From Candidatus Nanopelagicales bacterium (GTDB lineage Bacteria; Actinomycetota; Actinomycetes; S36-B12): 52,339 bases of DNA. Position 1 is the first letter of the stretch. Each line of letters starts with the position of its first letter. Below the pieces are notes generated by a model. The model saw only the letters and a program-made list of their open reading frames with translations. It searched no databases and was not told the DNA's origin. Shown here piece after piece: positions 1-52,339 of this stretch. A program made the translations under genes and the position numbers. The stretch lies in assembly GCA_017854795.1 (NCBI GenBank), contig JAFMHB010000010.1, positions 1-52,339 of the forward strand. Direction: 5' to 3'.

Positions 1-266
1 TCAACGCCCTGTGCCCTGGCGCGACACTGTCCTCCCTTACCGCTGGCGTCGTCACAGGTGACCCTGACAATCTTGAGGGAGCTTATGAACGACTGTCCTC
101 GAAATATGTCGGGGGTCGGGCTCCCAAACCCGAAGACATGGCGAATGCAGCACTTTTCATGGCGAGCGACGAGTCTGAATTTATGAACGGTGCGGTACTT
201 GTTATTGATGCAGGTAAAGAAACCTTGTCTGACCGAGCGCAGAAGTTTTACCCCATCGAAGCGTAA
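1..266 (+). CDS. SDR family oxidoreductase, C-terminal fragment
   Basis: The frame is open from the window edge (codons begin at base 3) to TAA at 264-266, giving 87 residues of a short-chain dehydrogenase/reductase C-terminus. Visible family marks are the N-x-LCPGA segment that follows the catalytic YxxxK region in SDRs, then RAPKPEDMANAALFMASDES and NGAVLVIDAG, the usual end of the classical SDR fold. The Rossmann motif and catalytic Tyr/Lys lie outside the window, so substrate and cofactor cannot be judged. It heads the catabolic-looking block that follows and converges on the minus-strand SnoaL-like gene 21 bp away. Confidence 0.85.
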   Translation, partial: NALCPGATLSSLTAGVVTGDPDNLEGAYERLSSKYVGGRAPKPEDMANAALFMASDESEFMNGAVLVIDAGKETLSDRAQKFYPIEA

Positions 267-287
267 ATCGCGAGGTAGATTTTTTGC

Positions 288-806
288 TTATGCCTCATGT
301 GGGCGGTAACTAAGGTCACTTTCGTCTCGGGCACCACGCACGGTGAGTGGACGGGCGGTGAAGTATTTCTCAGCGATTGGCTCTGTACGGGTCCAATCGA
401 CAACCTCGGTTCGGTGTGTAATGAGCCAACGTCCATCTCGGCGTGCGTACCGATCGATGTAACGTCCACAGATGAATCGGTCAAAGTTCTCGGTGGCATG
501 CTGGTGAAATGCTTGGAAGTACACCTCTCCCGTCGCGGAGTCTTCAGCAATTGACAGGTTGATCTGTCCAAGAAAATGTTGGGTTGTGCGGTAAGCGCCC
601 AAAGAATTCATGGCCATCTCTGCCATCTCTTCAGGGCCTCCGGTGAAAGCACCGTAGTGAGTCGTTGCGTCATCGGCGAAGACCGAACGCAGAAGTGAGG
701 GTTCTAGTCGATCCAGTCCGCGCATATAGGTTGCCGCTAAGGCGCGAAGGTCGCGTTCGTCGAGCAGAGCCTGGATATCTCCTTGACTCACGGTGCCAGG
801 ACGCAT
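288..806 (-). CDS. NTF2/SnoaL-like fold protein (SnoaL_4 type)
   Basis: 172 residues with the cone-shaped NTF2/SnoaL pattern: an N-terminal helix with LLDERDLRALAATYMRGLDR, FADDATTHYG, then beta strands ending in CGRYIDRYARRDGRWLITHRT. This subgroup includes small dehydratases, isomerases and hydroxylating-enzyme subunits in aromatic and steroid breakdown, and also many proteins of unknown role. The ATG lies inside the end of the upstream minus-strand gene (19-nt overlap), so the two are probably translated together. Specific reaction unknown. Confidence 0.8.
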   Translation of the reverse strand: MRPGTVSQGDIQALLDERDLRALAATYMRGLDRLEPSLLRSVFADDATTHYGAFTGGPEEMAEMAMNSLGAYRTTQHFLGQINLSIAEDSATGEVYFQAFHQHATENFDRFICGRYIDRYARRDGRWLITHRTEVVDWTRTEPIAEKYFTARPLTVRGARDESDLSYRPHEA

Positions 807-1915
807 TCAAGGTGCCCGAACCCGCGATCAGTTGGGTTATCCAGGTTGACGCAGGTAGCAAAATTTTCGGCCCACGCATCTGGTCGTTGGAGGAACCAAC
901 CGCCCGGATCACCGACATTGATTGGGTGCGTCACATCCCAGATCTCACCTTCGTGGTGGTCTACACCCCGGTACACGCCGCGGCCGAGTCGATCGGTGAA
1001 ACCGTCGTGGTACCCACCGCCCTGCAAATACACGGGTGAACTCACCGGGGTGAGTTCGAAACGGTCAACGCTTCCGTCGGGGCGGGTAAGGAGCACCCGA
1101 ACTCGCTCAGCGCGTGGCAGGTCATCAATACGGTCGGCACTTGCTTCGGCATCCACGTAGGACCATTGCGGTTGCCTCTGATCAAATGGAATGACTACAG
1201 CCTCCAGTGGATCAAAACTTCCGTCTGCTTGTTGGTGAAACTGCCAGAACATAACCCGATCGGGCATTCGCACCATGGTCCACTGGCGCATTGCGAACCC
1301 CCGGCGGGGGTCACGCGAATCATCGGGAGCGATTGCCTTGGATGTGCCTCCGCCCGTACGACCCATTCCCCATGAATGGTCTCGAACGCCAACCCAGGTG
1401 TCCTCATTGACATTGAATGTGTGACCTTCAACAGAAATTGTCCCCGTGACTGCACAGCATTGGTCAAAGTTCGTGCGGTCATAAACCTTACGTCCACCGG
1501 AGTAGCGAACAATTCGATCCTCAAGGTAGGGCTCATGAAGACCTTCCCACAGAAGATCGAATGTAATTCCATATTCGTTATCCGTGCATTCCAGTCGTAG
1601 GGTTTGGAGCGGTTCAATGATGTGCAGGCTCAGTGGTCCGACGCTGAGGTCATCAATTCTCGGACGTAGGCGGCGTGACCAACGCAAATTGTGCTGACGT
1701 CCGTCGACAGTTACACAGGCAAAACCATCCATGACGTCCGTGTTGGGATAGAGCCGGATTGCAGCGAAGAGGGTCGCACCGGTGGCTTCGTCGCCGAGGG
1801 TGAAGTAGAAGCCGTCATTCCAATGAACCGAGTCACTTTGGACACTGTCGAAGGTGCCGCCAATCTGATGTCGCGGGTACTCATCCATCTTCGTCAGCGG
1901 GCCAGAATTAGTCAT
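788..1915 (-). CDS. hydroxyneurosporene synthase (CrtC)/AttH-like protein
   Basis: 375 residues, no signal peptide or membrane segment. The clearest mark is VGVRDHSWGMGR in the middle of the protein, the D-x-SWG-x-R-type signature of lipocalin-like CrtC/AttH proteins and related DUF7064-type proteins. Trp- and Asp-rich strands on both sides fit a double beta-barrel. Relatives near catabolic SDRs are mostly uncharacterised; some family members hydrate isoprenoid double bonds. It sits in a divergent pair with the epimerase gene and overlaps the SnoaL-like gene downstream. No Shine-Dalgarno is obvious, so a leaderless message is possible. Function is inferred only at fold level. Confidence 0.65.
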   Translation of the reverse strand: MTNSGPLTKMDEYPRHQIGGTFDSVQSDSVHWNDGFYFTLGDEATGATLFAAIRLYPNTDVMDGFACVTVDGRQHNLRWSRRLRPRIDDLSVGPLSLHIIEPLQTLRLECTDNEYGITFDLLWEGLHEPYLEDRIVRYSGGRKVYDRTNFDQCCAVTGTISVEGHTFNVNEDTWVGVRDHSWGMGRTGGGTSKAIAPDDSRDPRRGFAMRQWTMVRMPDRVMFWQFHQQADGSFDPLEAVVIPFDQRQPQWSYVDAEASADRIDDLPRAERVRVLLTRPDGSVDRFELTPVSSPVYLQGGGYHDGFTDRLGRGVYRGVDHHEGEIWDVTHPINVGDPGGWFLQRPDAWAENFATCVNLDNPTDRGFGHLECVLAP

Positions 1916-1947
1916 ATCCGGATGATATCGCAGACCCGGTGACTGTG

Positions 1948-1960
1948 GGACAAAATGTCC
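1948..1960. promoter_or_regulatory. candidate operator, GGACA-AAA-TGTCC
   Basis: A perfect 5-bp inverted repeat with a 3-bp spacer sits in the 60-bp divergent gap between the CrtC-like gene and the epimerase gene. An 8-bp palindrome, ATCCGGAT (1916-1923), lies just before the minus-strand start. A TetR-family regulator is encoded 2.2 kb downstream in the same plus-strand operon, so this is a reasonable place for its binding site. That link is inference. Confidence 0.35.
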
Positions 1961-1975
1961 TGTAAGGTCGGAGGC

Positions 1976-2977
1976 ATGAAAATTCTTGTTTTGGGTGGTG
2001 GCACCTTTGTCGGGCGTCGGATGGTGGATTTACTCATTCGAGAGGGTCATCAGGCCACAGTCTTGAATCGTGGGAAAACCTCCGGTGAGTTACCGATCGG
2101 CGTAGAACGGTTGGTGGGAGACCGGACCAGCACAGAATCAATGCACGCCGCCCTGGACGGCACTGAGTGGGATGCGGTGATTGATGTCTCCGGTTTCGTC
2201 ATGGCGGCGGGTGGTGGCGAGTTCGAGGAACTTCTCGCCATGTTGGACGACCGAGTAGGTGCGTATGTATTTGTTTCATCGATCATGGCCTATGAACCCA
2301 GTGGCGTAATGCCATGGCGCGAAACTAACCCTCACACGAGTGACCCGATCACCACCTACGGTGGCTTCAAGGCCCATGCGGAGCGCTCGATTCTTGAACG
2401 TTTCGCAAACACGGGTTTTCCGGGATCGATTGCCCGGCCGGCGGCAATCTACGGACCGGAAAACAATATCCACGACATGGAGACTGCAATGTTTCTTCGG
2501 CTTCGCCGAGGTTTACCTGTACTTCTGCCCCATGAGGGACTGGTCACAACAAGTTACGGTCACGTTGATGATCTTTGTCGCAACCTGCTCGAAATGACGC
2601 AACTCCCGGCCGTGCAAGGAGAGATCATTAACATCACAGGTGTTGGTTGCTCGGCGAGGGCATTCGCCGAAACCCTCGCACAGATCGTTGGCGTTGAGGC
2701 TGACATTGTTGTCATTCCTACCGATTTCACCCAAGAAACACCCATTTACGGTCACCTTTTCGGTGTGAAACACCATGGCATTCTTTCGGTTGAAAAAGCT
2801 GCATCCCTCGGCCTCACCGTTGAGCGCGGATTCCAAACCGGGTTCACACAAACTTATGAATGGTTCTGCACAACACCGTTAGTCGACGCGCCGGATCGGC
2901 TCTCAGATCCGGTTTGGGGAGCCGGCTACGACTTCGAACTTGAAGCTCAGGTCGCAGCGTCCGTGCGAGGACGCTGA
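1976..2977 (+). CDS. NAD-dependent epimerase/dehydratase family protein
   Basis: 333 residues from the ATG at 1976. An ATG seven codons upstream is possible, but the family fold begins at MKILVLGG and AAGG (1964-1967) is correctly placed for the inner start. Extended SDR: nucleotide-binding GGGTFVGR at residues 7-14, a Ser-rich VFVSSIMAYEPSG segment, and YxxxK as YGGFK near residue 126. It resembles the chloroplast-type stem-loop-binding/epimerase branch of bacterial NAD(P)-binding proteins. The last base of its TGA is the A of the next ATG, so it is translationally coupled to the kinase-like gene. The natural substrate is unknown. Confidence 0.8.
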   Translation: MKILVLGGGTFVGRRMVDLLIREGHQATVLNRGKTSGELPIGVERLVGDRTSTESMHAALDGTEWDAVIDVSGFVMAAGGGEFEELLAMLDDRVGAYVFVSSIMAYEPSGVMPWRETNPHTSDPITTYGGFKAHAERSILERFANTGFPGSIARPAAIYGPENNIHDMETAMFLRLRRGLPVLLPHEGLVTTSYGHVDDLCRNLLEMTQLPAVQGEIINITGVGCSARAFAETLAQIVGVEADIVVIPTDFTQETPIYGHLFGVKHHGILSVEKAASLGLTVERGFQTGFTQTYEWFCTTPLVDAPDRLSDPVWGAGYDFELEAQVAASVRGR

Positions 2978-4176
2978 TGCAGGACTGGGTCGAAGAAGCG
3001 CTCATTCGGCAGGCAATCGCTGACGGTGAATCCGACCCCACACTTGGTTCACCCGCGCAGTGGGCAGCGATCACCGAATACGTAAATAACCGAGGTGAGG
3101 ATCCGTGGCCGGCTCGACGAATAAGGCTGGCCTCCGATTGCGTCCCGGAGTCCGAACTCGAGGAGTGGCTTGCACAAGACGTAATCGTGGCAGCCCCTTT
3201 GATGGCTGCATTTACTAGCCACGATACGAGCATCGTGCATGCCGTTGTGTCTGTCACTCCCGCTGAAGTTGGTGCAGTGGCAACCTGGTTTGCCCAACGG
3301 ATGGGCGCAGAAGTCAGTGTCGCGGAGGCTGAAGTAATCGGTGGTGGTTTCTCACGTCGCATGTGGCGCGTAAACCTAATCATTGACGGCGTCCCAAATT
3401 CCGTGATCGTGAGAATTGAACAAGGGGGAATGTTTGGTACCGACACCGTTACCGAGGTGGGGGCCATGCGCTCACTTCATTCGGTGGGACATGCGGTTCC
3501 CGAAGTTCTTGCCGTCGAAGAAACTGGCGCAGTTTTGGGCCAGCCTTTTTTTATAATGGAGGCGGTCCCAGGCGTTGTGCGCCTGGATGACCAAGGCCTG
3601 GATGACATCATCACATCTGTTGCAGAACTGCACCGAGTTCCCGTTGGCGTACTTGACGACTCCAGTAGGAGTCCGGAGGAAGTTGTCCATGACAACATCG
3701 AGTACTGGCGGCAGATGTACCGCAAGTATGCGCCCGAGTCCCCGTTAATCGAACATGGCGCACAGTGGCTGCACGCGAACTTGCAACCCACAGGCCCTTC
3801 GGTAATTGTGCACGGGGACGCTGGACCGGGTAATGCATTATTCGATCCGCAGCGCGGCCTAACAACAATCGACTGGGAGTTCGCCCACGTGGGAGATCCA
3901 GCAGAGGATTGGGCCTATCTCGCACTAATCCGAGGTCGGCGAATTATGGATGCGGATGCTTGGAAATCCCGCTTGGCAAATGTCGCAGGAATCCAATACT
4001 CACCCGAACAGTGGAAGCAGTGGTTGGCTTTCAACCATTATCGCGGTGCGTGTGTGAACTTGAGTGCCAGATCAGTATTTGAAAAAGGACCGCGTCGCTC
4101 ATCGGATCATTTGTCAATTGGGGTAGCAGTGCACCTGCGATTCCTTTCGCAGTTAGCGGAGATTACCTGCGCATGA
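2977..4176 (+). CDS. APH-family phosphotransferase with N-terminal extra domain
   Basis: 399 residues. Roughly the first 105 residues form a separate helical region like the small DUF6285-type proteins often found beside such kinases. The rest is an aminoglycoside-phosphotransferase/choline-kinase fold: a glycine-rich EVIGGGFSRRMWRV lobe, catalytic HGDAGPGN near residue 278 and metal-binding IDWE near residue 297. Catabolic-cluster members (ACAD10/11-like) are thought to phosphorylate hydroxyacyl-CoA-type intermediates rather than antibiotics. Placement between an epimerase and a TetR gene, with 1- and 4-nt overlaps, supports a metabolic role here. A resistance function is unlikely. Confidence 0.8.
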   Translation: MQDWVEEALIRQAIADGESDPTLGSPAQWAAITEYVNNRGEDPWPARRIRLASDCVPESELEEWLAQDVIVAAPLMAAFTSHDTSIVHAVVSVTPAEVGAVATWFAQRMGAEVSVAEAEVIGGGFSRRMWRVNLIIDGVPNSVIVRIEQGGMFGTDTVTEVGAMRSLHSVGHAVPEVLAVEETGAVLGQPFFIMEAVPGVVRLDDQGLDDIITSVAELHRVPVGVLDDSSRSPEEVVHDNIEYWRQMYRKYAPESPLIEHGAQWLHANLQPTGPSVIVHGDAGPGNALFDPQRGLTTIDWEFAHVGDPAEDWAYLALIRGRRIMDADAWKSRLANVAGIQYSPEQWKQWLAFNHYRGACVNLSARSVFEKGPRRSSDHLSIGVAVHLRFLSQLAEITCA

Positions 4177-4742
4177 CCGACGCACGATTTGAGCGAACGC
4201 GGGCAATTGTTTATCAAGCCGTTAGCCAAGTCTTGGTCGCAGAAGGTCTCGTTGGGTTAACTGTCGACCGTCTGGCGGCTGAGTCCGGTATTGCACGAAG
4301 CACGATCTACCGCAATTGGCCCGACCTAGCCGCTCTGGCCTGCGAAGCATTTGACGAGTTGATGCACCAGGAATCACTCGATTTGGGAGCAGATCCACGT
4401 GAAGAATTACATGACTACCTCGCCGACTACGCGCGGCGGCTCAATGACCCGACCTACACCGCGATGCTCGTGGCATTGATTGAAGGTTCCTGGCGTGACG
4501 AAGCTTTTGCAGAGGTACATCGCCGAGCATTTTCGCAAACCCGTTCACGAGCTGGGTCCATCCTTCGCCGAGCCCAGAAGGAGGGTTTGATTGATATCCG
4601 CCTTGATATTGCGCAGTGTGTTGAGGACCTCGTCGCGCCGTTTCTCTACCGGCGGGTAGTAACACAAAATCGCATTACGCCCCGGCAGGTCGACGAATTA
4701 CACGCCCGACTCGTGAAACGTTGGACCCCCAGCGAGAAGTGA
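4173..4742 (+). CDS. TetR/AcrR family transcriptional regulator
   Basis: 189 residues. The N-terminal helix-turn-helix is clear at about residues 12-60 (LTVDRLAAESGIARSTIYRN, the hallmark TetR recognition helix), followed by an all-helical ligand-binding domain with no recognisable ligand specificity. The start overlaps the kinase stop by 4 nt (ATGA), so it is co-transcribed with the genes it probably represses. The inverted repeat at 1948-1960 in the divergent promoter region is a candidate target. It converges on the minus-strand SnoaL-like gene 5 bp away. Confidence 0.9.
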   Translation: MTDARFERTRAIVYQAVSQVLVAEGLVGLTVDRLAAESGIARSTIYRNWPDLAALACEAFDELMHQESLDLGADPREELHDYLADYARRLNDPTYTAMLVALIEGSWRDEAFAEVHRRAFSQTRSRAGSILRRAQKEGLIDIRLDIAQCVEDLVAPFLYRRVVTQNRITPRQVDELHARLVKRWTPSEK

Positions 4743-4747
4743 CTCCT

Positions 4748-5173
4748 CTAGTCAGATTCCAGTGAACGTTGACGGGCATCCTTGTCGTGGTAGTCATATT
4801 CGGAAGCGACTTTGAGACCGTCGAATACGAGGAATGACAGGCCAGGTACCGCCCACTTTTTGCCCAGATGCTCGGCGCCTAGCGAGTCGTCGATAACGCT
4901 CGCACTCATGGTCCACTGCAATGCAAGTCCATCAGGCCGTGCCCAGAACTCACCTGTTGGTACGAGAGTTAGATCCGGGTAGCGCTGGAGACCATGACCG
5001 AAATACTCACGGATTGCATCCCAACCTTCTTTGAGCCCGCCCACACTGTCCCATAGCACCGGAGTGTCGGTGAGGTATGCGCGTGGTGCATCTACGTCGC
5101 CACTTGACCAAGCAGCGAAGAGTGCCTTCGCAACTTCGATTCGAGCGAGATCAGTTTCGTCAAAAGTACTCAT
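4748..5173 (-). CDS. SnoaL-like (NTF2 superfamily) protein
   Basis: 141 residues of the SnoaL_2/ketosteroid-isomerase-like fold: VAKALFAAWSSGDVDAPRAYLTDTPVLWDSVGG, then WDAIREYFGHGLQRYPDLTL. Family members range from polyketide cyclases to small isomerases and many lack known activity. An AAGGAG ribosome-binding site lies a few bases before the ATG. It is the second NTF2-like protein in this block, downstream of the SDR and CMD genes on the same strand, so it probably belongs to that transcription unit. Confidence 0.8.
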   Translation of the reverse strand: MSTFDETDLARIEVAKALFAAWSSGDVDAPRAYLTDTPVLWDSVGGLKEGWDAIREYFGHGLQRYPDLTLVPTGEFWARPDGLALQWTMSASVIDDSLGAEHLGKKWAVPGLSFLVFDGLKVASEYDYHDKDARQRSLESD

Positions 5174-5246
5174 GCCACTCCTTGTGTTGTTACGCCAGTT
5201 TTTTTGGCCAAGCTTTCGCTGCAGTTTAGTGAATCACCAAGATAAA

Positions 5247-6002
5247 TCAGCCCGAAAGGTAGGTTCCACCATTGGCCGTAATGAGTTGCCCGTTGACGAA
5301 CCCTGCTTGCGGTGATGCGAGGTACCCAACAAGGCTCGCCATTTCTTCGGGGGTTCCGGGTCGTCGTGCAGCGATACTTGTGAGGAGTCTCTCCCTGCGT
5401 TCAGGAGAAATTCGACCCGCCAACAGCTCGGTCCCGTCGGTGAATCCAGGAGCTACCACGTTTGCGGTTATGCCCTCGGGGCCAAGTTCGCGCATCAGTG
5501 ATATCGCATATGCCTCGAGAGCCCCTTTAGCCGACGCGTATGCGGGGCTTCCAGTGCCGAGTTCGGCTGCAAATGAACCGATCATGATGATGCGACCACC
5601 TGGACGCGAGAGTAGGTCTTTCAGGCCCTCGGTGACCAGAACCGAGCTCAATGTGTTGGCACGCCAGGTGCTTTCCCACGCGGAGGCCACGGACGCAAGC
5701 CCCGACTCGATTCGGGGTTGAGCCGATCCTGCGTTGTTGACCACGATGTCGACCTGTGGCAGTTCCAAGTGCGCCCAGTCGATGAATGCCGTCACCGCAT
5801 CAAGATTTGCAAGATCCACACCGCGAGCGTGGACGGTAACCCCAGGGTGCGCGACCATGATTTCGGTGGCCATTGCGTCAAGTCGATCCTGTCGGCGACC
5901 TACGAGGACTATTACGGAGGCGGACTGTGCAAGTGTGTGTGCAATGGCGGCACCGATACCTGTTCCGCCTCCGGTAACAACTGCAATGCGCGAGTGCGTC
6001 AT
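5247..6002 (-). CDS. SDR family NAD(P)-dependent oxidoreductase
   Basis: 251 residues, a complete classical SDR. TGGGTGIG at residues 10-17 binds the dinucleotide, NNAG is near residue 89, the catalytic YxxxK (YASAK) is near residue 154, and the protein ends in QAGFVNGQLITANGG. The residue region that selects NADH versus NADPH reads VGRRQDR, where basic residues favour NADP(H) in many SDRs (weak inference). The start overlaps the CMD-like gene stop by 4 nt. A 3-oxoacyl-ACP-reductase-like or alcohol dehydrogenase activity is likely, with unknown substrate. Confidence 0.88.
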   Translation of the reverse strand: MTHSRIAVVTGGGTGIGAAIAHTLAQSASVIVLVGRRQDRLDAMATEIMVAHPGVTVHARGVDLANLDAVTAFIDWAHLELPQVDIVVNNAGSAQPRIESGLASVASAWESTWRANTLSSVLVTEGLKDLLSRPGGRIIMIGSFAAELGTGSPAYASAKGALEAYAISLMRELGPEGITANVVAPGFTDGTELLAGRISPERRERLLTSIAARRPGTPEEMASLVGYLASPQAGFVNGQLITANGGTYLSG

Positions 6003-6970
6003 GGTGAACCCTTCCCAGTCGGTATCGATGAATATCCGGTGACCTGGCCCAAATCATCGAATCCAAAAAAGCTCATGCCATGTTCGTTCTTGGGGACCGC
6101 GTCGGCTCCATCAGTTCCGAGTGCAACATGGATCTTTTGAGTGCTCCATTTTGTTATGTCAAGACACAGTTCGGCAAGTTGAACAGGTGAGTAGTTCGCG
6201 CGGGCCGCATCGACGGTTTCCAGACTCAAGGTTTCGGGTCGAGTAATTAATGCATCAGTTATTCGTAGTGCAATCTTGTGAAGCTCGTCGAGATCGCTTA
6301 GTTCATAGAAGTCCACTTTCGCGGTCATCGTGTCGTCAGCGCCCGCCGCGCGAGCATCAGAGAGGCGCAATGTTTGGCAGATCCGACAATTATGAGTTCG
6401 CGCGCAACGCAGCCGAACAAGTTCGGTGGTCACCGGGTCAAGGTCAGTTCCCCGGACAACGGCGTCTTGGTAGTCCTTGAGTGAACGTCGAATATCTGGC
6501 TGCTCACCGGAGTTCGAGGTTGTCATGCGGAAGGCAATGGTGTCTGCAGGCACAGATCCATCAGTGAGCAGCATTTGAGCGACGAGTGATAGCCGGTAAG
6601 TGCACTCCAGGATGTACAGAGCCGTGATGAACTCGCGCATTGTGTCGCCAGGAAAATGCGCGGCGAGAGCTTCTCGGTCGGTGTCGGTGATCCCACCAAC
6701 GTCAATTATGAACTGTTCGGCAAATGCGACGGCGACATTATGTGAAGCAGTGGATTCACCTGCACCGTTAGCAAGTATCTGCTGTGAAAGGAACCCACTC
6801 CCAATCAATGTGTCTATCCGCGCCTGTACGAGTTCCAGCAGATTGGGATCAACACTTTGTCGGGCACATTCGTTGGCCACGGCGAGCAGAGCGACAGCTT
6901 CGGGGCGAAGTTCGCTCAACGCTGCTGGCAGTTGTAGATCGATGGGCATCGCTTTTCGTTTTCCGTTCAC
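5999..6970 (-). CDS. carboxymuconolactone decarboxylase/AhpD-like family protein
   Basis: 323 residues, all helical. The C-terminal half has the CMD/AhpD core LVRLRCARTHNCRICQTLR with a C-x-x-C pair. The His that normally follows three residues after the second Cys is Arg here, so the classical AhpD proton relay is incomplete. The N-terminal half (FLSQQILANGAGESTA..., FIDRD-like segments) looks like a second, degenerate copy of the fold. The start is GTG at 6970; an ATG at 6949 is equally possible, as neither has a strong ribosome-binding site. It is coupled to the SDR by a 4-nt overlap. A peroxidase-like or decarboxylase-like role is uncertain. Confidence 0.72.
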   Translation of the reverse strand: MNGKRKAMPIDLQLPAALSELRPEAVALLAVANECARQSVDPNLLELVQARIDTLIGSGFLSQQILANGAGESTASHNVAVAFAEQFIIDVGGITDTDREALAAHFPGDTMREFITALYILECTYRLSLVAQMLLTDGSVPADTIAFRMTTSNSGEQPDIRRSLKDYQDAVVRGTDLDPVTTELVRLRCARTHNCRICQTLRLSDARAAGADDTMTAKVDFYELSDLDELHKIALRITDALITRPETLSLETVDAARANYSPVQLAELCLDITKWSTQKIHVALGTDGADAVPKNEHGMSFFGFDDLGQVTGYSSIPTGKGSP

Positions 6971-7013
6971 TGCGGGAGAGGCTTACTTGCCAATAGATCC
7001 GAATATACCAAAG

Positions 7014-7041
7014 TTGAATAAATGGATAAGGTACTTGTAAT
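7014..7041 (+). promoter_or_regulatory. candidate promoter for the VOC-family gene
   Basis: TTGAAT (7014-7019) and TGTAAT (7036-7041) are separated by 16 bp, a good match to a sigma-70-type promoter, in the 100-bp divergent gap between the CMD-like gene and the VOC gene. Transcription would begin about 7048 and leave a short leader carrying AGGAGA at 7061-7066 before the GTG start. On the opposite strand TATATT (complement of 7002-7007) could serve as the -10 of the CMD-SDR-SnoaL unit. Confidence 0.4.
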
Positions 7042-7070
7042 CGAAAGGCTCACCGAGTGTAGGAGAAAGT

Positions 7071-7580
7071 GTGGGAATCCAGCGGTTGAATCACGCGGTG
7101 CTTTATGTGCGTGATGCTGCGGTCAGCTCCGATTTTTATTGCAATGTTCTTGGTTTTCGCGAGGTGCTCAATTTGGGAGGGAAGGCAATCTTCCTGCAGG
7201 CGGCGGACAGCACCAATGATCATGACCTGGGGCTGTTCAGCATGGGTGAGCAGTCCGCTAATAGTGTCGCGGGACAGACAACGGTGGGTCTCTACCACCT
7301 TGCGTGGGAGACAGACACTCTCCATGAATTACAAAGAATCAGTGGAGTGCTGCGTGAAGTTGGTGCACTGACGGGAGCATCAGACCACGGCACGACAAAA
7401 GCTGTGTACGGGCGGGACCCCGACGGAATTCAATTCGAGGTGAGTTGGCTGGTGCCGGCCGAACTATTGCACATGGAACAGGGCGGCATGAAAACCGCGG
7501 CCCTAGATCTTGGGGCCACTATTGCGAAATACGGTGGCCAGACCTTTGGCGGGTTAGGTATTTCACACCGACCATCTTGA
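7071..7580 (+). CDS. VOC family protein (glyoxalase/extradiol dioxygenase fold)
   Basis: 169 residues beginning with GTG after an AGGAGA ribosome-binding site. Paired beta-alpha-beta-beta-beta modules are visible, with a plausible metal triad: His8 (RLNHAVLYV), His near residue 75 (GLYHLAWE) and Glu near residue 122 (RDPDGIQFEVSW). That arrangement is typical of type I extradiol ring-cleaving dioxygenases and related VOC enzymes. It is consistent with the catabolic character of the block, but glyoxalase-like or isomerase activities share the fold. It ends 26 bp before the convergent ferredoxin gene. Confidence 0.82.
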   Translation: MGIQRLNHAVLYVRDAAVSSDFYCNVLGFREVLNLGGKAIFLQAADSTNDHDLGLFSMGEQSANSVAGQTTVGLYHLAWETDTLHELQRISGVLREVGALTGASDHGTTKAVYGRDPDGIQFEVSWLVPAELLHMEQGGMKTAALDLGATIAKYGGQTFGGLGISHRPS

Positions 7581-7606
7581 TAAAGCCAAGCAAGTAGAGC
7601 CAACCA

Positions 7607-7801
7607 CTAAGAAACGGTGAAGCTGATCGCCTGCATGGGGCACACGTCAACGGCATTTTCAACATCTGCCTGGCGGTCGTCGGGGACTTCCTTTGTATAT
7701 TGAATATTTCCGTCCTCATCGAGTTGAAAAATATCCTCGGCTTCAAACACACATTGTCCGTAGTTCTGGCAACTGTCCATATCGATATTGATCGTGATCA
7801 C
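7607..7801 (-). CDS. P450-type ferredoxin, probably [3Fe-4S]
   Basis: 64 residues from the GTG at 7801. The longer frame to 7870 adds residues foreign to the family, and AAGGAG sits 5-6 nt before this GTG. Cys spacing is C-x5-C (CQNYGQC) with a later CP (VDVCPMQAI), the pattern of small ferredoxins that feed cytochrome P450s. The second cluster Cys position is filled by a non-Cys residue, which favours [3Fe-4S]. It would pass single electrons from an NAD(P)H reductase to an oxygenase. No P450 gene is in the window; a fitting reductase is encoded at 18120-19313. Confidence 0.85.
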   Translation of the reverse strand: MITINIDMDSCQNYGQCVFEAEDIFQLDEDGNIQYTKEVPDDRQADVENAVDVCPMQAISFTVS

Positions 7802-7829
7802 TGGTGCTCCTTTTTCGCGGTAACTTACC

Positions 7830-8681
7830 TTAAGAGGTGATGTCTTTTCGATCAAAACGCAAGTAGGCAATCGTGATGAAAATAATGAAACTCACCACCG
7901 AGTAGGCAACGCCGCGGGACATCCCGGTCCAGTCAATTTCACGGTTGAGGGCGCCGATCCATGCGGCACCGTAATCGGTGGGAAGCCATTGTCGAAGATC
8001 CCCGAGGGCATCAATTGCGTCAAGAATATTGCTCACGATAACAATGACAACTGCACCGCCCACCGCTCCTAGTGGCACGTCTGTGAGAACACTCAAAAGG
8101 AATGCAATACCAGCGGCGAACAGCAGGGTGATAAAGATATACACCGAAATTATCGTCATTCGCCACAGCGCCTCAGAGTTACTGAAAACACCAGCCGTTG
8201 GGGTTGAGAGATTCCCGCTGCCAAAAGCGAAAAGTCCCACGAGGTAGGAGAACCCAACAAGGACCACAATTGATACGAATGACAAGAGCAACGCCACGGC
8301 CAACTTGATCGAGAGTAAGCGCCTACGCGGGACGGGCGCAATCAATAAGTAGCGCAGCGTTGACCAGGAAGCTTCACTAGCGACCGTGTCACCCATGAAC
8401 ATTGCAACCAAAATGAGAAGCAGGAAGCCTGATGCAAAAAACATCATGGTGAGGGCGAAGTTCCACCCGCCGGAGGTTGCCAAGCCCACCAGATCGAGGT
8501 CACCGTCACCGAATCCGCCGCCCCCTCCACCTGCACGATCGTCAGCGGAAGGACCAAACTTAACCGCTGTGACCACGATCAAGGGAAGTGCGATCACCAG
8601 AATAAGGGCTACCAGGGTGCGTTTGCGCTTGAGTTGACGGATCAATTCAACTCGGAATGGCAGAGCCTTTTTCGTTTTCAT
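7830..8681 (-). CDS. ABC transporter permease (ABC-2 type)
   Basis: 283 residues with a basic cytoplasmic N-terminus (LIRQLKRKRT) and six hydrophobic segments, the layout of ABC-2 export permeases. An extracytoplasmic Gly/Asp-rich stretch (DDRAGGGGGGFGDGDLDL) lies after the first segment. Its start overlaps the stop of the hydrolase-ATPase gene by 4 nt, so the two products form one transporter. The cargo is unknown. Membrane-bound ABC-2 pairs of this kind export drugs, lipids, polysaccharides or peptides, or act in stress resistance. Confidence 0.85.
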   Translation of the reverse strand: MKTKKALPFRVELIRQLKRKRTLVALILVIALPLIVVTAVKFGPSADDRAGGGGGGFGDGDLDLVGLATSGGWNFALTMMFFASGFLLLILVAMFMGDTVASEASWSTLRYLLIAPVPRRRLLSIKLAVALLLSFVSIVVLVGFSYLVGLFAFGSGNLSTPTAGVFSNSEALWRMTIISVYIFITLLFAAGIAFLLSVLTDVPLGAVGGAVVIVIVSNILDAIDALGDLRQWLPTDYGAAWIGALNREIDWTGMSRGVAYSVVSFIIFITIAYLRFDRKDITS

Positions 8682-11206
8682 GATTGACCCACCGTCAAGT
8701 CCTCGCCGATCATGTCAAGGAAAACGTCTTCCAGTCGGCCACCCGTTCGACCTGCAAGTAGATCAGCGACCTTGCCGGTTGCAATAAGTTGACCTCGATG
8801 CATGACCACGACGTGCGAACATGTTTGCTCAACCTCGCTGAGCATGTGACTGGAAACGATGACCGTGCGTCCAGTATCTGCATAACTCTTCATAACCTCG
8901 CGCATCGATTTAATTTGGGGTGGGTCAAGACCGTTCGTGGGCTCGTCGAGGACAAGTAGATCCGGCTTCCCCAACATGGCTTGCGCAATTCCTAGGCGTT
9001 GGCGCATGCCTTGGCTGTAGGCCTTCACCTTGCGGTCGATTGCGGTACCAAGATCCGCGATTTCGAGAACTTCATCAAAGTATGGTTCGCCGACCCGACC
9101 AGATGCTTTCCAGTAAAGGTGGAGGTTTTCGCGCCCACTTAAGTGCGGCAGGAATCCGGCACCTTCAACGAGTGCACCGACGCGAGAGAGAACGGGGGAA
9201 CCAAAAAATACTGGGTGTCCGAACAGGGTGATTTCTCCTTGGGTGGGAGCAATCAAGCCCATCATCATTCGCATGGTCGTGGTTTTGCCGGCACCATTTG
9301 GACCAAGTAGACCCAAGACAACACCGCGTGGAACTTCGAAGCTGACTCCCTTAACGGCTTGGTAGCCGCCCTTGTACGTCTTGTACAGATCTTCAATCAC
9401 CACGGGTGATTCATTAAGTGAGTCAGAAGATTCAGTTACATGTAGTGGCTTTGGTTCCCGCGGTCGCAGTACAAACAGAATCACACCGGCGATGGCAAGC
9501 GCTGGAATGATTAACAGGAGCCACGCGAAAGTTGGATCCTCGCCGCCCACGGGGGTCAAACCCGTAACGAGTGGAACGCTGATTGCGCTCTGGGCCATGG
9601 CAACGGTGTAGAGACGTTCATCAAGGGGCATCCGGTAGGCGAGGTCGGTTGTGCTTACAACAAGCCGGAGAGAGTCACCCGCGTTTGCGGTTAATGCGAT
9701 TGCTGGAAGGTCTACCGTCACGACCTCGGGGGTCGATCCCAATGAATCGATTCTGACCGGTGCGACAAGCCCTTGGGGCAGATTTGCACGGCCATTGGCA
9801 CCAACGACTTGCAGGCTTAAGAAGAAGATGGCGTCGGTGACCGCTACTTCTGAGGAAAGTGCGATTTCAACCTGGCTTGAGCCAATTATTTCGGTGGCAG
9901 TATCGAGTGGTTGCGACTGGAAAAATGCACTTTGGCCGGGAAAGGAACTAGTGACAAAGGAGCCAAGATTTCCGGCGAGTGAGCCACCAAATCCGGGGAT
10001 TGAACTAATTGCGGCAGGGCTCGCGCCGGCGGGTGACAAAATTTGTTGCGGTGGACCCAGCACAGGGATCGACTGTTGTTCACTGCCAAAAAGTCCGGGG
10101 TAATTAGCACCGGCAACAACAGTGGGCTGCGGTTGATTGTTCTGGATTGATATCTCACCGGAGGTAAGTGTCACTTCGAAGGGTTCGGTGACACTTGGAC
10201 TCTCTGGGGCCTCCTGCAAGTATTCCTTGAACCAATTAGTTATCGATGTCTCTAGCCGCTCGTCTTCATTAGTGCCACCGTCGTGGCCCATCCCGTGCCA
10301 CAGCACCGACACCGGTGTTTGAGGAGATGCTTCCATTATCTGTTCGGCATTGGCATTTGTTTGCGCTAAGGGGAATAGCGAGTCAGCCTGCCCACCACTA
10401 ATGAGGGAGGGAGCCGTGATTCGATCGGTGACACTGATGGGTGACGATTCGCGCATCAGCATGCTAATTGCTGGTGTCACCTGAGCCGTGGTCGCCGATT
10501 CCGTGTATGCGGCGCACCATTCTGGGCTAAATCTTCCGCAGCGTGTCACTTTCCCGTCCGTGGTGCGTAAGCCCACACTGAAAAAGAAACCGGTCCACAA
10601 GTTTTTATAAACACCGAGTTGCGATGATCCTTCAACACTTTGACCAAAGAGGGAGGATTCCAAATCGTTCCATGTAATGTCAGAGGCGAGTGCATCTACC
10701 CGATCGTCGTAGCCGGCAATGAGCAAAGCGAGTGCACCACCATAGGACCCACCGGCAAACCCAACGCGGGGATCACCGTCACTGTCTTGGGTGACTTCGG
10801 TTCGTTGGGCCAAAAAGTCGATCAGCCGTGAAGCGTCGGCGACTTCAAAGTCAGGCGAATTCATTGAGATCAGTCCGGTCGAGTCCCCGAATCCGCGAGC
10901 AGAATAGGTCAGGACAACAAACCCCGCCTCGGTTAATTGTGAGGCTTGATCTGCGCTCCCGGACTTGTCCCCACCGAAACCGTGGGCCAAAACAACGGCT
11001 GGCGCGGGTACTTTCTCGGGCAGGTACAGATCCGCGTCGAGCTCAACAGGAGTCTGGTCTGTAGCCGAAGTGGGTCCGCCTGAAATTCGGAGGGCTTCCG
11101 GTTCATTTGCGGCGTGGGCGGCTGGGCTAATAACCAATCCGCCAAGGAGCGATCCACCGAGAACAAGCGCTGACCCGAGTGCCAACGAGCGCCGAGGAAA
11201 TCTCAC
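8678..11206 (-). CDS. fusion of secreted alpha/beta hydrolase with ABC transporter ATPase
   Basis: 842 residues in one uninterrupted frame (GTG start). Order: signal peptide 1-33 ending SPAAHAA; an alpha/beta hydrolase of the X-Pro dipeptidyl-peptidase/CocE type, with nucleophile GGSYGG near 153, Asp in GGQADS near 272 and His in HGMGHDGG near 305; a beta-rich domain to about 560; one membrane helix near 563-585 followed by basic residues; then a full ABC ATPase with Walker A GPNGAGKT near 635, signature YSQGMRQRLG near 730 and Walker B LLVLDEP near 753. Topology predicts the hydrolase outside and the ATPase inside. The permease gene overlaps the 3' end. The enzyme may trim or accept the exported substrate. 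A natural fusion fits better than an assembly error, because the membrane helix links the parts sensibly. Confidence 0.88.
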   Translation of the reverse strand: MRFPRRSLALGSALVLGGSLLGGLVISPAAHAANEPEALRISGGPTSATDQTPVELDADLYLPEKVPAPAVVLAHGFGGDKSGSADQASQLTEAGFVVLTYSARGFGDSTGLISMNSPDFEVADASRLIDFLAQRTEVTQDSDGDPRVGFAGGSYGGALALLIAGYDDRVDALASDITWNDLESSLFGQSVEGSSQLGVYKNLWTGFFFSVGLRTTDGKVTRCGRFSPEWCAAYTESATTAQVTPAISMLMRESSPISVTDRITAPSLISGGQADSLFPLAQTNANAEQIMEASPQTPVSVLWHGMGHDGGTNEDERLETSITNWFKEYLQEAPESPSVTEPFEVTLTSGEISIQNNQPQPTVVAGANYPGLFGSEQQSIPVLGPPQQILSPAGASPAAISSIPGFGGSLAGNLGSFVTSSFPGQSAFFQSQPLDTATEIIGSSQVEIALSSEVAVTDAIFFLSLQVVGANGRANLPQGLVAPVRIDSLGSTPEVVTVDLPAIALTANAGDSLRLVVSTTDLAYRMPLDERLYTVAMAQSAISVPLVTGLTPVGGEDPTFAWLLLIIPALAIAGVILFVLRPREPKPLHVTESSDSLNESPVVIEDLYKTYKGGYQAVKGVSFEVPRGVVLGLLGPNGAGKTTTMRMMMGLIAPTQGEITLFGHPVFFGSPVLSRVGALVEGAGFLPHLSGRENLHLYWKASGRVGEPYFDEVLEIADLGTAIDRKVKAYSQGMRQRLGIAQAMLGKPDLLVLDEPTNGLDPPQIKSMREVMKSYADTGRTVIVSSHMLSEVEQTCSHVVVMHRGQLIATGKVADLLAGRTGGRLEDVFLDMIGEDLTVGQS

Positions 11207-11322
11207 TAGGTCACTCTAAGTCGGATCAATGGTGGTTGCTCGTCCTGCACGGCCTTTGACTGGGGCATGGGGAATAGTCACCATGGAAAAGTCGTATTCG
11301 AACCGTAACGGGGGCGGTATCG

Positions 11323-13068
11323 GTGACCTGCGAAGATGGAAAGGTGAAATTAGCAGATTCAATCCTTAGTCCGAGCCAGCGCGAACGGGCTCTGGCTTCA
11401 CTAGCAGGGCAGGACTTTGATGTATTGGTTATTGGCGGTGGTGTCACCGGAGCAGGAACAGCCCTTGACGCAGCCTCTCGAGGGTTGAGTGTTGCGCTCA
11501 TTGAAATGCGTGACTGGGCAGCTGGAACATCGAGTCGTTCGGGAAAACTTTTCCACGGTGGACTGCGCTACTTGGAGCAGTTCAATTTTGGTTTGGTCCG
11601 CGAGGCATTAAAGGAACGCAGCCTCATGCTAGAAAAATTATGTCCCCATTTAGTTCGACCAATTGAATTCATTTACCCGATTGAGCATCGTGTTTGGGAG
11701 CGCGCATATATGAGCGCCGGTCTTTTTCTTTATGACACCATCGGTGGAGCAGGAGCAGTTCCACGCCACAGGCAATTGAGTCGTAAGCAGGTACTGGCAC
11801 GCGCACCCGGTTTGTCGCGGAAAGGTTTGGTGGGAGGTATCTCGTTTTTTGATGCTCAGGTGGACGATTCTCGCCACACATTGGAACTTGTTCGAACAGC
11901 AGCCGCATACGGCGCGGTCGCAGCGGCAGCATTAAAAGTTACTGGCATCTCACATGACCAAACGGGTGCAGTCACCGGTGCCGTTGTTAAGGATCTTGAA
12001 ATTGGAAGTGAATTCCACATTAAAGCTAAGACAGTTATTAACGCAACAGGTGTGTGGACCGACACCCTTCAAAAAATGGCAGGAGGTGAATCTGACTTCT
12101 CGGTGCAGGCCTCAAAGGGCGTTCATATTTTAGTTCCACGTGACCGGATCAACTCTGAGGTTTCTGTGTTTGTAAGAGCCGAGGACAGTGTTTTGTTTAT
12201 CCGTACGTGGGGTGCGCACTGGCTCATTGGAACAACGGATACCCCTTGGGATCTAGGACTTGATCACCCCGCTGCCAGTGCAACCGATATTGAATACCTT
12301 TTGCGAAACGTCAACCGAGTTCTTAATGTGGAACTGACCGCTGACGACATTGATGGTGTCTATGCAGGACTTCGTCCACTTATTAAAGGCAAAGAAGGTG
12401 CAACCAGTGACCTGAGTCGGGAGCACGCCGTTGAAACAACTGTTCCTGGTTTCACGACAATTGCCGGTGGTAAGTACACCACTTATCGGGTCATGGCCGA
12501 AGACGCTGTCAATGCAGCAGTTGTGGATCTTGAAGTTCGTGGACTTCTGCAGGACATTCCCAATTCCGAAACCGAAGACATTTTGTTGATTGGTGCCACG
12601 AACTTGAATGATGCGGAAACTCGACTGAGAGCGTCGGGGAAAAACTTTGGCCTGAGTACCAAAGGAGTAGAGCACCTCCTCGGCCGCTACGGATCAATGG
12701 TGGGTGACATCACATCGATTTTGAAATACCGTCCCGAACTGGCTCAGCCAATAGCGGGAGGGGGCGGATACCTGCGGGTTGAGGCCTTATACGCGGTAAC
12801 CCATGAGGGGGCTCTCCATATTGACGATATTTTGACCCGTCGAACCCATCTCTCAATTGAAACCCCTGACCAAGGCTTGGAAGCCGCGGTAGAAGTAGCC
12901 CAAATCATGGGTGCCGAGCTTGGATGGAGCCAGGAGCGCTCTGCGGAAGAACTCATGCATTACCAGGGCCGAGTTGCGGCTGAACTCCAAGCTCATTTAG
13001 CCGTGAATGATTCCGGTGCAATGGCAGCCCGCAATCACGTGCAGGATATTCGCCTTACTAAAGTTTGA
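11323..13068 (+). CDS. glpD: glycerol-3-phosphate dehydrogenase, FAD-dependent
   Basis: 581 residues, the usual actinobacterial GlpD length. It oxidises glycerol 3-phosphate to dihydroxyacetone phosphate at the membrane face and passes electrons to the quinone pool. FAD-binding DVLVIGGGVTGAG is near residue 35, the substrate-loop motif RSGKLFHGGLRYLEQ follows, and TTDTPWD and IAGGKYTTYR occur later as in the family. A C-terminal helical domain is present. The start could be GTG 11323 or GTG 11344; a purine-rich GGGGGCGG before 11323 favours the first. No glpK or glpF is nearby. A small acidic protein gene follows after 20 bp. Confidence 0.93.
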   Translation: MTCEDGKVKLADSILSPSQRERALASLAGQDFDVLVIGGGVTGAGTALDAASRGLSVALIEMRDWAAGTSSRSGKLFHGGLRYLEQFNFGLVREALKERSLMLEKLCPHLVRPIEFIYPIEHRVWERAYMSAGLFLYDTIGGAGAVPRHRQLSRKQVLARAPGLSRKGLVGGISFFDAQVDDSRHTLELVRTAAAYGAVAAAALKVTGISHDQTGAVTGAVVKDLEIGSEFHIKAKTVINATGVWTDTLQKMAGGESDFSVQASKGVHILVPRDRINSEVSVFVRAEDSVLFIRTWGAHWLIGTTDTPWDLGLDHPAASATDIEYLLRNVNRVLNVELTADDIDGVYAGLRPLIKGKEGATSDLSREHAVETTVPGFTTIAGGKYTTYRVMAEDAVNAAVVDLEVRGLLQDIPNSETEDILLIGATNLNDAETRLRASGKNFGLSTKGVEHLLGRYGSMVGDITSILKYRPELAQPIAGGGGYLRVEALYAVTHEGALHIDDILTRRTHLSIETPDQGLEAAVEVAQIMGAELGWSQERSAEELMHYQGRVAAELQAHLAVNDSGAMAARNHVQDIRLTKV

Positions 13069-13088
13069 CTCTCAAGTAATCGAATGCA

Positions 13089-13376
13089 ATGAAAGCGGGA
13101 ATCGTGGGAAGCGAAATTGTAGATTCAAATGAAATTGAAGTCGGTGACGACTTGTCAGTCAACATTGTGCTCGACGAAAGTGGTCAAGTTGTTGGCGCAG
13201 TTGCAGACGAACTCATCGTGGCTACCGGCCCCAATGGTTCAATAGTCGACGAAATAATCGATGTACTCGATGCAGACGGCGACTTGGTCATGGAAGACGA
13301 AATCATCACGGTTTACGATGCGGATGGAAATGCAATCGCTCGTGATGAAGAAATTCGGATTCCCCTCGAAGGATAA
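13089..13376 (+). CDS. small acidic protein built of short repeats, function unknown
   Basis: 95 residues, extremely acidic (Asp and Glu throughout, only one Lys and two Arg). After residue 19 the chain consists of 14-20-residue units that each start with DD or DE, run through a short beta-like stretch and turn at a Gly: units begin at D20, D40, D54, D70 and D86. The best pair is DEIIDVLDADGD and DEIITVYDADGN. The DADG turns suggest cation binding but do not fit a canonical EF-hand loop. No signal peptide or membrane segment. It lies 20 bp after glpD and is probably on the same message. I do not recognise the family. Confidence 0.7.
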   Translation: MKAGIVGSEIVDSNEIEVGDDLSVNIVLDESGQVVGAVADELIVATGPNGSIVDEIIDVLDADGDLVMEDEIITVYDADGNAIARDEEIRIPLEG

Positions 13377-13383
13377 AAGCTTG

Positions 13384-13420
13384 GTAACCCCCTTGTTATA
13401 GTTCATGGCGAGGGGGTTAC
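13384..13420 (+). promoter_or_regulatory. hairpin that encloses the nuclease ribosome-binding site
   Basis: A perfect 10-bp inverted repeat (GTAACCCCCT, 13384-13393, with AGGGGGTTAC, 13411-13420) encloses a 17-nt loop and ends on the base before the ATG at 13421. The 3' arm contains the only purine-rich Shine-Dalgarno candidate (GAGGGGG) for the nuclease gene, so in the folded RNA that site is paired. There is no U tract, so a plain terminator is less likely. Translational control is inferred. Confidence 0.6.
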
Positions 13421-14269
13421 ATGTTCACGCGCCGTACCAGCAAGTCATATCTTGGCCGTATTCTGGTCGCAGCACTTGTCGCTGCTGTTTCAATTGGATT
13501 ATCGCCAGTCGCAACGGCTGCCTCCAAAGTTGATCCGCTTCGCCTTCTGAATTCTCTGCCTGTGTCCAATGAAGTCACGTCCGGCTACAACCGTGATCTA
13601 TTTAAACATTGGTCTGATCTTGATTCCGATGGATGCGATACCCGTGAAGAGGTGTTAATCAATGAACGAATCTCGGGAAGTATCGTCGGTTGCAAGGTTG
13701 TTAATGGTAAGTGGGTATCACAGTACGACGGGGTAACTACAACGAATCCAAGCACCTTTGACATTGATCATTTTGTTCCGCTAAAAGAGGCGTGGGACTC
13801 GGGTGCTTGGCGCTGGGATAGTTCAACGAGGGAGCGCTTTGCAAATGATCAGGGTTATGCCTTGTCTTTGATCGCGGTAAGCGCTAGTTCTAATCGTTCA
13901 AAAAGTGATCGTGATCCAAGTGACTGGTTACCGAGTGAAAATCGGTGTTTGTACGCAAAGAGTTGGATTGGTGTCAAGTTTCGATGGAGATTGTCGGTGG
14001 ACAGCCGCGAGAAAAGTAAGTTGCGCCAACTATTGTCTAAATGTAAGGGAACTATGAAAGTACCACCGAGAGCGAAAACTACTGTTGCCACTAACCTAAA
14101 GCCCTCGAAGCCGACCAGCAGTTCGAATTCATCAAATTCTGCGACCGACCCACGTTTTGGGACGTGTGGGGAAGCAATCGCATCTGGCTACGGACCATAT
14201 GTAAAAGGCAGCGATAGTGAATACTCCTGGTACATCGATCGGGATGGAGACGGAGTCGTCTGCGAGTAG
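13421..14269 (+). CDS. secreted HNH-type nuclease with C-terminal excalibur domain
   Basis: 282 residues. A Sec signal peptide of about 33 residues (basic MFTRRTSKSYLGR, hydrophobic core, ATA-A) precedes a DUF1524/GmrSD-like HNH fold: IDHFVPLKEAW with the catalytic His near residue 114, then SNRSKSDRDPSDWLP near 157 and CLYAKSWIGVKFRW. A Ser/Thr-rich linker leads to a calcium-binding excalibur domain (about 245-282) ending in DRDGDGVVCE. It probably degrades extracellular DNA for nutrients or phosphate. The message start is tucked behind a hairpin (13384-13420). It converges on moeA with a 3-bp gap. Confidence 0.88.
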   Translation: MFTRRTSKSYLGRILVAALVAAVSIGLSPVATAASKVDPLRLLNSLPVSNEVTSGYNRDLFKHWSDLDSDGCDTREEVLINERISGSIVGCKVVNGKWVSQYDGVTTTNPSTFDIDHFVPLKEAWDSGAWRWDSSTRERFANDQGYALSLIAVSASSNRSKSDRDPSDWLPSENRCLYAKSWIGVKFRWRLSVDSREKSKLRQLLSKCKGTMKVPPRAKTTVATNLKPSKPTSSSNSSNSATDPRFGTCGEAIASGYGPYVKGSDSEYSWYIDRDGDGVVCE

Positions 14270-14272
14270 TTT

Positions 14273-15433
14273 CTAGGTGGGAAGTGGCAAGAAACTGACG
14301 GTGCCACCTCGGTCTACTTCATGAGTCATAACTGCAAACCCGGTTGAGGTGCTTAACCCACGCAACATGGCCGAGCCGCTGAATTCGGCTGCTGTGAACC
14401 CTGTCTCAGTGACCCAACCTGGTGCAAGTCTCGTCCCTGACTTACTACCGTGGAGTGATTTTGCTGCTGTCATGGGAATTAAAGGTTGCAGTTGCTGGCC
14501 CAGTATTTTGTTGAGCATTGGTTGAACAAGTGTCGACAGTGCCACCATTGCGGCAAGTGGGTTTCCGGGGAGTCCCACGACTGGGATTTGTTTTCCCTGA
14601 TAGTTCCGCACCACAGCAAGCTTCATGGGGTGTCCGGGTCGCACGGCAACGCCGTCAAGCAAAACCTCACCGCCCGCATTAGATATGGCGGTGATGAAGT
14701 GGTCTTTAGCGCTCGCAGCAGTTCCGCCCGTTGTCAGCAGCATGTCAGCCTGTGAACTAACTAGGGCTTTGGAAATTTCGTCGGCTTGATCTCTTCGGTA
14801 GAGCACCGGCAGAACGTGCGCTCCCATTCGGTTAAGCCACATGGGAACTTGTATCCCAAGTGAGTCGCGCACACGTTTTGGGGTGGGCAACCCGCTGGTA
14901 AGAAGTTCGTCTCCGGTAACAATTATTTGGACAATGGGTTGCTTAAAAACTTTAACCCGATCATGTCCAGTTGCGGCCATTAATCCGATGAGCGCCGGAT
15001 TGAGATTAACTCCGGGAGCAGACAGGGCTTGGCCGATTGAGCATTCCTCGCCCGCATAGCGAATATCTCCAGTGTTGGCACTAACGGAAGTAAGTTGGTC
15101 ACCTGCAAGTGTTCCATTCTCAGTTCGGACAATTGCTTGCGAACCGGTAGGGAGTGTTGAACCCGTTGTGAGAACGCTGGCTTGATTTTTTCCAAGTTGT
15201 TGTGCGTCGGTCAGTGTCCAGGGACCATCGCCGTTAACCGCCCAACCGTCCATTGAACTTGAATCGGCAAATGGAAGGTTCGTTAACGCAATGACATTTT
15301 CCGCACATACTTTTTTATCGCCTGAGGCAAGTGACACGAATTCAGTTTCGCCCACATGAACAAATGAATGGGCGAACTCTCGAGCCTGTTGCCAGGAAAC
15401 GTCGGTGGGATCGGGGGTGTGAACTTTGGACAT
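14273..15433 (-). CDS. moeA: molybdopterin molybdenumtransferase MoeA
   Basis: 386 residues. MoeA inserts molybdate into adenylylated molybdopterin in the last step of molybdenum-cofactor synthesis. Marks: PFADSSSMDGWAV near the N-terminus (MoeA domain I/II), then the MPT-binding domain with TGDELL, LLTTGGTAAS and GLPGNPLAAM, and a C-terminal beta-barrel domain. Slightly shorter than typical (about 400), with no motif missing. It is last in the minus-strand unit mobA - DUF6457 - moeA, with a 3-bp gap to the DUF6457 gene. No other cofactor genes (moaA-E) are in the window. Confidence 0.92.
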   Translation of the reverse strand: MSKVHTPDPTDVSWQQAREFAHSFVHVGETEFVSLASGDKKVCAENVIALTNLPFADSSSMDGWAVNGDGPWTLTDAQQLGKNQASVLTTGSTLPTGSQAIVRTENGTLAGDQLTSVSANTGDIRYAGEECSIGQALSAPGVNLNPALIGLMAATGHDRVKVFKQPIVQIIVTGDELLTSGLPTPKRVRDSLGIQVPMWLNRMGAHVLPVLYRRDQADEISKALVSSQADMLLTTGGTAASAKDHFITAISNAGGEVLLDGVAVRPGHPMKLAVVRNYQGKQIPVVGLPGNPLAAMVALSTLVQPMLNKILGQQLQPLIPMTAAKSLHGSKSGTRLAPGWVTETGFTAAEFSGSAMLRGLSTSTGFAVMTHEVDRGGTVSFLPLPT

Positions 15434-15436
15434 GGT

Positions 15437-15682
15437 CTAGTTGTTTTTCTCCGACCACGCTTGTGCCAGCGCTTCAATCGTTTCGGAGATTTCTTGGAGG
15501 TCGCCACCACGGGCGACGGCCATCCCCATGAGGTAGGTGGTTACGGGAGCGGCTGGACGTTCAACTTCGTGTGCCGCGTACCGGGCACCATCTAGGATCG
15601 CCTTCAATTCGGATTCACCGATATCCAAAGTGACCTCACCGAGGTCTAGCACCCTGATTACTTCCCGCAACCATTCATTCAT
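15437..15682 (-). CDS. DUF6457 family small protein
   Basis: 81 residues, soluble and helical: MNEWLREVIRVLDL at the start and PVTTYLMGMAVARGGD in the centre. This matches the DUF6457 type that sits beside mobA and moeA in many actinobacteria; its role is not established. The start overlaps the mobA stop by 4 nt and the stop lies just before moeA, so it is translated as part of the cofactor operon. A helper in molybdenum-cofactor handling is the simplest guess. Confidence 0.75.
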   Translation of the reverse strand: MNEWLREVIRVLDLGEVTLDIGESELKAILDGARYAAHEVERPAAPVTTYLMGMAVARGGDLQEISETIEALAQAWSEKNN

Positions 15683-16272
15683 GGTCTGACTCTAGGCTGC
15701 GAGGCAAGTAATTCACGTGCGATCACCAAATCCTCAGGAGTATCAAGATCCATAAAGTCATGGACAACTTCCGGACTCAATTCGTGGTACTCAATTGGTA
15801 GCAGGTGACACACGAGTTCGCGCATACTTTTGTCCTCAGGTGATCCCAGCTGCTGAAGGGCGTATCGAAGGGGGTCAGTGCGGTATAGACCCGCTAAGTA
15901 CTGAGCTTTGCCACTTGGATCTCGCGGGATCAATGCGTGTGATTCTGGGCCAAGTTCGAATCGCAGAAGCTGTGGGAGTGCGAATGGGGTATCCACGGCA
16001 AGTATGAGAGCGATAGGAGTGCTGACGTGTTCCAATCCAGAGGCAATGGCAGCAACGGGGCCTGCACCGGGGGGATCCTCGCGCGTAAAGGTGACCTGTG
16101 GCCAAGTGTCGACAGGTTCACCCACCACGACCACCGGGAAAGTACGAGGGATTCGCTGTAAATGGAAGGTGAGCAACGTGTCGTCCCCGAATTCCAGGGT
16201 GGCTTTATCCCTGCCCATTCGACGGCTGGACCCACCAGTGAGCAAAATCACACTCAGTAAACACGTATCCAC
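15679..16272 (-). CDS. mobA: molybdenum cofactor guanylyltransferase MobA-like
   Basis: About 197 residues from GTG 16272. The open frame continues to an ATG at 16359, but those 29 residues do not look like the family, whose fold starts at the ILLTGGSSRRMGRDK nucleotide-binding loop. GTG 16278 is an equal alternative; no clear ribosome-binding site distinguishes them. MobA attaches GMP to molybdopterin. Other marks are PPGAGPVAAIASGLE and ILAVDTPFALPQLL with the metal-binding Asp. The C-terminal MDLDTPEDL is typical. First gene of the mobA - DUF6457 - moeA unit. A related NTP-transferase of other specificity cannot be excluded. Confidence 0.8.
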   Translation of the reverse strand: MDTCLLSVILLTGGSSRRMGRDKATLEFGDDTLLTFHLQRIPRTFPVVVVGEPVDTWPQVTFTREDPPGAGPVAAIASGLEHVSTPIALILAVDTPFALPQLLRFELGPESHALIPRDPSGKAQYLAGLYRTDPLRYALQQLGSPEDKSMRELVCHLLPIEYHELSPEVVHDFMDLDTPEDLVIARELLASQPRVRP

Positions 16273-16383
16273 AGTCACAAGACTAGTCGGGCAACTGTCA
16301 ACAATCTCCGCCAAACGTGTGGCGGGCGCCCAAATTCTCGGGCAGACTACTGCTATCACTTGAGTTATTCGAGATGATTGAAG

Positions 16384-16412
16384 ACCCGCGGAACACCCCC
16401 CGTCCCGCGGGT
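16384..16412. terminator. GC-rich hairpin terminator between two minus-strand genes
   Basis: ACCCGCGG (16384-16391) pairs with CCGCGGGT (16405-16412) across a 13-nt C-rich loop. On the plus strand it is followed by TTTTCTT, on the minus strand by a weaker TCTTC. It lies between the stop of the 505-residue protein gene (16467) and mobA, so it most likely ends the former's message on the minus strand. A 21-codon plus-strand frame (ATG at 16374) crosses it; I saw no support for it being a gene. The rest of 16273-16466 holds nothing recognisable. Confidence 0.5.
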
Positions 16413-16466
16413 TTTCTTATGCCACAAACGCGAACGTAACTCACTCTTGCAAAGCGTAAAGTTGGA

Positions 16467-17984
16467 TTAGGCCCGTGACTCAAACATGCCTAAAACCGCT
16501 GCAACTCCGAGGACCGATCGAGGTGCGTAAGCCGTGCGCCACAAACCACCGTGATTAGCACCAACAACAAACAGATCCATTGGGTTCGCCAGCGTCGTGC
16601 TCGGGTTTGCTGCTGAGAGCGGATTGCGCAGATCATGGACGAGCAGTGCTGCCATCAACGCTGTCGAGGTGGCTGGTTCAAATACTTCAACACCGAACCT
16701 TCCTGCGCCAGCGTATGCGGCCGCAAGTGCTCGATTCTTTACAACAGATTGGGTTCGGGTTGCTGGGGCAAGATTGAGGGAAACGGGAACACCATTGGCG
16801 CGGGCGGCAAGGGCCCGCCAACGTTGAATTCTTTTGGCCAGTAAGTAGTTAGGACCTTGCTGGGGGACGAGGGAGTCATTGAGTCCGACTTCCAATCCGG
16901 TTTGAGTTAGATAGGTGCGCGGATAATTCGGTTCAAACTGACCGAATGCGCGAAGGGGCGTTTGGAAAAATCCACTAATGCCGCGGGCATCCCAACGTTT
17001 GCGTGATTCGTTGACGCACGACATGGGAACCATGAACACATCGGTTGGGGTTGCCAGAAACGCAAGAGTGACGTCCTTGCGTTGAGCGTCCAGTTTCTTG
17101 AAGATTGCATCAACACTCATGCTTAACATTGCGTGTGTGGGGCCGTCGGCGTAGGTGTAGTTGCCGAGAACGAATGGGTTCGGGATCTCATTAAGCCAGT
17201 TAGCAATTGCACCCGGTTGTTCAAGTAGGTCAACCCCACTGGAGGCTGCGACAACGTGATCATCTTCCCTGTGGACGGTGCCACCGGTGACAAACGGCAT
17301 GGCTCCTGATGCGCCAAGACTGATGGGTATCCGGATTGAGCCTGAGGTATTCCTCGCAATGTCAATTAGTCGTTGCCAGATCTCAGGTCGAGGCAAGTCC
17401 AACGCATGGATACGTGCGCCCCACCGAAGCAATGACCGGGTCGGTGCCATTTCCGCACCAGCGCCAAGGACAGCAATATCGGTACCGGATAGGTCGAGCC
17501 AGTCGGGATTGTCCATGAGCAGGTGTAGAGCGGTACCGAAACTGGGTTCCGCGATTCCGTCACCAATCCACTTATCAATTTGTTTGCGCAGGTCATTTCC
17601 GGAGATTCTCTGGCCGCGATAGGGAATGGAGAGGGTCGCCTCACGGGAAGCGCGCCCGGACACCGACACCGATTCAATGGGATGTTTCGACTGATTCATG
17701 GCTGAATCAAGGGGAATATCACCTTCGGGCTGAGCGAAAACAAAGCGCCGGTGGGCTGACTCGAGCCCGGCATTGGAGATCTCAATGGCGGCTTCGGGGG
17801 TTTGTGAGGCCGCGATCACTATTTCACGAAGCGGCTCAATGTAGCCCTTGCGCCAATCCTTGGTGTGCTCAATACGAGCAGCCAGCGCCGGGTCAATTGC
17901 CCGCACGGAGTCTGCGAAGATCGCTCGACCCGTTGCCGTCGTACTGCGTTTGTGGTCTCCACCTTGCGGAAAGTTCACACCCAT
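16467..17984 (-). CDS. conserved-looking protein of unknown function with Rossmann-like motif
   Basis: 505 residues, no signal peptide. The N-terminal third is helical and charged. In the middle, GTDIAVLGAGAEM followed by LLRWGARIHALDLPRP looks like a dinucleotide- or SAM-binding Rossmann strand-loop-helix and its second strand ending in Asp. The C-terminal third has LNDSLVPQQGPNYLLAKRIQRW, EVFEPATSTALMAALLVHDL and a Gly-rich FVVGANHGGLWR. I recall similar hypothetical proteins in other actinobacteria but no assigned function. Transcribed alone, with a 13-bp palindrome just upstream of its start. An oxidoreductase or synthase role is possible but unproven. Confidence 0.75.
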   Translation of the reverse strand: MGVNFPQGGDHKRSTTATGRAIFADSVRAIDPALAARIEHTKDWRKGYIEPLREIVIAASQTPEAAIEISNAGLESAHRRFVFAQPEGDIPLDSAMNQSKHPIESVSVSGRASREATLSIPYRGQRISGNDLRKQIDKWIGDGIAEPSFGTALHLLMDNPDWLDLSGTDIAVLGAGAEMAPTRSLLRWGARIHALDLPRPEIWQRLIDIARNTSGSIRIPISLGASGAMPFVTGGTVHREDDHVVAASSGVDLLEQPGAIANWLNEIPNPFVLGNYTYADGPTHAMLSMSVDAIFKKLDAQRKDVTLAFLATPTDVFMVPMSCVNESRKRWDARGISGFFQTPLRAFGQFEPNYPRTYLTQTGLEVGLNDSLVPQQGPNYLLAKRIQRWRALAARANGVPVSLNLAPATRTQSVVKNRALAAAYAGAGRFGVEVFEPATSTALMAALLVHDLRNPLSAANPSTTLANPMDLFVVGANHGGLWRTAYAPRSVLGVAAVLGMFESRA

Positions 17985-17993
17985 TGACTTATT

Positions 17994-18006
17994 ATGGCTT
18001 AGCCAT
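17994..18006. promoter_or_regulatory. 13-bp palindrome upstream of the 505-residue protein gene
   Basis: ATGGCT-T-AGCCAT is a perfect 6-bp inverted repeat around one base, ending 10 bp before the minus-strand ATG at 17984. No ribosome-binding site is visible between it and the start, so it may overlap the transcription start of a leaderless message and act as an operator. Apart from this palindrome, the 135-bp gap to the reductase gene shows nothing I can name. Confidence 0.35.
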
Positions 18007-18119
18007 TGGTCAGTGAATTACTTACTTCCCGGATTACATCAAATGCCCCGTAGCATTTTGACCACTAGGTGGTGGGTTCATCTGAGCGGTACAGACATAT
18101 GAAAACCCCTACGCAATGA

Positions 18120-19313
18120 TCAAGACTGCATGCCTGCTAGGAATTTCTTGCGGTAGGGCATAAGTTCTTTGACCGTATCGATTCCGATCACACCGCAGAG
18201 TTTGTTGCTGCTATCGAAATATTCCACGATGCAGGGTCCGTCAAGTTCACCGCTGACAACCTTGCTACTGCTCGCAGACCCAGGCAGGCCGTATGACTGC
18301 AATTGGAATTCATATTGATCAGACCAGAACGCGGGGAGAGCAAAGAAGTCATCCGTTGGAAGTTCGGATCCGGTGAGTTCGGCGGCCAGTGCGGCACCGG
18401 CGCGCTTCCCCGTTTCCGTTGGCATATTCCAATGTTCAATTCGACGAGTTTGATCGCCATAAAACTTGTTGGGATGGTTGGAAGCATCGCCAACCGCATA
18501 GATGGGAATACTCGATCCAACGGCACGCATATTGGAATCAACGAGGACACCGTTTTCCAGATTGAGACCGTTATCCCTGAGCCATTCGGTATTGGGTACT
18601 GAACCTATTGCTTCAACAACTACGTCTGCTGGGAGGGTTTCACCCGAGTCAAGAGTCACACTCTCGATCTGGGTTTCACCATTGAATTGCGCAACGGTGT
18701 GACCGAGGTGAAAGGTGACACCCTTTTCTTCATGGCGCTTACGCATCGCCGCGCCAAGATCAGCGCCCATCGGCATGATCATGGGCTGAGCATCTAATGA
18801 GACCACGTGCACGGTGGCACCGAGTTTGGTTGCTGTAGCCGCAAGCTCGCAGCCGATGAACCCACTGCCGATTATTACGACATTGCTACCTGGCTTAATT
18901 TCTGCCTTTAACGATTGGGCATCGTTAAGAGTTCTAAGGGTGTGCAGTCCTTGTGTTGGACCAGGAATGGGCAGTAATCGTGGTCGGATACCGGTTGCAA
19001 TGACGAGGGCGTCGAATGTGTGACTCGTTCCGTCGGCAAGTGTGACCTCTTGTGTATCTGCACTCAGTTTCTCCGCTGCACTGCCGAGAATCCATTTCAC
19101 GTCAGCGACTGAATCACGCTGCCGGAATTTGAGTTCTTCATGCGAAAGGTCCGAGCTGAGCGCCGCTTTTGAGAGGGGCGGTCGGTTATAGGGCTGAAAT
19201 TCCTCGTCACCCACAATAGCGATTTCCCCGATAAAACCATTGGCTCTTAATGCTTCAGCCGTTCGGAGACCGCCGAGGCCACCACCAACAATTAGTACCC
19301 TCTTTTCACTCAC
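18120..19313 (-). CDS. FAD-dependent ferredoxin/rubredoxin reductase
   Basis: 397 residues with a GTG start. Two dinucleotide-binding Rossmann motifs are intact: VLIVGGGLGGLRTAEAL near residue 5 for FAD and VVIIGSGFIGCELAATA near 144 for NAD(P)H. YAVGDAS near 271 completes the FAD site, and a C-terminal Reductase_C-type domain follows. This class moves electrons from NADH to a small ferredoxin that serves P450s or Rieske oxygenases. The P450-type ferredoxin at 7607-7801 is a plausible partner, although 10 kb away. Transcribed separately, between the DMT exporter and the 505-residue protein gene. Confidence 0.9.
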   Translation of the reverse strand: MSEKRVLIVGGGLGGLRTAEALRANGFIGEIAIVGDEEFQPYNRPPLSKAALSSDLSHEELKFRQRDSVADVKWILGSAAEKLSADTQEVTLADGTSHTFDALVIATGIRPRLLPIPGPTQGLHTLRTLNDAQSLKAEIKPGSNVVIIGSGFIGCELAATATKLGATVHVVSLDAQPMIMPMGADLGAAMRKRHEEKGVTFHLGHTVAQFNGETQIESVTLDSGETLPADVVVEAIGSVPNTEWLRDNGLNLENGVLVDSNMRAVGSSIPIYAVGDASNHPNKFYGDQTRRIEHWNMPTETGKRAGAALAAELTGSELPTDDFFALPAFWSDQYEFQLQSYGLPGSASSSKVVSGELDGPCIVEYFDSSNKLCGVIGIDTVKELMPYRKKFLAGMQS

Positions 19314-19365
19314 ATGAGCAGTATGACACTTGACATCGTTCTATTTCATCGGGCTTCTTAATGAA

Positions 19366-20334
19366 TTAGGTTGTGAGACGAGCCCGCTCGGCCACAAAAA
19401 CACCCAGCAAAATCAAGGCCCCTCCGAGTACTTGGGTAACAGTAAGTGCCTCACCGAGAAGGATCCAGGCGATCATGGTGGCAAAGAGTGGCTCGGTGAG
19501 ACCAACCGTTGATGCTTGGGAAGCGCGCAGGTGCCTCATTGAGGCCAGTACAAGTGAGAACGTGATAACGGTGCCGAACAGGATCATCCAAAGTGCCATG
19601 ATCCAGATGGGAAAAGAAACATTCGCAGCACTGAGCGGTTCGGTATTTCCCGAGAGCGCATCCCAAGGGAATGCCCACCACGGTTGGGCAACTACCCAGA
19701 ACAGCGAAGCAGCGGCGAACCCCCACATTGTGAGAGATACAGGATCACGTGGGTTTTCCACGCGCAATTGTTTGTCACCCAAAATGTAGAAAAGTGATAG
19801 CGACACGGCGGCTGCGAGAGCCGCCAAAACTCCGACCGCATTCACCGCGAAACCGAGCCAAATTTGAGCGACGAGTGCTAGGCCCGTCAGCGCCATGCCG
19901 AGGGCAACCCATACCGTCTTTTTTGTGGGTTCCTTCCACGCAAAGCGAAACCACAAAGCGATAATGACGGGTGCGGTGAATTCGATGAGCAGGGCAACAC
20001 CGACCGGTAGGTAGGTTAAAGCGACGAAGTACAGGTACTGCGTCCCGGCGACACCCAAAATTCCATAGGCGAGCAATATTGGAATTTCTTTCTTGGTGAT
20101 TCGCAAAGCAGTTGGATTTCGAAGGCCCACATAGAGCAGTAACACAAGGAAAGCGCCGGTTACCCGAAGTTGGGAAAGCCGAGCAGGGTCAATCCCGGTC
20201 AGCAATATGGATTTGGCAACAGTTCCATTGAGTGCAAAAAGGAGTGCAGCGGTGAGGTATAGGGCATAACCGGTAAATGGGTGTGGCGTTTTATTGAGCG
20301 GAATTCCAGGGATCGGTTCAGCAATATCGCTCAA
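19366..20334 (-). CDS. EamA/DMT family transporter
   Basis: 322 residues with ten hydrophobic segments forming two five-helix EamA repeats. The second repeat ends in EPLFATMIAWILLGEALTVTQVLGGALIL, the typical DMT close. Such proteins export amino acids, nucleotides or other metabolites, or import small solutes; substrate cannot be read. The start overlaps the glgA stop by 4 nt, so it is translated after glgA, perhaps only by proximity. Confidence 0.88.
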   Translation of the reverse strand: MSDIAEPIPGIPLNKTPHPFTGYALYLTAALLFALNGTVAKSILLTGIDPARLSQLRVTGAFLVLLLYVGLRNPTALRITKKEIPILLAYGILGVAGTQYLYFVALTYLPVGVALLIEFTAPVIIALWFRFAWKEPTKKTVWVALGMALTGLALVAQIWLGFAVNAVGVLAALAAAVSLSLFYILGDKQLRVENPRDPVSLTMWGFAAASLFWVVAQPWWAFPWDALSGNTEPLSAANVSFPIWIMALWMILFGTVITFSLVLASMRHLRASQASTVGLTEPLFATMIAWILLGEALTVTQVLGGALILLGVFVAERARLTT

Positions 20335-21497
20335 CGGATTACTGACCGATACACATCAATCGTCGACTGCGCGATCGAGTCCCATGCAAAGTCTTCTATC
20401 GCTCGTTTGCGCCCAGCTACGCCAAACTGATTCGCAAGTTCACTATCAGCGACAACCCGATTCACCGCTTTGGCAAAATTAACTTCGAATGAGGCGGGAT
20501 CGAATTGGTCGTAATGCACAAGAACGCCCGTCTCGCCATCAACAACGACCTCGGGGATCCCTCCTACATCACTGGCAACCACAGCGGTTTCACACGCCAT
20601 AGCCTCCAAGTTAACAATCCCTTGGGGCTCATAAATAGATGGACAGGTGAAAACACTCGCGTGAGTGAGTAATGAAATGAGTTCCGGACGGGGAACCTGT
20701 TCCTGAATCCAAATGACATTGTCTTTCCCACGCAGATCTCTCAATTCACCGACCAGTGCATGAACCTCGGCTGCAATCTCAGGCGTGTCAGGGGCCGAGG
20801 CACACAGGACTATCTGAATATCTGGGTCGAAACTCTTAGCTGCTTGTAAAAGGTGGGCTAAACCTTTCTGTCGCGTGATACGTCCAACGAAAAGCGAATA
20901 GGGCGCTTGGGAATTGATCCCGTACTTGTTGACCGCCTCGAACGAGGGATCGGGTCGGTAGATATTGGTATTGATCCCATTATGAATCACATGAACTTTC
21001 TCTGGGTCAATATTGGGATAGCAACTAAGAACATCAGCTTTCATCCCAGCGGAAACAGCAATGACTGCCGCGGCATTTTCATATGCATTTTTCTCAACCC
21101 AGGAAGAGACTCGGTAACCTCCTCCGAGTTGGTCTTGTTTCCACGGTCGTAAGGGTTCAAGTGAATGAGCGGTGATTACGAGGGGGATGTCCAGCAACAG
21201 CGCAGCGCTCTGTCCGGCAAAGTTTGTATACCACGTGTGTGAGTGGACAAGGTCCACCTGGTCCTGAGCAATTGCTTTGACCATGTCGAGGTTCACACCG
21301 AGTGTCTCGAGGGCAGGATTGGCGCCCCTGAGGAACTCTGGAACCGGGTGGGCCGCCGCGTCGGAGAAGCGCTCACCAAATGCATGTACATCCACGGCAA
21401 TATGTGCGGCCAAAGCGGGTACCAAATAATCAACGTGGACACCTGCCCCGCCATAAATCTGAGGGGACCACTCCTTGGTCAACAGGGCAATTCGCAC
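20331..21497 (-). CDS. glgA: glycogen synthase, actinobacterial type (GlgA/GlgM)
   Basis: 388 residues, a GT4-fold glycosyltransferase: MRIALLTKEWSPQIYGGAGVHVDYL (N-terminal acceptor domain), VIHNGINTNIYRPD, LFVGRITRQKG and the E-x7-E nucleotide-sugar site SIYEPQGIVNLEAMA. The short length and divergent pairing with glgC match mycobacterial Rv1212c/Rv1213. There the enzyme was named glycogen synthase but later shown to make maltose 1-phosphate from ADP-glucose (GlgM). Either product is possible here. It feeds glycogen or alpha-glucan storage. Promoter in the 94-bp divergent gap. Confidence 0.9.
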   Translation of the reverse strand: MRIALLTKEWSPQIYGGAGVHVDYLVPALAAHIAVDVHAFGERFSDAAAHPVPEFLRGANPALETLGVNLDMVKAIAQDQVDLVHSHTWYTNFAGQSAALLLDIPLVITAHSLEPLRPWKQDQLGGGYRVSSWVEKNAYENAAAVIAVSAGMKADVLSCYPNIDPEKVHVIHNGINTNIYRPDPSFEAVNKYGINSQAPYSLFVGRITRQKGLAHLLQAAKSFDPDIQIVLCASAPDTPEIAAEVHALVGELRDLRGKDNVIWIQEQVPRPELISLLTHASVFTCPSIYEPQGIVNLEAMACETAVVASDVGGIPEVVVDGETGVLVHYDQFDPASFEVNFAKAVNRVVADSELANQFGVAGRKRAIEDFAWDSIAQSTIDVYRSVIR

Positions 21498-21591
21498 AGG
21501 GGAAGCCTAGGACGACCCCAGCGCCGCCCTGATTCAGGAGCCTTTAGGGGAAGCCGTGCGGTACACACCCGTTAGCCCCTAGGCTCAGGTC

Positions 21592-22812
21592 ATGGCGGGT
21601 GACCCACGAGTTTTGTGCATGGTGCTCGCAGGCGGTGAAGGGAAACGGCTAATGCCGCTGACTGCTGACCGGGCCAAGCCGGCCGTTCCCTTCGGTGGTT
21701 CCTATCGTCTTATCGACTTTGTGCTTTCTAACCTGATCAACGCAGGCCTGCGCCGCGTCTGTGTTTTGACCCAGTACAAGTCACACTCACTTGACCGTCA
21801 CATCACCCAAACTTGGCGCATGCCCACCTTGTTGGGCGATTACGTGACACCTGTGCCAGCACAGCAGCGCCTTGGTCCACGGTGGTTCACTGGAAGCGCT
21901 GATGCGATTTATCAAAGTTTGAACTTGGTCTATGACGAAAATCCGGATTACGTTGTGGTCTTCGGTGCCGACCACGTTTATCGCATGGATCCCATGCAAA
22001 TGATCGAGGCGCACATCGACAGTGGTGCAGGTGTAACCGTTGCAGGGTTACGCCGTCCCCGAGCAAGTGCTGGTGAATTTGGTGTCATTGAGGTCGGGCC
22101 TGATGGACACAAGATTGCCAACTTCTTGGAAAAGCCGGTTGACCCGCCAGGGATACCTGGTTCACCCGAGGAAAGTTTCGTGTCAATGGGCAACTATGTT
22201 TTTAGCACAGATGTATTGCTCGATGCACTTAAAGAAGATGCAGCCGACGTAAGTTCAGTACACGACATGGGTGGCAACATAATTCCGATGTTGACCGAGC
22301 AGGGTCGTGCATTTGTTTATGATTTTTCAGAAAACACAATCCCCGGATCGACGGGGCGCGACTCAGGTTATTGGCGTGATGTCGGTTCTCTCGATAGTTA
22401 TCACGATGCACACATGGACTTGGTGTCAGTTCACCCGGTCTTCAATCTCTACAACAGGCGTTGGCCAATTCTGTCGAATATTCCTCCACTACCTCCCGCT
22501 AAATTTGTGGAGGGTGGGAATGCTCATGAATCCATGGTCGGTGCCGGCAGCATTATTTCTGGGGGTCACGTTCGCACCTCTGTTATTGCTTCGAGTGTGA
22601 CAATTGAATCGGGTTCTTACGTTGAGGGAAGCGTGATCATGCCAGGGGTTCGAATTGGTCCCAATGCAGTTGTTCGCAATGCGATCTTGGATAAAAATGT
22701 TGTGATCCCTGCAAATACGCATATCGGCGTGGATGTCGAGCATGACAGGTCGCGCTACACGGTGAGCCCGGGTGGGATTGTTGTACTCGGCAAGGGAGTC
22801 GTAGCGGACTGA
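21592..22812 (+). CDS. glgC: glucose-1-phosphate adenylyltransferase
   Basis: 406 residues. It makes ADP-glucose from ATP and glucose 1-phosphate for glycogen synthesis. The N-terminal motif [20 protein letters not shown] and [15 protein letters not shown] binds ATP and activator; [12 protein letters not shown] carries the catalytic Asp. A left-handed beta-helix at the C-terminus ([20 protein letters not shown]...) completes the family architecture. Divergent from glgA, whose product would use the ADP-glucose. The ribosome-binding site is weak (CAGG), so the message may be nearly leaderless. Confidence 0.95.
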
Positions 22813-22849
22813 TCCATCCATGTGATCAACGTGGAGGCATAATTATTGA

Positions 22850-24169
22850 ATGCGTGGAAAATTCACGGTCTTAATTGCGTTTGCGAGCGTATTAAGCGCT
22901 GCAGTGGGTCTAAGCGCGCCAGCACAGGGCGCCTCACCAAGAATCGTAGGTGGTTCGCCTATCGCTATTTCGTCAATTCCATGGCAGGTCAATCTTGCAA
23001 TTCGCAATTCAACAACGTGCGGCGCCTCAATTATCGGCAATTCTTGGTTAGTGACCGCTGCTCACTGTGTGGACGGGGCGACCCCCAGTGAAATTTCGGC
23101 ATTTGCCGGAATAACCAATCTGAGTGAGCGTTCAAGCCAAAACGCCTTAGGCATTTCCGGGATTACCATCAACCCTTCCTGGAATCCCGCAACTTTCAAT
23201 GGAGATATCGCTCTTCTGCAATTGACCACGCCTTTAACTTTTTCAGCTGATGTGCAGCCGATTGCCCTGCCCTTGATGCAAGACCCAGCAGCGTGGCCGG
23301 CCGCAGGAACTACCGCCGAAATATCCGGTTGGGGGAGCACGAGTTTTGGTGGTTCATCTAGTAACTCATTATTAACCGCAAATGTCTCAATATTGAGTGG
23401 ACCCAATGAGGATACCTGTGGCTCCTACGGGAACTCTTTCGCAAGTGACAACAAAATCTGCGCCGGCGTGATCGGCGGAGGAGTTGATACATGCCAAGGT
23501 GACAGCGGAGGGCCACTGGTCGTGAGTACGGCAGCAGGTGTGGTCTTGGCAGGAGTAACAAGCGTGGGAAACGATTGTGCACTCGCCAACTTCCCAGGAA
23601 TTTACACTCGCATCACAACATTCCTACCGTGGATTAATCAATATGTTCCGCCGCCAACGTCAATCCTAAATCCCCCGGTAAACGTCATTACAGCTTCACA
23701 GTCACGCGAAGGGGTTTTGGTGAGTTGGGATTCCCCTACATACAACGATGGCCTTGCCATTAGTGGCTACCAAGTTTCCTTGGTGGGACAAAGCGGTGGG
23801 TTGTCTCAGGTCTGTGCATCAACCGTGTCACCGTGTTTGGTCAGGGATCAACGGGCTGGTGCCGTGTTGTCGATTGTTGTGCAGGCAATCAATAGCCTGG
23901 GGTCAAGTGAGGCATCGACTCCGGTGGAAGCAATAGTCGTAAATGGGGTGCGAACCGCGCCGGCAAAGGTGGCGCAAGGACTCGTTGCGAGGTGGGCCGG
24001 TGTCAGAACTCAAGGGGGAGTGAAACCTAGGGTCCGAGTCGCCCCTTCATCTCGGGGGATTTGCGCGATAACGGGATCGAAGGTGAGTCTGTCTGGCAGT
24101 GGCCTGTGCGTCCTGCGCGTGACCGGTGCCAATTCACAAAAGGGAACCGGCTATTTACTTGGCCGGTAG
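22850..24169 (+). CDS. secreted trypsin-like serine protease with fibronectin III domain
   Basis: 439 residues. A signal peptide of about 28 residues ends near AQGA. RIVGG at 31-35 is the S1 activation site, leaving a propeptide of only about three residues. The triad is complete: His72 in TAAHC, Asp119 in NGDIALL, Ser219 in GDSGGP. Asp213, six residues before the Ser, predicts cleavage after Lys/Arg. Residues about 276-365 form a fibronectin III domain (GVLVSWDSPTYNDGLAISGYQV), followed by a basic tail ending GTGYLLGR. Converges on the Pst-linked lipoprotein gene with a 4-bp gap. Probably an extracellular digestive enzyme. Confidence 0.92.
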   Translation: MRGKFTVLIAFASVLSAAVGLSAPAQGASPRIVGGSPIAISSIPWQVNLAIRNSTTCGASIIGNSWLVTAAHCVDGATPSEISAFAGITNLSERSSQNALGISGITINPSWNPATFNGDIALLQLTTPLTFSADVQPIALPLMQDPAAWPAAGTTAEISGWGSTSFGGSSSNSLLTANVSILSGPNEDTCGSYGNSFASDNKICAGVIGGGVDTCQGDSGGPLVVSTAAGVVLAGVTSVGNDCALANFPGIYTRITTFLPWINQYVPPPTSILNPPVNVITASQSREGVLVSWDSPTYNDGLAISGYQVSLVGQSGGLSQVCASTVSPCLVRDQRAGAVLSIVVQAINSLGSSEASTPVEAIVVNGVRTAPAKVAQGLVARWAGVRTQGGVKPRVRVAPSSRGICAITGSKVSLSGSGLCVLRVTGANSQKGTGYLLGR

Positions 24170-24173
24170 TTCG

Positions 24174-24869
24174 TCACTGATTCGGGTCAACCTCAAACAC
24201 GTTTTCGGGGGTTGAAAGTTCGATTGGTGAACCAAGGTCAGAAAGTTCGGTGACACTTAGTCGCTCATTACCAGGGCAATTAAACGACTTATTTATGAAT
24301 TGGATCAAGCCATTTGAATCGAGCACCACTTCAACTTCCAGATTCATATCGCAGATCTTGGAGAGTTCAACAAGCTCCTCGTCTGAAAAGTTCATCCCCG
24401 AATCAATTGTGAGTGGCAGAGTCCCCGTTAAGGCATCGTCATTTTGCGAAGTGAGACCGCCAATGTGAGACAGTGGGGAAATATTTCCTGAAGTAGGGGT
24501 TTGAGTACCAACGGGTGCGAGGAACCAAGATCCATCCACGAGGGTGTAAGTACCTTCCGAATCAATTACATCGGTCCATGATTCATTCGATAGCTGATCC
24601 ACCCAGGCGATCTCACCCCGGTTATTACCAAGTGAAGTGCGCCCTGTTCCGGTGACTTGGGCGTCCATCGAATCAATTGCAATGCGCAGAACCGCGGTCC
24701 CCCGCGAGAGTGTTGCCTTGATCGAACTGTCGAGAATATTTGCTGAGGGGCTGCTACTGGGTGCAATTCCTGCTGGGGTGTTCGAAACTGAATCAGCACC
24801 TGAGGAGCAGCCGGCAAGAGCAATGCTTGTGGCTGTAAGTACGGCCACGACGATCGCACTGCTTTGCAT
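24174..24869 (-). CDS. lipoprotein encoded directly after pstB
   Basis: 231 residues from the ATG at 24869. The open frame extends into pstB, but only this start gives a proper lipoprotein signal (MQSSAIVVAVLTA..., lipobox LAGC). The mature part is a beta-rich LolA/LppX-like domain with alternating strands (AVLRIAIDSMDAQVTGTG, TYTLVDGSWFLAP) and a C-terminal Cys pair region (KICDMNLE, SFNCPGN). Such proteins bind lipids or other hydrophobic ligands on the outer membrane face. It starts 10 bp after the pstB stop, so it is likely the last gene of the pst operon. Why phosphate uptake should be linked to it is not known. Confidence 0.78.
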   Translation of the reverse strand: MQSSAIVVAVLTATSIALAGCSSGADSVSNTPAGIAPSSSPSANILDSSIKATLSRGTAVLRIAIDSMDAQVTGTGRTSLGNNRGEIAWVDQLSNESWTDVIDSEGTYTLVDGSWFLAPVGTQTPTSGNISPLSHIGGLTSQNDDALTGTLPLTIDSGMNFSDEELVELSKICDMNLEVEVVLDSNGLIQFINKSFNCPGNERLSVTELSDLGSPIELSTPENVFEVDPNQ

Positions 24870-24879
24870 GTGGCTAAAT

Positions 24880-25734
24880 TTACCCGAACCGGCCAGAGAT
24901 GTAATCCTCGGTTCGGGTGTCACCGGGTGAACTAAACAGTTCGCGAGTGCGACCAAACTCAACTAAGCGCCCATGACGAACCTCGTTGTCGTCGAGTTCT
25001 GCGGTAAAAAAGGCTGTTCGATCAGAAACGCGAGCAGCCTGCTGCATGTTGTGGGTAACAATCACGATCGTGTAGTCATTAGCCAGTTCAACCATGAGAT
25101 CCTCAATTTTTGCTGTTGCAATGGGATCCAGCGATGCACAGGGCTCATCCATCAAGATCACCTCAGGTTTCACGGCAATACAACGCGCGATCACGAGCCG
25201 CTGCTGTTGACCCCCGGAGAGAGCATAGGCACTTTTCTTCAGGTCGTCTTTTACTTCGTTCCATAAGGCCGCCCTGGTGAGGCACTCCTCAACGACATCA
25301 TCGAGATTACCTTTAGCCCCATTCACTTTAGGTCCGTAGGCAACATTTTCGTAAATTGATTTAGGGAAAACATTGGGCTTTTGAAAAACCATGCCGACCT
25401 TGCGGCGAACCTCGATTGGGTCAACGTCGGGACCGTAGATATCAGTCCCATGGTATGCCACCACGCCCTTCAGGTGTGAGCCAAGAATGAGGTCGTTCAT
25501 TCGGTTGAAGCTGCGCAGCAAAGTTGATTTACCGCAACCACTCGGACCAATAAATGCGGTAATTTCATTTTTGCCGATGGGCAGGGTTACATTGCGAATC
25601 GCTTCGTAGTCGCCATAAAAGACACTGACGTCGTCCAAGGTAAACACAGGATCACTTACCTCTAAGGGGATTGATGCTCCTCGAGGTGAGAGTGCGTGAT
25701 CAAGGTGCATCGTGATGTCACCGTTCTGGTTCAT
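24880..25734 (-). CDS. pstB: phosphate ABC transporter ATP-binding protein
   Basis: 284 residues. ATPase of the high-affinity phosphate importer. Walker [11 protein letters not shown]-loop [12 protein letters not shown], signature LSGGQQQRL and Walker [14 protein letters not shown] are intact; FVGRTRELF-type residues at the end are typical of PstB. The N-terminal 25 residues are longer than in enterobacterial PstB, as in other actinobacteria; an internal ATG (MHLDH) is an alternative start. Fourth gene of the minus-strand operon pstS-pstC-pstA-pstB-lipoprotein. Confidence 0.96.
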
Positions 25735-25755
25735 GTGTGCCTTTCACTGGCTGGG

Positions 25756-26637
25756 TTACCAGCGCTTCTGGGTTCGGTTGCGGATCCAAATCGCCACGAA
25801 GTTCATAGCGAGTAAAAGTAAAAGGAGAACCACAATTGTTGCTGCAGCGAGAACTTGGAATTCCTCTCTCGACTCCTTTGTCCAATTGAAGATTTGAATA
25901 GGCAAGGTTGTGTAACCGGACAGAACCCCGTCAGGATTGAAAGTAATGAAGGAGACGGCGCCAAGCAGCAATAGCGGTGCCGCTTCACCTATTGCGCGGG
26001 AGAGAGCGAGAATCGTTCCTGTCGCAATTCCAGGGATTGCGGCCGGCAATGTTTGACGGTAGGCAGTTTGCCATTCGGTGGCACCGAGTGCGAGGGATCC
26101 ATCGCGAATATTTCGGGGAACGGCTCGCAAGGCCTCGCGCGTAGAAATAATAATCACAGGAAGCACAAGCAACGCCAGCGTAAGGGATGCGGTGATCACA
26201 CTTTGCCCCAAAGCCAGGGCCCGGGCGAAAACCGCGAGACCCAAAATTCCATAAACGATTGAAGGCACCGCGGCGAGGTTTTGAATATTAATTTCGATGA
26301 ATCGTTGGAACCGACTATCCGGTCGCGCAAACTCCTCAAGGTGTAAGGCAGCCAAAACACCCGTCGGGAGGGCGATCAACGCGGTGAACGAGATAACCCA
26401 GATGGTGCCGGTTATTGCCGACTGCGCGCCTGCATTTTGGGCATCTCGCACAGATGGCATGTTGGTAAACAGTCGAAGATCAAGTCGTGGCCAGCCTTTG
26501 ACGGTCACATAAATCAGCAGAATGGCTAGTGTTAACACGCCGATTGCGAGGGAGATAAATAGCAGCCACATGAAAACTCGGTCTCGAAGTAGAGTTCCGC
26601 GACCGGCAAGTTGATTTTGCATCTGAGTCTGACTCAC
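25756..26637 (-). CDS. pstA: phosphate ABC transporter permease
   Basis: 293 residues with six membrane helices. The EAA-type cytoplasmic loop reads REALRAVPRNIRDGSLALGATEWQT, as expected for PstA contacting PstB. The start overlaps the pstC stop by 4 nt (ATGA), which ensures equal synthesis of the two membrane subunits. Spacing to pstB is 21 bp. Confidence 0.95.
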   Translation of the reverse strand: MSQTQMQNQLAGRGTLLRDRVFMWLLFISLAIGVLTLAILLIYVTVKGWPRLDLRLFTNMPSVRDAQNAGAQSAITGTIWVISFTALIALPTGVLAALHLEEFARPDSRFQRFIEINIQNLAAVPSIVYGILGLAVFARALALGQSVITASLTLALLVLPVIIISTREALRAVPRNIRDGSLALGATEWQTAYRQTLPAAIPGIATGTILALSRAIGEAAPLLLLGAVSFITFNPDGVLSGYTTLPIQIFNWTKESREEFQVLAAATIVVLLLLLLAMNFVAIWIRNRTQKRW

Positions 26638-27569
26638 TGGTACACCTGCCTAAATCGGCGGACCAAACGAATACTGAAAATATTCATAATAAAAGTGAGG
26701 ACGAAAAGAAGCATTCCTACTGCGAAGATTGATTTGTATTCGATCGAACCAGTTGCTAGGTCACCAGACCCGGCAGCAGCGATGTAGGAAGTCATGGTCT
26801 GCATGCCAATGAGAGGGTTGAAACTCAATTGCGGCTGCAAACCAGCGGCAATCGTCACAATCATGGTTTCCCCGATTGCACGTGAGATTCCGAGAACGAA
26901 AGCAGCCACAATTCCTGACAGTGCCGCAGGGATAACTACTTTTATGGCGGTTTGGCGCTTTGTTGATCCGAGTGCATAGGCGCCATCACGTAAACCTGAG
27001 GGAACAGCTGCCATTGCGTCTTCGGACAGTGATGCAATGGTGGGGATAATCATGATGCCCATGATCAATCCTGCGGATAGAGCGTTGAATACTTCAATTC
27101 CGGGAAAGATCTTGATCAGGACTAACTGGGTGAGGAATTCCAGCGCGAAGAACCCAAACACAACGGTTGGGATGCCCGCCAGTACTTCAAGGGTCGGTTT
27201 AAGCACTTTGCGCACCCGAGTTGATGCGTACTCGGACAGGTAAATAGAAGCACCGAGTCCGAGTGGAATTGCAACGGCAATCGCAATCACGGTGATAACA
27301 ATCGTGCCACTGAGCAGCGGAAGTACGCCGAATTCACCGTCTTTGAAGAGTGGAGTCCAGGTAGTGCCAAATAGGAAGTCGGTAATGGGTACTTCAAGGA
27401 AAAATTCAATGGAGGGAATCAGTAAAGAAATCAGAATACCGAAAGTGGTAAAAATTGAGACGAATGCTGCGGCAGCCAGCACAAAGCGAATGACTTTCTC
27501 GCCATATCGAGGACGAGACTGCCGAAGGGATAACCCCTCGGCAGTCTCGCTCGCAGTATTTAGTGCCAT
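26634..27569 (-). CDS. pstC: phosphate ABC transporter permease
   Basis: 311 residues with six membrane helices. The cytoplasmic loop SEDAMAAVPSGLRDGAYALGSTKRQTA is the PstC form of the ATPase-contact motif, and FLFGTTWTPLF near residue 66 is a conserved periplasmic-loop signature of PstC. It pairs with PstA to form the channel. It follows pstS by 23 bp and overlaps pstA. Confidence 0.95.
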   Translation of the reverse strand: MALNTASETAEGLSLRQSRPRYGEKVIRFVLAAAAFVSIFTTFGILISLLIPSIEFFLEVPITDFLFGTTWTPLFKDGEFGVLPLLSGTIVITVIAIAVAIPLGLGASIYLSEYASTRVRKVLKPTLEVLAGIPTVVFGFFALEFLTQLVLIKIFPGIEVFNALSAGLIMGIMIIPTIASLSEDAMAAVPSGLRDGAYALGSTKRQTAIKVVIPAALSGIVAAFVLGISRAIGETMIVTIAAGLQPQLSFNPLIGMQTMTSYIAAAGSGDLATGSIEYKSIFAVGMLLFVLTFIMNIFSIRLVRRFRQVYQ

Positions 27570-27592
27570 CAGTTATCTGCCATTTTTGCTGA

Positions 27593-28555
27593 CTACTGAG
27601 TTCCCGTTTGAGCTAAGAGTGCTTCGAAATCAGTAACCAACTTAGCTTGGTCGGCATCGCTGAGTGGGATGTAGAGCGCACCCTTTGCGATTTCAGCATC
27701 GTTATCAACGTAGTACTGGAAGAAAGCCGCAACGGTTGGGTCTGCTAGCGCCTGTACTGATGGGTAAACAAATAGTGGGCGTGAAAGCGGCGTGTAAGAA
27801 CCATCACGTGCAGTCGCTTCGCTAGGTGCAACACACCCTGCTCCTGAATCAATTTCAAGTGCTTTGAGTTTGTCTGAGTTCTCCTCAAAGTAGGTGTAAC
27901 CAAAGTATCCAAGGCCACCCTTGCTGCCTGCGACACCTTGAACAACCACGTTGTCATCTTCACTTGGGGTGAAGTCGGTACGGCTTGAGCCTTCTTCGCC
28001 ATTAATCACGTCGGTGAAGTAGTCAAATGTTCCCGAGTCGGTTCCCGGCCCAAAAAGTGGCATCGGTTCATCAGGGAAGGAGGGATCCACCTGGTTCCAG
28101 TTTGAGATAGTGGAGCCAGGTCCCCAAATTGCCGCAAGTTGATCGGTGGTGAGGCAACTAGCAAAATCATTGTCTTTATTGACGACCACGGTTAGTGCAT
28201 CAATGGCAACGACCAGTTGACCGTAATCGATTCCGTTAGCGGCACAGGATTCAGCCTCTGAATCCTTGATGGGTCGCGAAGCGTTATTGGCGTCAGTTTC
28301 GCCCCGGCAGAATTTTTCGAATCCGCCACCCGTTCCTGAGTTACCGACAGTTACCTGAACACCGGGATTGGCAATCTGGAAGTCTTCGGCGGCAATCGCC
28401 GAAAGCGGGTAGACCGTCGAGGAGCCGTCAACACGGACTGAGCCGCTTGCCCCGGACTCGCTATCTGCGTTATTCCCGCCTCCGCAGGCACTCAGCACGA
28501 GGACTGCTGCGAGAACTGGTGTCGAAAGGAGAAGTCTTCGCCTATGTTGCGCCAT
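27593..28555 (-). CDS. pstS: phosphate-binding lipoprotein
   Basis: 320 residues. A lipoprotein signal with lipobox VLSACGGG anchors it to the outer face of the membrane. Phosphate-binding signature [16 protein letters not shown] and the loop [12 protein letters not shown] are intact, with [12 protein letters not shown] later, so phosphate selectivity is expected. GGAG lies 7 nt before the ATG. First gene of the pst operon. The 143-bp region upstream carries two PHO-box-like direct-repeat pairs, which implies induction by RegX3 under phosphate limitation. Confidence 0.96.
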
Positions 28556-28571
28556 TAATAAACTCCGATTC

Positions 28572-28593
28572 GTTTTCTATTCGTTCACTTTAA
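28572..28593 (+). promoter_or_regulatory. PHO-box-like direct repeat, proximal to pstS
   Basis: Two adjacent 11-bp units read GTTTTCTATTC and GTTCACTTTAA on the plus strand. The second unit matches the GTTCAC-type half-site used by actinobacterial PhoP/RegX3 regulators. The same GTTCACTTTAA 11-mer occurs inverted at 28652-28662. This copy lies 17-38 bp before the pstS ATG. Confidence 0.6.
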
Positions 28594-28651
28594 TGGCCAT
28601 ATTTGACCCTTAATGGGCAAATTAGATTCTGTGAATGGACACAATGGACCC

Positions 28652-28673
28652 TTAAAGTGAACGGAAGATGAAC
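28652..28673 (-). promoter_or_regulatory. PHO-box-like direct repeat, distal to pstS
   Basis: On the minus strand, in the direction of pstS, GTTCATCTTCC is followed directly by GTTCACTTTAA. This is a canonical pair of 11-bp direct repeat units with the GTTCA core, about 97-118 bp before the pstS start. RegX3, encoded in this window, is the expected binder. The 58 bp between the two boxes also hold GACCCTTAA twice. Confidence 0.7.
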
Positions 28674-28698
28674 AACTAAGAACATTTAGGCGAATGAA

Positions 28699-29625
28699 TC
28701 AAATTTCTTGATTCCCAGGTACCTCATGGTGCTCAGCAGCCACAATTTTCACTGGATTCACGGGGTCATCTAGGTCAAATGCTCTGTGGACCACAACGAA
28801 AGAACCTGGCGCGAGTTTCGTTGACCAAATCCCCGTCTTGCGCTCGACTTTCGAGATTCCACCCAACCGGGCAACGGTGTCCAAAATTGCATCAAGGACC
28901 GGCCGGTGTGAACATAAAACGGAGGGCGCCGGATTTTTCATTGCCAATTCGACGGCGGGATCAAGATCCTCGGGTTTTTGCTCGTAGCCCCATTCGCTGA
29001 TTGCGTCGACCAGGGTGGCCGTGGTCGAAAGTTGCTTTACATGCTTTTTCACGGTTTCTTGGCAGCGTCGCATGGGTGAAGTAATGATGTGCTCTATTCC
29101 GTAGCCCTCGAGTGCTTCGGTAATTATTTTTGACTGACGCCGGCCGCGCCCTGATAGGGGTCGATCACTGTCGTCTTTCCCGGCGAAGTTCGAACGATTG
29201 ACCGCTTTTGCATGACGGAGAATGATCAATGGTGATGTGGGGGGCAGTTCAATTGCGCGCTGTAGGAATTCCAGATCCTGTGCATAGGTCAAATGCTCCG
29301 GAGCCTGGTCAACGGGAATCCATGCCACTTTGTCGACTTCTTCATCGGGGGCAAATCCAAGATCCTCCCGCACATTTGCGCGCCAATAGTGAACCTCCTT
29401 GTCACCCTGGGAAGTTCCGTACCGGTCAATACCAAGGTTGGGACCGAGGACGGCCAAAAAGCCGGTCTCCTCGTCACACTCTCGGATAGCGGTGAGGGGA
29501 AGCAACTCGGCTCCGTCAACTTTGCCCTTGGGAAAGGACCAGTCGTCATAGCGTGGTCGGTGAACGAGAAGTACTTCATTGTTGCGAATCAAGATCGTGC
29601 CGGCCGCAGAAATTACCATGCTCAT
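28699..29625 (-). CDS. mutT1: Nudix hydrolase fused to histidine phosphatase (MutT1-like)
   Basis: 308 residues in two domains. The Nudix box Gx5Ex7REUxEExGU is complete in GKVDGAELLPLTAIRECDEE plus TGF, near residues 37-60. The second half begins with the phosphoglycerate-mutase-type RHA catalytic motif (LIILRHAKAV) near residue 137 and has a second catalytic His in LCSHRPVL. This architecture is that of mycobacterial MutT1, which hydrolyses 8-oxo-dGTP and diadenosine polyphosphates in two steps. The start overlaps the CYTH-CHAD stop by 4 nt; in actinobacteria it commonly sits with ppk. Confidence 0.88.
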   Translation of the reverse strand: MSMVISAAGTILIRNNEVLLVHRPRYDDWSFPKGKVDGAELLPLTAIRECDEETGFLAVLGPNLGIDRYGTSQGDKEVHYWRANVREDLGFAPDEEVDKVAWIPVDQAPEHLTYAQDLEFLQRAIELPPTSPLIILRHAKAVNRSNFAGKDDSDRPLSGRGRRQSKIITEALEGYGIEHIITSPMRRCQETVKKHVKQLSTTATLVDAISEWGYEQKPEDLDPAVELAMKNPAPSVLCSHRPVLDAILDTVARLGGISKVERKTGIWSTKLAPGSFVVVHRAFDLDDPVNPVKIVAAEHHEVPGNQEI

Positions 29626-30974
29626 ACTTTTTGCCTTCCCGAGAGTGCAAGGCCCAATGCAAAAATTGCCGCAGGATCACTGTTCCCTGAGAGTGCGATC
29701 GCACGAATGAGTTCATCGACGTTTATGTCTTGGGCGCGTGTCTTAGGACACGTAAGAGTTCGTTGAATCCGTTTACTATTCTTTTTAAAGATGTCCTTGA
29801 AATGCTGCGCGATGGTGAGTTGATCGCACGGGTCGCTAGAAATACGATCCCAGACACTGTGGGGTTCATAGGCTTGCGGACTCACTGCGGGTACCCGGGC
29901 AAGTTTGACCAGATCACTGAACAGGAAAAGATAACGGTCACTGCGCCGTGCGGCTTGCAGGCTGGATCTCGCTGCTTCACTCTTTCTTGCGAAGTGCTCC
30001 TCAATCGCCGTTGCCGCAGCATCGCGATCACGTGGGTCAGAAAGTGAATCAATTGTCGACCTAGCCTGTTGATTCTGTTGAGAGAACTCAGCGGCAACAC
30101 TCAATTCCTTGATCAGCCATGCGAGATCTTCGCGTAAAAATTCTTGCTCTTCAGGAATAAGCCACTCCCGCAATGCAGTGAGCAAGTCTTCCAAACTGAC
30201 GAGTTCTGCGGTAAGAGTCGATGTTTCGTTGGAGATTTTGCTGGATAGTTCGGCTTGGAAAATCTTGCGCACCTGGCGGGTAAGTGCCCAGCGGATCAGG
30301 TCACACGGCAAATCCCCCTTTCCTGGTTTGGGAAGTTGGGGTATATCCGGCTGCTTGTTGGCAGCCGGTCCAAATCCACTGGCCGCTTTGCTCACCGAAC
30401 TAGTTTGGGCACCTGCTGTGCCCAAAATTTCCCCGACCACAAGGGCTTCTGGCATCGCGGTGTCATTGATGAGTTCAATTTCTATTTCGCGGAACTCATC
30501 GAGTATGTGAGTACCGCGTGACAGAGTGACGAGGTCGTCGACTAATTCAATCACGGCACCGCGTGAATCATTGAGAATTCGGGGCTTGCGTTGGGTGTGG
30601 ACGAGGGCAATGGGCACAACTTCGGATCCTTGTAAAATCGCCGAGAGCAACTCAAGGAATTCAACCGGGGGCGTCTCGCTCGTTGCCTCGCGGTGAAGCT
30701 CGGTTCTGACACTGGCGCCGTTGATCGACTCCTTCGGAGTCACGGGAATCTTCAGGTGCCAGCCATCATCGCCACCCCCTGTTCGAATCCGCATGGTGAT
30801 TCCCCAACGCAGCAAGGTGGCATCAGTTGTATCCCAATAGGTAGCGTCCATATTTCGAACTGGTTCGTCGGTCCAGACGCCCAGGGAATTCGGGAAACTC
30901 GGAAAATCGAAAAGCATAGGGACTCGGAACTTGAACTCTGTCTCTACGTGCATCCCGGTACTGGGGGATTTCAT
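29622..30974 (-). CDS. CYTH and CHAD domain-containing protein
   Basis: 450 residues. Residues about 6-195 are a CYTH triphosphate-tunnel domain with the ExExK signature (ETEFK) at the start and alternating Arg/Lys/Glu strands. Residues about 225-440 are a CHAD helical bundle rich in conserved basic positions, which binds polyphosphate. CYTH members hydrolyse or synthesise polyphosphate, or act on triphosphates. Placement 27 bp after ppk1 and overlapping mutT1 strongly supports a polyphosphate role. No transmembrane segment is present, so it would act in the cytoplasm or on polyphosphate granules. Confidence 0.9.
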   Translation of the reverse strand: MKSPSTGMHVETEFKFRVPMLFDFPSFPNSLGVWTDEPVRNMDATYWDTTDATLLRWGITMRIRTGGGDDGWHLKIPVTPKESINGASVRTELHREATSETPPVEFLELLSAILQGSEVVPIALVHTQRKPRILNDSRGAVIELVDDLVTLSRGTHILDEFREIEIELINDTAMPEALVVGEILGTAGAQTSSVSKAASGFGPAANKQPDIPQLPKPGKGDLPCDLIRWALTRQVRKIFQAELSSKISNETSTLTAELVSLEDLLTALREWLIPEEQEFLREDLAWLIKELSVAAEFSQQNQQARSTIDSLSDPRDRDAAATAIEEHFARKSEAARSSLQAARRSDRYLFLFSDLVKLARVPAVSPQAYEPHSVWDRISSDPCDQLTIAQHFKDIFKKNSKRIQRTLTCPKTRAQDINVDELIRAIALSGNSDPAAIFALGLALSGRQKV

Positions 30975-31001
30975 GTCATCAACTTCACGGGTGAGTGTGA
31001 T

Positions 31002-33176
31002 CTAGGAAACTTCACCGGTGAGTACTCCTGACTCCAGCGCGCTTGAGCGCTTACTCTTGATGGCAATCAAAAGTTCTTGAATATCGGTGAGGCGTTCACC
31101 TGATTCGTCGAATAAGCGTCGGGTCCAACTCCCGTCAGAAACCAAGTCCCATGCCGCGGTGCCGGGGGCAAACCCCAAGTTGAGTAGGTCCTGAATCTCA
31201 GCAATTTGTTCTGGGTCGAGGATACTGACTAATGTTTCGACTCTGCGATCGAGATTGCGGTGCATGAGATCGGCCGATCCAATCCACACGGATGGGTTAC
31301 CACCATTCGTAAAGGTGAAAACCCTGCTGTGCTCAAGAAAGCGTCCCATCACGCTGATAACTCGAATCGTGTCACTCAGACCGGGAACACCAGGGCGCAA
31401 GGCGCAAATCCCGCGAACCCAAATATCAATGGGAACGCCCACCATCGATGCTCGGTAAAGCGAGTCAATTATTGCTTCGTCAACGAGTGAGTTGCATTTA
31501 AAACGGATGCCAGACGGACGACCTTCCAGGTGATGCATAATCTCTCGGTCAATACGAGCGATCAATCCAGTTCGAACTGAGTGGGGAGCAACAAGTAGTC
31601 GGTTGTAATCGGTGTTCATTGAATAACCGGAAAGAACGTTGAATAAGTTTGACACGTCCTCACCGACTTGGGGGTTACTCGTCAACAGCCCAAAATCTTC
31701 ATAGAGGCGAGCGGTCTTCGGGTGATAATTACCGGTACCAATGTGGCAATACCTGCGGAGTTGGTCGCCGTCATTGCGGACCACCATGGACAACTTACTG
31801 TGGGTTTTTAATCCGACCAGTCCATAGACAACGTGTACTCCAGCCTGCTCAAGTTTGCGAGCCCAATCAATATTATTTTGTTCATCAAAGCGCGCCTTTA
31901 TTTCAACAATTGCAAGGACTTGCTTACCCTCTTCGGCGGCGAGAATGAGTGCGTCAACTATTGGTGAGTCACCGGAAGTGCGGTACAGCGTTTGTTTGAT
32001 TGCCAAAACATGTGGGTCAACAGCCGCCTGTTCGAGGAAAAGTTGAACGCTGGTGGAAAACGAGTCGTATGGGTGGTGCAATAAGACATCTTTTTCGCGC
32101 ACAATATTCAAAATGTCAGGAGCACTGGAACTTTCAACATCGGATAATGCTCGTGATGTTTTGGGAACAAACTTGCGTTGCTTAAGATCATCGCGATCAA
32201 GGCTGACAATCGTCCACAGTCCGGTTAGGTCCAGAGGCCCGGGAAGTCGGAACACTTCCAAATCGGTGACGTCAAGTTCGCTCACCAGTAGGTCAAGGAC
32301 ATAGGGATCGATGTTTTCTTCGACTTCAAGGCGCACGGGTGGTCCAAAGCGTCGGCGGACCAATTCACGTTCGAGAGCTAATAGGAGATTCTCTGCGTCA
32401 TCTTCTTCGACTTCAACGTCTTCATTTCGGGTGACTCGGAAAGCATGATGCTCTCGAATTTCCATTCCGGGGAATAGATCCTTTAAGTGAGCGGCAATGA
32501 TGTCTTCGAGTGGAACGTAGCGAGCTGGACCTACTTCAATAAACCGCGGAAGCAGGGGTGGCACTTTGACACGCGCGAAAAGCCGGTTGCCCGTTGCCGG
32601 ATTTTGAACCACGACAGCAAGATTCAGAGACAGCCCGCTGATGTAGGGGAAAGGGTGGGAGGGGTCAACCGCTAGCGGAGTCAGAATGGGGAAAACTTTT
32701 GAGTCGAAGAATAAGTCCATTTCGGTTTTTTCAACGGGTGTGAGTTGATCCCAACGCAAGACATGAATTCCGGCTTCAATGAGTTCGGGTTCAACTGTGT
32801 TCACGAAGTAATCTGCCTGTTGCCGTTGTAAAGCAAATGCACGTTCCCAAATATTTTCAAGAACTTCCTTGGGGGTGAGCCCGCTGGCTGCTCTCACAGC
32901 GATACCGGTAGCAATGCGACGTTTGAGGCCGGCTACACGGACCATGAAAAATTCGTCAAGGTTGCTGGCAAAAATTGCGAGGAACTTGGTGCGCTCGAGT
33001 AGTGGCAGACCGGTGTCCTCGGCTAAGTCGAGGACCCGTTTATTAAATGCAAGCCACGAGAGTTCACGATCAAGAAATCGATTCGCTGGTAAGTCGCTGG
33101 CGTATTCATCTTTGAGAATAATCGCCGCAAATTCTCCGGTAGGGGGACCGTCAGCCGAGAAGTCCGAGATGCTCAT
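31002..33176 (-). CDS. ppk1: polyphosphate kinase
   Basis: 724 residues, full length. Reversibly transfers the gamma-phosphate of ATP to polyphosphate. N domain [17 protein letters not shown], head domain with long helices, and two C-terminal phospholipase-D-like domains: [18 protein letters not shown] and [23 protein letters not shown] with the catalytic His, then [16 protein letters not shown]. All are intact. The 72-bp gap to mshD upstream holds no clear hairpin or PHO box. It belongs to a minus-strand run glnR-like - mshD - ppk1 - CYTH/CHAD - mutT1, which may be read partly as one unit. Confidence 0.96.
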
Positions 33177-33248
33177 GGACGTATCGTGCCACTAGGAGGT
33201 AGTCCAAGGTAAGCCCTAGCCGATCAGGAGCTCACTACTGCCAAATTA

Positions 33249-34214
33249 TTAAATCGGACGCCGGTACATGACGTCGGTATCCCAATGAACGAATTTCAGG
33301 CTTTCGTATAGGGCAATAGCCCGCTCATTCGAAGAATCGACGTACAACATGGCCTGTCGAAGCCCCAGGCTGCGTAGATAGGCCAATCCCAGCGCGCTCA
33401 AGGCCCGTCCCAATCCAGGAACCCGGTGCTGGGGGTCAACCGCAAGGACGTATACCTCTCCAATTGCTTCGTGGCTGTGATCTGAACCGTGTCCACCAGA
33501 TCCATGAACTTTGGTCCAGTGAAAACCAATGATCGCATCCGTGTCTGAATCAACTGCGACAAAGAACCCCTCAGCGTTAAACCAGGACTCCTTCAACCGC
33601 GTCAAAATATCAGTTTTTGTCCAACCACCTTGATCCGGAAGATTGGCGAATGCGCGAGCATTAACCGCCAGGACCCCGGGAATATCGGTCTCCGGATCAA
33701 AAGTTCGGACTGATACTCCACTGGGAATCTCTGCAGGTGGAAGTGGAGCGAACAGCGATCGGCGCATTTGCCACAATGATCGACTCAAGACAAAGCCCAG
33801 CGAGTCGGCAAGTGACTGTGCACCAGTCGTTAGTCCGTGCGCCCATAAGCGCAGCCGTCCATCTGGTGAGAGTTTCAAGGCTTGTTCGACTAACGCCCGA
33901 CCCATCCCGGCATTTCGCGATTCCGGAGCAACAACTAACTCCACACTCGTACCTTCGACCAGGTCGGTGACGTCTACATGCGCGTAACCGGCGATATGGG
34001 AACTGTCAACACCATTAACATCCCAATCGTTGAAAAATCCAATTATGTGCAGACCGCTTTCACCGGTGCGAAGGTGCAACCATGCGTGCTCACTCAATGG
34101 ACGAACACCATCAAAATCTGTTGCACCATTGAGAAGTTGGGTGAGCTGATCGACCTGTGTGGCATCGAGGTGGTCAAGAACTACGGTTGAAATAACCGAA
34201 TTGTGATCAGACAT
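33249..34214 (-). CDS. mshD: mycothiol synthase (mycothiol acetyltransferase)
   Basis: 321 residues with two tandem GNAT folds (about 1-150 and 165-321). The C-terminal domain carries the acetyl-CoA-binding loop VDPQHRVPGLGRAL and YLRSLGLRQAMLYVDSSNERAIALYESLKF, as in MshD, which acetylates the cysteinyl amine in the last step of mycothiol synthesis. The GlnR-like regulator gene ends 6 bp upstream. The pair matches Rv0818-Rv0819 in M. tuberculosis. With mshA at 43996 it shows that this organism uses mycothiol as its main thiol. Confidence 0.92.
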   Translation of the reverse strand: MSDHNSVISTVVLDHLDATQVDQLTQLLNGATDFDGVRPLSEHAWLHLRTGESGLHIIGFFNDWDVNGVDSSHIAGYAHVDVTDLVEGTSVELVVAPESRNAGMGRALVEQALKLSPDGRLRLWAHGLTTGAQSLADSLGFVLSRSLWQMRRSLFAPLPPAEIPSGVSVRTFDPETDIPGVLAVNARAFANLPDQGGWTKTDILTRLKESWFNAEGFFVAVDSDTDAIIGFHWTKVHGSGGHGSDHSHEAIGEVYVLAVDPQHRVPGLGRALSALGLAYLRSLGLRQAMLYVDSSNERAIALYESLKFVHWDTDVMYRRPI

Positions 34215-34220
34215 ATCGGC

Positions 34221-34940
34221 CTACGACTGCAGTTGATCGATACGCCCGGCAGCAGATTCGGGGGTCTCGAGAACAAATCGGTACCCAACATTTCTTACCG
34301 TGCCGATAAGTGCTTCATTCTCTGATCCAAGTTTTGCGCGAAGTCGCCGGACGTGCACATCGACGGTGCGGGTGCCACCAAAGTAGTCGTAACCCCACAC
34401 TTCCTGTAACAAAATGGCTCGGGTGAAAACTCGACCCGGATGTTGAGCGAGGTGCTTCAGTAACTCGAATTCTTTAAATGTCAAGTCAAGTGGACGGCCA
34501 TTCAATCGAACCGTGTAGCTGAATTCATCAATGTGCAGGGCTCCGAGATTAATCTCTTCAGGGCTGCGATTTGCTTCAATTCCCAAACTCATGTTGTAAC
34601 GGGAGACGGCAACCCGCAGCCGTGCTTCTAGTTCAGCGGGTGAGGTCGTGTTCAACATGAAGTCGTCAATGCCCCAGTCACCTTGGACCGCGGTCAGGTT
34701 TCCTTCGGTGGTGATCAGCATGACGGGTGCACCCGCACCGGTGTCACATAACAATCGGGTAAAACTTCGGACGGCTGCCAGATCCATACGTCCGTCAACA
34801 AGGACAACATCGGAATTATCAACCGCTAGTAATGAGGATGGTTCAGCGCCCAAAACACGAACAGTGTGATTGAGGAGCGTTAATGCCGGAAGGACTTCAG
34901 CGGAAGAATGCATGGCGCGGGTCAAGAGAACTATTCGCAT
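34221..34940 (-). CDS. glnR: GlnR-like OmpR-family winged-helix regulator
   Basis: 239 residues from the ATG at 34940, which has GGAGG 4 nt upstream; the open frame runs 51 codons further without family similarity. An atypical receiver domain ([11 protein letters not shown]..., [10 protein letters not shown] with the acceptor-position Asp) is followed by a C-terminal winged helix ([47 protein letters not shown]). No kinase gene is adjacent, as for GlnR, an orphan nitrogen regulator. The identification rests on the conserved position upstream of mshD; another orphan regulator of this type is possible. Confidence 0.75.
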
Positions 34941-35036
34941 GTCACCTCCCCAATCATGGCCAAGACTACCTATTGCATATCTGGCGCATATATAGGTGCC
35001 GACTAAGACACCAGCACCAACCGGCAAAATAGGGCC

Positions 35037-35843
35037 ATGCACTCTGAATTCACCCTGTACACGCGTGATGAAGTGCGCATTGCGGGAACCCATTCAACGT
35101 GGGCTCACGCCAAGACCGATTCGGACCCACTTGCCCTGGGAATTGTTCTGGCCCACGGCTTCACGGGAAACCGCCAGCAGGACCACGTCAAAAAGGTGGT
35201 CTCGGCTCTGAGGGAATTTGGTGGGGTACTCGCACTCGACCTTCGCGGTCACGGGGATTCTGGTGGCGAGGGCACGATGGGTATGGATGAAATTTTTGAC
35301 GTAGATGCAGCTGTAGCCCATGCCCGTGACTTTGGTTACCGCAATGTGGCAACGGTTGGTTTCTCTATGGGTGGTTCAGTTGTGTTGCGCCAAGCTGCTC
35401 TGGCCCAGAGTGCGGCGACTCCGGATCTTGTTGTGAGCGTGAGCGCCCCGGCCTTTTGGTTTTATCGGGGAACTCCGATCATGCGGGTGGTTCATCGTTT
35501 GATTGAAACTCAAGCTGGGCGGTTGGTTTTACGCGGCAAAGGCGTTCACGTGTCGAGCACTCCGTGGCCAGATCCACCCCCTATTTCACCGGAGGTGGCT
35601 GTTGAACGGCTTTCACATATGCCACTTTTAATCGTTCACGGTGACGTGGACAAGTACTTCCCGGTTGAGCACGCCTACGCATTAGAAAATGCGGTTGAGC
35701 GAGCTGGCAATGCGAATGCCAAGGTGATCGTGGTTGAGGGATTCGGACACGCGGAGACTGCCATTAGTGTGGAAACTCTGACCGGCATCGGCGAATGGCT
35801 GAGGAATCATGTCCCATATGAGCAAAACGGTGTGAAAGGGTAG
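35037..35843 (+). CDS. alpha/beta hydrolase
   Basis: 268 residues, soluble. Oxyanion-side [16 protein letters not shown], nucleophile elbow GFSMGGS (Ser near residue 110), Asp in [10 protein letters not shown] and His in EGFGHAET form a complete triad. A cap of helices lies between strands 6 and 7. Esterase or lipase-like activity is likely, with unknown substrate. It is the first gene of a plus-strand run that continues with a 33-residue membrane protein only 9 bp later, and it diverges from the GlnR-like gene. Confidence 0.88.
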
Positions 35844-35852
35844 AGTGCCCAT

Positions 35853-35954
35853 ATGTTGGAATTCGTTTACACATCTCTCCTTGTAATTGCAATAGCTGCT
35901 GCCGGTTTGTTCTCGTTTTACGTTGTAGCCAAACTCTTTAAGGGCCAAGGCTGA
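35853..35954 (+). CDS. 33-residue single-span membrane protein
   Basis: An ATG-to-TGA frame of 34 codons: MLEFVYTSLLVIAIA, then a hydrophobic run AAAGLFSFYVV and the basic end AKLFKGQG. This is one membrane helix with a cytoplasmic C-terminus predicted by the positive-inside rule. It lies 9 bp after the hydrolase and 3 bp before nitrobindin, exactly filling the gap, which supports translation. I recall similarly short unannotated membrane proteins ending in LFKGQ next to nitrobindin and fur in other actinobacteria, but cannot confirm this here. Confidence 0.6.
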   Translation: MLEFVYTSLLVIAIAAAGLFSFYVVAKLFKGQG

Positions 35955-35957
35955 TCC

Positions 35958-36479
35958 ATGGACAAGCTTCCCGTTGAAGTCATGCCACTCTCGTGGTTGA
36001 TTGGCAGCTGGGTTGGAGTCGGACTGGGTACTTACCCCACGATTGAGGATTTTAGATTCGGGCAAGAAGTTGTTTTTTCCTGTGATGGTCGACCATTTAT
36101 TAACTATGTTTCCCGCAGTTGGCTCCTCGACGAAGCGGGCGAGCGGGTTAAACCGCTAGCAATGGAGTCCGGGTATTGGCGTCCACGTCCTGACAATGCC
36201 ATCGAATTAGTTCTGGCGCACCCAACAGGGTTCTCAGAGATCTACATCGGGACAACTGAGGTACTTGGTTTGGACAATGCAAAAATTACGAGTGCACGGG
36301 CAACTCTGAAAACTGATGTTGTGACTCGCACCGAGAGTGCAAAGCCGTATACGCATGGCGAGCGGCTTTATGGGCTTTTTGACTCACAACTCGTGTGGAC
36401 TTTTGATATGGCGGCGATGGAACAACCCATGCAAAATCATTTGTCTGCGAAGTTGCGTCCAGCGGTCGAAGACCTGTAG
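35958..36479 (+). CDS. nitrobindin-type heme-binding beta-barrel protein
   Basis: 173 residues of the FABP-like/THAP4 heme-binding family. The signature GxWxGxG appears as LIGSWVGVGLG near residue 16. Further marks are VSRSWLLDEAG, ESGYWRPRPDN and a C-terminal strand ending QPMQNHLSAKLRP with the candidate distal His. Members bind ferric heme and act in nitric-oxide or peroxynitrite chemistry. The Fur-family gene follows 5 bp after its stop, which suggests a metal- or redox-stress context. Confidence 0.86.
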   Translation: MDKLPVEVMPLSWLIGSWVGVGLGTYPTIEDFRFGQEVVFSCDGRPFINYVSRSWLLDEAGERVKPLAMESGYWRPRPDNAIELVLAHPTGFSEIYIGTTEVLGLDNAKITSARATLKTDVVTRTESAKPYTHGERLYGLFDSQLVWTFDMAAMEQPMQNHLSAKLRPAVEDL

Positions 36480-36484
36480 TTCCC

Positions 36485-36925
36485 ATGGAATCTAGCCCTT
36501 GGGAGGCCCGGCTTCGCGAACAAGGTTTTCGCATCACGGCGCAACGACAGTTGGTGCTCGAGTCGGTGAACCAGTTGGGTCACGGGACACCCGAGGAGAT
36601 CTTGTCCTCGGTTCAAAAGACGGCATCGGGTGTGAATCTCTCGACGATTTACCGCACCCTTGAAGTATTGGAAAGCGTTGGCCTGATCACGCACACACAC
36701 ATTGGACACGGTGCACCCGTTTATCATTCACAAGATGAATCCCCACACATTCACCTTGTGTGTGACGACTGCGCAGAGGTAACCAGCATCCCGGCTGCTT
36801 CTGCTGCGCAGTTTTCCTTGGACTTGAAAGAAACCTATGGTTTCACGGCCCACATGACGCACATGGCAGTAACTGGATCGTGCAAAACGTGCGCCAGCAA
36901 ATCGGAGTTGAAAAGTAATGGGTGA
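36485..36925 (+). CDS. Fur family metal-responsive repressor
   Basis: 146 residues. An N-terminal winged helix (QGFRITAQRQLVLESVNQLG..., STIYRTLEVLESVGLI) and C-terminal dimerisation domain with metal ligands: HIHLVCDDCAEV (His, CxxC) and CKTCASK (second CxxC), the structural zinc site. Whether it senses iron, zinc or peroxide cannot be read with confidence. The 3' end overlaps ygfZ by 8 nt, so it is co-translated with a gene involved in iron-sulfur protein repair. Confidence 0.9.
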   Translation: MESSPWEARLREQGFRITAQRQLVLESVNQLGHGTPEEILSSVQKTASGVNLSTIYRTLEVLESVGLITHTHIGHGAPVYHSQDESPHIHLVCDDCAEVTSIPAASAAQFSLDLKETYGFTAHMTHMAVTGSCKTCASKSELKSNG

Positions 36926-37949
36926 AGTAGGAATAACTCCAATCCCTGCACCCGAATCAAATCTTGATTTCGGCGTCCCTTGGCATTACGGGGATCCGCA
37001 TCGCGAGCAGCGCCTACTCGTTGGCGGTGAGGCAAGTGTTGACCTTTCCCATTGGGGTGTAGTGACAGTCACGGGAGCAGATCGACTCTCTTGGTTGCAC
37101 AGTCTGACCACTGCATTCCTTGATGACTTGGAACCACATGTCTCCCGAATCGCGTTGATTCTCAGCCCGCATGGACATGTTGAACAGGAGCTACATGTAG
37201 TCGACGACGGCGAGACAACGTGGCTGATTACCCCGCCGAATACTGCGAGCTCGCTGACCGACTACCTCAATTCAATGCGGTTTATGTTGCGGGTGGAAGT
37301 CTCTAACGTCAGTGAGGAATTCGCAGTGGTCTGGGAACCGATCCGTGCCCGTGATCAGACCGTGATTACCTGGCTCACTCCTGAAGAGTTCTCCGGAACA
37401 GGTGCCACTGGTGGAGGAGCGGTTGACAAGTACGTTGTCGCCCGCCCCGAACTCTTCGTTGGTCGACAAGTAATTGTTCCTCGGTCGATGCTGCAGCAAC
37501 GGCTTGATCAATTTCCCCACCGGGCGGGCACTTGGGCTTATAACGCTATACGGGCTGCTGCTGCTGTTCCTCAGTTAGCTCATGAGACTGACCACAAATC
37601 CTTGCCACACGAACTGGGTTGGATTGGTTCTGGGGTCCATTTGCAAAAAGGTTGTTACCGCGGCCAAGAAACTGTTGCCCGTGTCTACAACTTGGGGAAG
37701 CCACCCCGCCGCCTTGTATTGCTGCATCTTGATGGCAGCGACAGTGATCTACCGTCGCATGGAGATGAGGTCACGACAGCGGCTGGGAAAGTAATTGGTT
37801 ACATCGCGACTCCCGCAAGACACTATGAACTCGGACCAATCGCAACAGCGGTAATCAAGCGTTCAACGCCCGTTGACGAAACATTGCACGTGTTGCACGA
37901 CGGCAATGTGATCACGGCAAATCAAGAGCTCGTCGTTTCCAACGATTAA
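36918..37949 (+). CDS. ygfZ: YgfZ/GcvT-like folate-binding protein
   Basis: 343 residues. The family motif KGCYRGQETVARVYNLGKPP, which contains the conserved K-GC-x-GQE signature with its redox Cys, is near residue 245. The N-terminal GTGADRLSWLHSLTTA-like region and the beta-barrel end match tetrahydrofolate-binding YgfZ. YgfZ helps maintain certain iron-sulfur enzymes under oxidative stress. Operon with the Fur gene by an 8-nt overlap. Convergent with dtd, with 39 bp between and no clear terminator. Confidence 0.92.
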   Translation: MGEVGITPIPAPESNLDFGVPWHYGDPHREQRLLVGGEASVDLSHWGVVTVTGADRLSWLHSLTTAFLDDLEPHVSRIALILSPHGHVEQELHVVDDGETTWLITPPNTASSLTDYLNSMRFMLRVEVSNVSEEFAVVWEPIRARDQTVITWLTPEEFSGTGATGGGAVDKYVVARPELFVGRQVIVPRSMLQQRLDQFPHRAGTWAYNAIRAAAAVPQLAHETDHKSLPHELGWIGSGVHLQKGCYRGQETVARVYNLGKPPRRLVLLHLDGSDSDLPSHGDEVTTAAGKVIGYIATPARHYELGPIATAVIKRSTPVDETLHVLHDGNVITANQELVVSND

Positions 37950-37988
37950 TACTCCAACGGTTAACTTGGACCTGATCAAACAGAAGAA

Positions 37989-38468
37989 TCAGTCAACATC
38001 AATTATCAGCGTCATGGGCCCAGCATTTGTCAGTGAGACGTTCATGTCTGCACCGAACTTTCCTTGCGACACTTGTGTGCCGAGCTGTCGCAGCTTCTCT
38101 GCAACCGCCTCAACAAGTGGCTCCGCCACATCACCAGGCGCCGCAGCATCCCACGTGGGACGACGACCTTTGTTCGTTGATGCATAAAGGGTGAATTGAC
38201 TTATCACCAACATGGGCAATCCCAATTCCCCAGCGCTGAGTTCACGGGGGGAACCTGGTGGGACACAAACTTGATCAAATTGCGACATAAACTCTTGGTC
38301 GAAAATTCGTAGTCCATATATTTTTTCAGCCAACCGATGAGCCGAAGACACGGTATCGGAGTGGGTTACCCCCACCAAAATTACTAATCCCGGTCCGAAA
38401 AATGAGCCCACCACTTCGTGGTCGACAACTACATTCCCGTCAATTGCCCGTTGCACTATCGCTCGCAT
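37989..38468 (-). CDS. dtd: D-aminoacyl-tRNA deacylase
   Basis: 159 residues from the ATG at 38468; a GTG one codon upstream is possible, but MRAIVQRA is the standard start. Removes D-amino acids from mischarged tRNA. The two active-site motifs are SQFTLYA (here LVISQFTLYAS) and the Gly-Pro cis motif near the C-terminus (LTNAGPMTLIID). It diverges from the asparaginase gene with a 25-bp gap, too short for two full leadered promoters, so at least one message is probably leaderless. Confidence 0.95.
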   Translation of the reverse strand: MRAIVQRAIDGNVVVDHEVVGSFFGPGLVILVGVTHSDTVSSAHRLAEKIYGLRIFDQEFMSQFDQVCVPPGSPRELSAGELGLPMLVISQFTLYASTNKGRRPTWDAAAPGDVAEPLVEAVAEKLRQLGTQVSQGKFGADMNVSLTNAGPMTLIIDVD

Positions 38469-38493
38469 CACCCAAGCGTGTCATGATCGCCGT

Positions 38494-39477
38494 ATGGACA
38501 ATGATTCGGGACCATCGGTACGGACGGTTCGCAACTCGGCTGTTCCACTCGCCGCGTACTCTCGAAATGGGCACACTGAGGGTGTTTTCTATGGTCATGC
38601 AGTGGTGCTCGATCCGGACGGAAGTGTCGTCCGAAGTTGGGGCAGTACAACCCAAGAATTTTATCCTCGGTCCTCGAACAAGATTGGTCAGGCTACCGCA
38701 ATGGCGCAGGCCGGCCTGATTCTGCCGCAGCACCTTCAAGCGCTCACCGCCGCTTCCCATTCAGGTGAAGAATTCCATATTGATGCTGTACGCGAAATTC
38801 TCGCGGGTGCGAATCTGGCTCCCGCCGCATTACAAACACCGGAGGATTACCCACTTGATTCCGTTGAAAGGGATGCATGTATTGCCCGAGGCGAAGACAG
38901 ATCACCAATCCTCATGAATTGCTCTGGCAAACACGCAGGAATGTTGGCAACATGCATCATCAATGGCTGGGATGTTAAGTCTTATCTTGCACCTGAGCAC
39001 CCGCTGCAAATTGCAATAAAGATCAAACTCGAGGAGATGTCCGGTGAAGCCATCTCATTCCAAGGTGTTGACGGGTGCGGTGCTCCTGTTCATGCATTGA
39101 CACTCCCGGGGCTTGCACGCCTTTCCCAGACTGCCGTACTTGCAGATTCGGGAAGTCCTGAACGGATAGTTGCCGATGCCATGAGAGCACACCCGCAATA
39201 TGTCGGCGGGACGAGGCGGGATGTCACCCATTTCATGACGGCAATCCCTGGCCTACTCGCAAAGGATGGTGCCTTTGGTGTTTATACGGCGTCATTTCCG
39301 GACGGGAGAGCAGTCGCCCTGAAGATTGAAAGTGGGGCCGAAGCTGGCCGCAATGCGGCAATGGCCGGTCTGCTCAGGTACTTAGGAGCACCAGAATCCG
39401 CGGTCGAAATCTATTCCGCACAGCCGGTGCTTGGCGGCGGCAAAGTTGTTGGGAATATTTACCCAACACTCATTTGA
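38494..39477 (+). CDS. L-asparaginase II-type amidohydrolase
   Basis: 327 residues of the thermolabile, Rhizobium-type asparaginase family, distinct from the E. coli AnsA/AnsB type. Marks are an N-terminal strand (ESVHRGTAVVLD-like FYGHAVVLDPDG), MNCSGKHAGMLATC with the family Cys and Ser-Lys pair, and GVDGCGAPVHAL. It hydrolyses asparagine to aspartate and ammonia. The stop overlaps the permease start (TTG at 39474), so uptake and hydrolysis are translationally coupled. Confidence 0.88.
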   Translation: MDNDSGPSVRTVRNSAVPLAAYSRNGHTEGVFYGHAVVLDPDGSVVRSWGSTTQEFYPRSSNKIGQATAMAQAGLILPQHLQALTAASHSGEEFHIDAVREILAGANLAPAALQTPEDYPLDSVERDACIARGEDRSPILMNCSGKHAGMLATCIINGWDVKSYLAPEHPLQIAIKIKLEEMSGEAISFQGVDGCGAPVHALTLPGLARLSQTAVLADSGSPERIVADAMRAHPQYVGGTRRDVTHFMTAIPGLLAKDGAFGVYTASFPDGRAVALKIESGAEAGRNAAMAGLLRYLGAPESAVEIYSAQPVLGGGKVVGNIYPTLI

Positions 39478-40643
39478 GTTCGATGATTCGCACACTCGCA
39501 ATCCCGGGTGCAACCCTGATCGGGCTTGCTTCCATGGTTGGGACGGGTGTTTTTGCAGCATGGTCACCCGCGTACGCCCTCGCGGGTTCGGCACTCCTTA
39601 TTTCGCTACTCATTGCGTCCTCGATCGCAGCGCTAAATGCATTTTCTAATGGGCGTATGGCACGCATTTATCCGCAGTCCGGTGGCGGGTACGTGTATGG
39701 GAAACACTGTCTAGGAACGAACGCAGCCTTAATTGCTGGTTTCGCATTTGTCATTGGGAAAACTGCCTCGGCATCTGCAGCCGCACTTGTGATTGGTGCC
39801 TATCTTGCTCCCGACCATTCACGAATTGTTGCCGTACTGGCTGTCCTAATTGTATTAGCCATGAATCTCCTAGGACTCAAATATTCTTTAGCGGCAATGA
39901 CCGTGAGTGTCTCAATAGTTATTGCGATCATTGTGTCTTTGATCGTCTTTCCCCGATCGGATGAAAGCCTTTCAGCATCCGCGGCACTCACACCGCAGCC
40001 GACCTTCTTTACTATCGTTGCCGCCGCTGGAATCCTCTTCGTAGCTTTCGCGGGTTACGCGAGGATTTCCGTGATTGCCGGCGAGGTTAAACGCCCAAGG
40101 GTTGTCATTCCTTGGGCAATCGGAATCAGCTTGGCTCTGGTTCTCATTCTTTATTTCTTTGTTGCGCGGCTCCTGCTTAGCGTCCCACAAACCTTGGTGT
40201 CCACCACGCCACTTCAGTCGTTAGCCACTGTTTCTGACTATCCCGTATTGCTGATTCAAGTAGGTGTAGTGCTGGCCGCAGGTTCAGCGCTGTTCGCCCT
40301 GAATTTAGGTATAGGTCGCATGATCTTTGCCATGGCGAAGGATGGGCCGCTTCCCTCAGCACTCGCAATGGTGGTGGGTCCACGCACAGTTCCGGTACCG
40401 GCAGAAATCTTGACAGGTGTTGTTGTGCTCGTTGTGACTATCTTCGGTGGCATCGGACTCAACTTGGCGATTTCTGGAATATTCGTTCTGTGTTACTACG
40501 CCGTAGTGCAAGTTTCCAGCATGACACAAGGGGGAAGCCTGATAGTCCGTTGGGTTATTCCCACAGTGGGGGTTGATTGTCATGACATTCGTCATTGGCT
40601 CATTGGCTTTCAGTGCACTTGGAAAAGGGCTTGGGTGACTTGA
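39474..40643 (+). CDS. APC family amino acid permease, frameshifted at the C-terminus
   Basis: The frame gives 389 residues with about eleven hydrophobic segments. LIGLASMVGTGVFAAW at the start is the APC substrate-binding helix 1. TTG 39474 (overlapping the asparaginase stop) or ATG 39483 may be the start. The last 22 residues (VDCHDIRHW...) are polar and unlike a permease, whereas the other frame after the G5 run at 40568-40572 gives LIVMTFVIGSLAFSALGKGL and a stop at 40636-40638. One G too many would explain it. Likely role: amino acid, perhaps asparagine, uptake for the coupled asparaginase. Confidence 0.82.
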   Translation: MSSMIRTLAIPGATLIGLASMVGTGVFAAWSPAYALAGSALLISLLIASSIAALNAFSNGRMARIYPQSGGGYVYGKHCLGTNAALIAGFAFVIGKTASASAAALVIGAYLAPDHSRIVAVLAVLIVLAMNLLGLKYSLAAMTVSVSIVIAIIVSLIVFPRSDESLSASAALTPQPTFFTIVAAAGILFVAFAGYARISVIAGEVKRPRVVIPWAIGISLALVLILYFFVARLLLSVPQTLVSTTPLQSLATVSDYPVLLIQVGVVLAAGSALFALNLGIGRMIFAMAKDGPLPSALAMVVGPRTVPVPAEILTGVVVLVVTIFGGIGLNLAISGIFVLCYYAVVQVSSMTQGGSLIVRWVIPTVGVDCHDIRHWLIGFQCTWKRAWVT

Positions 40644-40651
40644 TTGGTTAC

Positions 40652-40741
40652 TTGGTTAGCTGTGCGGATTACAAGCACTCAATTGACTCAAAAATGGGGC
40701 AATAAGTGTATTTCGGTCAAAAAATCCGCACAGCTAACCAA
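40652..40741. repeat. 90-bp element with 19-bp perfect inverted terminal repeats
   Basis: TTGGTTAGCTGTGCGGATT (40652-40670) and its exact reverse complement (40723-40741) enclose 52 bp of AT-rich sequence without a coding frame. It starts 14 bp after the corrected permease stop. The shape fits a MITE-like element or a large transcription-terminating stem; no target-site duplication is evident next to it and no transposase is in the window. Perfect arms suggest recent origin or selection on the structure. Confidence 0.7.
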
Positions 40742-40762
40742 CAAGCGCGGCGGCCTTGCAGG

Positions 40763-40856
40763 CCCATGCGAGCGATCCCATGCGAGCGATCCCATGCGAG
40801 CGGTCCCATCTGAGCGGTCCCATGCGAGCGGTCCCATCTGAGCGATCCCATCCGAG
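40763..40856. repeat. 14-bp tandem repeat, 6.7 units
   Basis: Consensus CCCATGCGAGCGRT. Units start at 40763, 40777, 40791, 40805, 40819, 40833 and 40847 (the last partial). Units 4 and 6 carry CTGAG instead of GCGAG, and position 13 alternates A/G. It lies between the inverted-repeat element and the XRE promoter. The period of 14 is not a multiple of three, and no coding frame is likely. It may be a length-variable spacer or a protein-binding array. Confidence 0.85.
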
Positions 40857-40894
40857 TCCTCGGCAAAGGCGTTTCGGACCTTTCGCTAGCGGCA

Positions 40895-40927
40895 GCAAGC
40901 ACTTGCGTTTGCAATAGCAAGCACTTG
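40895..40927. promoter_or_regulatory. two identical operator-like sites 22 bp apart
   Basis: GCAAGCACTTG occurs at 40895-40905 and 40917-40927. Each contains CAAG-CA-CTTG, an imperfect palindrome, and the two copies start exactly 22 bp (two helical turns) apart, so a dimer pair could bind the same face of DNA. They flank the -35 hexamer of the XRE promoter, an ideal place for autorepression. CAAGCACT appears once more inside the 90-bp element (40672-40679). Confidence 0.6.
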
Positions 40928-40937
40928 GGTGCATAAT
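40909..40937 (+). promoter_or_regulatory. promoter of the XRE gene, leaderless
   Basis: TTGCAA (40909-40914), a 17-bp spacer and CATAAT (40932-40937) make a good sigma-70-type promoter. The expected start of transcription is about 40944, the A of the ATG, and no ribosome-binding site exists, so the message is probably leaderless, as is common in actinobacteria. The rest of 40644-40943 contains the inverted-repeat element and the 14-bp array described separately; 40857-40894 shows nothing further. Confidence 0.6.
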
Positions 40938-40943
40938 TGTTTT

Positions 40944-41369
40944 ATGGCCGTAATAGATGTCAGCGGACTCGGATCTTTCATCCGTGATCAGCGTGACCAA
41001 GCACAAATGTCGCTACGTCAACTCGCAAAGGCTGCCGAGGTGTCGAATCCGTACCTGAGTCAGGTTGAGCGTGGATTACGCAAACCCAGTGCGGAAATCC
41101 TGAGTCGGATTGCTCAAGGACTTCGGATCTCCGCGGAGAGTTTGTACGTCCAGGCTGGGATCCTCAGCGATCGTGCAGGTGACGAAATTGTCACCACGGC
41201 TATTGCCTCGGATCAAACCTTGACGCAACGCCAGAGAACGACTCTGCTTCAGATTTATGCGGCATTCCAAGCTGAAAACAGTTCGAATTCGGAAACAAAT
41301 GTTGAAACACAAGTGCAAGAGGACCCGCAAACCAAACCTGACGAAAATGTGCAAGGAAAAACACAGTAA
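40944..41369 (+). CDS. XRE-family helix-turn-helix regulator
   Basis: 141 residues. An N-terminal XRE DNA-binding domain is at about residues 8-65 (MSLRQLAKAAEVSNPYLSQV, RGLRKPSAEILSRIAQGL). A middle helix (RQRTTLLQIYAAFQAE) and a low-complexity Asn/Gln/Glu-rich tail follow. Length and position match Rv0474 of M. tuberculosis, which precedes hbhA. The ATG at 40944 follows a leaderless promoter flanked by paired operator-like sites, so autoregulation is likely. A frame beginning 5 codons earlier exists but lacks promoter support. Confidence 0.88.
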   Translation: MAVIDVSGLGSFIRDQRDQAQMSLRQLAKAAEVSNPYLSQVERGLRKPSAEILSRIAQGLRISAESLYVQAGILSDRAGDEIVTTAIASDQTLTQRQRTTLLQIYAAFQAENSSNSETNVETQVQEDPQTKPDENVQGKTQ

Positions 41370-41409
41370 AACGAACGAGAAAATAAACGAGAAGATGAAA
41401 GAGGATGAA

Positions 41410-41691
41410 ATGTCGGAAGAAATGAACACATCAAATAAATTCAACTTTTTTGGTGTCGAATTGCCAAAAATTGAGATGCCAAAGGTTGAATTGCCAAAAA
41501 TTGAGATGCCAAAGGTTGAGTTCCCAAAAATTGAGATGCCTGCTGTGAACATGGATGGTGTCGGCACCGCCATTGACGCTGTTAAGTCTGCTGCAAAAGG
41601 CAGTTACACAACCGCCACCGAAGCGGCCACGAAGGTTCGTCACAGCGCTGGCCAAACAGTGACGCTGGTACGCGAAGCGATTGGCGTCTAG
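41410..41691 (+). CDS. short Pro/Lys/Glu repeat protein in the HbhA position
   Basis: 93 residues from the ATG at 41410 with GAGG 5 nt upstream; the frame is open further 5' but overlaps the XRE gene. Residues about 16-43 repeat the decapeptide ELPKIEMPKV 2.7 times. The second half is an amphipathic helix (GTAIDAVKSAAKG, TEAATKVRHSAGQTV) like phasin/HbhA helices. HbhA of M. tuberculosis, between the same XRE and DUF2516 genes, is about twice as long and has GIELPKK before its Lys-rich tail (from memory), which recalls FFGVELPKIE here. Probably a divergent or reduced relative. A surface or granule-associated role is possible; no signal peptide is present. Confidence 0.75.
   Translation: MSEEMNTSNKFNFFGVELPKIEMPKVELPKIEMPKVEFPKIEMPAVNMDGVGTAIDAVKSAAKGSYTTATEAATKVRHSAGQTVTLVREAIGV
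41458..41540 (+). repeat. 30-bp in-frame tandem repeat, 2.8 units
   Basis: The unit starts GAATTGCCAAAAATTGAGAT and ends GCCAAAGGTT. Units 1 and 2 (41458-41487, 41488-41517) are identical at DNA level, and unit 3 (41518-41540) has two changes before it breaks off. Identity at silent positions indicates recent duplication or slippage, so copy number may vary between strains. It encodes the ELPKIEMPKV decapeptide. Confidence 0.85.
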
Positions 41692-41766
41692 ATCTAACAC
41701 GATTAAGACCAGCTGTATCAAGCAAATTGAGCACGATCAAGCATGAAATCGAATTAGTATTTCGCA

Positions 41767-41792
41767 AATCCCGCCGGGAAACCGGCGGGATT
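41767..41792 (+). terminator. 10-bp GC-rich hairpin after the HbhA-like gene
   Basis: AATCCCGCCG (41767-41776) pairs perfectly with CGGCGGGATT (41783-41792) around a GGAAAC loop. It is followed by CTGCATTT, a weak U tract. It lies 75 bp after the HbhA-like stop and 35 bp before the DUF2516 start, so it probably separates their messages, or at least reduces read-through. Confidence 0.65.
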
Positions 41793-41827
41793 CTGCATTT
41801 ATAGGGGACGTCGGTTAGCATCATTCC

Positions 41828-42109
41828 ATGGGCTTTGAGACACTCGTCGTTTATGCACTTTGGGCGATCCTGCTCGCCGTGAAGGTTTTCGCTTTCGTTG
41901 ATGCGATTCGTAGGCCAGCCGACTACTTCCCGTTCATCGGGCGACAAACGAAACTGCTATGGGTAGCACTCACCGGAGTATCCGTGCTTGCAGGATTGGC
42001 GCCATCTCTGGCATTGTCCATATTTGGCATCGCAGGAACCGTTATTGCATTGATTTACCTCTTCGATATCAGGCCAAAAATGATAGAAATTACCGGTCGA
42101 AAGTACTAA
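41828..42109 (+). CDS. DUF2516 family membrane protein
   Basis: 93 residues with three hydrophobic segments: VVYALWAILLAVKVFAFVDAIRRP, LLWVALTGVSVLAGL and SIFGIAGTVIALIYLFDIRP. VDAIRRPADYF and the YLFDIRP end are the DUF2516 signatures. Matches Rv0476, which follows hbhA in mycobacteria. The function of the family is not known. A hairpin upstream suggests its own promoter, although none is obvious. Confidence 0.85.
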   Translation: MGFETLVVYALWAILLAVKVFAFVDAIRRPADYFPFIGRQTKLLWVALTGVSVLAGLAPSLALSIFGIAGTVIALIYLFDIRPKMIEITGRKY

Positions 42110-42172
42110 GAAAAGTACTAATGGCAGCCCGTTGCTCCTGTGGTTTGTAAACGTATGGCAATATCGGATGAA

Positions 42173-42300
42173 ACAAGGGGAGTATCCCTTCGCCGAAAGT
42201 TCGTCAATACGGTCCTCCCATGGGGACCCGGACTTCGGGCCGGTGTTACACCGGTGGAGAGACCTTGTGAATCGCGGCCCGTGCTGCCTTACACAAGGAG
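42173..42300 (+). promoter_or_regulatory. yybP-ykoY (Mn2+) riboswitch with overlapping anti-SD switch
   Basis: The aptamer spans about 42173-42268. P1 is ACAAGG (42173-42178) with CCTTGT (42263-42268). The conserved GGGGAGTA (42177-42184), the metal-site loop CGTCAATACG (42202-42211) and the closing GGAGAGACC (42256-42264) are all present, with internal hairpins GGTCC/GGACC and CCGGTG/CACCGG. The 3' P1 strand CCTTGT can instead pair with ACAAGG at 42293-42298, which contains part of the AAGGAG ribosome-binding site. Metal binding should therefore free the site and turn translation on. The motifs are seen directly; the switching mechanism is inferred. Confidence 0.85.
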
Positions 42301-42307
42301 CAAGTGA

Positions 42308-42640
42308 GTGCCAAAACCCCAATGGGCCGACCGCTACACCAACTCTTGGGCATCCATGCCAACTCCCATCAGGAGAATCCTCGCAGCGAGCGTGGGCATG
42401 ACCACGCTGTTAGTCGGGGTGGTGCTCCTCGTGCTACCCGGACCTGGATTAGTTGTGATGCTATTTGGCCTAGCAATTCTGGCAACCGAATTTACATGGG
42501 CTAAGCACAGCATGCACCGGGTTAAGCACCACGGGAATCGAATTACGCGAGGAATCACCCGCAGGAATAAACCCGACAGCAAAAGCCCGGACTCAGATCA
42601 AAATGAGGCAACATCAAGTGAGGAATCATCGGAGAGGTAA
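42308..42640 (+). CDS. PGPGW/TIGR02611-type membrane protein under riboswitch control
   Basis: 110 residues with a GTG start 7 nt after AAGGAG. Two hydrophobic segments surround the family motif: GVVLLVLPGPGLVVMLFGLAILATEFTWAKHSM. The canonical PGPGW Trp is Leu here (PGPGL). A cytoplasmic C-terminal tail is rich in Lys, Ser, Asp and Glu, with His-rich MHRVKHHGNRI next to the membrane. The family has no assigned role. Its upstream Mn2+ riboswitch suggests it takes part in manganese efflux, or in membrane protection under high manganese, as TerC and MntP do under the same riboswitch class. Confidence 0.8.
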   Translation: MPKPQWADRYTNSWASMPTPIRRILAASVGMTTLLVGVVLLVLPGPGLVVMLFGLAILATEFTWAKHSMHRVKHHGNRITRGITRRNKPDSKSPDSDQNEATSSEESSER

Positions 42641-42721
42641 GAAAACAAAGGTGATCATCTCGAGCGCAGGCTTACTCAGCGCTAGATTATTTCTACAAGG
42701 CCGCTGACAAGTTCGTTTCCT

Positions 42722-43486
42722 CTATTTCTTTTTCCCTTGAGCAGCGACAGCAGCGGCTGCCTCGGTTGCCGCAGCCGGGTCAAGGTATTCACCACCGGCA
42801 ACGATTGGCTTTAAGTTCTTATCAAGCTTGTACACAAGTGGGATTCCCGTTGGAATATTTAGACCCGCGATTTCGTCATCAGAAATTCCATCGAGGTGCT
42901 TCACTAAAGCGCGGAGTGAATTACCGTGGGCGACAACCAGAACAATCTCATCGCGGCGGAGGTGTTCGGCAACTATTACGTCCTCCCAAAAAGGAATCAG
43001 ACGATGCACAACGTCGGCTAAGCACTCGGTGTTGGGCACAGCCTCCGGTGGAAGCGAGGAATAGCGCGGATCAGAGTTCTGCGCGAATTCACTACTGGGA
43101 TCAATGGGTGGTGGAGGGGTGTCAAAGGAACGGCGCCATAACATGAATTGCTCTTCACCGAACTCAGCGAGCGTTTGCGCCTTATCTTTTCCTTGAAGCG
43201 CACCGTAGTGACGCTCATTGAGGCGCCAGTTTCGCACCACCGGAATCCACAATCGTCCGCAAGCTTCTAACGCAATCTGTGAAGTTTTGATTGCCCGTTG
43301 GAGCAGGGATGTGATTACCACGTCAGGGAAGAGCCCGGATTCGGCAAGGAGCTCCCCGCCCTTCTGTGCCTCGCCACGACCTTTGTCATTGAGATCAACG
43401 TCAACCCACCCGGTAAATAGATTCTTGGCATTCCACTCGGATTCACCGTGACGCAGCAGGATTAACGTGTAAGAGGTTTCGCTCAT
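42722..43486 (-). CDS. gpmA: 2,3-bisphosphoglycerate-dependent phosphoglycerate mutase
   Basis: 254 residues. Interconverts 3- and 2-phosphoglycerate in glycolysis. The phosphohistidine motif [10 protein letters not shown] is near the N-terminus, [13 protein letters not shown] follows, and [14 protein letters not shown] and [13 protein letters not shown] (second His) complete the active site. The Ala/Lys-rich tail is typical. It is the last gene of the minus-strand run phoU - mshA - ybjN-like - gpmA, in the order seen near Rv0486-Rv0490 in mycobacteria. Confidence 0.95.
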
Positions 43487-43516
43487 GTGAGTATCTTGCC
43501 GGATTCAGTGTGTGGA

Positions 43517-43999
43517 TTAAAGTTGCGGCTCAATGAGATGGGCAAATGCGTCAAGATTCTCGGTGGATTCGCCGCGACTTACTCGCCATTCCCATTCTTT
43601 TCGAATTGCGGTGGCAAATCCCAATTCAAGTATCGTGTTGAAGGCGCCATCGGAATACTGCGAGACGCAGCCGATCAGATGATCGAGCTCGACTTCGTCA
43701 ATACACCTCAGTGGGACCCTCCCCGCGAGGTAAATATCGCCCAGATTATCGACTGCAAAATAAACCCCGTACATTTTCAGGTTGCGTTCAAGTAGCCAAC
43801 GGTAAACCTCTTCATGATTTTCATCGGGCCTTCGAGAAACGAATGCATTAAGGGTCAGTGCGGAAGTCCCCACGCTCATTGAACAAGTAGTACTTAACTT
43901 GTGGGTCCCGGGGATCGTCACAATGAAAATATCATCGGTGCGTGTGAATGAAAGTTCCGAGACAGTAAGAAATTTTTCAATTTCATTCGTTATGTTCAC
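43517..43999 (-). CDS. YbjN domain-containing protein
   Basis: 160 residues, cytoplasmic. The type III chaperone-like YbjN fold is suggested by NEIEKFLTVSELSF, the long strand-helix SRRPDENHEEVYRWLLERNLKMYGV, and DNLGDIYLAGRVPL. It matches Rv0487, between mshA and gpm1 in mycobacteria. Its function is unknown; YbjN proteins are called sensory transduction regulators in databases without firm evidence. The start overlaps the mshA stop by 4 nt (ATGA), so the two are translated together. Confidence 0.82.
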   Translation of the reverse strand: MNITNEIEKFLTVSELSFTRTDDIFIVTIPGTHKLSTTCSMSVGTSALTLNAFVSRRPDENHEEVYRWLLERNLKMYGVYFAVDNLGDIYLAGRVPLRCIDEVELDHLIGCVSQYSDGAFNTILELGFATAIRKEWEWRVSRGESTENLDAFAHLIEPQL

Positions 44000-45240
44000 A
44001 GGGAAACTCGTGAATTACTCAGTGCCCGGTTATAGGAATCAATCAATCCCGCAGTGGTGTTCTCCCAACCAAATGCGCTCGCATGCATCCGTGCGCCTTT
44101 GCCAAGTTCCTCGCGTGCCAGTGGATTCATCAGTAATTGGTTTATAACGTGTGAGTAGGCAATGGGATTGTGACCATCAATTAGTCGGCCACTGACGTTG
44201 TCAGCCACTGCCGTTTTCAAACCTCCAACGGCAGATGCCACAACGGGAGTGCCGCACGCTTGGGACTCAACGGCGACGAGGCCAAATGATTCCGAATAAG
44301 AAGGAACAATTGTGAGGTCGGCGGCGCGGTACCAAGAGACGAGTTTCTCCCGGTTACTCGGTGGTTCAAATCGAATCACGTCAAGGATCCCTAACTCATT
44401 AGCCAGGTCGCGCAGGGCCTCGGGGTGGTCAATGCCAGACCCGGACATGCCACCACAAATTACGACAAGGAGAGAGCTGCGCAATTCGGGGCGCATCGCA
44501 AGGAGCTCCGCTGCGGCACGGATCACAATGTCGGGTGCCTTGAGCGGTTGAATCCGGCCTACAAAAAGCAGCATGCTGGCATCAAGTGGAATGTTGAGTT
44601 CCTTGCGAGCCTGCGCCTGCGAACCCGGGGAAAAGAGCTTGAGGTCGACGCCAGGATTCACTACATCAATCTTCGCTGGATCTGCACCGTAGTGTTCAGT
44701 GAGTTCCTCCGATTCAACTTGGGTGTTGGCAATGAGGCGTTGAGCAACGTCGACTACCTGCTGTTCACCAATGATCCGCATGTCTGGCTCAGCCTTGTCA
44801 CCAGCAGCGAGACCCAAGTTTTTCACGCGCCCCATTGTGTGCATTGTGTGAACCAATGGCACACGCCAGCGCTCGGATGCGAGCCACCCCACTTGGCCCG
44901 AGAGCCAATAATGGGAGTGGATCAGGTCGTAGTACCCCTCAGGTTGGGAGGCTTCGGTGCGCAGTACTCCGGCAGTGACGGCACACAGTTGACCGGGAAG
45001 GTCATTTTTCAGGAGGCCTTCAAAGGGACCCGCAGTAATGTGAATGACTTTAACCCCCGGAGCCAGTTCCAGTGAGGGAACCAAACGAGAGGCGGTCGCC
45101 CGAGTAAAAATATCTATTTCGATGCCGCTCTGGGCCAAGCGTTTTGCCGTCTCAACAATGTAGACATTCATGCCACCAGCGTCGCCCGTACCTGGTTGAT
45201 CAAGTGGTGACGTGTGAATGGAGAGCAGTGCAACGCGCAT
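43996..45240 (-). CDS. mshA: D-inositol-3-phosphate glycosyltransferase
   Basis: 414 residues. The first committed step of mycothiol synthesis: transfers N-acetylglucosamine from UDP-GlcNAc to inositol 3-phosphate. A GT4 fold with GDAGGMNVYIVETAKRLA near the N-terminus, HSHYWLSGQVGW, VNPGVDLKLFSPG, LFVGRIQPLKAPDI and the EX7E site SYSESFGLVAVESQACG. The start lies 10 bp after the phoU stop. It accompanies mshD at 33249; mshB and mshC are outside the window. Confidence 0.94.
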   Translation of the reverse strand: MRVALLSIHTSPLDQPGTGDAGGMNVYIVETAKRLAQSGIEIDIFTRATASRLVPSLELAPGVKVIHITAGPFEGLLKNDLPGQLCAVTAGVLRTEASQPEGYYDLIHSHYWLSGQVGWLASERWRVPLVHTMHTMGRVKNLGLAAGDKAEPDMRIIGEQQVVDVAQRLIANTQVESEELTEHYGADPAKIDVVNPGVDLKLFSPGSQAQARKELNIPLDASMLLFVGRIQPLKAPDIVIRAAAELLAMRPELRSSLLVVICGGMSGSGIDHPEALRDLANELGILDVIRFEPPSNREKLVSWYRAADLTIVPSYSESFGLVAVESQACGTPVVASAVGGLKTAVADNVSGRLIDGHNPIAYSHVINQLLMNPLAREELGKGARMHASAFGWENTTAGLIDSYNRALSNSRVSL

Positions 45241-45250
45241 TTATGTAAAC

Positions 45251-45913
45251 CTAATTTGTGAGTGAAACGGCGACATAAGGTTCGCCGGTAACAATGGTTA
45301 CCACGCGTTTTGACACGGAAACTGCGTGATCGGCGTAACGCTCGTAAAACCGGGAAAGCAGAGTCACGTCAATTGCTTCCTCAACGCCGTACTTCCACGC
45401 CGGCGAAAGAACGATAGTGAAAAGCTCGCGGTGAAGTCGATCCATTTCTTCGTCATGGCGGGCAATATCAGCGCAAAGGCTGACATCTTTCGTAGCAATA
45501 ACCGAACCGGTCTTGGAAACGATCGCCTCAGCCAAACCACCCATCTCGGCGAACGTCCCTCGGACGGATTGAGGTGCGGCCACCTTTGGGTGGCGCATCC
45601 GAGCTTGCTTGGCAACGTGTTCGGCGAGGTCGCCCATACGCTCAAGGGAACTGGAAATCCGCATTGCACCGAGGAGAACCCGAAGGTCGGTGGCTACAGG
45701 AGCCTGAAGCGCAATAAGTTCAAAGCAGCGCTCTTCGATGCTGGCCGTCAAGATGTCAACTTTGGCATCGAAATCAATGACCGCTTCGGCCAATTGAAGG
45801 TCAGCGTCAAGTAGTGCCTGAGTCGCCCGGTTCATCGCTGAACCAACAAGTCGGGTTACTTCTACCAGGTCGGCATTGATATTTTCAACCTGCTCGTAAT
45901 ATGCCTCACGCAC
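45251..45913 (-). CDS. phoU: phosphate signalling regulator PhoU
   Basis: 220 residues from the GTG at 45913, preceded by GAGG and giving the normal PhoU length; the open frame reaches a GTG at 45991, but those 26 residues (MFAYLKYGRR...) are not typical. Two three-helix bundles carry the metal-binding DRAGD-like and E/DxxxD positions (ERMGDLAEHVAKQARMRHP; FYERYADHAVSVSKRVV). PhoU links Pst transport state to the SenX3-type kinase. Divergent from senX3-regX3, with which it shares a promoter region, and upstream of mshA on the same strand. Confidence 0.92.
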   Translation of the reverse strand: MREAYYEQVENINADLVEVTRLVGSAMNRATQALLDADLQLAEAVIDFDAKVDILTASIEERCFELIALQAPVATDLRVLLGAMRISSSLERMGDLAEHVAKQARMRHPKVAAPQSVRGTFAEMGGLAEAIVSKTGSVIATKDVSLCADIARHDEEMDRLHRELFTIVLSPAWKYGVEEAIDVTLLSRFYERYADHAVSVSKRVVTIVTGEPYVAVSLTN

Positions 45914-46089
45914 GTTGGCCTCACTTTCCTCTTTCGAACCGAACCACTTTGCGGGGCTAAGCCTACGCCCATATTTTAGATACGCGAACACGGTAAGTGA
46001 ATAGCAAACAAACGCAAGGTAAATTCTAGGTTCAGTTGGTGAAACCTTGGCCGAACTTTCCCGTGTTTGACCACTTTTTGTGAAGAGGT

Positions 46090-46100
46090 GTTCACTTAAA
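46090..46100 (+). promoter_or_regulatory. PHO half-site before senX3
   Basis: GTTCACTTAAA differs by one base from the GTTCACTTTAA unit in both PHO boxes of the pst promoter and ends 5 bp before the senX3 ATG. On the opposite strand GTTTGCTATTC (45999-46009) resembles the other pst unit GTTTTCTATTC. No full direct-repeat pair is visible, so RegX3 autoregulation is only suggested. Confidence 0.4.
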
Positions 46101-46105
46101 CCCTT

Positions 46106-47254
46106 ATGGTTACAACCGTGGCATTAAGAAAAAGAGGCGATCTCGAGGGAGAAAGCGCCCGCTCAGCGGCAATCTACCCAGCCGTCTCTGAAGAGATTGT
46201 GCGAATTCTGTCGATTATTCCCTCGGCATCCCTCGTCGTTGCACCCGACGGAACGGTATTACGGGCCAGTTCCCGAGCGCTCACATTAGGAATTGTGAAT
46301 CGCAGTTCGGTTGCAGTTCCTGATATTGCTGAAATTGTTTCCAAGGTAGCCAATGACGGATCACCGCGTGAGCAGGTTCTACGAGTGCGCCGCCCGCCAC
46401 TGGGCCGTGAGTTGCTGGAAGTAAAGGTGCGGATAGCTCCACTGAACTCTGGAGCCATTTTGGTTTTGATTGACGACCTGGCGGAGGAACGCAGAGTCGA
46501 CGCCGTTCGTCGCGATTTTGTCGCCAACGTCAGCCACGAATTGAAAACACCGGTGGGTGCACTTTCACTCCTTGCCGAGGCTGTGCTGGCAGCAGCGGAC
46601 GACAAGGAACAGGTGGAACACTTTGCCGAAAAAATGCAGGCTGAGGCGAAACGACTGGGAAACTTAATCCAAGACGTTATCGATCTTTCACGATTGCAAA
46701 GTGATGACCCAATGAACCGCGCGGAATTGGTTGAGACTGACCAGCTGATTAATCGGGCGATCGAAGAGGTCAGAACGCTTGCCGGCGGTTTGGGTGTTGA
46801 GATCATCAGGGGTGGACCCGAAGAGTCTGTGATTCTCGGGGACCGTGGCCAACTGCTCACGGCCCTGCGCAATTTGCTCACGAATGCGATTAGCTACTCG
46901 GCTGAAAACACGCGTGTGTCGGTGACCGCGCGCGAGATTGAAGGAATCGTTGAAATATCTGTTAAAGATGCTGGCATCGGTATTCCTTCACACGACTTGG
47001 ACCGAATATTTGAACGCTTCTATCGGGTTGACCCGGCTCGTTCGCGCGGAACGGGTGGAACAGGCCTTGGCTTGGCCATCGTTAAACATGTGTGCCAAAA
47101 CCATGGAGGGGAAGTAATCGTGTGGTCTGAAGTGGGAACAGGTTCAACATTTACGTTACGAATCCCTTCCTACAACCCGATGCTTGATGATTCACGCGAT
47201 TCGCATGAGTTCACGGTCGATACTCTTTCCGTGGTGAAAGGTAAAGATTCGTGA
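46106..47254 (+). CDS. senX3: SenX3-like sensor histidine kinase lacking membrane helices
   Basis: 382 residues. A PAS-like domain (about 35-130: IIPSASLVVAPDGTVLRAS...) leads to the dimerisation/phospho-acceptor motif FVANVSHELKTPVGALSLLAEA near residue 144 and an ATPase domain with N-box NLLTNAISYSAENT, DAGIGIPSHDLDRIFERF and GTGGTGLGLAIVKHV. Mycobacterial SenX3 has two N-terminal membrane helices; this protein starts with MVTTVALRKRGDLEGES and has none. An in-frame TAA at 46097-46099 excludes an upstream extension. Operon with regX3, with a 4-nt overlap. Confidence 0.93.
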   Translation: MVTTVALRKRGDLEGESARSAAIYPAVSEEIVRILSIIPSASLVVAPDGTVLRASSRALTLGIVNRSSVAVPDIAEIVSKVANDGSPREQVLRVRRPPLGRELLEVKVRIAPLNSGAILVLIDDLAEERRVDAVRRDFVANVSHELKTPVGALSLLAEAVLAAADDKEQVEHFAEKMQAEAKRLGNLIQDVIDLSRLQSDDPMNRAELVETDQLINRAIEEVRTLAGGLGVEIIRGGPEESVILGDRGQLLTALRNLLTNAISYSAENTRVSVTAREIEGIVEISVKDAGIGIPSHDLDRIFERFYRVDPARSRGTGGTGLGLAIVKHVCQNHGGEVIVWSEVGTGSTFTLRIPSYNPMLDDSRDSHEFTVDTLSVVKGKDS

Positions 47255-47931
47255 CTCGAATTCTGATTGTTGAAGACGAAGACTCATTCTCTGACGCACT
47301 CTCGTTCATGTTGCGTCGCGAGGGTTACGAAGTCTTTATTGCCGCAGATGGCAATACCGCAGTAACCGAGTTCGACAAGCATGGTCCAGATTTGGTACTC
47401 CTTGATTTAATGCTCCCGGGAATTTCTGGCACCGAAGTGTGCCGAATCATTCGTGGAAAATCCACCGTCCCTATCATCATGCTTACGGCGAAGGACGGTG
47501 AGGTCGACAAAGTGGTTGGCTTGGAACTGGGGGCTGACGACTATGTAACTAAACCCTTTTCATCGCGTGAACTTCTCGCTCGCGTGCGCGCTGTTCTGCG
47601 TCGCCATGGAGAACAAGATGAACTGCTACCGCCAACAATTGAAGCTGGATCGGTGCGCATTGACATCGAACGACATGTCGTCTCCGTTCGTGGAGAGCAT
47701 GTCACCATGCCGCTCAAGGAGTTTGACCTCTTGGAATTTTTGGTACGAAATTCCGGCAGAGTGCTTACCCGAAATCAACTCATTGACCGTGTTTGGGGAG
47801 CGGATTACGTGGGTGACACCAAAACACTGGACGTTCACATCAAGCGTCTACGTGCGAAAATCGAGATTGACCCCTCGAGTCCAGTTCATATTCACACCGT
47901 TCGCGGATTGGGATACAAGTTCGACATCTAG
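47251..47931 (+). CDS. regX3: response regulator RegX3 (phosphate limitation)
   Basis: 226 residues of the OmpR/PhoB type, GTG start overlapping the senX3 stop (GTGA). The receiver domain has acidic pocket VEDEDS, phospho-acceptor Asp in LVLLDLMLPG, Thr/Lys in MLTAKD and KPF. The winged helix at the C-terminus carries LKEFDLLEFLVRNSGRVLTRNQL and VGDTKTLDVHIKRLRAKIE. It should bind the PHO boxes upstream of pstS when phosphate is scarce. Confidence 0.96.
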   Translation: MTRILIVEDEDSFSDALSFMLRREGYEVFIAADGNTAVTEFDKHGPDLVLLDLMLPGISGTEVCRIIRGKSTVPIIMLTAKDGEVDKVVGLELGADDYVTKPFSSRELLARVRAVLRRHGEQDELLPPTIEAGSVRIDIERHVVSVRGEHVTMPLKEFDLLEFLVRNSGRVLTRNQLIDRVWGADYVGDTKTLDVHIKRLRAKIEIDPSSPVHIHTVRGLGYKFDI

Positions 47932-47960
47932 TTTGGTAACCTCTGGCTCGTGATTTCTCA

Positions 47961-48704
47961 GTGGTAGGTCTCGGCACGATCATCAACGTTGCCGCTATCG
48001 TTATTGGCTCACTCATTGGTGTTGGTTTAGGTCATCGGCTTCCTGAACGGACCCGCGCCGTCGTCACGGACTCACTTGGCATGTTGGTGCTTGTAATCGC
48101 TGCACTCAATATTTACGCGCTACGGGACCAAGACTGGATTGACGAAGTTGGCGGTTCTGCCACCTTGCTGATTGTTTTGGGCTCACTCATTATTGGTGGA
48201 ATCCTTGGTTCATTTCTTCGTATCGAGGCGCGCCTTGAGTCAGTGGGTGGGTGGCTACAAACCAAGTTTTCACGGGGTGAGAGTTCGGCGGGCCGGGCTC
48301 GATTCATTGAAGGTTTTGTTGACGCAAGTTTAATTTTTTGTATCGGGCCACTTGCCATTCTCGGTTCACTCTCTGATGGGCTGGGCACGGGAATTGACCA
48401 ATTGGCACTGAAGGCATCACTCGATGGTTTTGCGTCGATTGCTTTTGCAGCCTCACTCGGCTGGGGGGTAATCGCCTCGGCAATCTCCGTGGGAGTTGTC
48501 CAGGGAACCTTTACGATCCTCGCGGTATTTGTTGGACCATTCCTGTCAAGCGCAATGATTGCTTCGGTAACTGCAACCGGCGGGGTGTTGTTGATCGGGG
48601 TGGGTCTGCGGGTACTGCGAATCAAGGCGATTGCTGTTGGGGATCTACTTCCGGCACTGATTATTGCGCCAATTTTGACCGTAATTGTTGCGGCCTACGT
48701 TTAA
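47961..48704 (+). CDS. DUF554 family membrane protein
   Basis: 247 residues with a GTG start 29 bp after regX3. About seven hydrophobic segments; the N-terminal VGLGTIINVAAIVIGSLIGVGLGHRLPERTR and the FIEGFVDASLIFCIGPLAILGSLSDG motif are typical of DUF554 (YdfK-like), whose function is unknown. A weak upstream leader and no ribosome-binding site leave open a leaderless start. Converges on the LpqE-like gene with a 49-bp gap that has no clear terminator. Confidence 0.86.
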   Translation: MVGLGTIINVAAIVIGSLIGVGLGHRLPERTRAVVTDSLGMLVLVIAALNIYALRDQDWIDEVGGSATLLIVLGSLIIGGILGSFLRIEARLESVGGWLQTKFSRGESSAGRARFIEGFVDASLIFCIGPLAILGSLSDGLGTGIDQLALKASLDGFASIAFAASLGWGVIASAISVGVVQGTFTILAVFVGPFLSSAMIASVTATGGVLLIGVGLRVLRIKAIAVGDLLPALIIAPILTVIVAAYV

Positions 48705-48753
48705 CGAAGGTACCTATAAGCCCCGACATTAAGGCCTGTCAATAGGCGCGTTA

Positions 48754-49278
48754 TTAGGGCATGATGCCAGCGTAAATGCCGGTTGGTGGCACGATCATGA
48801 TGTCACTCTCGGTAATGCCCGCGATTGCAAACTGTAGTCCCAATGGGACATAGGAACTCATGTCTGCATTGAGTCCAGGCAGGTTCACAAAATGGGTCGC
48901 ATCCCAAGCAAATGAAATGGATTCACCCGGTCCAATCTCGACGGGCCCAGGGGTCAGGGTTGCTGGCTGCTCGCCTAGCACTGCGGCGACTAATGCGTCC
49001 GGCTCGATGCCTTGATTGGTGATTCGCATGAGGACGGTGGCATTGCCTGCTTCGTCCTGTACCGCGGTGGCATTATCAACCACAATGTCGCCAACCCGAA
49101 GGGTATTCCCGTTGCCCGAAGGCTGGGTTGCTTGCACATTGGTGGTGGCCTGCTGGCCGTTGTAGCACCCCGTAAGGGTCAGCGAAAGGAGGATAATCCC
49201 GGCAGCCACCCCATAAATGGATCGGAGTCTGGTTGGGCGGGTGATTTCGGCAGGTCGCTTCACAACGTCAGGATACAA
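48754..49278 (-). CDS. LpqE-like lipoprotein
   Basis: 174 residues. A long basic N-region (residues 1-20) precedes a lipoprotein signal with lipobox LTLTGC near residue 38. The mature part is a single immunoglobulin-like beta domain (RVGDIVVDNATAVQDEAGNATVLMRITNQG) similar to PCuAC/DUF461-type proteins. Its divergent position upstream of carD matches lpqE (Rv3584) in mycobacteria. Copper-binding Met/His clusters of true PCuAC chaperones are not evident, so the ligand is unknown. Confidence 0.75.
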   Translation of the reverse strand: MYPDVVKRPAEITRPTRLRSIYGVAAGIILLSLTLTGCYNGQQATTNVQATQPSGNGNTLRVGDIVVDNATAVQDEAGNATVLMRITNQGIEPDALVAAVLGEQPATLTPGPVEIGPGESISFAWDATHFVNLPGLNADMSSYVPLGLQFAIAGITESDIMIVPPTGIYAGIMP

Positions 49279-49403
49279 GGATCACCGTCAAGGGCTTCAT
49301 TCGCGCTGGGAATTCCCTCATAGGTTTAGGGGAGCCTCTAACTGCCGAAGGTCGGCTGGGGCCACCGTGGTAAAGTTGAGTCTCTCGAAAGGGGCTCATC
49401 CAT

Positions 49404-49886
49404 ATGGCTTTTAAGGTCGGCGAGACTGTCGTTTATCCCCATCATGGGGCCGCACTCATCGAAGCGGTCGAAATGCGGACAATCAAGGGTGAGGATCGCG
49501 AGTATCTGGTGCTCCGGGTAGCCCAAGGGGATCTCACGGTTCGAGTCCCTTCCGACAATGTTGACCTAGTGGGTGTTCGTGACGTTGTTGACGCAGCAGG
49601 ACTGGATCGAGTGTTCAGTGTGCTTCGCCAGCCCTACACAGAAGAGCCCACCAACTGGAGCCGTCGTTACAAGGCCAATCTGGAAAAACTCTCATCCGGT
49701 GATGTCATCAAGGTAGCCGAGGTCGTTCGCGACCTGTGGCGTCGCGAGCAGGACCGTGGACTTTCCGCAGGTGAGAAGCGCATGTTGGCCAAAGCCCGTC
49801 AAATTCTCGTGAGCGAACTTGCATTGGCTGAAAAAACCAATGAAGTTAAGGCTGAAGAAATACTTGATGAGGTTTTAGCTTCCTAA
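49404..49886 (+). CDS. carD: CarD family RNA-polymerase-binding regulator
   Basis: 160 residues. An N-terminal Tudor-like RNA-polymerase-interaction domain ([21 protein letters not shown]...) and a helical C-terminal DNA-binding domain with [13 protein letters not shown] (the Trp that wedges into the melting promoter) and [19 protein letters not shown]. CarD stabilises open complexes, notably at rRNA promoters. AAAGGGG precedes the ATG. First gene of carD-ispD-ispF-cysS, the same order as in mycobacteria. Confidence 0.97.
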
Positions 49887-49899
49887 GAAAGTTGGGAAA

Positions 49900-50610
49900 G
49901 TGAATCGCACCGCGGCACTTGTCCCGGCAGCTGGTCGTGGCGAACGACTGGGACCGGGGGAACCCAAAGCCCTACGCGAGATTTCCGGTGTCCCAATTCT
50001 TATTTATGCAGTGAGTGCATTGGCGGCCTCTCGGAGTATTGATCTAGTTGTCGTCGCAGCCCCTCCAGGGGACGTTGAAGCCGTTGCGGTACTTCTTGCC
50101 CAACAAAGTTTTTCGGACAAGGTCTCAGTCGTTGCCGGTGGTGAAACCCGTCAAGAATCCGTTGCCCGAGCACTCATCGCGTTACCAGTAGATGTCGACG
50201 TAGTACTCGTCCATGATGCAGCCCGGCCGCTTGTCCCCGTCGAATTAGTAACCGCCGTTGTCGCTTCGGTGCGAGCAGGAAACCCGGCGGTGGTTCCAGG
50301 GCTAGCAGTCACCGACACGGTAAAACAAGTTAACAGTGATGGTGAGGTGCTGGCAACAATTGATCGCAATTCGCTGCGAGCAATTCAAACCCCGCAAGGA
50401 TTTGATCGCGAACTATTGCAACGTGCTCATGCGCAACTTGATGAATCCCAAGGTGTTTTCACCGATGATGCAGGACTCATTGAAGCTATGGGAATCACCG
50501 TGAAAGTAATTGAAGGTCACGTTGAAGCAATGAAAATCACTCGACCATTTGATCTGGCAATCGCTGAGACAATCATTGGCAAAAGAAGGGCAAGCGGTGT
50601 CATCACCTAA
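49900..50610 (+). CDS. ispD: 2-C-methyl-D-erythritol 4-phosphate cytidylyltransferase
   Basis: 236 residues with a GTG start, 13 bp after carD. Third step of the MEP isoprenoid pathway: CTP plus methylerythritol phosphate. Motifs: [20 protein letters not shown] (CTP site), [27 protein letters not shown] and [13 protein letters not shown]. The 3' end overlaps ispF by 14 bp, which favours coupled synthesis of the two enzymes. Confidence 0.96.
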
Positions 50611-51079
50611 ACACCCATTCGTAGGAATCGGCACCGACGTGCACGCATTCGCACCCGGCCGACCACTGTGGATCGCCGGTTTGCTGTGGCTAGGCGAGCC
50701 TGGACTTGATGGTCACTCAGACGCCGATGTTGCATCCCACGCAATCTGTGACGCACTCCTGTCAGCGGCGGGCCTCGGTGACCTCGGTGAAGTCTTTGGG
50801 ACAGGGGACCCCCAGTGGGCCGACGCATCGGGGGTGAGCTTGGTGTCCCATGTTGCACAGTTAGTCAACGAACGTGAATTCACGATTGTTAACGTCTCAG
50901 TTCAGGTAATTGGTAACTCACCAAAAGTAGGGACTCGCAGGCAGGAGGCCCAGGATGTACTCAGTGCAGCCATTGGTGCACCGGTTAGAGTTTCGGGAAC
51001 TACCACCGATGGACTCGGTCTCACCGGCCGTGGCGAGGGAATTGCGGCAATTGCCGTCGCCAGTGTCGTGGGAAAATAA
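50597..51079 (+). CDS. ispF: 2-C-methyl-D-erythritol 2,4-cyclodiphosphate synthase
   Basis: 160 residues from GTG 50597 with AGAAGGG upstream; the open frame extends 16 codons further into ispD without family similarity. Fifth step of the MEP pathway. Zn ligands appear in GTDVHAF and [31 protein letters not shown] forms the trimer-core end. The substrate-loop segment [15 protein letters not shown] is intact. Confidence 0.95.
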
Positions 51080-51118
51080 GCGTCTACTAGCCCAAATCCG
51101 CGCACTAGTAATGTTCGC

Positions 51119-52339
51119 ATGGTGACTTTACGGATCTATGACACTTCAACGCGTACCGTGCGGGACTTTCTCCCCCTCGAGAGCGGCAAGGTCGGTATAT
51201 ATCTGTGCGGCGCGACAGTTCAGGCTCCACCGCATGTCGGTCATATTCGCAGTGGGATTGCCTTTGACGTAGTCCGGCGTTGGTTCACTTCTGCAGGCTA
51301 TGACGTCACATTCGTACGAAATGTGACTGACATTGACGACAAAATTATTCACAACGCAGGCCATGACGACGTCCCCTACTGGGTTGTTGCTTTTAACAAT
51401 GAACGCGCATTCACCGCGGCTTATGAAGCACTCGGCTGTATCCCGCCAACCGCCGAGCCACGTGCAACCGGGCACATTCCGGAAATGATCGACATGATGC
51501 AGGAAATTATTGACGCGAACCACGGATACGCGCAATCAGGTGACGTTTACTTCGACGTACGTTCAGATGCTTCCTATGGATCTTTGAGTGGCCAGAAAAT
51601 TGATGACATGTTGGCAGCCAATGACGCAGTCGCACTCGGTAAGCGTGATCCGCGTGATTTTGCAATGTGGAAAGCCGCAAAACCCGATGAACCACACTGG
51701 GACACACCGTGGGGTCCTGGTCGTCCGGGTTGGCATATCGAATGTTCGGCAATGGCTCGCAAATATTTGGGTACTTCATTTGACATTCATGGTGGCGGAA
51801 TTGATTTGATTTTCCCACACCACGAAAACGAAATCGCTCAATCAAAAGCCGCAGGCGATCCATTTGCCCAGTACTGGATGCATAACGCGTGGGTGACGAC
51901 GGCGGGTGAAAAAATGAGCAAGTCACTTGGCAATTCGATGTTAGTCAGTGAAGTGCTCACTCGAATCCCAGCACTGCACCTTCGTTACTACTTGGCAGGC
52001 TCGCACTACCGTTCCATGTTGGAGTTCTCTGACTCGGCGGTTCATGAAGCGGGAATAGGTTTCGAAAGGATTCGTGGATTCATTGCCCGTGCCATGGAAG
52101 CACTGAATATTTCTGAGGTCACCGTTGACGGCACCGCGCGCGCCGAGAAGTTTGATGCGGAAATGAATAATGATTTCGGTGTCCCCAACGCCATCGCTGT
52201 GATCCATGAGGTTGTGCGCGCGGCAAATACCAAACTTGCGGAGGGCAATGCCGAAGCGGTCAGGGCGGATTTGGTCTCCGTAGTCAGCATGCTCGACGTG
52301 CTAGGCATGAATCCCCTCGATTCACACTGGAAGCAAGAA
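51119..52339 (+). CDS. cysS: cysteinyl-tRNA synthetase, 3' end outside the window
   Basis: 407 residues are visible from ATG 51119 to the window edge; about 60 C-terminal residues are missing. The class I HIGH-type motif is PPHVGHIRSG near residue 38. Zn ligands are Cys30 (YLCGATVQ), Cys in WHIECSAMA near 208 and the His pair in GGGIDLIFPHHENE. KMSKSLGNS near 265 is the second catalytic signature. MVTLRIYDTS is a typical start. A small TACTAG/CTAGTA inverted repeat (51085-51090, 51105-51110) lies in the 39-bp gap after ispF, and no ribosome-binding site is visible. Confidence 0.97.
   Translation, partial: MVTLRIYDTSTRTVRDFLPLESGKVGIYLCGATVQAPPHVGHIRSGIAFDVVRRWFTSAGYDVTFVRNVTDIDDKIIHNAGHDDVPYWVVAFNNERAFTAAYEALGCIPPTAEPRATGHIPEMIDMMQEIIDANHGYAQSGDVYFDVRSDASYGSLSGQKIDDMLAANDAVALGKRDPRDFAMWKAAKPDEPHWDTPWGPGRPGWHIECSAMARKYLGTSFDIHGGGIDLIFPHHENEIAQSKAAGDPFAQYWMHNAWVTTAGEKMSKSLGNSMLVSEVLTRIPALHLRYYLAGSHYRSMLEFSDSAVHEAGIGFERIRGFIARAMEALNISEVTVDGTARAEKFDAEMNNDFGVPNAIAVIHEVVRAANTKLAEGNAEAVRADLVSVVSMLDVLGMNPLDSHWKQE

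Follow-up and report, generated by a model that had tools for sequence, protein, structure and literature searches.

A yybP-ykoY-class riboswitch directly upstream of a PGPGW-family membrane protein gene suggests a role for this family in manganese overload

Analysis of a 52,339-nucleotide stretch of DNA from a Candidatus Nanopelagicales bacterium (the whole stretch is termed the window) revealed a riboswitch in front of a gene encoding a small membrane protein of the PGPGW family (Table 1). The RNA belongs to a known riboswitch class, and its assignment to the yybP-ykoY class is established at the level of sequence and structure comparison. Most probably, it is a translational Mn2+-ON switch that controls a single gene, PGPGW, which would be a member of a Mn2+-overload module. 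In relatives, this module would also hold TerC and a GreA/GreB-domain protein. As the phosphoglycerate mutase gene lies on the opposite strand, PGPGW is the sole gene downstream of the switch. A scan for sigma-70-like promoters found none on the forward strand. Three features before the DUF2516 gene were also seen: an amino-acid permease frame (39474-40643) with its final ~40 residues unlike the family, possibly through frameshift or decay; short direct repeats in the stretch that separates the permease from an HTH gene (40720-40840, by eye in translated frames); and an open frame after the HTH gene (41257-41691) with a repeated PKIEMPKVELPKIEMPKVEF pattern and no Pfam or NCBIfam match.

Table 1. 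Features of the riboswitch locus in the window.
Feature	Position	Strand	Remarks
DUF2516 gene, upstream neighbour	41828..42109	+	PF10724; locus marker in sister species
yybP-ykoY-type Mn2+ riboswitch aptamer (predicted ligand)	42174..42267	+	sole R3 match; covariation beyond shuffles
P1 5' strand CAAGG	42174..42178	+	pairs with CCUUG 42263-42267; 100% paired in 30 relatives
Hairpin arm, conserved loop CGUCAAUACG 42202-42211 opposite CCGG 42228-42231	42193..42238	+	covarying helices
Second arm of the three-way junction (P4-like hairpin)	42239..42255	+	covarying helix 4
Putative expression platform	42263..42298	+	CCUUGUG 42263-42269 can pair with CACAAGG 42292-42298; excludes P1
PGPGW-family membrane protein, 110 aa, GTG start	42308..42640	+	PF09656, 1.8e-17; GTG 7 nt past AAGGAG
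Phosphoglycerate mutase, convergent, closes the unit	42722..43486	-	NF010718, PF00300

The original prediction had placed a riboswitch at 42173-42268 with all conserved parts of the class readable and P1 perfectly closed. The riboswitch is present, with its extent corrected to 42174-42267, and this stretch indeed contains the perfectly closing P1 (CAAGG/CCUUG), GGGGAGUA, CGUCAAUACG, CCGG and GAGACC. In a blastn search, the leader matched 12 of 57 related genomes, a count that includes the window genome. Fitting a hand-made structure to 12 sequences gave 91.6% paired cells with 13 pairs changed on both sides; none of 500 shuffles was as good, and slid controls fell to 25-52%. The covarying helices of the loop arm are 42193-42200/42232-42238 and 42212-42215/42224-42227. 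In 12 relatives, the elements expected to form the metal pocket, namely the loops GGGGAGUA, CGUCA..ACG and CCGG in a junction closed by P1, are invariant columns. The same covariation picture was obtained with 30 distinct sequences in an alignment that had been fitted to the model, and P1 shows two-sided changes from CG to GC and from AU to GC among the 30 relatives.

Two covariance models were used for class assignment. Model R2 was built from the family of the window only, and model R3 from 13 Actinomycetes sequences outside the order of the window plus E. coli alx, with none from that order and with its members aligned through R2. R3 gave one match in the 52 kb window, at 42174-42267 (91.5 bits, E 3.6e-24). 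R2 matched the entire E. coli alx leader (47.9 bits, E 3.1e-13), gave a weak match to mntP (16.1 bits) and, of 345 Actinomycetes genomes, recognised the element in 243. Homology to E. coli alx, a member with experimental validation, was found both ways, via R2 and via R3. By homology to E. coli alx and mntP, we infer that the ligand at this switch is Mn2+.

The search with the Rfam yybP-ykoY model that had been proposed as a check failed, yet it is uninformative. With RF00080 (Rfam 15), neither the window at the gathering score, nor 41800-42700 at E<=10, nor the genome as a whole gave a match. However, the same model also misses the validated E. coli alx leader (no reported match at E<=0.01), gives mntP 41.6 against a cut-off of 45, and exceeds its cut-off in none of 148 Actinomycetes genomes; therefore its negative result carries no weight. 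At one Actinomycetes locus (G125 C22), matches of R2 and RF00080 overlap. The current Mn2+ model of Rfam misses the class almost completely in Actinomycetes, so that the regulon is under-counted there.

The segment CACAAGG at 42292-42298 overlaps the Shine-Dalgarno (SD) sequence AAGGAG at 42295-42300, seven bases ahead of the GTG at 42308. The minimum-energy fold of the leader (42174-42312) is the OFF form, in which the SD is hidden. At 43 of 50 loci, the P1 3' strand forms its best helix with an SD-like segment, pointing to a platform coupled to P1. Compensatory P1/SD changes were found among the loci (CCUUG/CAAGG, CCUUC/GAAGG, CCUCC/GGAGG and CCCUG/CAGGG), and all three partners co-vary: P1 of CAAGG/CCUUG occurs with CACAAGG, GAAGG/CCUUC with CCGAAGG or CCGGAGG, GGAGG/CCUCC with CCGGAGG, and CAGGG/CCCUG with CACAGGG. 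The helix between the P1 strand and the SD has a mean length of 7.3 vs 6.0 in shuffles; since this excess is modest, the argument for the platform rests on position and compensation. At high Mn2+, the aptamer would close P1 (CAAGG/CCUUG) and free the SD AAGGAG, whereas at low Mn2+ the CCUUGUG strand would pair with CACAAGG and hide it. The mutually exclusive P1 and SD pairings therefore predict a translational ON switch, and we infer that translation is switched on by Mn2+. Translational control has been described for mntP (PMC9603457).

Counting how often PGPGW genes follow such switches, another check proposed at the outset, confirmed the association. An order-wide survey of 166 genomes found 79 switches and 84 PGPGW genes, with 42 genomes carrying both. 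In 22 of these 42, PGPGW lies 95-1747 nt downstream of the switch on the same strand, and the contig with the switch never carries it on the opposite strand. A rough uniform-placement estimate puts the chance expectation at about 0.03, and related genomes are not independent events. Two further pairs (G087 and G101) are apparently split at contig ends, and one case of linkage was found beyond the order (G120). The first gene after the switch at 31 family loci is terC (16), a GreA/GreB-domain gene (9) or PGPGW (6). The gene orders seen are switch-terC-PGPGW, switch-terC-PGPGW-greA, switch-terC-greA-PGPGW, switch-PGPGW-greA and switch-PGPGW. Mn2+ control of PGPGW is strongly suggested by these sequence comparisons. 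Since at least 22 related genomes share this pairing, PGPGW probably helps cells withstand excess manganese, by association.

On the PGPGW tree, which is poorly resolved (77 columns), the label 'linked to switch' requires 7 changes (5-7 in bootstraps), indicating repeated gain or loss of the link. Many PGPGW genes do not adjoin a switch, including a TIGR02611-like type with a third membrane segment seen in the taxonomic class, and inspection by eye of the neighbours of unlinked genes found no metal theme. In those genomes of genus g12 that have the direct switch-PGPGW arrangement (L156-L159, L165, L169-L171), two tandem terC genes lie elsewhere, on contigs with no R2 match. A separate observation concerns a GreA/GreB C-terminal-domain protein (PF01272, ~160 aa) often encoded directly after the Mn2+ riboswitch (L004, L021, L023, L025, L026, L039, L040, L044 and L045; also L078 and L089). 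Control of a Gre-type RNA-polymerase factor by Mn2+ would be no less surprising than that of PGPGW.

The history of the locus was traced within the genus. DUF2516 and gpmA directly adjoin each other in three genomes, and an AlaX-like editing gene (named from sequence) lies between them in four. G003 and G005 carry PGPGW at this locus without a switch, with a gap of ~16-24 bases, and the window genome and G009 carry switch-PGPGW there. Either the switch-PGPGW cassette arrived and then lost its switch in G003 and G005, or the switch is a later addition. One switch and one terC are present in the window genome; the latter lies beside uvrB without a switch, which leaves PGPGW as the sole gene found behind the switch there. 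No degenerate switch was found before this terC. A second terC is present in the three genomes that carry the switch-terC operon; sisters lacking this operon have only one copy.

These data bear on the possibility that the switch is a relic, PGPGW being the passenger of a former switch-terC-PGPGW operon from which terC was deleted, leaving regulation without function. Such operons are common in the order and occur in the same genus (G007, G008 and G011), which keeps the idea alive, but we consider it improbable. In the tree, the window PGPGW groups with the sister copies at the DUF2516-gpmA locus (G003/G005) and not with the terC-operon copies of the genus. In addition, direct switch-PGPGW junctions occur in two separate genera, each with an SD-pairing platform, and both species of the genus with the direct junction keep every conserved aptamer base. 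That terC had moved away from the locus was rejected, because sisters show DUF2516-PGPGW-gpmA or DUF2516-gpmA there, with terC absent. The loss of a true target, which the original prediction had named as a way to be wrong, is weakened likewise by the PGPGW copies of G003 and G005, which stand there without a switch in genomes that have no second terC, and by the uvrB-linked terC of the window genome. A chance resemblance with no riboswitch at all would fit the absent Rfam match, but its probability is negligible in view of the R3 match and the covariation; the independent model already refutes it. Slightly less probable than a relic is a yybP-ykoY-like switch that senses a cue other than Mn2+, such as another divalent metal or pH. 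The E. coli alx switch is also responsive to alkaline pH and that of S. pneumoniae mgtA to Ca2+ and Mn2+ (PMC9603457, PMC9495176), whereas here all conserved loop bases are retained and TerC follows the switch in most relatives.

What PGPGW acts on may be a general stress of the membrane or envelope provoked by Mn2+, and not Mn2+ itself, the switch being a mere stress sensor; we hold this to be a serious, if less favoured, alternative. It agrees with the lack of a conserved metal-ligand cluster in PGPGW and with the grouping with the GreA/GreB-domain protein, which suggests a broader damage-control set, and nothing decisive speaks against it. According to the preferred reading, PGPGW, perhaps in partnership with TerC, would act at the membrane to redistribute excess Mn2+ or to help the cell tolerate it, and this is the weakest step of the proposed mechanism.

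The 110-residue product, described in the original prediction as PGPGW/TIGR02611-like, scores 63 bits against the Pfam PGPGW cut-off of 23.3 but only 47.7 against the TIGR02611 cut-off of 70.6. The invariant family positions (alignment A6) are G30, G37, LPGPG (43-47), G54, L58, E61, W64 and A65. No histidine is among them, which removes the membrane-proximal histidines as support; a metal-binding His cluster was rejected since the histidines are not conserved across the family. The structure model, of low confidence (mean pLDDT 67.6, pTM 0.29), shows a helical hairpin in which the PGPG turn joins the helices of residues 19-42 and 47-86, and it suggests no metal site. No solved structure matched the window protein in sequence. 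Our best guess is that PGPGW, as a small membrane protein shaped as a helical hairpin, acts alongside TerC in the response to Mn2+ overload; a role as a small TerC partner or as a parallel membrane factor is a guess. In G011 and G008 (L048:727-1689 (-) and L049:1462-2442 (+)), the PGPGW of the switch-terC-PGPGW operon is fused in-frame to a C-terminal reductase-like part that looks RibD-like, giving a protein of ~320 aa.

A testable role for the PGPGW family emerges from an RNA sensor of known ligand, and the Actinomycetes regulon includes PGPGW and GreA-like genes besides TerC. With an even chance in our judgement, PGPGW is a new family of Mn2+-overload effectors and forms, together with TerC and the GreA/GreB-domain protein, a small actinobacterial Mn2+-riboswitch regulon tying membrane Mn2+ handling to RNA polymerase protection. 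The open literature searched names PGPGW in one paper, never mentions it together with yybP-ykoY, and contains nothing relevant on GreA and Mn2+. There, neither PGPGW as a target family nor the three-gene regulon seems to have been described, the key 2015 survey of yybP-ykoY targets lying outside the search.

The yybP-ykoY class normally controls manganese exporters. Similar to E. coli alx, a TerC-family gene whose leader R2 matches in full, the window leader has GGGGAGUA, CGUCA..ACG and CCGG in a three-way junction. However, its last aptamer bases differ (GAGAGACC vs UAUUCC in alx), the target in the window is PGPGW and not a TerC or MntP exporter, and the switch lies directly against the SD of its gene, unlike in alx. 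A yybP-ykoY leader has been reported for Corynebacterium glutamicum cg2157 terC (PMC3890552). TerC proteins are active in Mn efflux and contribute to the metalation of secreted enzymes (PMC10550928). The same class of leader precedes terC in relatives of the window, whereas the window unit has no terC. The protein shares with PF09656 PGPGW and TIGR02611 the PGPG turn between two membrane helices; the longer TIGR02611-like proteins have a C-terminal membrane segment, whereas the window protein is short and lacks it.
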